NCBI GenBank assembly: GCA_014874255.1
Contig: JACWAN010000106.1
Coordinates: 1-32,342 of the forward strand
Source: Candidatus Woesearchaeota archaeon
Lineage (GTDB): Archaea > Nanobdellota > Nanobdellia > Woesearchaeales > UBA525
Length of the DNA: 32,342 nt
Direction of reading: 5' to 3'
The notes below the pieces were generated by a model that searched no databases, had not been told where the DNA came from, and saw nothing but the letters and a program-made list of their open reading frames with translations. The position numbers and the translations under genes were made by a program. Of the stretch, positions 1 through 32,342 are shown in pieces (positions within the stretch are counted from its first letter, which is position 1; each line of letters starts with the position of its first letter).

Positions 1-167
1 CTCCCGGGTTCCTCGGAGGCCTCGGAACCATCCCCCGCGTCGCGCTCTACCCCCTTCCTTGCTTGCCTCGCCCTCTGGCCGGTGACGACTCCATTTGCCT
101 AAGAGCCCCTACAGTAGAAACTGTTATAAGCAAGGAACGAGATTATCCCTTTTGGTGAGACATCAAC

Positions 168-542
168 ATGGTTAGTCCTATCGCCGACATGATCATCAGG
201 AAAGGCGTCGAGCACGTCGACACGGCGAAGCTCACCCCGGAGCTGCGCCAGTCAGTCCTCGAGGAAGCGGGCATGACGCTCCAGAAGCTCGGCCGCCACC
301 ACGAAGCGGCGCTCGCGTTCACGATTGCGGAGAGCGCGAAGCTCCGCGAGGCGGTCGCGTACTACACGCAGGCCGGCCTCTTCTCCATCGCGGCGCACTA
401 CGCGCAGCATCTCGAGGACGCCGTGGAGCTGGAACGCGTGGCTGCCGAGAACCTTCGGCTCGGGAACCGCGAGGAGGCCCTCAGGCTGTACCGGAAGGCG
501 GGCAACGGCCAGATGGTCCGTTTCGTCGAGGAGAACCTCTAA
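168..542 (+). CDS. TPR-like helical-repeat hypothetical protein, 124 aa
   Basis: Intact ORF; A/L/Y-patterned helix pairs (HHEAALAFTIAESAKLREAVAYYTQAGLFSIAAHYA; NREEALRLYRKAGN) typical of TPR-like proteins. Confidence 0.6.
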   Translation: MVSPIADMIIRKGVEHVDTAKLTPELRQSVLEEAGMTLQKLGRHHEAALAFTIAESAKLREAVAYYTQAGLFSIAAHYAQHLEDAVELERVAAENLRLGNREEALRLYRKAGNGQMVRFVEENL

Positions 543-658
543 TGCGCTGGAGAGGGCCTTCTTGCGGGAATGAGCCCTTTCATCGTCCCCCTCTCTTTTC
601 AGGTTCGTTAGAGCACTCTTTCACCATCTTTAAAAAGGACCTGCGGTGTTCAGGAGAG

Positions 659-2059
659 ATGGCTGTTGAGGAGAGAAAGACGAATGGACCGGGTCCGGGG
701 GGCGCAGGACCTGCTGCGGATGTTCCCGTCATCGCGGTCGGCGGCGGCGGCTTCGGCGGCAGCTATGCGATCAAGGAACTGCTCCGACGCAAGGGGAAGC
801 GTCGGTTCCGCATCGTCCTCTTCGAGCCGCGCAGCCGCTTCGTCTTCACGCCGCTCCTCCACGAGGTCGCGACTGCCGGCCTGGAGGCCGAGCACGCGAC
901 CGTGCCGTACACCGCGCTCTTCTCCCCTGACGAGGTGGAGCATCGGTCGGAGGCGGTCACCGCAATCGACGCTGCTGAGCAGGCAGTCGTCACCCCGAAC
1001 GGCAAGGTCCATTATGATTATCTCGTCCTCGCCACCGGCGCCACGACGAACTTCTACGGGAACGATTCTGCACGGCAACTCGCGCTTACCCTTAAGGACG
1101 ATGCGGACGCGCACAGGATACGGTTCGCGCTCGAGCAGGCGCTCCTCGACGCGGCACAGCGCCGTTCCCCGGAGGAGCAGCGTTCCCTGCTCTCCGTCGT
1201 CGTGGTGGGCGGCGGCCCCACCGGCGTGGAGCTCGTCGCGGAGATCGCACAGTTCCTCCGTTACCGGATCCGGAAGCAGTACCCGATGATCGTCCGGGAG
1301 GCGCCGCGCGTGACGCTCGTCCAGGCAGCCCCGGAGATCCTGCCCGGCTTCTCAGCACGTTTCCGGAAAGCTGCGCTCAGGGGCCTGGAACGGCTGGGCA
1401 TCGAGGTGAAGGCCGGGCTGACGGTCAGGAACGTGCTGAAGAGCGGCATCGTCTGCGAGGATGCGCAGAAGGAGACGGTCTCGCTCCGCTCTTCCCTGAC
1501 GGTCTGGGCGGCGGGCATCGCGCCGGCCAAGGTGCCGCTCTCGTCCGATACCGGGGGACAGCGGTGTTACGTCACCGCCGCGGACCTCTCCGTCAGCGGC
1601 CTCCCCTGCGCGTTCGCCCTCGGTGACGCCGCGATGTACGACCCAGCGCTCAACCTGCCCCGGACGCCTGCCTTGGCGCAGGCCGCGGTCCAGCAGGCGG
1701 CCGTCGTCGCGGAGAACGTCCTCGCTACGATGGACGGCAAGAAAATGAGGACATTCACGTTCCGTTCCCGGGGGACGCTCGTCTCGCTCGGCCAACGGAA
1801 CGCGGTCGGCGAGCTCTCCACGCCGTTCGGCACGCTCTTCCTCAACGGGTTCTTCGCGTGGTGGCTGTGGCGCACGGTCTATCTCTTCAAGTTCCTCGAC
1901 GCGAAGCAGCAGGCCCGCTCCGCCGCCGCGTGGACTGCGCGGCTCTTCACGAGGAGGAGCGCGGCGGTGCCGGCCGAGACGATGGACATGCAGGAGAATG
2001 ACGAGGGCCGGAACGGGACGAAGAGAACCTCGAAGAGGAAAGGGAAAAAGGTTTCGTGA
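659..2059 (+). CDS. NDH-2-like NAD(P)/FAD-dependent oxidoreductase (pyridine nucleotide-disulphide oxidoreductase family)
   Basis: N-terminal GGGGFGGSYA dinucleotide-binding motif, VVVGGGPTGVELVAEIAQF second Rossmann motif, FALGDAA; ATG at 659 preceded by AGGAGAG and TTTAAAAAGG. The ORF-track start at 542 is probably too far upstream. Confidence 0.85.
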   Translation: MAVEERKTNGPGPGGAGPAADVPVIAVGGGGFGGSYAIKELLRRKGKRRFRIVLFEPRSRFVFTPLLHEVATAGLEAEHATVPYTALFSPDEVEHRSEAVTAIDAAEQAVVTPNGKVHYDYLVLATGATTNFYGNDSARQLALTLKDDADAHRIRFALEQALLDAAQRRSPEEQRSLLSVVVVGGGPTGVELVAEIAQFLRYRIRKQYPMIVREAPRVTLVQAAPEILPGFSARFRKAALRGLERLGIEVKAGLTVRNVLKSGIVCEDAQKETVSLRSSLTVWAAGIAPAKVPLSSDTGGQRCYVTAADLSVSGLPCAFALGDAAMYDPALNLPRTPALAQAAVQQAAVVAENVLATMDGKKMRTFTFRSRGTLVSLGQRNAVGELSTPFGTLFLNGFFAWWLWRTVYLFKFLDAKQQARSAAAWTARLFTRRSAAVPAETMDMQENDEGRNGTKRTSKRKGKKVS

Positions 2060-2068
2060 ATCCCGGGC

Positions 2069-2485
2069 TCACTGCTTCGCTTTCTTCTCCTTCTTGCAGA
2101 ACCGCTTGTCCAGCGCGAGCGCACCCGCTCCCGTGAAGAGGAGACTGAACATCGCGGCGAAGCCGAAGAGCGGCGTCATCGCGCCGGGCAGGCCGTTGAG
2201 GCCGATCATCACGATCGAGGCGACGAGCATCACGATCCCGAGGAGGAGCGCGGCGCAGCGCGTCCCGATGCCGAGGATCAGGGCGATGCCGCCGAAGAAT
2301 TCGACGATCCCAACAATCCAGACCGCGATGCCTGCGAGGGGGATGCCCCACTTGATGAACTGCGCCGTGGTGCCGGCGATGTTGCTCAGCTTCATGTAGC
2401 CGGTCATGATGAAGATGATGCCGGCGAGGACCCTGATCGCGAGCGGGCTCCACTCAGAATATTGCTTCAGTCTCTGCAGGTACAT
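2069..2485 (-). CDS. DoxX family membrane protein
   Basis: Four predicted TM helices, RVLAGIIFIMTGYMKL...FGGIALILGIGTR pattern of DoxX. Confidence 0.8.
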   Translation of the reverse strand: MYLQRLKQYSEWSPLAIRVLAGIIFIMTGYMKLSNIAGTTAQFIKWGIPLAGIAVWIVGIVEFFGGIALILGIGTRCAALLLGIVMLVASIVMIGLNGLPGAMTPLFGFAAMFSLLFTGAGALALDKRFCKKEKKAKQ

Positions 2486-2566
2486 GGTACCACCCCACGT
2501 TTTTATGGTCGAGGGAAAGGTACGCTTCTTTATATATCTCTTGGATATTTCAAGAACGGGCTTGAG

Positions 2567-3004
2567 TCAGAGCGTGAGGCTCATCAGGACGATGGCGTGC
2601 TGCAAGAGCGTCTGGAGGACGCGCTGCTCGCCGGCGGAGAGGCTCTTCGAGCACTCCTTCACCTTGAACGTGCAGTAGCCGTTGCTCCGGTTCACCCATA
2701 TCTGGGTGGTGGTCTTGCCCTCCCGGCCGTCGTAGCTGTGGAAGAACGCGGCCTTCTCCTGCCGAGCCTCGAGGACGAGGAGGATCTCCCCGAGCTCGAC
2801 GTCGTTGAGCTTCGCCTTCTTCCAGACCCAACCCTCCTTGGTGAGCCAGCCCCACTGGAAGTAGCACTCGTCCTGGGAGTTGAGCATCACCTTCAGCACG
2901 GATTCCTTGGTGAAGAAGGCGCGTTCGAGGATGGTGCGCGTCCGGGCCTGTTGCGTGGCTGTCGGCAATGATTCCGCCGCTTGTCTCGTGGTGGCGAGCG
3001 TCAT
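2567..3004 (-). CDS. conserved hypothetical protein, 145 aa
   Basis: Intact ORF downstream of the OB-fold gene on the same strand; no family recognised. Confidence 0.6.
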   Translation of the reverse strand: MTLATTRQAAESLPTATQQARTRTILERAFFTKESVLKVMLNSQDECYFQWGWLTKEGWVWKKAKLNDVELGEILLVLEARQEKAAFFHSYDGREGKTTTQIWVNRSNGYCTFKVKECSKSLSAGEQRVLQTLLQHAIVLMSLTL

Positions 3005-3060
3005 GCAGAGCAGATGGAGGAAAGAGGTTTATAACCCCTGCGGACGGTTGTCCAGTGGGC

Positions 3061-3348
3061 TCAGAGCTTCTCGATCTTGCCGTTCTTGCCCGTGCTGGCC
3101 TGGAGGCTGCTGTTCCACTCCTTGCACCAGCCGTCGGCCAATTTGATCTTCTGGCCTTCCTCGACCGCGTCCACCTCGTCGTTCCAGAGGGTGAGGTCCA
3201 TCTCGCCGCTCGCGTCCTTGATCCTGCACGTGCAGACGCGGCCGAGCTTCCCGTACCGGCTGAACTCGCGGACGTCGCCCTTCTTCGTCACCTGGACGGC
3301 GTCGAGCGTGAGGTTCTGGTTGGCCTGCGCCTCCTTGATCGTACCCAT
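3061..3348 (-). CDS. RPA/SSB-like OB-fold single-stranded nucleic acid binding protein, 95 aa
   Basis: OB-fold-like pattern VCTCRIKDASGEMDLTLWNDEVDAVEEGQKIKLADGWCKEW, as in archaeal single-domain SSB/RPA. Confidence 0.75.
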   Translation of the reverse strand: MGTIKEAQANQNLTLDAVQVTKKGDVREFSRYGKLGRVCTCRIKDASGEMDLTLWNDEVDAVEEGQKIKLADGWCKEWNSSLQASTGKNGKIEKL

Positions 3349-3530
3349 ACTATCACCCGATTCTTTATTCTGGACGGCAACAGGGAGAGTTTTATAAAGA
3401 CTCCGCTTACTCTCCGCGTCGTTCCCATATACGTCTCAAAAATATGTCTCAAATAAGTCTCAAGCAGAAAATATATTTTTCACTACTAGATGATAGAAAA
3501 TTTTATATATGCTTCTGTTATTCGAGGAAG

Positions 3531-4067
3531 ATGGCGACAGCATTCCGCGACGATTTCGCATTCGATGAATTGGAACGAAGGCTCCGGACGCTCGACGCAG
3601 ACCTTGCGCGGGCCAAGGAGGACCAGTCAACCGTCCTCTTGGTCGAGCAGAGAGCCGGAAACTGGAAAGGCGGCTTCTCGTTCGAGCCACCCTCCTACAT
3701 CCTCAGGATGGGCATTCTCGGACCGAAGGCGACGACGCAAGTACCTCGATTCAGGAAAGACCGTTCCCTGGCAGACCACTTGTCCATCGACACGCCGAAT
3801 GCGATATACATGACTGGGAACGGTCAGCATTGGCTGCTGCAGAAGGGACCGATCACGATTGAACCGGATACCGTACGGGCATTCTCGAGAGACATAACCC
3901 GTATCGAGGATCCGGAACGCGGCACGAGATTCAGAGTCGGGTTCCTCGTCTATCTCGACTCAGAGCGAATCCTGGATTTCCTGAAAGAGCGCATCACGGG
4001 CTACGACCCCGGCATCATGAGGTCCTACGTCAAGATGGCGACCCAGCTCAGACGGGAAGTGCATTAG
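3531..4067 (+). CDS. hypothetical protein, 178 aa
   Basis: ATG at 3531 about 20 bp after TTTTATATAT (3501-3510), consistent with a leaderless or short-leader archaeal transcript; no family recognised. Confidence 0.6.
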   Translation: MATAFRDDFAFDELERRLRTLDADLARAKEDQSTVLLVEQRAGNWKGGFSFEPPSYILRMGILGPKATTQVPRFRKDRSLADHLSIDTPNAIYMTGNGQHWLLQKGPITIEPDTVRAFSRDITRIEDPERGTRFRVGFLVYLDSERILDFLKERITGYDPGIMRSYVKMATQLRREVH

Positions 4068-4070
4068 CCC

Positions 4071-4259
4071 TTATCGTCTCTCCGGGCACGTGCTGAGGCC
4101 GAAGAGCGAGTAGAGCCCGCACCAGCCCATGGCTGCCGTCGCGAGGGGGATGAGACCGAGCAAGCCCCACCAGCTGCCGTAGTAGATACCCAGGCCGATG
4201 ATGACGAGGCCGAGCACGACCCTGATGATCCTGTCCGTCGTTCCGATGTTCTTCTTCAT
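4071..4259 (-). CDS. DUF2892 / YgaP-type small membrane protein
   Basis: MKKNIGTTDRIIRVVLGLVIIGLGIYYGSWWGLLGLIPLATAAMGWCGLYSLFGLSTC is characteristic of the family. Confidence 0.85.
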   Translation of the reverse strand: MKKNIGTTDRIIRVVLGLVIIGLGIYYGSWWGLLGLIPLATAAMGWCGLYSLFGLSTCPERR

Positions 4260-4357
4260 GACGATCACCTTTTTTGTTATGAATGATTGGTTCGTTCTTA
4301 TTATTGGGATTATTGGGAAGTATTACTCCTTCTTTTATTTTTTATTATTAGTTATTT

Positions 4358-4825
4358 TCACTTCTTCAGTTCCTTGAGCTTCGTGAGGACCTGTTCGGCG
4401 TGGCCCTGCGCGCTGACCTTCGGCCAATGATGAATGACCTTGCCCTGCGGGTCGAGCAGCACGGTGGAACGGACGATGCCGAGGAAGCTGCGTCCGTAGA
4501 GCAGTCGTTCCTTGAACGCGCCGTACGTCTCCATCATCCGCTTGTCCTTGTCGGTGAGCAGCGGGATAGTGAGCCGGTGCTTCGCCTGGAAGGCGCAGTG
4601 GCTCTTCGCGTCGTCGGACGAGATGCCGTAGACGATTGCGTGCAGCTTCTTGAATTCCGCCTGCTGCGCGGTGAACTCGATGCCCTCGATCGTGCAGCCG
4701 GGCGTGTCGTCCTTCGGATAGAAGTAGAGCACAGTCCATTTGCCTTTGAGGCTGTCGAGCGTGACCTGCTTGCCGTCCTGGTCCGGCAACGCGAACGCCG
4801 GCGCCTTCTTCCCGATTTCGATCAT
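4358..4825 (-). CDS. bcp: thioredoxin-dependent peroxiredoxin, Bcp/PrxQ type
   Basis: KAPAFALPDQDGKQVTLDSLKGKWTVLYFYPKDDTPGCTIEGIEF; strong SD (AAAGGAGGT) upstream of ATG at 4825. Confidence 0.93.
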   Translation of the reverse strand: MIEIGKKAPAFALPDQDGKQVTLDSLKGKWTVLYFYPKDDTPGCTIEGIEFTAQQAEFKKLHAIVYGISSDDAKSHCAFQAKHRLTIPLLTDKDKRMMETYGAFKERLLYGRSFLGIVRSTVLLDPQGKVIHHWPKVSAQGHAEQVLTKLKELKK

Positions 4826-4874
4826 GGTTCCACCTCCTTTGTCGATAAGACTCCTGTTCGCATCACCGCTACCT

Positions 4875-5053
4875 GCATCGCTGCCGCCTTGGCACGATTC
4901 CCGGCGGCAAACATGACCGAGTGTTTCGAGACTCGCGTTCGGAGAACACGAGGATTGGGAACGACGTGGAGCGGCGTGACCGAGGCCATAATCGTGAACC
5001 GCCGACAATCTGCCCGGACCGGAGGGAGGATGACTGGGTCGCGGCAGCGATGC
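4875..5053 (+). repeat. family A palindromic intergenic element, copy R1
   Basis: 13-bp perfect terminal inverted arms GCATCGCTGCCGC (4875-4887) / GCGGCAGCGATGC (5041-5053); internal boxes CCTTGG, GAGGCCATAATCG (4982-4994), CGGACCGGAGGGAG. Confidence 0.85.
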
Positions 5054-5133
5054 GGACGTCGTATGAAAAAAATCGGAAAAGTGTTGGGAGGAAAGGGGTT
5101 CGTGCTGGCGCGGAGGGATCCGTCGTATGATGT

Positions 5134-5748
5134 TCACTTCTTCGCGGCCGCGTAGTGCTCCGCGACCTTCTTCCAATCGATGACGTTGAAGAACGCCTCG
5201 ACATAGGCCGCGCGCTTGCTCTGGTACTTGAGGTAGTAGGCGTGCTCCCAGACGTCGATGCACAAGAGGGGGGTCTTGCCCTCGGTGATTGGGCTGTCCT
5301 GGTTCGCCGTGCTCATGATCGCCAGTTTTCCTTTGTCGAGGACGAGCCACGCCCAGCCGCTGCCGAAGCGTCCCATCGCGGCTTTCGTGAACTCCTCCTT
5401 GAACTTGTCGTAGGAGCCGAACGCCTTGTCGAGCGCCGCTTTCAGCTCGCCTTCGGGCCTGGTGCCGGGCTTTCCCATCACCGGCCAGAAGAACGAGTGG
5501 TTCCAGACGCCGCCGCCGTGGTTCCTGACGGCCGTGCGGCTCGCCTTCGGTACCTTGTCGAGGTTCTTGAGGAGCTGCTCCGCGGAGAGCTTGTGCAACG
5601 CGGGCAGCGCTTCCAACGCCTTGTTCAGGTTGTTCGCGTAGGCCTGGTGGTGTTTGTCGTGATGCTCGTGCATCGTCGCCGTGTCGATGTACGGCTCGAG
5701 CGCGTCGTACGCGTACGGCAAATCAGGTATCGTATGCGGGTATGCCAT
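5134..5748 (-). CDS. sodA: superoxide dismutase (Mn/Fe family; Mn-type signature)
   Basis: MHEHHDKHHQAY, GGGVWNHSFFW, STANQDSP, DVWEHAYYLKYQ. The NQD form is typical of Mn-SOD. Confidence 0.93.
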   Translation of the reverse strand: MAYPHTIPDLPYAYDALEPYIDTATMHEHHDKHHQAYANNLNKALEALPALHKLSAEQLLKNLDKVPKASRTAVRNHGGGVWNHSFFWPVMGKPGTRPEGELKAALDKAFGSYDKFKEEFTKAAMGRFGSGWAWLVLDKGKLAIMSTANQDSPITEGKTPLLCIDVWEHAYYLKYQSKRAAYVEAFFNVIDWKKVAEHYAAAKK

Positions 5749-5794
5749 TCGTGTTCACCTCAGTATATATTGTTGTAGCGTATATGTTGTTGTA

Positions 5795-5906
5795 GCGAAC
5801 GCCGCCTTGGATCCTGTGCTGGCGGCGAGCATGGCCGGAGGCCATAATCGCGAGCCGCCAACTGAATCTCGGACCGGAGGGAGAACGGTTTCTCCGCGGC
5901 GTTCGC
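5795..5906 (+). repeat. family A palindromic intergenic element, copy R2
   Basis: 11-bp perfect arms GCGAACGCCGC (5795-5805) / GCGGCGTTCGC (5896-5906); GCCGCCTTGG, GAGGCCATAATCG (5838-5850), CTCGGACCGGAGGGAG, TCTCCGCGGC. Confidence 0.87.
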
Positions 5907-5926
5907 AGGCATGCTTGAAAATAGTT

Positions 5927-6490
5927 CTATATCTTGCCGACGAGGTCCATGCCGGGCTTGAGCGTTTTGCCGCCCGGCTTCCAGGACGCGGGGCAGACCA
6001 GCCCCTTGTTCTCACGGACGAACTTCGCCGCCTGCAGTTTCCGGAGGATCTCCTCCGTGTTGCGGCCGATCGAATTGTCATGGACGTCCATCGCGATCAG
6101 CTTCCCGTCCGGGTCGATGATGAACGTCCCCCTGAGGGAGACGCCCTCGTCCTCGAGGTACGTGCCGAACGCGCGGCACACCTTCCCGGTCGGGTCGGCA
6201 CCCATGGGGTACGTGATCTTCTTGATCGCCTGCGAGTGGTCGTGCCACGCCTTGTGGACGAACACGGTGTCGGTGCTGACGCTGATGATTTCCGCGCCTT
6301 CCTTCTGGAATGCGGCGTAGTGCTCTGCCGCCTCCTCGAGTTCGGTCGGGCAGACGAAAGTGAAGTCCGCAGGGTAGAAGAGGAGAACGAGCCACTTCCC
6401 TTTGTAGTCTTGCAGCTTCACCTTCCGGGTCTTGTCGTTCTGGAATATCTCGAACCCGAGTTCCGGCGCCTGTTCTCCAATGGCAATCAT
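5927..6490 (-). CDS. ahpC: AhpC-type 2-Cys peroxiredoxin
   Basis: FTFVCPTELEEAAEHYAAF, ISVSTDTVFVHKAWHD, NKGLVCPASWKPGGKT (resolving Cys). Confidence 0.93.
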   Translation of the reverse strand: MIAIGEQAPELGFEIFQNDKTRKVKLQDYKGKWLVLLFYPADFTFVCPTELEEAAEHYAAFQKEGAEIISVSTDTVFVHKAWHDHSQAIKKITYPMGADPTGKVCRAFGTYLEDEGVSLRGTFIIDPDGKLIAMDVHDNSIGRNTEEILRKLQAAKFVRENKGLVCPASWKPGGKTLKPGMDLVGKI

Positions 6491-6519
6491 GGTCGCACCT
6501 CTGCTGGTCGCACCTCTGC
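6490..6519 (-). promoter_or_regulatory. tandemly duplicated 15-bp ribosome-binding-site segment of ahpC
   Basis: TGGTCGCACCTCTGC occurs twice head-to-tail; on the minus strand GCAGAGGTGCGACCA x2 directly abuts the ahpC ATG. Confidence 0.8.
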
Positions 6520-6604
6520 GCGAGGGGTTTTCGTTGAAATTCTTATCAATTTAAGAACTACCCCTTCCGATAAATATATAAATCCGTACGAATATATAAA
6601 GTTT

Positions 6605-7027
6605 ATGGTTCGAATTTCCTCTAATGAGCTGCTCCAGCTGCTCGAGAAGGACGGCCGCGCAAGCTTCGTCGATCTCGCCAAGCATCTCGGGACGAGCGAA
6701 GCCGCCGTGCGCAAACGGGTGAAGCAGCTCGAGGAGGAGGGCATCATCGCCAAGTACTCGATCGAGCTCGACCCGAAGAAGGCGGGCGGCTACGTCCTGG
6801 CGCACGTCGGCGTCGACGCCGCGCCCGAGGCGTACATCCGGATCCGCGACCTCGCGAAGGACTGGCCCGAAGTGCGGGACGCGTGGAGCGCGACCGGCGA
6901 CCACATGCTCGTCCTCTCCTGCCGGTTCGCGAGCAGCGACGAGCTCACCGCGTTCGTCAAGCGCGTCGAGCAGACGCCCGGCGTGACGCGGACCTGCCCG
7001 ACGATACTCCTGGAACGGATCAAGTGA
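6605..7027 (+). CDS. Lrp/AsnC-type HTH regulator
   Basis: LLQLLEKDGRASFVDLAKHLGTSEAAVRKRVKQLEEEGIIAKYSIELDPKKAG; upstream TATA-like AAATATATAAA. The ORF-track start at 5681 is an over-extension. Confidence 0.88.
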   Translation: MVRISSNELLQLLEKDGRASFVDLAKHLGTSEAAVRKRVKQLEEEGIIAKYSIELDPKKAGGYVLAHVGVDAAPEAYIRIRDLAKDWPEVRDAWSATGDHMLVLSCRFASSDELTAFVKRVEQTPGVTRTCPTILLERIK

Positions 7028-7249
7028 GGATTCCCTTCAGCATCGGATAAGTGGTATTCCGAGTAAGAATTAAATATCGCTGTGAATTCTCCCCTGCACG
7101 GCAAAGCGATTCGCCGTTCGGGAACGTCTAATGCCGGCATTCCAGGTCATCACGGATTTGAGGGTGGTTACACACCCTTTCCGCGCGCAAGACGGCATAA
7201 GGACTCTCCGAAACCATTTTAACTTGCTCTCTCACAAATCCTCATAGCC

Positions 7250-8932
7250 ATGACAAAACCGCGGAAGGAGGGCGTCGGATCGAAACGGACGCTCAAGCAG
7301 GAGCAGCGAAACCGCAAGCAGGGGCGGACGCTCTCGGTCTTCGACGGGTCGTTCTACGCAGTGATGGTCGGCTTGGCCGAGTCGTTCTACTCCGTCTTCG
7401 CCATCCTCCTCAAGGCGACGGACGTCCAGCTCGGCCTGCTCGGCTCGCTCCCCCAGTTCCTCGGCTCTCTCGCGCAGCTCTTCAGCAACCGCTTGGTGAA
7501 GCTCTTCGGGACGCGAAAGCGGTTGGTGGTGACCGGCGCGCTCCTGCAGGGCCTGATGCTCGTCCCGATTGGCTTCGTCTTCCTCGCCGGCAGGTTCAGC
7601 GTCGTCGCGCTGATCGCCACCGTGAGCGCCTACTTCATCTTCGGGCTCCTCGTCAGCCCGGCGTGGGGGAGTTGGATGGGCGACCTCGTCGAGGAGAATG
7701 AGCGCGGCATCTATTTCGGGAAGCGGAACAAGGTGGTCGGCACCATCACCTTCCTTGCCTTCCTCGGCGGCGGCCTCATCCTCCAGATCTTCCAGGACAA
7801 CCAGGCGGCGTATTCGGGCTTCCTGCTCCTCTTCGGGATCGCGCTCCTCGCGCGTGCGGTCTCCGTCTCCTTCCTCATCCGTCAGCACGAGCCGTGCCGG
7901 CCGCCGGAGGAGGAGGAGCGCGACGGCTTCGTCTCCTTCCTGAAAGGGGCGCGACGCACGAACTACGGGCTCCTCGTCATCTTCCTCTCAGCGATGAATT
8001 TCGCCGTCTATCTCGCTTCGCCGTTCTTCGCGGCGTACATGCTGGACGACCTCCGGATGAGCTACTTCATGTTCACCATCGTCACGGCGGCGGCGCTCGG
8101 CGTCAAGTACGCATTGATGCCAGTCTGGGGGAAAGCCGCCGACAAGTACGGGGCGCGGAAGGTGCTCGTCCTCTCAGCGGCGATGATGCCGCTCGTCCCG
8201 GTCCTCTGGCTCTTCTCCACGCAGATCTGGTACCTGCTCCTCATCCAGGCGTACTCGGGCTTCGTCTGGGCGGGGCTGGAACTGACCTCCTTCACCTTCC
8301 TCCTCGACACTGCCGAGCCCGAGAGGAGGACGTCGCTCCTCGCCTACTACAACGTGCTGAACGGCACCTTCATCTTCCTGGGTGCGGTGCTCGGCGGCCT
8401 CCTCGTCAGCTACAACCACGTTTTCTGGTCCTCTTACCTGCTCGTCTTCCTCGTGAGCGGCCTGCTGCGGGCGGCGGTGATGATCGTCTACCTGCCCCGG
8501 CTCAAAGAGATCCGGCAGGTGCAGCGCATCTCGTACGAACGGTTGCTCTTCCATGTCATCTCGGTCGGGCCGACGATGGGCGCAATCCACCGCCTCGAAG
8601 TCCAGGCGCCGCGACCGCTGAAGCCGCTCGTCCGAGGGTTGGCTTTGCCGTTCACCGTGACCGGAATGCTCCTCAGGCAGGGGTTCTACCCCGCCGAGCA
8701 GGCGTTGCGGCGGCCGCTGCCGAAGCCGGGCTTCTACCGCGTCGACCGCCTGCTCGAGGCGTCGTCCGACGCGCTGCGGCGCGGCTTCTACCCGGTCGAG
8801 GCAGTCGTGACGGAGCTGCACCGGGAGATCGCCCGCGGCGACCGGCTGATCAGACGGGGCGGCCGGAAGAAAGACGCAGGACGGGGGAGGAAGAGAAGAA
8901 AGAACGGGAAAAAGAGGGGGAAGAACGAATGA
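7250..8932 (+). CDS. MFS transporter with C-terminal cytosolic GFY-repeat/basic tail, 560 aa
   Basis: Multi-TM ORF with MFS-like layout; KYGARKVLVLSAAMMPLVPVLW; C-terminal GFYPAEQ...GFYRVDR...GFYPVEA then a K/R-rich tail. Confidence 0.85.
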   Translation: MTKPRKEGVGSKRTLKQEQRNRKQGRTLSVFDGSFYAVMVGLAESFYSVFAILLKATDVQLGLLGSLPQFLGSLAQLFSNRLVKLFGTRKRLVVTGALLQGLMLVPIGFVFLAGRFSVVALIATVSAYFIFGLLVSPAWGSWMGDLVEENERGIYFGKRNKVVGTITFLAFLGGGLILQIFQDNQAAYSGFLLLFGIALLARAVSVSFLIRQHEPCRPPEEEERDGFVSFLKGARRTNYGLLVIFLSAMNFAVYLASPFFAAYMLDDLRMSYFMFTIVTAAALGVKYALMPVWGKAADKYGARKVLVLSAAMMPLVPVLWLFSTQIWYLLLIQAYSGFVWAGLELTSFTFLLDTAEPERRTSLLAYYNVLNGTFIFLGAVLGGLLVSYNHVFWSSYLLVFLVSGLLRAAVMIVYLPRLKEIRQVQRISYERLLFHVISVGPTMGAIHRLEVQAPRPLKPLVRGLALPFTVTGMLLRQGFYPAEQALRRPLPKPGFYRVDRLLEASSDALRRGFYPVEAVVTELHREIARGDRLIRRGGRKKDAGRGRKRRKNGKKRGKNE

Positions 8933-8963
8933 TGGATCAGAGAGAAGAGAAAAAAGGTTAGTC

Positions 8964-9269
8964 CTACTTCTTCGTCACCTTCTGCTCCTTGAACAGCATC
9001 TTCGCGATCAGGAAGACGACGAGCGCGATGATGATGAAGTTGATCAGCGCTGCGAGGAACGCGCCCCAGCCGATGACGATCGGCCCCATGCTGAACGTCG
9101 CGTCCTTCCACCCACCCCCGGGGATGAACGGCGTGATCAGCGGCATGACGACATTGTTGACGAGCGACTGGACGAGCGCGGTGATGGCAACGCCCATGAT
9201 GAACGCGACCGCGAGGCCCATGACCTTGTACTCTTCGAGGAACTCCTTGAACTCTTTCACCAGGCCCAT
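8964..9269 (-). CDS. mscL: large-conductance mechanosensitive channel MscL
   Basis: MGLVKEFKEFLEEYKVMGLAVAFIMGVAITALVQSLVNNVVMPLITPF is a canonical MscL N-terminus. Confidence 0.93.
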   Translation of the reverse strand: MGLVKEFKEFLEEYKVMGLAVAFIMGVAITALVQSLVNNVVMPLITPFIPGGGWKDATFSMGPIVIGWGAFLAALINFIIIALVVFLIAKMLFKEQKVTKK

Positions 9270-9335
9270 CGGACCACCCCCTTGACTGGCTGTGTTGATG
9301 GAAACGGGCTTATAAAGTTATGGTCTCGCGCGGCC

Positions 9336-9469
9336 GCGCCGTCGCCTCCGGCCTCAGGGCGCGCGGTGCTGCGGAGAAGCTAGCTGGCGCGGTGAGGGAT
9401 GCCCCCTACGGGGAGGACCCGCGCCATCCGAGGACGAAGCGGAGAGCGAGCAGCCAGTGGCGATGGCGC
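9336..9469. repeat. structured palindromic intergenic element, possibly related to the 22485-22650 element (family B)
   Basis: Arms GCGCCGTCGCC (9336-9346) / GGCGATGGCGC (9459-9469) pair with one G-T wobble; inner stem GGCGCGG (9386-9392) / CCGCGCC (9419-9425); apical CCCC-TAC-GGGG; shares GCCCCCTRCGGGGA with the 22.5-kb element. Confidence 0.55.
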
Positions 9470-9530
9470 AAACGTCCACAACCTTTAAAAACGTCCTCGG
9501 GAACCATGCCCCCAGAGGGTTGAGGTGATT

Positions 9531-10088
9531 ATGATGATCGGTATCGGATGGATTATACTGATAGTCGTCGTGATCGTCGTCCTGTGGATCGTCCTGATGT
9601 TCAACGGGCTGGTCCGGACGCGGAACCAGGTGAAGAACTCCTGGGCGCAGATCGACGTTCAGTTGAAACGACGGGCGGACCTGATCCCGAACCTGATTGA
9701 GACGGTGAAGGGCTACGCGAAGCACGAGCGCGAGGTCTTCCTGGAAGTGACCAAGGCGCGGACCGCCATGATGAAGGCCGGCACGGTCGCAGAGAAGGCG
9801 AAGGCCTCGAACGCGCTCGGCGACACGCTCAAGTCCTTGTTCGCGGTGGCGGAGAACTATCCACAGCTCAAGGCGAACGAGAACTTTCTCCAGCTGCAGG
9901 AAGAATTGAGCGGGACTGAGTCCAAGATTGCGTACGCCCGCCAGTTCTACAATGACATGGTGATGACGTACAACACGAAGCTCCAGGTCTTCCCGACGAA
10001 CATGTTCGCGAACATGATGGGCTTCAAGTCCGAGCAGTCCTTCGAAGCCGCGCCCGCGGACAAGGAGCCGGTCAAGGTGAAGTTCTGA
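9531..10088 (+). CDS. lemA: LemA family protein
   Basis: [49 protein letters not shown] at 9531 (or GTG 9525). Confidence 0.93.
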
Positions 10089-10111
10089 AACTTCTTTTTC
10101 GGTGAGTCTCT

Positions 10112-11026
10112 ATGGCGACCTTCTTCGACGAGGTGCGGAAGAACAAGCTCCGTTCAGGGCTGATCATCTTCCTCTTCTTCGTCTTCGTGCTCGTTGTGGG
10201 CGGGTTCATCGGCTGGTACTGGTTCTCCGGGGCTCCGGGCGGATTCCTCGGCGGAGTGGTGCTCGCGTTCATCGTCGGCGGGCTCTATTTCCTGATCGCA
10301 TGGTTCGCCGGCAGCGACATGGTCTTGTCGACGACCGGCGCGCGACCGGTGACGAAGAAGGAGTATCCTTATCTCTATAATACCGTCGAAGGCTTGGCGT
10401 TGGCTGCGGGCGTGCCGACGCCGAAATGCTATGTCATCGACGATTCTGCGCTGAACGCGTTCGCCACTGGAAGGGATCCGTCAAACAGCGCGATCGTCGT
10501 GACGACCGGCTTATTGAAGACGATGAACCGCCAGGAGCTCGAGGGCGTGATTGCGCACGAGATGAGCCACATCAAGAACTACGACATCCGGGTGATGCTG
10601 CTGACCGCGGTGCTGGTCGCGGTGTTGACGCTGCTCTCGGACATCCTGTTACGGTCGTTCCTCTTCGGCGGCGGCCGCAACCGCAACAACGAAGGCGGAC
10701 AGTTCCAATTGATACTGATGGTGGTGGGGTTGGTGCTCGTCATCCTGAGCCCGATCATCGGACAATTGATCAAATTAGCGGTCAGCCGGAAGCGCGAGTA
10801 CCTCGCGGATGCGAACGGCGCGCTCCTGACGCGCTACCCACCCGGACTCGCCTCCGCTCTGAAGAAGATCGCGAAAGACCCTGACCCCCTAGTCGACCAC
10901 GCGAACCGGGCGACGGCGCACCTCTTCATCAGCACGCCCTTCCGCGACCGCACCGGCTTCTGGACGAACCTCTTCAGCACGCACCCGCCCATCCAGGAAC
11001 GGATCAAGCGGCTGGAGAAGATGTAG
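10112..11026 (+). CDS. htpX: HtpX-type M48 membrane zinc metalloprotease
   Basis: VIAHEMSHIKNYDIR (HEXXH), SRKREYLADANGA; immediately follows lemA, a common pairing. Confidence 0.94.
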   Translation: MATFFDEVRKNKLRSGLIIFLFFVFVLVVGGFIGWYWFSGAPGGFLGGVVLAFIVGGLYFLIAWFAGSDMVLSTTGARPVTKKEYPYLYNTVEGLALAAGVPTPKCYVIDDSALNAFATGRDPSNSAIVVTTGLLKTMNRQELEGVIAHEMSHIKNYDIRVMLLTAVLVAVLTLLSDILLRSFLFGGGRNRNNEGGQFQLILMVVGLVLVILSPIIGQLIKLAVSRKREYLADANGALLTRYPPGLASALKKIAKDPDPLVDHANRATAHLFISTPFRDRTGFWTNLFSTHPPIQERIKRLEKM

Positions 11027-11100
11027 TTATACTTTCTGGTGGTTATTGTGGTTATCTGGACTCGAATAATTTTATATATCTTAACATCTAGGGATAAAAT

Positions 11101-11232
11101 ATGCCATCATTTCTGGCTCGGCGGAAGAAGACAAAGACAAAGCAACCAGTGTCTTTTACCACCGGCGGTAGGAAGCGCGTAAGCTTCAAAGCTAAGAGAA
11201 AACCGAAAAGAAGGACAAGGGTTTCGTTTTAG
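11101..11232 (+). CDS. small basic protein with three VSF motifs, 43 aa
   Basis: MPSFLARRKKTKTKQPVSFTTGGRKRVSFKAKRKPKRRTRVSF*; TATA-like AATTTTATATATC upstream; below the ORF-track length cutoff. Confidence 0.6.
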   Translation: MPSFLARRKKTKTKQPVSFTTGGRKRVSFKAKRKPKRRTRVSF

Positions 11233-11660
11233 AACCTAAATCCAGGCAGGTTTATCTCGAAAGGATTAGATGATTTTCTCTTCGTTGGCGTCTTCTTTGT
11301 TTTCTTTCTTTTTGCGCTCGTTACAGATGTTGTCTTTGACTTTCCCATCTTCTTCATGAATGTCGCCCAGCTATCCGTTCCTTGCAATTTGTTACAGCGA
11401 GCGCAGATGCACACAGAATTCCTCAGAGTAGCGCTTCCGCCCTTTGATGCAGCATTCTTGTGGCCTGAATGCATCTCATCGAAATCAATCTTTCTGCCAC
11501 AAGCTTCACATTTTCCTTTCGCTCGACGATAAAGTATTTGCTTATCACGAATTCCCAGCGTGCGTTTCTTTGCTTTAGGAGCTAATCCGAGAAGTGGTCT
11601 CTTTGCTCTCGGACCAGGGCCCAGATCGAGTCCGAATCCAAACGGATTTTTTCCAGTCAT
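11229..11660 (-). CDS. HNH endonuclease-family protein with basic C-terminal tail
   Basis: CEACGRKIDFDEMHSGHKNAASKGGSATLRNSVCICARCNKLQGT (HNH with Cys pairs); start at 11660 inferred from TTTATATATC on the minus strand. Confidence 0.82.
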   Translation of the reverse strand: MTGKNPFGFGLDLGPGPRAKRPLLGLAPKAKKRTLGIRDKQILYRRAKGKCEACGRKIDFDEMHSGHKNAASKGGSATLRNSVCICARCNKLQGTDSWATFMKKMGKSKTTSVTSAKRKKTKKTPTKRKSSNPFEINLPGFRF

Positions 11661-11841
11661 AATAATACACCTCTTAATGCATTCAACAACCAAGATATAT
11701 AAATTTTTTCTACCGTAGTTCACTCCCTCTTTGATTTCAGCAAGTCTTATGTCTCGTTTCATCTTATGAAAGGGTGGTACATGGTAAGACAGGTCCTCAG
11801 GAGCTTTCAGCGATCAGGTCTCCGGGGACCGGAGGCGCAGG

Positions 11842-12213
11842 ATGAAATGGACGGAACGTTTCGAACGGAAGACGCTGGTGCTCGTCGCGGTGATCGCGAC
11901 GCTGGTCCTCGGCGCGGCGCTGGTCGGCGCGAGCGGCTACCTCTCGATGAGCGAGCGGCACGCGCAGATGTCCGCGTCGGACAGCTTCGCGGCGATGCAG
12001 CAGGCGATGGAGAGCGGCGACTACGCGAAAGCCGCGTCCTACCACCCGGCGGGGTTCGACTGCCCGATGCACGACGCGGTGGTCTCAGGACAGATCTCGC
12101 TGCAGGACCTCAAGACCATGCAGCAGTGGATGGCGACGGGCGACTTCCCCACGGAGAAGCCCGCCGGCTTGAGCGAGGCGGCGTGGCAACTGCACCAGCT
12201 CCATCACCCTTAA
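11842..12213 (+). CDS. membrane-anchored Met/His-containing hypothetical protein, 123 aa
   Basis: Single N-terminal TM (TLVLVAVIATLVLGAALVGASGYL) then a soluble domain rich in M/H/Q; SD GGAGGCGCAGG. Confidence 0.6.
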   Translation: MKWTERFERKTLVLVAVIATLVLGAALVGASGYLSMSERHAQMSASDSFAAMQQAMESGDYAKAASYHPAGFDCPMHDAVVSGQISLQDLKTMQQWMATGDFPTEKPAGLSEAAWQLHQLHHP

Positions 12214-12244
12214 ATATCTTTACCTTCTTTCTTCGGCGATACTC

Positions 12245-12655
12245 ATGGAAACGAAGAAGCTGCTCATCTCCGGAGGCCTCATCCTCGGCCTCGGCGTCCT
12301 GATCACCGGGTTCTCGCTCTACCACCTGGAGCACATGGGCGGCTCGATCATCTACCCGCTCTTCCTCTACGGCACGACGCTCCTCGCGCTGGGCGTCGGC
12401 GGCTTCGTCGTCTATCTCTTCAGCGACCGGCTGGACGAGCGGCGCGTCGCGAAGCTCCTCGCAGTCCTTCCGACGGACGAGCGGAAAGTGCTCCGCGTCC
12501 TGATGGAACGGAAGGAGGTGGAGCAGAAGCTCCTCGCCACCCTGACGCAGCTGAGCGCAGTCAAGACGAGCCGCGTCCTCACGACCTTGGAGAGCAGGGG
12601 CGTCGTCGAGAAACGGAAGCACGGCTACACGAACCTCGTCACGCTGCGGCTCTAA
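12245..12655 (+). CDS. two-TM membrane protein with C-terminal winged HTH
   Basis: Two TM segments then LLAVLPTDERKVLRVLMERKEVEQKLLATLTQLSAVKTSRVLTTLESRGVVEKRKHGYTNLVTL. Confidence 0.78.
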   Translation: METKKLLISGGLILGLGVLITGFSLYHLEHMGGSIIYPLFLYGTTLLALGVGGFVVYLFSDRLDERRVAKLLAVLPTDERKVLRVLMERKEVEQKLLATLTQLSAVKTSRVLTTLESRGVVEKRKHGYTNLVTLRL

Positions 12656-13092
12656 GGCTCGTTCTTCGGGGCGAACCCTTCGTGCTTGATCTCTTCGAGG
12701 ATGTCGAACTCCTTCAGCTCCCGCGGCCTGAGGGCCTGCTTGAGGCTGTCCCGGAAGGTCTCCGCGGCGTTGACGTCGGGGAAGTACGCCTCGAAGAAGG
12801 CGTCGTGGCTGTCCACGCGGTAGAGGTCGTTCACGTTCGGGTGGCTCTTGAGCCAGGCGAGCGTCCGTTTCCGGTCGGCAGTCCGGACCAGATACCGTTT
12901 CCGGAGCGGGCAGCCGAGCCGGCCGAAGTCAGGGATGGTGACGTGGCGCGCAATCGCCCCGTCCAATAAGTCTTGGTAGTAGTCGAAGACCGTGCTGGTC
13001 GGGAGGCCGGTCTCCCGTCCGATCTTTGCGAGGCTCATCCGCGCGTCCGAGCGGAGCTTGGCGAGGATGGCGAGGTGGTTGTCCGTGAGCAT
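12652..13092 (-). CDS. Lrp/AsnC-type HTH transcription regulator
   Basis: LTDNHLAILAKLRSDARMSLAKIGRETGLPTSTVFDYYQDL; start at 13092 fits CTTTAAAAGG upstream on the minus strand. Confidence 0.7.
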   Translation of the reverse strand: MLTDNHLAILAKLRSDARMSLAKIGRETGLPTSTVFDYYQDLLDGAIARHVTIPDFGRLGCPLRKRYLVRTADRKRTLAWLKSHPNVNDLYRVDSHDAFFEAYFPDVNAAETFRDSLKQALRPRELKEFDILEEIKHEGFAPKNEP

Positions 13093-13400
13093 CAACAGCC
13101 ACCAAGACGTTCCTTTTAAAGAAGCTATCCCAAGGATTCCCGGAAGCCCTCCATGGAAGGACGTGAGATTTTCAGAAAGCGACCATCCCCTGTTTGATAT
13201 GGAGAACAATCACCTTTTTAAGCGAAATCGTGATTCTCTCGCTGATGGCGACCCACGATTCCGTGCGGAAGTCCGGCAGCTGAGCCGCAGTTCTCGTTAC
13301 TCGTCAGTATGGCGATTATAGTCGTACGGAAATGACAATCACTGATAATGACTAAAGGGTTTTGTTGTATAAAACTGAAAAACGACCAGAGGGACCATCC

Positions 13401-14411
13401 ATGAAGCTCACGAAGGAGAAAGGGAAGCACGCGCAGTACGACGGCCTGCGGAACATCGCCAGCCTCGACCACCTGCCCGCGATCAGGGGATACGACTACG
13501 AAGCCAACAGGAAGGACGGGTTCGACCTGGACGCGTTCGTCAAGGCGCTCGCCACCACGGGATTCCAGGCCGCGAACCTCTCGAAAGCGATCGACATCGT
13601 CAACATCATGCGACGGGAAAAAGCGACGGTCTTCCTCGGCTGCACCAGCAACATGGTGAGCAGCGGCAACCGCGAAGCGATCGCCTTCCTCGCGAAGCAC
13701 AAGCTCGTCAGCTGCATCGTCACCACTGCGGGCGGCATCGAGGAGGACGTCATCAAGTGCCTGAAACCGTTCGTCGTCGGCAGCTTCGAGGCGCCGGGCG
13801 AGCAGCTCTTCGAGAACGGGATCAACCGGACGGGGAACATCTTCGTGCCGAACGACCGGTATGCGTACTTCGACAAGTTCATGCAGCCCGTCCTGCAGAA
13901 GCTGCCGACGACCGTTGCGACGCACGCCCTGAACAAGGCGCTCGGCGAGGCGGTCGCCGAACTGCCGGAGCACGAGGACTCGTACCTGTACTGGGCGGCG
14001 AAGAACAGCATCCCAGTCCTCTGCCCCGCGCCGATGGACGGCTCCTTGGGGGACCTGATCCACTTCTTCCGGCAGCAGCACAAGGAGTTCGTGGTCGACG
14101 TGAGCCAGGACACCGACCTCATCGTGAAGCTGGCGCTCAACGCCGAGAAAGCGGGAGCGATCATCCTGGGCGCGGGCGTGGCGAAGCATTACATCCTGAA
14201 CGCGTGCATCTTCCGCGAAGGCTTGGACTACGCGGTCTACATCAATACAGCCGAGGAGTACGACGGCTCGGATTCAGGAGCGCGGATAGATGAAGCGGTC
14301 ACCTGGGGCAAGATCAAACCGAGAACGCCCGCCGTGAAGGTCCACTGCGACGCCACGATCGCCTTCCCCCTGCTGATGGCGGCGACGTTCGCGAAGCCAC
14401 TGGACAGCTAG
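13401..14411 (+). CDS. dys: deoxyhypusine synthase
   Basis: NTAEEYDGSDSGARIDEAVTWGKIKP carries the conserved active-site lysine; APMDGSLGD, GAGVAKHYI. Confidence 0.95.
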   Translation: MKLTKEKGKHAQYDGLRNIASLDHLPAIRGYDYEANRKDGFDLDAFVKALATTGFQAANLSKAIDIVNIMRREKATVFLGCTSNMVSSGNREAIAFLAKHKLVSCIVTTAGGIEEDVIKCLKPFVVGSFEAPGEQLFENGINRTGNIFVPNDRYAYFDKFMQPVLQKLPTTVATHALNKALGEAVAELPEHEDSYLYWAAKNSIPVLCPAPMDGSLGDLIHFFRQQHKEFVVDVSQDTDLIVKLALNAEKAGAIILGAGVAKHYILNACIFREGLDYAVYINTAEEYDGSDSGARIDEAVTWGKIKPRTPAVKVHCDATIAFPLLMAATFAKPLDS

Positions 14412-14450
14412 GCACAGCAGTTATAAACCGCTTTTTTCCGTTCTTCCCGG

Positions 14451-15221
14451 ATGGTTGACGACCGTCTCAGTTGCTCGTTCATCTTCCTCGACCGGGTGAG
14501 CCGGGCGACGGAACGGAAGCTCTGGGAGAACGGCGTGAGCGATTGGAACTCGTTCCGCGAACGGGAACGGATACGGGGGATCGGGACGTCCCGAAAAACG
14601 TTCTATGAGCTCAAGATCAAGGAGTTCGAAGGACTGCTCGAAGAGAAGGACCATCATGCCCTCGCAGCTCTCCTCCCGAAGAACGAGCACTGGCGGCTCT
14701 ACCACCTCTTCAGCGACGACTGTCTCTACGTCGACATCGAGACTGCCGAACGGTACGGCGACATCACCGTGCTCGGCGCGTGGGACGGGAAACAATACTA
14801 CTGCTTCGTCAAAGGCGTCAACCTGAACAAAGAACCGATAAAAGAGCTGTTTTCCCGTCACAAGGTCTTCGTCACGTTCAACGGGAGCAGCTTCGACCTG
14901 CCGATCATCGAGCGGTACTTCGGCGGCGTCCTCCCTGAAAACCATATCCACGTCGACCTGCGCCACGTCTGCGGCCGGCTCGGCCTGGCGGGCGGCCTCA
15001 AGACGATCGAACGCATCTTCGACATACGCCGCGAGGAGGGGATCGAGGGGTTCAGCGGCGCGGACGCGGCATTATTGTGGTATGAATACCGCGTCACCGG
15101 GGAGAAGGAGCTGCTCGACCTCCTCATCGAATACAACGAGGCCGATTGCCGGAACCTCGAGCCGCTCGCGCGACGGACGACCGCGCTGTTGTGGGAGAAA
15201 CTGAGGAACGGCATTCAGTAA
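14451..15221 (+). CDS. RNase H-like exonuclease domain protein (RNase_H_2/YprB-type)
   Basis: DDCLYVDIETAERYGDITVLG (DxE), FNGSSFDLPIIERYF, YNEADCRNLEPLA. Confidence 0.82.
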   Translation: MVDDRLSCSFIFLDRVSRATERKLWENGVSDWNSFRERERIRGIGTSRKTFYELKIKEFEGLLEEKDHHALAALLPKNEHWRLYHLFSDDCLYVDIETAERYGDITVLGAWDGKQYYCFVKGVNLNKEPIKELFSRHKVFVTFNGSSFDLPIIERYFGGVLPENHIHVDLRHVCGRLGLAGGLKTIERIFDIRREEGIEGFSGADAALLWYEYRVTGEKELLDLLIEYNEADCRNLEPLARRTTALLWEKLRNGIQ

Positions 15222-15615
15222 GGCCTATCGTGCACCGTCTCCATGAGCTCTTTCAGTCCTTGGAGGATTTCCTGCGTGAAAGGGCTCTCTATCTCCCCTT
15301 CACTGACCCATTCAAGATACTGCATCTCGGTCTCTGTCTCGCTTAGCTTTTTGTAGGTGTACCTCACGAAATAATTGTTGTCTGAGGCTCTGAGTGCGAA
15401 GACCGCGTCTTTTTCGAATTCTATAACGGTATACTGCGTCCAAGCGAGAGCGCGTCCACGATTCTTATAGATGGTGCCGATTGCAGGAGGATACTTATTC
15501 GATGACTCTTCCATGATCTGAGGGACCATGGCTGCGTCTTCTTCGGATCGGTCGTGAAGTCAAACACGTCAGAAACAGGCTTATTTATCGCAATCACTAT
15601 CTTATTCCTGTTCAT
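15215..15615 (-). pseudogene. SRPBCC-domain protein, disrupted by a single apparent frameshift
   Basis: Two overlapping frames: MNRNKIVIAINKPVSDVFDFTTDPKKTQPW and VPQIMEESSNKYPPAIGTIYKNRG...; restoring one G near 15526-15527 joins them as ...TQPWVPQIMEESS... Confidence 0.75.
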
Positions 15616-15750
15616 GATGTTCAAAGCGGAAATGGCGATTTAAAACGTTTCTCTTGCCGTACGGCCGCTCTCGTCGTTCGACCGGGACCGTCACTCTCCG
15701 TGAACACGATAAAGGAAAGAAATATAAACCACCGTCGACAAACCGCGTCC

Positions 15751-15999
15751 ATGTACCTCTGGCTGATTCTCGTCGGCATCGTGATTCTCTTCCTCGTCCT
15801 CGGGCTGCTCTGGTGGGGGATCAAGACGGGGCTGATCCTCGCGGTCAACTCGATCATCGGGTTCTTCGCTCTCTACGCGATTCAGCTCGTCGTCCCCTCG
15901 CTCGTCATCGACGCTTGGAGCGTCCTCATCACCGCAGCCTTCGGCATCTTCGGCTTCGCCGCGGTGCTGATCCTCCACTTCTTCCATCTCGCGTTCTAG
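15751..15999 (+). CDS. BofA-like small membrane protein (pro-sigmaK processing inhibitor BofA family in annotation terms)
   Basis: TM helices plus ILAVNSIIGFFALYAIQLVVPSLVIDAWSVLITAAFGIFGFAAVLIL; TATA-like AAATATAAAC upstream. Confidence 0.7.
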   Translation: MYLWLILVGIVILFLVLGLLWWGIKTGLILAVNSIIGFFALYAIQLVVPSLVIDAWSVLITAAFGIFGFAAVLILHFFHLAF

Positions 16000-16110
16000 G
16001 ACGCTGTGCGTCTCAAGCGTTCTTCGTCGGAAAGACCATAAGAATATGTTTCTCCCCTTCTCAATAGAAACATTTTTATTGCGTTGTCGCTCCGCCGACC
16101 ACCACGAGTG

Positions 16111-16641
16111 ATGATGTTCGCGAAAAAAATCGAACAGATACTCCAAGAACGGCAGTCAAAAGCCAGTCATCTGAGAGAGCGGATCGGGGAGTTAGAACGT
16201 CAAGCAAGCGAACTGCAACGCCAGAACCGACGACCACGGAGCGTTCTCACCAACATCGATAACCTAAGGAAGATAGGAGGCGAGCAGCTACGGATTGCAT
16301 CGAACAATGAGCGACTGCTCCGGACATATGAAGGGCTCCACGCGCCCGACGGATACAATATTCTCAGGCGGTTAGCCGCCTCAGGCGACCCGCTCTGCCG
16401 ACAAGTACAAGCATATATTTCAGCGCCGGGCTCGGATGATGCAGACCTGAACGACCGCTTCATATGGTCCATAATCAACCGCAGCATGACCCGAGAGACG
16501 TACATGGAAACATTGCAAGGAAAACGCCCGTTCGCCCACATCAACACCTACAACAGGGACTACATAGGCGGTAGAGATGAAGGCGATCCTATCTATCTCC
16601 CGAAGAAATTCCAGCTGACACTCGACCAGAACAAGGGATGA
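16111..16641 (+). CDS. hypothetical protein with N-terminal coiled coil
   Basis: Heptad-like KKIEQILQERQSKASHLRERIGELERQASELQRQ; no family recognised. Confidence 0.55.
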   Translation: MMFAKKIEQILQERQSKASHLRERIGELERQASELQRQNRRPRSVLTNIDNLRKIGGEQLRIASNNERLLRTYEGLHAPDGYNILRRLAASGDPLCRQVQAYISAPGSDDADLNDRFIWSIINRSMTRETYMETLQGKRPFAHINTYNRDYIGGRDEGDPIYLPKKFQLTLDQNKG

Positions 16642-16692
16642 TATCGCCCCGCTGGAACAGTTTAAAACACTGATTCCGGAAAAGCACGGGAG

Positions 16693-16827
16693 ATGAACCT
16701 CGCCACGCGGCCGCAGAGCGGGCACATCATCCTCTTCTACCTCCCCTTCACGGTCATCCTCGAAGCGGTCCTCAGAATCGCGTACGGCTTCCTCCGGCCG
16801 CTCTCGCTCCGGAAGAAACAACTTTAA
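16693..16827 (+). CDS. small single-TM protein, 44 aa (start +/-1)
   Basis: MNLATRPQSGHIILFYLPFTVILEAVLRIAYGFLRPLSLRKKQL*; preceded by GTTTAAAAC and CGGGAG. Confidence 0.45.
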   Translation: MNLATRPQSGHIILFYLPFTVILEAVLRIAYGFLRPLSLRKKQL

Positions 16828-16866
16828 AAACATCGTCTCCCATTCTGGCTCAGGGAGGTGGTTGCT

Positions 16867-17418
16867 ATGCGCACAGGATACAAGGTAATCGACGCCATGA
16901 CGACGCGGCCGATCACCGCGGCGGCGGACGACACGCTCTACGCCATCGCGCAGCTGATGAAGGAGAAGAAGGTCGGCAGCGTCCTCCTCAAGGACGGCGA
17001 GAGACTGGCGGGCATCGTGACCGAGTTCGACCTTGTGCGCAAGGCGATGGCGGAGGCGATGGACGTCCGGGAGACGCCGGTCAACCGGATCATGACCGCC
17101 GCGGACGAGATGGCCGTCGTCGACCCAGGCATGGACGTCTTCGACGCGCTCAACGTGATGCGGGAGCGCGACGTCCGCCACCTGCCCGTGCTGGACGCGG
17201 GAAAGCTCGCAGGCTTCATCACCGTCAAGGACATCCTCCGCATCGAACCGGAACTGTTCGACATCATCGTGGACAAGTACGAGATCCGCGAGGCGCACCG
17301 GAAACCGATCGCAGCGTTCAAGCAGGGCGAATGCAACCTCTGCGGCAACTTCTCGAACCGCCTGTCGACGGTGCGCGGCCTCCTCGTCTGTCCGCCCTGC
17401 GTCCGGGACGCGGAGTAA
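16867..17418 (+). CDS. tandem CBS domain protein with C-terminal zinc ribbon
   Basis: Two CBS motifs (KKVGSVLLKDGERLAGIVTEFDLVRKAM; RDVRHLPVLDAGKLAGFITVKDIL) and CNLCGNF...LLVCPPC; SD GGGAGGTGG. Confidence 0.9.
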   Translation: MRTGYKVIDAMTTRPITAAADDTLYAIAQLMKEKKVGSVLLKDGERLAGIVTEFDLVRKAMAEAMDVRETPVNRIMTAADEMAVVDPGMDVFDALNVMRERDVRHLPVLDAGKLAGFITVKDILRIEPELFDIIVDKYEIREAHRKPIAAFKQGECNLCGNFSNRLSTVRGLLVCPPCVRDAE

Positions 17419-17439
17419 GCGACACATTTCAGACCTTCT

Positions 17440-17560
17440 GGTGTGCTGCGGAGACTCTATTCTCCCTCCGGTCCGAGGCCTGGTCAGGCGCTCACGATAA
17501 TGGCCTCGCAAAAACGCTCGTCCATGTTCGCGCCCGTCAAACATCCCAAGGCAGCACACC
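17440..17560 (-). repeat. family A palindromic intergenic element, copy R3 (minus orientation)
   Basis: Arms GGTGTGCTGC (17440-17449) / GCAGCACACC (17551-17560); minus strand reads GCTGCCTTGG...GAGGCCATTATCGTGAGC...CTCGGACCGGAGGGAG...TCTCCGCAGC. Confidence 0.85.
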
Positions 17561-17588
17561 AAGAAGAGAACATGCTGTCAAAGAACGT

Positions 17589-18149
17589 TTATTTCTCGGA
17601 GAAGATCTCCGCCTGGAACGCTTCGATCGCGACGCCCTTCTCCTTCCACGCCTTCCGTTCGAGGCCGGCTTTCAGGCAGAGGTGCTCGAGGTATGTCTCG
17701 ACGCTCCATCCGTACTCGACCGGGACCTGCGGCAACAACAATCCTGAGTAGAACCCTTTCCGGATGATGAGACCGTCGCGGCCGACCCTGACCTTCTCCA
17801 AATACTCGTCCGGCTTCTTCACCTTGAGCGGCTCGGGAAGGCTGAGGACGCTCACCTCGATCCTGATCCCGCCGAGCTCTTCCGGGTCGAGCGACGGGAA
17901 GCGCGGGTCGTCGAACGCGGCCGCGCGGGCGGCGTGGACCACGCCCTCGTACAACGGGAGTTCGCCCTTGACGAAGCCGATGCAGCCGCGTAACTCACCC
18001 TCTTTCGTGAGGGTGACGAAGACGCCGAGCCGCTCCGCGAGCAGCTTATCCGCCTTGTACTGCGAGAGGTCAAGCTCGCGCTTCGTGAATGCGGTTTCGA
18101 TGGCCTGACGCGCCAGCCTGAGCAGGAGCGTGCCGACTCGCTCGTCCAT
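17589..18149 (-). CDS. AMMECR1 domain protein
   Basis: GELRGCIGFVKGELPLYEGVVHAARAAAFDDPRFPSLDPEEL is the AMMECR1 signature. Confidence 0.93.
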   Translation of the reverse strand: MDERVGTLLLRLARQAIETAFTKRELDLSQYKADKLLAERLGVFVTLTKEGELRGCIGFVKGELPLYEGVVHAARAAAFDDPRFPSLDPEELGGIRIEVSVLSLPEPLKVKKPDEYLEKVRVGRDGLIIRKGFYSGLLLPQVPVEYGWSVETYLEHLCLKAGLERKAWKEKGVAIEAFQAEIFSEK

Positions 18150-18242
18150 AGGATCTCTAAGACGCCGGGATTAAAAAAGGTTCTGTCAAAGGACGGTCAA
18201 CTGTTGATGAAAATGACAGGAAACGGGAAAAAAGGCGTTTCC

Positions 18243-18362
18243 GGGAATGCCGCGGAGATATTGCTCTCCCTCCGGTCCGGGCAGATTGTCCGCAACGCGC
18301 GTAGCGGATTGGCACTGCGGTGCCAAGCGCGTCGCGGGGCCTTGTTCCAAGGCGGCATTCCC
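18243..18362 (-). repeat. family A palindromic intergenic element, copy R4 (minus orientation)
   Basis: 11-bp perfect arms GGGAATGCCGC (18243-18253) / GCGGCATTCCC (18352-18362); minus strand reads GCCGCCTTGG...GACAATCTGCCCGGACCGGAGGGAG...TCTCCGCGGC. Confidence 0.87.
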
Positions 18363-18456
18363 ATAAACGAGAACGGACGTAGTAAGGATGGACGTGAAGA
18401 ACGAAGAGCAAGAAGAGAAGAACGGAGAGAACGAAGAACGTTGTGGACGGCAGGCC

Positions 18457-18726
18457 TCAGACCTTGGCGAGCACGGTCGCGAAGGACTTGAATTGCTTCT
18501 GCACGCGGCCGATTGCCTCGACGAGCGCCTCGGTCGCGTCCTTGCCCTTCGTCTCGAGGATGAACTTGGGCACCGCGACCAGGGGGTGGTTGATCGTGTA
18601 CGTCGCCACCTTGACGTCCGCATCGTTCCAGAGCTCGGTCTTGAGCGCGTTGCAGAGCGTGTGGTCCGCGCCCGGCAACTCGAAGATGAGCCGGTATTTC
18701 TTCTTCTCGAGAACGTTCAGTTCCAT
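18457..18726 (-). CDS. rpoL: DNA-directed RNA polymerase subunit L (Rpo11)
   Basis: RLIFELPGADHTLCNALKTELWNDADVKVATYTINHPLV...PKFILETKGKD. Confidence 0.92.
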   Translation of the reverse strand: MELNVLEKKKYRLIFELPGADHTLCNALKTELWNDADVKVATYTINHPLVAVPKFILETKGKDATEALVEAIGRVQKQFKSFATVLAKV

Positions 18727-18749
18727 GCGTCGCGTGAACCGGGAACGCT

Positions 18750-19289
18750 TTATAAATCTTTTTGTCGAGTCAGGAGGCGTGGAACGGCGTACCGGGCCTT
18801 CCAGCGAGCGGCAAGATCCTCGGTGCAGGGGAGGGATATCAGGTTGGCATCGTCGAACGGCCTGTCATGCTCCGAATAGGTGAGGAGACCGTTCTTCCAG
18901 AGGGAGAGGTCGTGATAGTGCTGCCCGTCGGACGTGTGAACGAGCATGACCGGGATGTCCGCCCGTTCGAGGACGGCGTAGGTCTCCGCGAGCAGCCGCT
19001 CAGAGCGTCCGGGCCAGCCGCCGACGACCGCGGCGACCGCCTGGTGGGCGCGTCCCCTGTCCTGTTCCGTGAGCCATGCCGCATAGCGCTCCATCAGTTC
19101 CGGCCGGTTGAGGTAAGCGTTCGTGAGATGGGCGAGCGTCAGGCGGTTGAACGCTTCCAGCGAGAGGTCTTTGGCGAAGGTGGCGACCGCGACGCAGGAC
19201 TCGAGACCGAGCGTGCGCAGGCCGACGTTGTCGCCGAATCGGTCGTCGTCGAAGTGACCCTGATCCACCACGAGCCATCGTTCTTCCAT
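18750..19289 (-). CDS. hypothetical protein, 179 aa, with CheD-like GLRTLGLESCVAVATF segment
   Basis: Intact ORF; the N-terminal segment resembles the TLGLGSCVAV core of CheD-like deamidases, but this is not conclusive. Confidence 0.45.
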   Translation of the reverse strand: MEERWLVVDQGHFDDDRFGDNVGLRTLGLESCVAVATFAKDLSLEAFNRLTLAHLTNAYLNRPELMERYAAWLTEQDRGRAHQAVAAVVGGWPGRSERLLAETYAVLERADIPVMLVHTSDGQHYHDLSLWKNGLLTYSEHDRPFDDANLISLPCTEDLAARWKARYAVPRLLTRQKDL

Positions 19290-19381
19290 ACATCCCTATG
19301 AAGAAGACCGATTTAAAAATATTTCGTAAATCACCACTAAATAATGATAAACTATTTATGCTGTGCTGCATCCTTCAGGGC

Positions 19382-19756
19382 ATGAACGGCGCACAGAAAG
19401 AGACTCTCTGCAAAGTCACCGCGCACGGCGTCCTGCTGCCGGACGGAACGCTCGAAGGACGGGTGGATGCGGCGCTCTGCTGCGACGACCTCGCAGCATT
19501 CCCGCGACAGCTCTTCCTCCATATCGAGCTCTACGCGAGAGGGAAGATGCCGAAAGGGATGGCGTACGGGAACGCGATCGGCGTCCCGACGGAGGAAGGC
19601 ATCCTGCTCAGCCTGCCGGAACGGCAGCTCGTCCGTGCGCGTATCGACGGAGCAGCGCTCCTCGTCAGTCTCCAGGACCACTATGAGCTCTGGCAGCCGG
19701 CTCGCTACGACCTCTACCTCCAGGCAGTCGCCGTCGACAACGCCCACTCATGCTAG
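19382..19756 (+). CDS. hypothetical protein, about 124 aa
   Basis: Intact ORF on a coding-like strand; start uncertain (19298, 19358 or 19382). Confidence 0.45.
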   Translation: MNGAQKETLCKVTAHGVLLPDGTLEGRVDAALCCDDLAAFPRQLFLHIELYARGKMPKGMAYGNAIGVPTEEGILLSLPERQLVRARIDGAALLVSLQDHYELWQPARYDLYLQAVAVDNAHSC

Positions 19757-19905
19757 ATATCCCGGAATCACAGACGCCACTCATCGTCCAAGGTACGGAA
19801 ACCGGACGAACATCCCAACGAACATCCCATAGGCTCATATGAATCTGACGGTTTCCAGTTGGTTTCCCGGAATTTCTTTTATATTCCGACATCTTATCCG
19901 GGGGC

Positions 19906-21588
19906 ATGACAACCGCAACCAGCATCGGAACATTGATTGCCCTCCTCTTCGGGCTTGCGGCGCTCGCAACGGCGGTGTCGGCGCTCACCATCGTGAGTCC
20001 GGCGCCGGGCCAGTACGGGTCGCCGGTCGCAGTCAACATCCGCGCGAACCAGACCCAGGACGCAATCTCCTATACTCTGACGCCGGGGAACGCATCGGAG
20101 ACCTGCACGAACTGCACCGCGCTGTCCGGGAGCGAAGCGCTCGACGCAGGCAACTACACGCTCGCCGCGACCGCGACGCTCGGCAACGCCACCGAACAGG
20201 CGAACGTCTCCTTCGAGGTGCTCCCGCCGGTGCCGCCGACGTCCACGTTCAGCGTCACCATCCTTGACCCGACGGACGAGACCTATGGCACGAGTGCGGT
20301 CCCGATCACCCTCGCGACGAACGCGACCGTGGACACGCTCGGATACCAGCTCGACAACGGCACGGTCCAGCAGGCGTGCGTGAACTGCTCGAGCTTCCAG
20401 ACGACGCTCAACGTGAGCGACGGCAACCACACCCTGGCTGCGGAAGGGACGCTCGGGAACGAGACAGAGACCGCTAGCGTCAGCTTCACGGTGCAACAGC
20501 CGGTGCAACAGCCCGACGAGCTGACCCTCACCGTCGCGAGCCCGCTCGCGCAGGACTACACGAGCCCGGTCCAGCTCAGCTTCCAGACGAGCCTGCCCTC
20601 GACGATCAACTACAGCATCGACAACCAGACGGTCCAGGCGTGCGTGAACTGCACCGACTACGAGGCGAGCCAGGTCCTCGACGAGGGCAGCCACACGCTG
20701 ACGGTGCTGGCAGCGGCGCAGAACCGGTCGGCGAATGCCACCGTCGTCTTCAGCGTCGTGAACGCCACGACCAACGAGACGGAGAACGAGACGAACGGGA
20801 CCGGGAACGACGGCAACGAGAGCGGAGCGCCGCGCTTCAGCCTCGGTTTCGAGCAGCTGCCACAGATGGTGGCCTCAGGGAACATCACCGACGACGAGCT
20901 CGCGGCGATCATCCGGGCGAACCGCCTCAACCCGGGCATCCTCAACCGGCTCATCAAGACCGGGAAGCTCGGGAACGAGTCCATCACCGCCATCATCGAG
21001 ACGCAGAGCGCGCCGCCTGGCATCTTCCAGCGGATCCTCGGATTCTTCGGCTTCCACGTCGCGACCCCGAAGGACGAGCTCGCCGCGCAGTACAACCTCA
21101 CCGACAACCAGGAAGCGATGCTCCTCACCCAGAACGACGTCTCGCCGCAGGTGAGCGCGAAGCTCAAGAAGGACCTCCAGACGCGGGCGGGCCAGCACGG
21201 GCCGTCGACGCCTCCCGGCCAGGCCAAGAGAGAGAATGACGAAGGCAATACGAACCTTCCCGCCCAGGACCAGCCCCGGAACCCGGGAGACACACCATTC
21301 CCTAGGAACGGCCGCGCCGCGGCGCCAGGCCAGACAAGGCAGCCGGGACCGGAGAACACCGCTTCCGGTGGGACGACGAGCAGGTCCCGTCAGGAGGGCG
21401 GTTCGCTGCCCGCGGCGCCGACGCCATCAAACAAGGGGGCCGGCAGCGGACAAGGGACCGGCGGTGAAGATCATGCGAACCCTGGGAACAGCGGCACGCC
21501 GCCCGGTCAAGCGAAGCATTACGACGCCGGCGGGCAGCAGAGCGACGGACAGGGCAACGGCAGGGGCAACGGCCACGGCCAGGGCTGA
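19906..21588 (+). CDS. secreted surface protein with three Ig-like repeats carrying C-x-N-C motifs and a G/Q/N-rich tail, 560 aa
   Basis: Signal peptide; repeats with CTNCTAL, CVNCSSF, CVNCTDY; many N-x-S/T sequons; low-complexity C-terminus with two TPPGQAK units. Confidence 0.8.
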   Translation: MTTATSIGTLIALLFGLAALATAVSALTIVSPAPGQYGSPVAVNIRANQTQDAISYTLTPGNASETCTNCTALSGSEALDAGNYTLAATATLGNATEQANVSFEVLPPVPPTSTFSVTILDPTDETYGTSAVPITLATNATVDTLGYQLDNGTVQQACVNCSSFQTTLNVSDGNHTLAAEGTLGNETETASVSFTVQQPVQQPDELTLTVASPLAQDYTSPVQLSFQTSLPSTINYSIDNQTVQACVNCTDYEASQVLDEGSHTLTVLAAAQNRSANATVVFSVVNATTNETENETNGTGNDGNESGAPRFSLGFEQLPQMVASGNITDDELAAIIRANRLNPGILNRLIKTGKLGNESITAIIETQSAPPGIFQRILGFFGFHVATPKDELAAQYNLTDNQEAMLLTQNDVSPQVSAKLKKDLQTRAGQHGPSTPPGQAKRENDEGNTNLPAQDQPRNPGDTPFPRNGRAAAPGQTRQPGPENTASGGTTSRSRQEGGSLPAAPTPSNKGAGSGQGTGGEDHANPGNSGTPPGQAKHYDAGGQQSDGQGNGRGNGHGQG

Positions 21589-21594
21589 ACGGCC

Positions 21595-22440
21595 TCATTC
21601 CCAGCCAGGCAAGAGCTTCAGGCGGTTCGTCTTGTAGAACGGCTCCTTCCTGACGACGCCCTTCTCCTCGAGCTTCCGCACCACCTTGCTCATCTTTGAT
21701 TTGGAGAAGCCGGTCTCGGCGCAGAGCGCCTTCTGCCGGTCCACGCCGCGCTTGACGAGCGAGACGATCAGGAGTTCGTCCTCGCCGAGGGCGCCGAGCA
21801 AGGCTTTCTTCTCCACCGCGTGGCGTCGGCGCCAGACGACGGCGACGGCCGCGAGCGTGACGATGAGGAGCGAGCCGAGGATGACTGGCGCCCAGGGGAA
21901 CGAGGGCCCGTCATAGAGGACGATGATCGGGAGTTCGCTGACGCCTTCCTCGTGCCAGCGGAGCGTGATCGTCCGGCCGTCGGTACCGATGCTGTCGGGC
22001 GTCGGGCTCGCCGCCGCGTCGGCGTGGGCGAGGGCGAACCCTTCGGGCAGGGTGACGTTCACGTCGAGCGATGCGTTGTCGACGGGCTTGAGGCGGAGGG
22101 CGAACGCGCGGGAAGCGCCCTGCTGCGTGACGAGGCCGTCGAACAAGAGGGTGAAGGAGACGTCGTTCTTCCCGGGGACGAGGCTCTGGTTCAGGACGAG
22201 GAGAACGCCGTCCGGCTGGTCCTGTTCGGCGTACCCCTTGTCGAAGAGGACGGCGAGCGGCCGTTGGTCGAGACGGTAGTCGACGGCGTCGTAGGCTCCG
22301 TCCGAGTCGATGGAGAGGGTGATCCGCTCCTCCGCGACGTTGTTGCTGTGGAGCGTGATGTCCACCGCCTGGTGTTCCACGACTCCGAGCGCGACGGGGA
22401 GGAGCATGAGGACTAGCAGGAGATACAACGCACCCTTCAT
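21595..22440 (-). CDS. exported ectodomain-TM-winged HTH protein (membrane-tethered regulator)
   Basis: Signal peptide, beta-rich ectodomain, TM (VILGSLLIVTLAAVAVVW), cytosolic wHTH (LCAETGFSKSKMSKVVRKLEEKGVVRKEP). Confidence 0.82.
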   Translation of the reverse strand: MKGALYLLLVLMLLPVALGVVEHQAVDITLHSNNVAEERITLSIDSDGAYDAVDYRLDQRPLAVLFDKGYAEQDQPDGVLLVLNQSLVPGKNDVSFTLLFDGLVTQQGASRAFALRLKPVDNASLDVNVTLPEGFALAHADAAASPTPDSIGTDGRTITLRWHEEGVSELPIIVLYDGPSFPWAPVILGSLLIVTLAAVAVVWRRRHAVEKKALLGALGEDELLIVSLVKRGVDRQKALCAETGFSKSKMSKVVRKLEEKGVVRKEPFYKTNRLKLLPGWE

Positions 22441-22474
22441 CCCGCCCAGGAAGCGTTATGGGTATTTAAAGTTT

Positions 22475-22660
22475 CTATCGGACCGGCCGCGTTGAAAGTG
22501 TACGTTGCCGCCCTCAGGTCGAACCGTTGCGAAGAAAGCGGCAAAGGCCGAGTAGGGGGTCGCCCCCTGCGGGGACGAGGCCCTTCGAAGTAAACAGCAA
22601 CACGGTTCGAAGGCGGCGACGCGAGCGTGAGCGAGACTTTCAACGCCGGCCTATCGGACC
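22475..22660. mobile_element. 166-bp MITE-like palindromic insertion (22485-22650) with 10-bp flanking direct repeats (family B)
   Basis: CTATCGGACC at 22475-22484 and 22651-22660; ends GGCCGCGTTGAAAGT / revcomp GCCGGCGTTGAAAGT match 13/15; inner arms TCGAACCGT / ACGGTTCGA; apical GGGGG-TCG-CCCCC. Confidence 0.7.
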
Positions 22661-23670
22661 TACTTGTGGTAGGTCTTCTGCCGCTCGATCATCCACTGCG
22701 GGTAAGGCAGGGGCGTCGCGCTCGCCGCGTCCAGCGCAGCCAATTCCTTCGCGCTCAGCTCCAGATCGGCGGCGGCGAGGTTCTGCGTGAGCTGTTCCTG
22801 GGTACGCGCGCCCACGATGACGGACGTGACTCCCGGCCGTTGCGCGAGCCACGCGAGCGCTGCCGTCGCGAGCGTCGTCTTGTGCGCCTTGCTCACGGTC
22901 TCGAGCGCGTCCAGCACCTTGTCGAGGAGCTTCTCGTCTGCCGGGATGAATCCCTTGAGCTCGCCGCTGAGCCGCGTCCCTTTCGGCGCGCCTTTCCGGT
23001 ATTTGCCGGTGAGGAGACCGCCGGCGAGGGGGCTCCACGTCAGGACGCCCATGCGCTGGTCGAGGCAGAGCGGCACGACCTCGTGCTCGATGTCGCGGCC
23101 GGCGAGACTGTAATACCCTTGGTACGTGATGAACCGCGCCCAGCCGTGCTTCCGTGCAATCGCGTTCGCCTTGGCGAGCTGCCACGCCGCGAGGTTCGAC
23201 GCGCCGATGTACCGGACCTTTCCCCACCGGACGAGGTCGTTCAGCGCTTCCATCGTCTCCTTCAGCGGGGTGGAAGGATCCCAGCCGTGGATCTGGTAGA
23301 GGTCGATGTACTCGACCTGCAACCGCTTGAGGCTCTTCTCCACGGAGTCGAGGATGTGCTTCCGGGAGAGGCCGGCGTCGTTGACGTCGTCGCCCATCCG
23401 GCCGCGCACCTTCGTCGCGATGATCACATCCTCGCGCGGGACGCCCGCGGCCTTCAAGGCCTTGCCCAAGACCTGCTCTGATTCGCCGCGCGAGTAGACG
23501 TCCGCGGTGTCGAAGAAATTGACGCCGTGGTCGAGCGCGTACTTCACCATCGCGTTCGCGTCCTGCTGCGAAACGGAACCGACGCCCCGGAAGCCGGAGC
23601 CGAACGTCATCGTGCCGAGACAGAGCTTCGAGACCTTCACGCCGCTATTGCCGAGATTGACATACGCCAT
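22660..23670 (-). CDS. aldo/keto reductase
   Basis: MAYVNLGNSGVKVSKLCLGTMTFGSG, NFFDTADVYSRGESEQVLGKAL, YIDLYQIHGWDPSTPLKETMEAL, TSVIVGARTQEQLTQNL. Confidence 0.93.
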   Translation of the reverse strand: MAYVNLGNSGVKVSKLCLGTMTFGSGFRGVGSVSQQDANAMVKYALDHGVNFFDTADVYSRGESEQVLGKALKAAGVPREDVIIATKVRGRMGDDVNDAGLSRKHILDSVEKSLKRLQVEYIDLYQIHGWDPSTPLKETMEALNDLVRWGKVRYIGASNLAAWQLAKANAIARKHGWARFITYQGYYSLAGRDIEHEVVPLCLDQRMGVLTWSPLAGGLLTGKYRKGAPKGTRLSGELKGFIPADEKLLDKVLDALETVSKAHKTTLATAALAWLAQRPGVTSVIVGARTQEQLTQNLAAADLELSAKELAALDAASATPLPYPQWMIERQKTYHK

Positions 23671-23741
23671 AGGAACCACCCCTCCAGGAATCATCTCTCC
23701 CGACGAGGAACGAGGATGCGTTTAAAAAAGATGTGGAAGAT

Positions 23742-24080
23742 TCACCGCTCGAGCAGCGGCAGGCCGAGGAACCGGGTGTACGTCTCTTCGGCTGCGGCGA
23801 TCGCTTCGCGCGGTCCCGGGAGCGAGCTTGCCGAACGGCTTCATCGTCAGGGTGACGCCGCCCTTCCGGTTGGCGCGGCTCCAGAGCCCGACGACCTGTC
23901 CGTCGACGACGATCGTGGAGAGGAACATCCCGTTGTTGTCGGGGACGACCTTGTCGGCGTGCGCTTGATGGATGATCCCCTCCCAGTTCTTGTACCCGAT
24001 GACGTACTCGTCGAACGCAGGGAGAGGAACGCCCGCGGGGAGAAGCGAGACGGACGGGCTGCCCGCGCCTTCCGCGGGAG
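23742..24080 (-). pseudogene. remnant of a winged-helix (HTH_42-like) protein: N-terminally truncated and frameshifted
   Basis: LPAFDEYVIGYKNWEGIIHQAHADKVVPDNNGMFLSTIVVDGQVVGLWSRANRKGGVTLTMKPFGKLAPG, then a shift to PREAIAAAEETYTRFLGLPLLER*; no N-terminal domain present. Confidence 0.6.
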
Positions 24081-24234
24081 GAGATATTCGACCGTGTCGA
24101 CGTCGGAAGCGGTGGCCGCAGTCGCTCTGCTCCTGTGCGCCGCTACGTCGTTGCGTCGGGGATGCGACCATGAGACGTCCGCCGCGGCCGCCCGAACGAA
24201 TACCTTTATATTCCACGAGGAGGAACCGCCCACC

Positions 24235-24855
24235 ATGCGTGCGTTCCAGGAGTGGAAGGACGACATCCTGCACCACAAGGGCGAGATCCTGCTGGCGCTG
24301 CTCTTCTTCGCGCTGTCAATACTCTCGACCATCGTGTCGAGCAACTACGTGGACGAGACGCGGACGGCGCCGGTCCCCGACCTCCTGCTCGACGCGCTGC
24401 CCGTCGTCAACCTCAGCCTCCTCTTCATCTGGGGCGCGGTCCTCGTCTTCGTGCTGTATCTGCTGTATCCGCTGGTGTTCGAGCCGAAGCGGTTCCACTA
24501 TGCGTTGGGCATGCTCGGCCTCTTCCTCCTGGTGCGTTCCGGGTTCGTCGTCCTGACTCACCTGCGGGCGCCGATCGGCGCGATCAACGTCGTCACGCCA
24601 GGATTCCTGGGCATCCTCTCCTACTCGAACGACCTCTTCTTCTCCGGACACACGGGGCTGCCGTTCCTCGGCTACCTCGTCTTCACGCAGCCGTGGATGA
24701 AGCGGTTCATGCTCGGAGCGTCCATCGTCCTGGCGGCGACCGTGCTCCTGATGCATGTCCATTATTCCATCGACGTGGCGAGCGCGTACTTCATCACGTA
24801 CGGCGTGTTCGTCATCGGCACGCCCCTCTTCGAGGGAACGGAGGCGAAAGCATGA
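24235..24855 (+). CDS. PAP2-superfamily / sphingomyelin-synthase-like membrane phosphatase or transferase
   Basis: Multi-TM with NDLFFSGHTGLPFLGYLVF and HVHYSIDVASAYFITYGVF (SGHT plus H-x3-D motifs). Confidence 0.75.
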   Translation: MRAFQEWKDDILHHKGEILLALLFFALSILSTIVSSNYVDETRTAPVPDLLLDALPVVNLSLLFIWGAVLVFVLYLLYPLVFEPKRFHYALGMLGLFLLVRSGFVVLTHLRAPIGAINVVTPGFLGILSYSNDLFFSGHTGLPFLGYLVFTQPWMKRFMLGASIVLAATVLLMHVHYSIDVASAYFITYGVFVIGTPLFEGTEAKA

Positions 24856-25226
24856 AAGCGAAGAAGAGAATGAGCACCCTCAAGATCGTCTCAATCAGCA
24901 TCGTGGCGCTCTTCATCCTCATCGTGATCGCGGGCATCGTCCGGGACAGCATGCGCGACGGCCGGACGCCGACGCAGGCGGAGACAGACGCGACGACTGC
25001 CGCCGTCCAGTCCGCGCTCAACGCCACCGGGTACGACCTCAGCGTCAGAGGAGGGGTCCGGGACGGCGCGCTCGTCGTCGTCGCGGCGAACGGTTCGGAG
25101 CACCACACGTACGTCGTCGACGTCCAGACCGGAGCGATCCTCTTCCACGTCGAAGCGGACGGTGCGAACGCGTCGCGGTACTGCGAGCGCCTGGACGTGT
25201 GCCACCTCCTCGGGATGCACGGCTGA
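24852..25226 (+). CDS. membrane-anchored small domain protein, PepSY-like, 124 aa
   Basis: ATGA overlap with the upstream gene; N-terminal TM; HHTYVVDVQTGAILFHV resembles a PepSY/YpeB repeat. Confidence 0.55.
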   Translation: MKAKKRMSTLKIVSISIVALFILIVIAGIVRDSMRDGRTPTQAETDATTAAVQSALNATGYDLSVRGGVRDGALVVVAANGSEHHTYVVDVQTGAILFHVEADGANASRYCERLDVCHLLGMHG

Positions 25227-25308
25227 GAGCGGCATCCGTGCAGGAGAGCACGCGCCGGCCGGCGTCCAGGCCGGCGTCCAGAGGGAGCGGAGGGAGAGAA
25301 AAGAGGGC

Positions 25309-26238
25309 TCACTCCTCGACGTCCTTGAGGAGCGCGACCTTGTAGTTCCTGCCGATCTTCTCGCGCTGCACGATCCGCTTGTATTCCAGGTTCGACATAA
25401 TTGCGGAGACCTTGGACTTCGACCACCCGAGCGTCCTGCCGACCTCCTTCTGGCTCATCGGTCCTTTGTTCCCGCGCAGCGCCGCGAGGATGGCCTTCTC
25501 GTCGGGGCTCAGCAGGGAGGAGGGGACGGCGGGGAGTTCCGGCCGACTACGCCTGAGCATCGCGCGCCGCCGATGATCGAGCGCGACCCCTGCGACTGCG
25601 CCGAGGAGGAGCGCGGCCCCCATGAAGAGCCAGACTGGCCACTCACTGAGTTCCTGGCGGACCTCCTGCCACGTCCCGAAGGATTCGAGGCCGTGGTAGA
25701 GGACGTAGTAGCGTATCGGCAGCTGCGGCGACTGCGCAGCCCAGGTGATGATGATGCGCTGGCCGTCGGTCGTCATCGTCGTGGGCGAAGGCACCACGGG
25801 CGGGTCCGTCCGGTCGCTGGCGCCGACGCCGTAGCCGTTGGGCAGGGCGACCGTGTAGCGGAGGCTGCGCGGCGCCGAGGGCAGGTTGAGGGTCCGCGAG
25901 AAGGTGAAGGAGCCGCCCTGGACCGGTTGCGCTGCGTCGCGGAGCGCGTAGGCGATCGAGACCTGGCATGTGGTGCAGGAGAGCGGGACCGTGACCGTGC
26001 CGTTCGCCGTCGTGGTCGCGTGGCCGTCCGCGGCGACGGCGACCGCTCCTTCAGGGAGGATGAAGGTGAACGATGCCTGCGTATTGTCGAGGAGCTGGAG
26101 CGAGACCGTCTCCTGGACTGAGAGGTCCTCGAAGAGCGTGTCGTTGATCCCGACGGCGCCGATTGTGGCTGCTTTCGTGAAGGGGAGGAGCAGGAGGATG
26201 GTTATGAACCATGCCGCCGCGAGCCACGTCTTCGTCAT
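25309..26238 (-). CDS. exported ectodomain-TM-winged HTH protein (membrane-tethered regulator), paralogue of 21595-22440
   Basis: Signal peptide, ectodomain with TVALPNGYGVG...TDGQRIIITWAAQSPQLPIRYYVLYHG, TM (WLFMGAALLLGAVAGVAL), wHTH (SQKEVGRTLGWSKSKVSAIMSNLEYKRIVQREKIGR). Confidence 0.82.
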   Translation of the reverse strand: MTKTWLAAAWFITILLLLPFTKAATIGAVGINDTLFEDLSVQETVSLQLLDNTQASFTFILPEGAVAVAADGHATTTANGTVTVPLSCTTCQVSIAYALRDAAQPVQGGSFTFSRTLNLPSAPRSLRYTVALPNGYGVGASDRTDPPVVPSPTTMTTDGQRIIITWAAQSPQLPIRYYVLYHGLESFGTWQEVRQELSEWPVWLFMGAALLLGAVAGVALDHRRRAMLRRSRPELPAVPSSLLSPDEKAILAALRGNKGPMSQKEVGRTLGWSKSKVSAIMSNLEYKRIVQREKIGRNYKVALLKDVEE

Positions 26239-26384
26239 GTCCTTCCCCTGCCTCCTGGACGACGGTTCTGAACCGTCATGTGCCGGGATTAATGGGTCCT
26301 GGCTTATATAGCTTATGCAGCTGCGCCACGGTTCTCGTCGTCTGCAGGGATATTTAATATATTTTCTCGCCTTTCCCGCGAAGA

Positions 26385-27206
26385 ATGAACCGGAAGGTGA
26401 AGGAGATGACGATGATGGTCAGGCGGAAGGGCGGTTACCTGTTGCTGACGCTCGTGGCGGCGCTCGCGGTCATGGTGATGGTGGCGGGCGCGGCGCGGGC
26501 CGTGCACGCGGACGATGACGGCGGTGACGCGTCGCAGCAACAGTACGCCACGCAACAGCAGGCGCAGCTCCAGGCGCAGCAGCGCACGGCGGAAGAGCAG
26601 GCCGCGGCGCAGGCCGCCACGCAGAACGAGACCGCGTCGCGCGGCGAGCAGGAGGGCGGCCGCTGGGACATCAGCCATGACTTCGGCGGGCAGAGCGGCT
26701 CCGAGCAGGAGGACGGCCGCGACAGCGCAGGCGACACGAACGGGGAGAACGGAATCCCGGACCAGATGAACACGACGGGGAACGTCACCCTCAATGACAG
26801 TCTGAACCTCAGCGACCTCAAGTACCTCAACTATACTGATCTCAACTCCACCAATCCCAACTACGCCAGTCTCAACTATACGGACTTCAACTCCGCCGAT
26901 TACGGCGTCAACGGCACCGGCGCGGACGGGAGCACGGCAGCCGACCTGCGGATCGACACGCCGGCGGACATCGCCGCGCGGGAGGCGGAGATCCGGAGCA
27001 TCCAGGCGGAGATGAACGTGTCGCAGGTGCGGATCGCCGCGGCGGAGCGGCAGCGGCAGAGCGCCGAACAGGCAATCGCCGCGCTCGGCGCCAACGCCAC
27101 GGACGGCGCCGGCAACGGCAGCGTCCAGGGTGCAGGGAACGCGACGGCGCCGGCAGCGCCGCCGTTCTTCACGCGGCTGCTCATGTGGCTGGGGATCGTG
27201 CATTGA
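26385..27206 (+). CDS. exported Q-rich, N-glycosylation-sequon-rich protein with LNYTD-type repeats, 273 aa
   Basis: Signal peptide; QQQYATQQQAQLQAQQRTAEEQAAAQ; LNYTDLNSTNPNYASLNYTDFNS; C-terminal hydrophobic FFTRLLMWLGIVH. Confidence 0.7.
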   Translation: MNRKVKEMTMMVRRKGGYLLLTLVAALAVMVMVAGAARAVHADDDGGDASQQQYATQQQAQLQAQQRTAEEQAAAQAATQNETASRGEQEGGRWDISHDFGGQSGSEQEDGRDSAGDTNGENGIPDQMNTTGNVTLNDSLNLSDLKYLNYTDLNSTNPNYASLNYTDFNSADYGVNGTGADGSTAADLRIDTPADIAAREAEIRSIQAEMNVSQVRIAAAERQRQSAEQAIAALGANATDGAGNGSVQGAGNATAPAAPPFFTRLLMWLGIVH

Positions 27207-27219
27207 AGAGGTGGTGGCG

Positions 27220-27351
27220 ATGGACGAAGAGAGAGCGTATGAGGAGATGGACGTCGAGAGCGCGGCAATCCGCGGCTACGAGGATGACGACGAGGACTGG
27301 GATCAGGCGGCGTCGTTCCTGCGCGGCCATCTCAGTATGGGGGAGCTGTAG
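27220..27351 (+). CDS. small acidic protein, 43 aa
   Basis: MDEERAYEEMDVESAAIRGYEDDDEDWDQAASFLRGHLSMGEL*; GAGGTGG SD; located inside a same-strand gene cluster. Confidence 0.55.
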   Translation: MDEERAYEEMDVESAAIRGYEDDDEDWDQAASFLRGHLSMGEL

Positions 27352-27414
27352 CTCGGGAAACGCTTTTCCGCCCCTGGCGGGCGTGGAAATGAACGTGGAA
27401 CGGAGGGGAGGCTT

Positions 27415-27651
27415 ATGACGAGATACCTGATCATCTTCAAGCGGAAGGAGTGCATCGGCGCTGCGGCGTGCGAGGCGGTGAGCCCGAAGCTCTGGCGGAT
27501 GCACGGCGACGGCAAGGCAGAGCTCAAGGGCGCGACGGTCAACCCGCGGACCGGCGACTACGAGCTCGAGATCGACGCGGCCCTCTTCGAGGAGCAGCGG
27601 ACAGCCGCGGAGAGCTGCCCGTCCGGGTGCATCCGCGTCGTGGAGGCGTGA
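27415..27651 (+). CDS. ferredoxin, predicted [3Fe-4S] type
   Basis: KECIGAAACEAVSPKLW...AAESCPSGCIRVVEA: C-x2-A-x2-C...C-P, second cluster Cys replaced by Ala. Confidence 0.82.
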   Translation: MTRYLIIFKRKECIGAAACEAVSPKLWRMHGDGKAELKGATVNPRTGDYELEIDAALFEEQRTAAESCPSGCIRVVEA

Positions 27652-27656
27652 GCCGC

Positions 27657-28511
27657 ATGGACGCGACGAGGACGTTCGCGCTGCTCGGCGGCGCCGTGAC
27701 GGTCGAGCTCTACGATGTCGAGGAGCCTCTCGCCAACCTCGTCTTCGACGAGATCGTGCGCGAAGGGCTGCGGCTGCAGCGCATCTTCAACCTCTATGAC
27801 CCTGAGAGCGAGCTCTCGGCCCTGAACCGGCGACGCGAGCTGCGCGCCTCGCCGGAGCTGCGCCTCGTCCTCGCGGAAGCGCTCCGGTTCTCGCGGCTCA
27901 CTGGCGGACGGTACGACGTGTCGAAGGGACGCGAGTTCCTCGCCCGGAAACGCGGCGACGAGTACACGGCAGGGTGCACGTTCGAGAACGTCGAAGTGGA
28001 CGGCGACATCGTCCGGCTCACGCACCCGGACGCGCTCGTCGACATGGGCAGCATCGCGAAGGGGTACATCGGCGACGCCCTCCTCGCCTTCATCGCGGCG
28101 CTGGGCGTCGAGAGCGCGTTCGTCGACGCGCGCGGCGACCTCCGCGTCTCCGGCTCCCGGCTCGAGGTCGTCCGGATACGGCACCCCCGCGACCCGGACG
28201 CGGTGACGGGATCGCTGCTCCTCGAGAACGCGGCCGTCGCGACCTCAGGGGATTACCGTCAGTATGTCGGGAGCTACGACCAGTCGCACATCGTCGGCGC
28301 CCGCGATTTCGCCTCGGTGAGCGTCGTCGCCCCCACGTTGATGGAGGCGGACGCCGTCGCGAGCGCGGTCTTCGTGCTCGGGAGCAGAGAGGCGCAAGCA
28401 TTCCTCGAGAAGCTGCCGCACGTGAAGGCGTTCGCCGTGGACACGGCGCTGCGCCGGCACCGGTACAACGGCTTCGGCGGGCTCGACGAGGGTGAGGGGC
28501 TTGGAACGTAA
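27657..28511 (+). CDS. apbE: FAD:protein FMN transferase (ApbE family)
   Basis: LQRIFNLYDPESELSALNR, LVDMGSIAKGYIGDALLAF, VATSGDYRQYVG, VSVVAPTLMEADAVASAVFVLG. Confidence 0.92.
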   Translation: MDATRTFALLGGAVTVELYDVEEPLANLVFDEIVREGLRLQRIFNLYDPESELSALNRRRELRASPELRLVLAEALRFSRLTGGRYDVSKGREFLARKRGDEYTAGCTFENVEVDGDIVRLTHPDALVDMGSIAKGYIGDALLAFIAALGVESAFVDARGDLRVSGSRLEVVRIRHPRDPDAVTGSLLLENAAVATSGDYRQYVGSYDQSHIVGARDFASVSVVAPTLMEADAVASAVFVLGSREAQAFLEKLPHVKAFAVDTALRRHRYNGFGGLDEGEGLGT

Positions 28512-29313
28512 GACGCTCATCCTCATCGTCGCGGGAGGGGTGACCGCCGCATTCTTCCTCGTCTTCTCCATGCTCGTCAGCACACAGCCCGCCATCTGGT
28601 ACGAGACGCGGATCTTCGGCCTGCTCGCGTACGCGGCCCTCTTCCTCACCGTCGTCATCGGCGAGCTCCGCATCCTCTCGAAGAACAAGGCGGCCACGGC
28701 GGGCATCTTCCGCTACCACAAGCCCGTCGCAATCTTCGCCACGTACCTCGTCGGCCTCCACCTCGTCGCGGCAGCGAACGACAACTTCAAGTGGGGGAAA
28801 GGGCTCTCCTTCCTCCAGTACCTCGGCTTCTCCTTCGGGGACAAGTGGCTCGTCCTCCTCTCCTTCGGCGCGCTCGCCTTCTACCTCATGCTGCTCGTCG
28901 GCCTCACCTCGCGGACGAAGGCGATCCAGCGGATCGGGTTCAAGAACTGGAAGCTGATCCACTACCTCAGCTACCTCTCCTTCGTCCTCGCATACGTGCA
29001 CAGCGTCGGCCTCGGCACGGACATCAAGTCCTCGATCCTCAGCCCCGTCCTCTCGCCCCTCTTCGTCGCCTCGTTCCTCTTCGTCGTCGCGCTCCTCCTC
29101 ACCCGCGTCGCGAACGGCTTCAACGTCCTCAGCGACCAGTGGGAGGTGAACCTCGCCGGGATCTTCTTCCTGCTGCTGCTCGGCGGCCTCGCCTTCCTCG
29201 GCTGGCAGGCGACGCAGGTGACAGCGCTCCAGACGGCGCTCGGCGCGGGACAAACGCCTGTCGTGACGGCCGTCAACGTGACGCAGCACGTGCTCGCGGG
29301 GGTGAGCGCATGA
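28492..29313 (+). CDS. ferric-reductase-like transmembrane protein (di-heme cytochrome b fold)
   Basis: Multi-TM with two bis-His pairs: H-x13-H in FRYHKPVAIFATYLVGLHL and H-x12-H in LIHYLSYLSFVLAYVHS. Start GTG 28492 or TTG 28501. Confidence 0.8.
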   Translation: MRGLERKTLILIVAGGVTAAFFLVFSMLVSTQPAIWYETRIFGLLAYAALFLTVVIGELRILSKNKAATAGIFRYHKPVAIFATYLVGLHLVAAANDNFKWGKGLSFLQYLGFSFGDKWLVLLSFGALAFYLMLLVGLTSRTKAIQRIGFKNWKLIHYLSYLSFVLAYVHSVGLGTDIKSSILSPVLSPLFVASFLFVVALLLTRVANGFNVLSDQWEVNLAGIFFLLLLGGLAFLGWQATQVTALQTALGAGQTPVVTAVNVTQHVLAGVSA

Positions 29314-29699
29314 GCAAAGCAATCTGGATCGTCGGGATTGCCATCCTCCTCGTGGTGTACGTCGTCGGCACGGTCTATCTCAGCCAGTCCACCAACCAGA
29401 AGGTGAGCGCGCTCCAGAGCGACGTGGCGCTCGCGAACGTGCGGCGCGACCAGTCGCAGCAGATGGCCGTGCAGCAGCTCGCCACGCAGCAGGCGCAGCT
29501 CGCGCTCCAGCAGGCGCAGCTCACCATCCAGGAGGAGCAGGCGAAGCAGGCGCAGCTCCAGGCGCAGCTCGACGCTCTCCTCGCACAGCCCGCCACAACG
29601 CAGACAACACCGGGTGCTCCGGCGGCGCAGCAGCAAGCGCAACTGGCGGCGCAACAGCAGGCCCTCGCGACGCAGCCCAAAGTGACCCGGGCATCCTGA
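29310..29699 (+). CDS. single-TM Q/A-rich coiled-coil protein, 129 aa
   Basis: ATGA overlap with the upstream gene; TM IWIVGIAILLVVYVVGTVYL then (QQAQL)-like repeats. Confidence 0.7.
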   Translation: MSKAIWIVGIAILLVVYVVGTVYLSQSTNQKVSALQSDVALANVRRDQSQQMAVQQLATQQAQLALQQAQLTIQEEQAKQAQLQAQLDALLAQPATTQTTPGAPAAQQQAQLAAQQQALATQPKVTRAS

Positions 29700-29811
29700 C
29701 GTTCCCCCAAACCACAGGGAGGCGGGCGGGGCATGGTCCCCGCCCGTCCTTCCTTCTCGTCTGGCCGGCTCTCCGTGACGCCGAAAGAACGCCAGATAGC
29801 CGGGCAGATTC

Positions 29812-30369
29812 TCAGAGCACGCCCGGGACGAGGGCCTTGACCTCTTTCTTGTAGGCCTCGTACCGCTTGCCGAACGCTTTCAGCATGAGGCGTTCCTCCG
29901 CCTTGAGCTTAATCCAGAAGCTGACCGTGAACGGGAGGAGACCGAGGAGGCCGCTTGCCGCGCCGATGGCGATGACGGTGCCGAGATACATGAGGATCAG
30001 CGCGGTGTAGATCGGGTGGCGGACGAGCGCGTACGGCCCCGTCAGTATGAGCTCGTGGTCCTTCTTCAGGGCGACCGTGCCGCTCCAGTTCGCGCCGAGG
30101 ACGATCCGCGCCCAGACGGCGAGGACGAGTCCGGCGACGGTGAGGAGGAGACCAGCAGTCTCTATGATGGTCGTCGGGGGCAGGATCCTCGTCGCGAGGG
30201 GGCCGCGCACGCCGAGCCAGAGGAGGACGAAGCCGAGGAGGTAGAGGGGGAGCCACGAGACGGAGCCCCAGAGGTCCTGCCGCTCCGCGATCCGTTTCTG
30301 GAAGAGCCGGGCGACGAGCCAGACGATCCCCAGGGCGACCCAGCACGCGACGAAGAGCTGCGCGAACAT
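29812..30369 (-). CDS. isoprenylcysteine carboxyl methyltransferase-like membrane protein
   Basis: GTVALKKDHELILTGPYALVRHPIYTALILMYLGT...KAEERLMLKAFGKRYEAYKKEVKALVP. Confidence 0.87.
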   Translation of the reverse strand: MFAQLFVACWVALGIVWLVARLFQKRIAERQDLWGSVSWLPLYLLGFVLLWLGVRGPLATRILPPTTIIETAGLLLTVAGLVLAVWARIVLGANWSGTVALKKDHELILTGPYALVRHPIYTALILMYLGTVIAIGAASGLLGLLPFTVSFWIKLKAEERLMLKAFGKRYEAYKKEVKALVPGVL

Positions 30370-30497
30370 GGTGGACTGGACGTTCGGTCTCTTGAAAAAG
30401 GTATCGGCAGGGGGGCGTCCAGGCAAATGGAAGTCGCCGGCCAAAGGTGAGGCGTTGCATTGACGCGGGAGGAGGAGGTCAGGAGGTTGTCCCCACA

Positions 30498-30741
30498 GGC
30501 GAGCACGAGGCTCGCCGTGATTCTCAGGAACGAAGTTCCTGGAACCCCGGGAGCTTCGCTCCCTGTGGTTCCGGCAGCGTTCCGGTACCGAGAACTACGG
30601 GGTCGACGGGTGTAGCAGAGGACGATGCGATACGCCGGAAGCCGGCGCTACGAATTCGGAGAATTCGTGCGCCCGGAAATCTGCGGGTCTCCTAGGGCGA
30701 CCCGCGAAGCGATTTGCCTAAGACCCCTGCCAAGGGGCAAA
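30498..30741. repeat. intergenic array of consecutive distinct short-loop hairpins
   Basis: GGCGAGC-ACGAG-GCTCGCC; CAGGAAC-GAA-GTTCCTG; GGAACC-[GGGAGC-TTC-GCTCCC]-GGTTCC; GTAGC...CGCCGG-AAG-CCGGCG...GCTAC; ACGAATTC-GGA-GAATTCGT; GCGGGTC-N9-GACCCGC; TTTGCC...GGCAAA. Confidence 0.85.
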
Positions 30742-30790
30742 GAATTAAAAGAGGGGCGCTCTGTCGAGAGAGGAAAGGAGGACTGAGAGC

Positions 30791-32125
30791 ATGGACTACG
30801 ACCTCATCGTCATCGGCGGCGGACCCGCGGGGATCATCGTCGCGACCAACGCGAAGCTGCGCCATCCGGAGAAGAAGGTGCTGCTCGTCAAGAGCGTCGG
30901 GAAAGGGGTGGTGCCATGCGCAATCCCCTACATGTTCAAGACGATGGACGACCCGGAGAAGAACCGGCTCGGCGACGCCGCCCTCGAGAAGAACGGCGTC
31001 GCGATCGAGGTCACGGAGGTCGTCGCGCTCGACCGGGGACGCCGTGCAATCACGACGGCGGAGGGTGAGACCTTCACCTATGAACGGCTCGTCCTCGCGA
31101 CGGGGTCGGAACCGGCCACACCGCCCGTCGACGGCGTCGGGAAGAAGGGCGTCTACGCGATCAGGAAGGACTTCGACTACCTGAAAGCGCTGCGGACGGA
31201 GATCGAGCGCGCCACTGACATCGTCATCATCGGCGGCGGCTTCATCGGCCTCGAGGTGGCGGACGAGCTCACCCGCTTCCCCGAGAAGAAGGTGACTGTC
31301 GTTGAATTCCTCCCGCGGGTGCTCGCAGGCTCCTTCGACCCGGAGTTCGCGGCGGCAGCGATGGCGGAACTGACCAAGCGGGGCGTCACAATCCTGGCCG
31401 GCACGAAGGTCGTCCGGATCAGGGGCGGGGAACGCGTCGAGGCGGCGGAGCTCTCCGACAAGCAGATCATCCCCTGCCAGCTCGTCCTCCTCGGAGCGGG
31501 GGCGCGGCCGCTGACGGGACTCGCCGAGAAAGCAGGACTGGCGGTCGACAAGGGCATCGTCGTCGATGAGCGGCAGCGGACGGCGGACGAGCGCGTCTTC
31601 GCGATCGGCGACTGCGCCGCGAAGAAGGACCTCTTCACGGGGAAGAGCGCGCCGGTCATGCTCGCCTCGACCGCGACCGCGGAGGCGAGGATCGCGGCCG
31701 GCAACCTCTTCGCAGAAGGCACGAGGAACAGAGGGACGATCGCCGCGTACTCGACGAAGATCGGCGACCTCGTCCTCGGAGCGGCCGGCATGACCGAGGA
31801 ACGCGCGCGGGAGGAGGGATTCAAGATACTCGTCGGGAAAGCGATCGGGCCGGACAAGCACCCGAGCTGCCTCGCCGGCATGAAGGAGCAGCAGACGAAA
31901 CTCGTCTTCTCCAAGGAGACCGGGCTCCTCCTCGGCGGACAGGTGACAGGCGGCGACTCGGTCGGAGAGCTGGTCAACGTCATCGCGCTCGCGATCCAGA
32001 AAGGGACGAAGCTGACGGAGCTGGAGACGCTCCAGGTGGCGACGCACCCCAAGCTGACCGCGGCGCCGACGACGTACCCGCTCGTCGTCGCGGCGCAGGA
32101 CGCTCACAAGCCGAGCAGCTTGTAG
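30791..32125 (+). CDS. CoA-disulfide reductase / NADH oxidase-like FAD-dependent oxidoreductase
   Basis: YDLIVIGGGPAGIIVATNAKLRHPEKKVLLVK, VPCAIPYMF (redox Cys), DIVIIGGGFIGLEVADELTRF, VFAIGDCA. Confidence 0.9.
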   Translation: MDYDLIVIGGGPAGIIVATNAKLRHPEKKVLLVKSVGKGVVPCAIPYMFKTMDDPEKNRLGDAALEKNGVAIEVTEVVALDRGRRAITTAEGETFTYERLVLATGSEPATPPVDGVGKKGVYAIRKDFDYLKALRTEIERATDIVIIGGGFIGLEVADELTRFPEKKVTVVEFLPRVLAGSFDPEFAAAAMAELTKRGVTILAGTKVVRIRGGERVEAAELSDKQIIPCQLVLLGAGARPLTGLAEKAGLAVDKGIVVDERQRTADERVFAIGDCAAKKDLFTGKSAPVMLASTATAEARIAAGNLFAEGTRNRGTIAAYSTKIGDLVLGAAGMTEERAREEGFKILVGKAIGPDKHPSCLAGMKEQQTKLVFSKETGLLLGGQVTGGDSVGELVNVIALAIQKGTKLTELETLQVATHPKLTAAPTTYPLVVAAQDAHKPSSL

Positions 32126-32215
32126 ACGAGGAACGCGGGCCAGACGAGCGCCTTCAATACGCCGAGGACGCCGTACCAGAACCCGGTCGCGTGCTGGATA
32201 TAATAGTAAGTCTCT
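32104..32215 (-). pseudogene. 3-prime part of a microprotein gene (...YYYIQHATGFWYGVLGVLKALVWPAFLVYKLLGL*), possibly interrupted
   Basis: Open frame ending at 32104, overlapping the end of the NADH-oxidase-like gene; no start codon before an in-frame stop in the abruptly AT-rich segment. Confidence 0.5.
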
Positions 32216-32241
32216 TAAATTTTAGTAAATATTAAATACTT

Positions 32242-32342
32242 GTTCACCTCAAAATGCGCTGAGGTGAACGATATGTTAGCCAAAGGTGCCAAATTTCTTC
32301 CCGACATTTCTGAGCAGCAATTGCGAATGTTTTCCCGTCGAG
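32242..32342 (+). mobile_element. probable start of an insertion sequence: 10-bp palindrome followed by a truncated transposase-like ORF
   Basis: GTTCACCTCA (32242-32251) / TGAGGTGAAC (32260-32269); ATG at 32273 reads MLAKGAKFLPDISEQQLRMFSRR..., cut by the window end; local composition shifts to AT-rich. Confidence 0.45.

Follow-up and report, generated by a model that had tools for sequence, protein, structure and literature searches.

A gene cluster in a woesearchaeal genome pairs an ApbE-family enzyme with a membrane-anchored stalk protein that ends in Thr-Arg-Ala-Ser (TRAS) and that, judged by its sequence, is the most likely acceptor of the enzyme's FMN. The cluster lies within a 32,342-nucleotide stretch of DNA (the window) that corresponds to contig G000:C85 of a 1.29 Mb archaeal genome. 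With confidence slightly above even, we propose that the stalk represents a minimal flavoprotein and a new class of ApbE substrate. Such a protein would have no flavin-binding fold; a membrane anchor and a stalk or disordered tether would lead to a C-terminal TRAS with FMN on its last Ser, and the ApbE clade that modifies it would have co-evolved with it to recognize an altered motif.

The six same-strand genes that an initial annotation had proposed were all found on the plus strand within positions 26385–29699. They encode, in order, an exported acidic/Q-rich protein of 273 aa with an N-terminal signal and a C-terminal amphipathic RLLMWLGIVH segment (26385–27206), a 43-aa acidic ORF (27220–27351), a small ferredoxin of 78 aa (27415–27651), a putative FAD:protein FMN transferase of the ApbE family (27657–28511, with a possible GTG start at 27648), an FRD-type, putatively di-heme membrane protein of 273 aa (28492–29313) and a membrane-anchored Q/A coiled-coil stalk of 129 aa (29310–29699), whose terminal Thr-Arg-Ala-Ser codons occupy positions 29685–29696. 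Spacing is tight, with gaps of 13 and 63 nt among the first three genes and a 20-nt overlap between the ApbE and FRD genes; of the multiple ATGA overlaps that had been described, a single true one (29310–29313) was found, together with a possible GTGA overlap between the ferredoxin and ApbE genes at 27648–27651. Pfam searches identified the ferredoxin (Fer4_15, 4e-11), ApbE (6e-42) and the FRD-type protein (Ferric_reduct, 2e-8) and returned no family for the exported protein, the 43-aa ORF or the stalk. A divergent gene on the minus strand (25309–26238) encodes a membrane-tethered winged-helix protein (DUF7343/MarR-like; Pfam DUF7343, 2e-14) that has tblastn homologues in 11 of 21 related loci (32–43% identity) and is the likely regulator of the operon. 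The 43-aa ORF, which had been counted as an operon member, is present but without a convincing counterpart in the 21 related loci (best tblastn E 0.15); being unconserved, it may therefore not belong to the system, and we have discarded it as a component.

The window ApbE scores 144 bits against profile PF02424 (cut-off 25.6), and its AlphaFold (AF2) model (pLDDT 90.8) matches ApbE/Ftp structures in Foldseek searches (E 2.6e-21 to TP0796, TM 0.86). The catalytic Ser/His/Asp are kept as S197, H211 and D232 (V. cholerae S241/H257/D285, with H257 located through the H257G entry 6nxj). Profile and model thus agree on a predicted ApbE-family FMN transferase. Three kinds of ApbE occur in the order: lipoprotein ApbEs, several of which lie beside RnfC-like genes, and two unsignalled kinds, one that adjoins a divergent FMN_bind-like lipoprotein and one that constitutes the present clade. 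The tree sets this last clade apart (support 100/99), and an N-terminal hydrophobic signal is absent throughout it, in line with the earlier reading that the window enzyme has no obvious signal peptide. Two positions distinguish the clade. Position 159 is Arg in 23 of 23 members versus Gly in 15 of 15 other ApbEs (in the window, the R159 codon lies at 28131–28133 on the plus strand, within DARGD), and position 202 is Gln in all 23 members versus Arg in the other 15; the long-branched ApbEs of G088 (G088a) and G546 also have R159 and Q202. The segment that follows the catalytic His, which contains [DN]PxTG in most other ApbEs, is shortened in nearly all clade members. We speculate that R159 could contact the tail or its terminal carboxylate.

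Twenty stalk or linker proteins encoded at the homologous position beside ApbE share a median pairwise identity of only 18%. The Q-richness of the window stalk is not conserved among them; what is conserved is a transmembrane anchor, a stalk or linker and the tail. Their last four residues are T (19) or S (1), R (19) or H (1), A (20) and S (20), usually preceded by basic residues, and all complete stalk genes encode a terminal [TS]RAS, apart from one with THAS. ApbE recognizes the motif D-x-x-[ST]-G-A-[ST], with FMN attached to the final residue (PMC12052999), also given as [ST]GA[ST] (PMC11334425). The tail falls in the register of this motif, with [ST] at position −3, Ala at −1 and Ser at position 0 in 20 of 20 proteins. 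The canonical Gly at −2 is absent (Arg in 19, His in one), and position −6 is variable, mostly R, P, K, A, V or I and never Asp. Studies of known substrates found that replacing the motif Asp with Ala has a minor effect, that Ser is accepted as the modified residue and that tags work best at a terminus, and that, in a bacterial system, flavinylation falls by half when Gly is changed to Ala (PMC12052999). The replacement of Gly by Arg is thus a counter-point to the proposal, and the tail could instead be an unmodified binding site for ApbE or for another partner. A paralogue from Altiarchaeota carries both VTGAS and YTRAS in one protein, the only place where TGAS was seen, and by its sequence appears to be a natural bridge between the two motifs. 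Without the motif's defining Gly, the stalk is not a confirmed member of the acceptor class, though it probably works like one.

Among the exported protein, ferredoxin, FRD-type protein and stalk of the window, [ST]-x-A-[ST] occurs just once, in the TRAS tail. An earlier suggestion that the Q-rich proteins could be an unrecognised acceptor or scaffold therefore holds up for the last gene, with its TRAS in ApbE-motif register, and fails for the first exported protein, whose closest look-alike, DGSTAAD, lacks a final S/T. Loose matches to the TRAS pattern are common in the host genome (29, versus 44 for a reversed control). A C-terminal TRAS by chance was nevertheless rejected as an explanation, since, of all ORFs of 20 aa or longer in the host genome, that of the stalk alone has TRAS at its end. 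The tail was present in 20 of 21 complete loci with an R159-type ApbE and in none of the 15 surveyed loci from other ApbE clades (Fisher p = 2.9e-9), eight of these 15 having been read with only about 1.5 kb of flank; three further R159-type loci (G423, G491 and G546) are cut by contig ends and stand outside the 21. In the exception, G043, the R159-type ApbE has no neighbouring TRAS protein, and the genome as a whole contains no T-R-A-S-stop pattern.

ApbE and the TRAS tail persist while the redox partner varies between an FRD, an FRD-FNR fusion and a divergent FRD. The common gene order is the divergent DUF7343 regulator, exported acidic protein, ferredoxin, FNR-type reductase, ApbE, FRD and stalk. 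The FNR-type reductase is present in G010, G143, G078, G309, G423, G442, G443 and G174 and absent from the window and from the Aenigmatarchaeota (L060) and Altiarchaeota (L063) loci. In seven genomes (G119, G086, G074, G439, G288, G186 and G346) the FRD is fused to FNR, a linker replaces the coiled coil and the tail is kept; it is likewise kept beside a divergent FRD in G005 and in G088, where the order is FNR, TRAS protein, coiled coil, FRD-like protein and ApbE. Stalks with long Pro/Gly-free stretches pair with FRDs that bear a C-terminal extension, and Pro/Thr/Ser-rich low-complexity linkers pair with FRD-FNR fusions.

The window FRD-type protein matches PF01794 with 35 bits (cut-off 28). 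Its two annotated histidine pairs, H76-x13-H90 and H157-x12-H170, are indeed present and invariant in 13 homologues, from which we infer heme binding. A sequence search of solved structures returned no match for this protein; a structure search with its AF2 model gave STEAP1 (the closest fold) and NOX5 as weak nearest neighbours (best E 8.5e-3). The last helix of the model, residues 216–272, is an additional C-terminal helix that continues as a stalk. In the ferredoxin, whose four cysteines are C13, C19, C68 and C72, the second Cys of the usual CxxCxxC is absent (CIGAAAC) and an extra Cys occurs in CPSGC; its putative cluster is either [3Fe-4S] or an unusual [4Fe-4S]. This ferredoxin is the probable electron donor, and the likeliest one in the window because the locus has no FNR. 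A search for a dedicated FNR elsewhere in the host genome gave one distant homologue (1e-19) that looks hydrogenase- or sulfide-dehydrogenase-like and is unconvincing.

We consider it reasonably probable that these components form a transmembrane chain that leads from ferredoxin or NAD(P)H through the FRD-type protein to FMN on the TRAS Ser and on to an extracytosolic acceptor. Reduced ferredoxin would donate electrons to the four-His, di-heme FRD, which in relatives could also receive electrons from NAD(P)H by way of an FAD/NAD reductase, either fused or separate. ApbE would link FMN to the last Ser of the stalk through a phosphoester, and the hemes of the FRD would pass electrons to this flavin. 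By pairing with the helical C-terminal extension of the FRD, the stalk would keep the flexibly tethered flavin outside the membrane, where this FMN would reduce its acceptor. The charges that flank the anchors predict an N-in/C-out topology for 20 of 20 stalks under the positive-inside rule, which produces a mismatch between an ApbE without a signal peptide and a tail predicted on the outer side. FMN_bind-type lipoproteins of the order that are paired with an unsignalled ApbE show this mismatch too, so by analogy flavinylation could possibly precede export.

Some of these observations would also fit a cytoplasmic arrangement, in which the chemistry is the same and a stalk facing the cytoplasm relays electrons between ferredoxin/FNR and FRD through its tethered FMN. 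Signal peptides are missing from ApbE, ferredoxin and FNR alike, and there are precedents for cytosolic ApbEs that act on targets within the cytosol (PMC12052999). We nonetheless regard this arrangement as unlikely given the charge pattern of every anchor, the presence of an exported acidic protein in the operon and the extra C-terminal helix of the FRD, which would seem to place the FRD stalk outside. It is very unlikely that the tail is instead the target of another C-terminal processing or sorting enzyme while ApbE modifies an unrelated cytosolic protein. Tail flavinylation is a prediction and [T/S]RAS departs from the canonical motif at Gly, but the tail tracks the R159 ApbE clade alone, while the type of FRD, the ferredoxin, the FNR and the regulator differ from locus to locus.

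The remaining alternative is that the locus encodes an ordinary MsrQ-like/FRD flavinylation system in which TRAS is only a docking motif and FMN goes instead to a conventional FMN_bind-type protein, whose gene lies elsewhere or was not captured in the metagenome-assembled genomes. An FMN_bind gene is usual in clusters of MsrQ-like proteins and ApbE (PMC8238504), and several of the genomes are incomplete. Profile PF04205 (FMN_bind), however, matched in 0 of 23 genomes with an R159-type ApbE. Because PF04205 misses the divergent FMN_bind-like lipoprotein of G088, we added a local FMN_bind-like family model (A3); it gave a strong match only in G088, beside a second, different ApbE, and three weak partial matches (1e-4 to 1e-5) that are unconvincing. 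Several of them incomplete, 22 of the 23 genomes thus had no convincing FMN_bind gene by either model, and the consistently co-occurring substrate that the initial annotation had named as grounds for refutation did not appear. Its remark that the locus has no canonical FMN-binding substrate also stands, as the stalk proteins have no Pfam FMN_bind match above cut-off. Together with a tail in acceptor register whose modifiable Ser comes last, these results make a conventional acceptor rather unlikely, and we retain the stalk as the proposed FMN carrier.

The nearest described systems are clusters of MsrQ-like (PF01794), ApbE and FMN_bind genes (PMC8238504), in which a di-heme FRD-type membrane protein likewise stands beside apbE, an NAD-binding domain is fused or separate and electrons are predicted to reach a flavinylated protein outside. 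The present cluster differs in being archaeal, in its unsignalled ApbE, in including a ferredoxin and in the absence of FMN_bind, the proposed acceptor being a C-terminal tetrapeptide on a stalk. With the known ApbE substrates NqrC/RnfG, FMN_bind, DUF2271, DUF3570, Flavodoxin_4 and FMN_red (PMC12052999, PMC8238504, PMC11334425) the tail shares the [ST]-x-A-[ST] register and a modifiable last residue; unlike them, it has Arg for Gly and no Asp, follows a basic patch at the very end of the protein and has no surrounding flavin-binding fold. By position, the closest acceptor is the trypanosomatid fumarate reductase, in which an ApbE domain flavinylates the motif D(g/s)x(s/t)(s/g)AS at the very N-terminus (PMC8065229). 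Both cases combine a short terminal motif, an acceptor Ser, proposed for the stalk, and an intracellular ApbE, whereas the trypanosomatid motif is N-terminal and belongs to a soluble protein fused to its ApbE and the stalk is separate and membrane anchored, with a C-terminal motif. The engineered seven-residue Flavin-tag (reviewed in PMC12052999) shows that a short terminal peptide is enough for ApbE, and the TRAS tail would be a counterpart from nature in which the motif differs.

The main survey of flavinylation found apbE without a known substrate in about 4% of genomes, left out ApbEs lacking signal peptides and described some substrates as unidentified (PMC8238504); our literature search found no paper that connects ApbE to DPANN archaea or reports TRAS at a C-terminus. 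The stalk provides a concrete candidate acceptor for one such ApbE group. If the proposal is true, it represents a new and very small kind of ApbE target, extends ApbE recognition past Gly-containing motifs to a bare C-terminal tetrapeptide as a natural flavin carrier and predicts an electron-export route for DPANN archaea, a group with a poorly understood energy metabolism. A four-residue flavin tag with its own ApbE could be a further outcome.

The neighbourhood is kept in distant Woesearchaeota and in single genomes of Aenigmatarchaeota and Altiarchaeota, which supports the original reading of an archaeal membrane electron-transfer operon; the synteny it called for is found for all but the 43-aa ORF. 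Close FRD homologues (48–52% identical) occur in only four of 144 relatives beyond the host genome, with ApbE adjacent in all four, and strong FRD matches within the order occur in ten genomes, with ApbE adjacent in each. A same-family relative, G009, is the Woesearchaeota isolate UBA10207. The distribution is patchy and therefore suggests that the cluster has spread by horizontal transfer. The exported acidic protein occupies the same position in L036–L039, L056, L060, L081 and L128. A tblastn search of the 21 related loci with the window protein found no related stretch; by eye, it shares a W-D-[FIL]-S-x-D-F-like motif and an xWLG[IF] end with its relatives, in which TSP3-like repeats occur.

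The association between the TRAS-clade ApbE and a TRAS protein has a sole exception, locus L047 of genome G043, in which neither an FRD nor a TRAS protein is encoded in the neighborhood of this ApbE. At a further five loci (L054, L048, L050, L053, and L051), an unsignalled ApbE is adjoined by a divergent FMN_bind-like lipoprotein that carries the motif SG[SG]SLT and gives no match to the conventional acceptor domain (Pfam accession PF04205). A small DoxX-like membrane protein is encoded close by in four of these five. TRAS-type and FMN_bind-type ApbE systems occur together in genome G088 (L055 and L054, respectively).

An altiarchaeotal locus (L063, 9165-9779) encodes a tandem paralogue of the stalk protein, the proposed ApbE acceptor, with internal VTGAS and YTRAS motifs, a sequence arrangement that possibly accommodates two flavins. 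The ferredoxin family (window 27415-27651) follows the pattern CIGA[GA]xC ... CPxGC: the second cluster cysteine is missing and an additional cysteine lies soon after the CP. The exported acidic partner (window 26385-27206; L036-L039, L056, and L081) has a W-D-[FIL]-S-x-D-F-like motif and a C-terminal xWLG[IF] helix; relatives contain TSP3-like Ca-binding repeats, which in the window protein give way to Asn-rich N-x-S/T repeats.

Elsewhere in the window, a second membrane-tethered DUF7343-type (winged-helix) regulator is encoded on the minus strand ~4 kb upstream of the operon (21595-22440). The operon's contig also encodes an NDH-2-like NADH dehydrogenase and a CoA-disulfide-reductase-like flavoenzyme (542-2059 and 30791-32125), which are possible links to NADH.

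Follow-up and report, generated by a model that had tools for sequence, protein, structure and literature searches.

MITEs have been described in archaea, where IS5-type and other families comprise 2–34 copies each (PMC3852290). Those of the IS5 family, as in Methanosarcina, resemble the elements described here in being short (140–250 bp), gene-less and IS5-type related, with inverted repeats of ~15–17 bp; they differ from them in that here we find ~105 copies, a 9-bp target duplication and interchangeable hairpin modules inside (PMC3852290). BOX elements consist of outer modules around variable inner modules, and in S. suis a single inner module is found within either of two outer types (PMC3049150). 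Like the elements here, pneumococcal and S. suis BOX are dispersed mobile repeats with outer modules and a variable inner set, a likeness in architecture only, whereas here several distinct hairpins stand in fixed order between IS5-like ends with 9-bp duplications. Pneumococcal BOX elements are the closest precedent for the modular build.

REP/BIME and REPIN sequences are also high-copy intergenic palindromes in mosaic clusters (PMC3116915, PMC2817692). They are tied to REP-associated tyrosine transposases, whereas the terminal repeats and duplications seen here point to a DDE transposase. In yeast mitochondria, GC-rich hairpin clusters form a mobile DNA family. The yeast mitochondrial family is described as a dynamic one (PMC4478555), as is that analyzed here, from which it differs in being organellar. 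A literature search for MITEs in Woesearchaeota, limited to one library, found no paper joining the two.

Here we analyze a row of hairpins in a 32,342-nucleotide stretch of DNA (the window) from a Candidatus Woesearchaeota archaeon. The most fitting reading of the element that holds it is an old MITE of IS5 type that carries hairpin modules as its cargo. We put at about 0.88 the probability that the hairpin row is the interior of such a non-autonomous element, with the window copy a decayed member of its family.

Terminal repeats and target duplications

The array had been placed at 30498–30741 in a preliminary description. That region is real but extends further, forming part of the element mapped in Table 1. 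Six of the seven hairpins listed there are perfect as given (outer stems of 7, 7, 6, 8, 7 and 6 bp) and the inner CGCCGG-AAG-CCGGCG is present, while the outer stem of 30612–30651 is 5 bp. The last, 30713–30741, runs across the element's right boundary and is probably incidental.

Table 1. Features of the window discussed in the text
Feature	Position	Strand	Basis or remark
Old MITE copy with hairpin array, 313 bp	30414–30726	+	Terminal repeats at both ends; array recurs in the same genome
Left TIR, degenerate, GGCGTCCAGGCAAAT, 4 mismatches to GGCTCTTAGGCAAAT	30414–30428	+	Sequence, pairing
Right TIR, ATTTGCCTAAGACCC, 1 mismatch	30712–30726	-	Sequence, pairing
Hairpin module 1, stem GGCGAGC/GCTCGCC	30497–30520	+	1 mismatch to reference; module inventory
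Hairpin module 2, stem CAGGAAC/GTTCCTG	30521–30546	+	Exact; module inventory
Hairpin module 3, stem GGGAGC/GCTCCC	30549–30568	+	Exact; module inventory
Hairpin module 4, decayed here	30569–30595	+	3 mismatches; base pairs lost compared with other copies
Core stem-loop with CGCCGG-AAG-CCGGCG (30633–30647)	30612–30651	+	Similar core in L036
Double-hairpin cassette 7-8 (ACGAATTCGGAGAATTCGT + GCGGGTC..GACCCGC)	30650–30705	+	Module 7 exact, module 8 diverged
Palindrome-shelled repeat copies	4887–5040, 5805–5895	+	~90–200 bp, CCTTGG...CGGACCGGAGGGAG
Palindrome-shelled repeat copies	17450–17551, 18254–18352	-	~90–200 bp, CCTTGG...CGGACCGGAGGGAG
Isoprenylcysteine/phospholipid methyltransferase-like gene, left neighbour	29812–30444	-	Pfam PEMT + ICMT
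NAD(P)H/CoA-disulfide-reductase-like flavoprotein gene	30791–32125	+	Pfam Pyr_redox_2

As had been stated, the array is not a tandem repeat; the whole of it nonetheless recurs elsewhere in its own genome (an assembly of 1.29 Mb in 122 contigs, 81.5% complete). With the array region as query, 35 places were found, matched in modules (at least five near-full copies and ~30 partial ones), and many copies lie between inverted repeats GGCTCTTAGGCAAAT...ATTTGCCTAAGAGCC. The 13-bp end of the terminal repeat, GGCTCTTAGGCRAAT, has 209 matches in this genome (105 + 104), compared to 1 + 1 for the reversed control. The 209 ends correspond to ~105 copies; most are paired, bounding elements of ~165 bp, and the family's TIRs are 15 bp long and exact or near-exact.

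An exact 9-bp target duplication flanks 30 of the 58 testable elements, compared to 1 of 3213 control offsets. We also scanned blind to the ends, for an exact 9-bp duplication with a 14-bp inverted repeat (at most 2 mismatches) spanning 60–1500 bp. All 31 elements recovered bear either the window-type end or a second end, GGCCGCGATGAAA. Array-bearing elements with intact duplications include ones of 219 bp (GTCGGATTG), 278 bp (GACCCAAAC) and 280 bp (GGGAGGGTT), and hence the arrays moved as part of the element. By our own gene caller, 45 of 61 elements are intergenic, compared to 14% for random placement. The same element family occurs in G003, a genome of the same genus, and in Woesearchaeota UBA153, where duplications were also seen; the sequence-based assignment of the host depends on this occurrence in UBA153. 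No viral contigs with paired terminal repeats were found, and the sister-genome loci examined gave no clean case of an empty site for an individual MITE.

The window copy lacks a target duplication (30405–30413, CGGCAGGGG, versus 30727–30735, CTGCCAAGG). MITE target duplications decay with age, such that their loss is expected in old copies (PMC10969869). Because its ends are degenerate and the duplication is missing, membership of the window copy rests on the family. Open reading frames across it (e.g. 30447–30695) were not called as genes by a codon model, and its 313 bp hold no transposase gene.

One MITE family, with ~105 copies each roughly 180 bp long, accounts for ~1.5% of this genome, which is small at 1.29 Mb. 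Many contig ends of the assembly fall in MITE copies, and the terminal repeats offer a practical mask for assembly and annotation of such genomes. The contig analyzed here itself begins within another MITE copy (window 1–107). Elements of the two MITE families often lie exactly 9 bp apart (L107, L109, L111, L122, L140, L150 and others), as if the second had used the duplicated target of the first.

A candidate transposase

The sister MITE family matches, at its ends, the one intact insertion sequence of IS5 type in the genome, on contig C66 (L134:122–1020; G000:C66). Bounded by ends of the second type (GGCCGCGATGAAAA), this insertion sequence is flanked by the 9-bp duplication ATCACCGGC. Its intact, 277-residue product is the sole DDE_Tnp_1 transposase in the genome, scoring 68.2 bits against the Pfam DDE_Tnp_1 model (cut-off 23) and 124.7 bits against NCBIfam IS5_2, under the cut-off of 140.

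For the window-type ends, a 367-bp derivative capped by such an end encodes the N-terminal 99 residues of an IS5-like transposase. These 99 codons lie on contig C22, which begins within an element of the window end type, and their product shares 31% identity with the N-terminal part of the C66 transposase; this fragment matched no NCBIfam model. Contig C75 overlaps C22 by 141 bp and carries CCTCCTCGA, the 9-bp duplication, again at the opposite flank; the two contigs are joined by this overlap alone, which is probably an assembly k-mer. No full-length transposase with window-type ends was found in the 81.5%-complete assembly. These sequence comparisons support an IS5-type origin of the window-type ends, but not completely. 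An IS5-family transposase acting in trans would then move the elements. We also considered an ISL3-type partner, suggested by the GGCTCTT start, and rejected it after finding no DDE_Tnp_ISL3 match in nine genomes.

Hairpin modules and their conservation

At 30 array-bearing places in this genome and G003, the modules follow a fixed order. The main series opens with module 1 and closes with module 4; between these, 5-6, 2-3, 2 or 6 may stand. They sit at the apical position (GGGG..CCCC / ACGGGG) of a fold-back core, and the same module strings occur in different core subfamilies. Modules are found within two terminal-repeat shells and a third, palindromic shell: the same ones lie between ends of the second type (L030 and L036, with 2 and 1 mismatches in the duplications) and, in G003, inside copy-specific palindromes (L092, L105). 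The hairpins behave like exchangeable modules common to different kinds of elements. Ectopic recombination or gene conversion among scattered copies may be how the modules spread and are exchanged.

Among 10 copies of the same type as the window copy, variation is 3.5% at stem positions and 16% in loops, a 4.6-fold difference (Fisher P = 2e-10, with copies that are not independent). Since stems vary less than loops, the hairpins may have a structural role for the element as such. The type-E array gave no compensated pairs, its copies being too similar. Nine compensated pairs were seen in the 165-bp core, and we do not count them as independent because they reflect few subfamily splits. The hairpin folds are kept; either palindrome correction or selection for the fold of the element would hold the stems intact. 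The modular hairpins provide a natural experiment on how palindromic DNA is preserved and exchanged.

The orthologous locus and alternative readings

The left neighbour gene has an ortholog in G003 with 82% protein identity. There, the left flank matches up to window position 30408 and then continues almost directly with 32103 onward. The array and the oxidoreductase gene (30409–32102) thus form a ~1.7-kb block that is either missing in G003 or gained here. The array's absence from the orthologous place means that it is neither a feature common to that place in both species nor a conserved gene-linked RNA. Close relatives of the oxidoreductase gene were seen only in other families of the order, and hence the gene may be laterally acquired. 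Near the contig end, a 10-bp perfect hairpin (GTTCACCTCA/TGAGGTGAAC) lies in an AT-rich stretch at 32242–32269, after a second breakpoint relative to G003 (about 32206).

One extension of the MITE reading, rather than an alternative to it, is that a copy, mobile in the past, has since been co-opted here for a structural or regulatory function. The divergent intergenic position would suit such a role, as would the ~1.7 kb, gene included, by which the two sister species differ; but the decayed ends and the broken module 4 suggest no local selection, and we consider co-option unlikely.

Somewhat less likely still is that the array acts as a structured non-coding RNA or as a cis-regulatory leader of the oxidoreductase gene. 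The array does lie upstream of a gene, its stems are constrained among copies, and its fold is significant on both strands. When we folded the region against shuffled sequences, as had been proposed, z was –4.7 for the plus strand and –4.2 for the minus strand, with none of 200 shuffles as good. However, dozens of dispersed copies adjoin unrelated genes, the array is absent along with the gene at the orthologous site, and module 4 is broken in the window copy. Neither Rfam covariance models, at gathering and relaxed thresholds, nor a tRNA scan gave a match in the array region. Among the roles suggested earlier, a mobile or integration-related one comes nearest (MITE cargo, TIRs and family-wide 9-bp duplications), while that of a structured RNA found no Rfam counterpart. 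The hairpin cluster is real, but it is not a unique locus-specific RNA.

An array of recombination sites resembling integron attC or phage att sites would also present imperfect hairpins end to end and modules common to several sites. Yet there are no genes between the hairpins, and the elements end in terminal inverted repeats accompanied by a 9-bp duplication of the DDE type, making this reading highly improbable. Finally, the high GC of the intergenic region might have produced the hairpins by composition, an explanation refuted by the homologous copies elsewhere in the genome and by the count of five perfect, non-overlapping hairpins (stem at least 6, loop 3–8) versus 0.47 on average, and never more than 3, across 2000 dinucleotide-shuffled sequences. 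The earlier judgement that chance was improbable therefore holds, and no other stretch of the 32-kb window has as many.

A third, palindromic shell

Besides the two terminal-repeat families, a palindrome-shelled repeat is present in ~30 copies in the sequence examined, four of them within the window. Cassette 7-8 of the window MITE is also an optional cassette of this family. Each of the window's four copies has its own complementary arms of 11–13 bp; one copy is conserved in G003 and one is absent there. Overall, the arms pair at 10 or more of 12 positions in 20 of 28 copies, compared to 4% when arms are exchanged between copies, although the observed arms, unlike the control arms, were chosen as the best-pairing ones within a narrow span of offsets. 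No target duplication was found for this family. We also considered the palindromes as possible pre-existing terminators; at one site, the ortholog in G005 lacks such a palindrome.

Orthologous sites in G003 have the arms in common with the window's genome and differ in the interior. One such site contains the 7-8 double hairpin in the window's genome and lacks it in G003; among the others, one differs throughout its interior, one is conserved in full and one is absent. Sister genomes with roughly 80–95% identical flanks have common sites with differing cassettes. This turnover inside conserved shells is the least explained part of the system. Tentatively, and with the odds against it, the hairpins might be interchangeable cassettes of DNA (or RNA) that make up a common pool, with a hairpin-guided process adding, removing and substituting them inside conserved shells. 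Such shells would include transposon ends and site-specific palindromes with copy-specific arms, the shell at a given site staying while the cassette changes between sister species. Orthologous shells with different cassettes were seen at L046:1582 / L105 (G003), L133:3213 / L165 and L042:2945 / L180. Among the orthologous palindrome shells, one compensatory change was observed in an arm.
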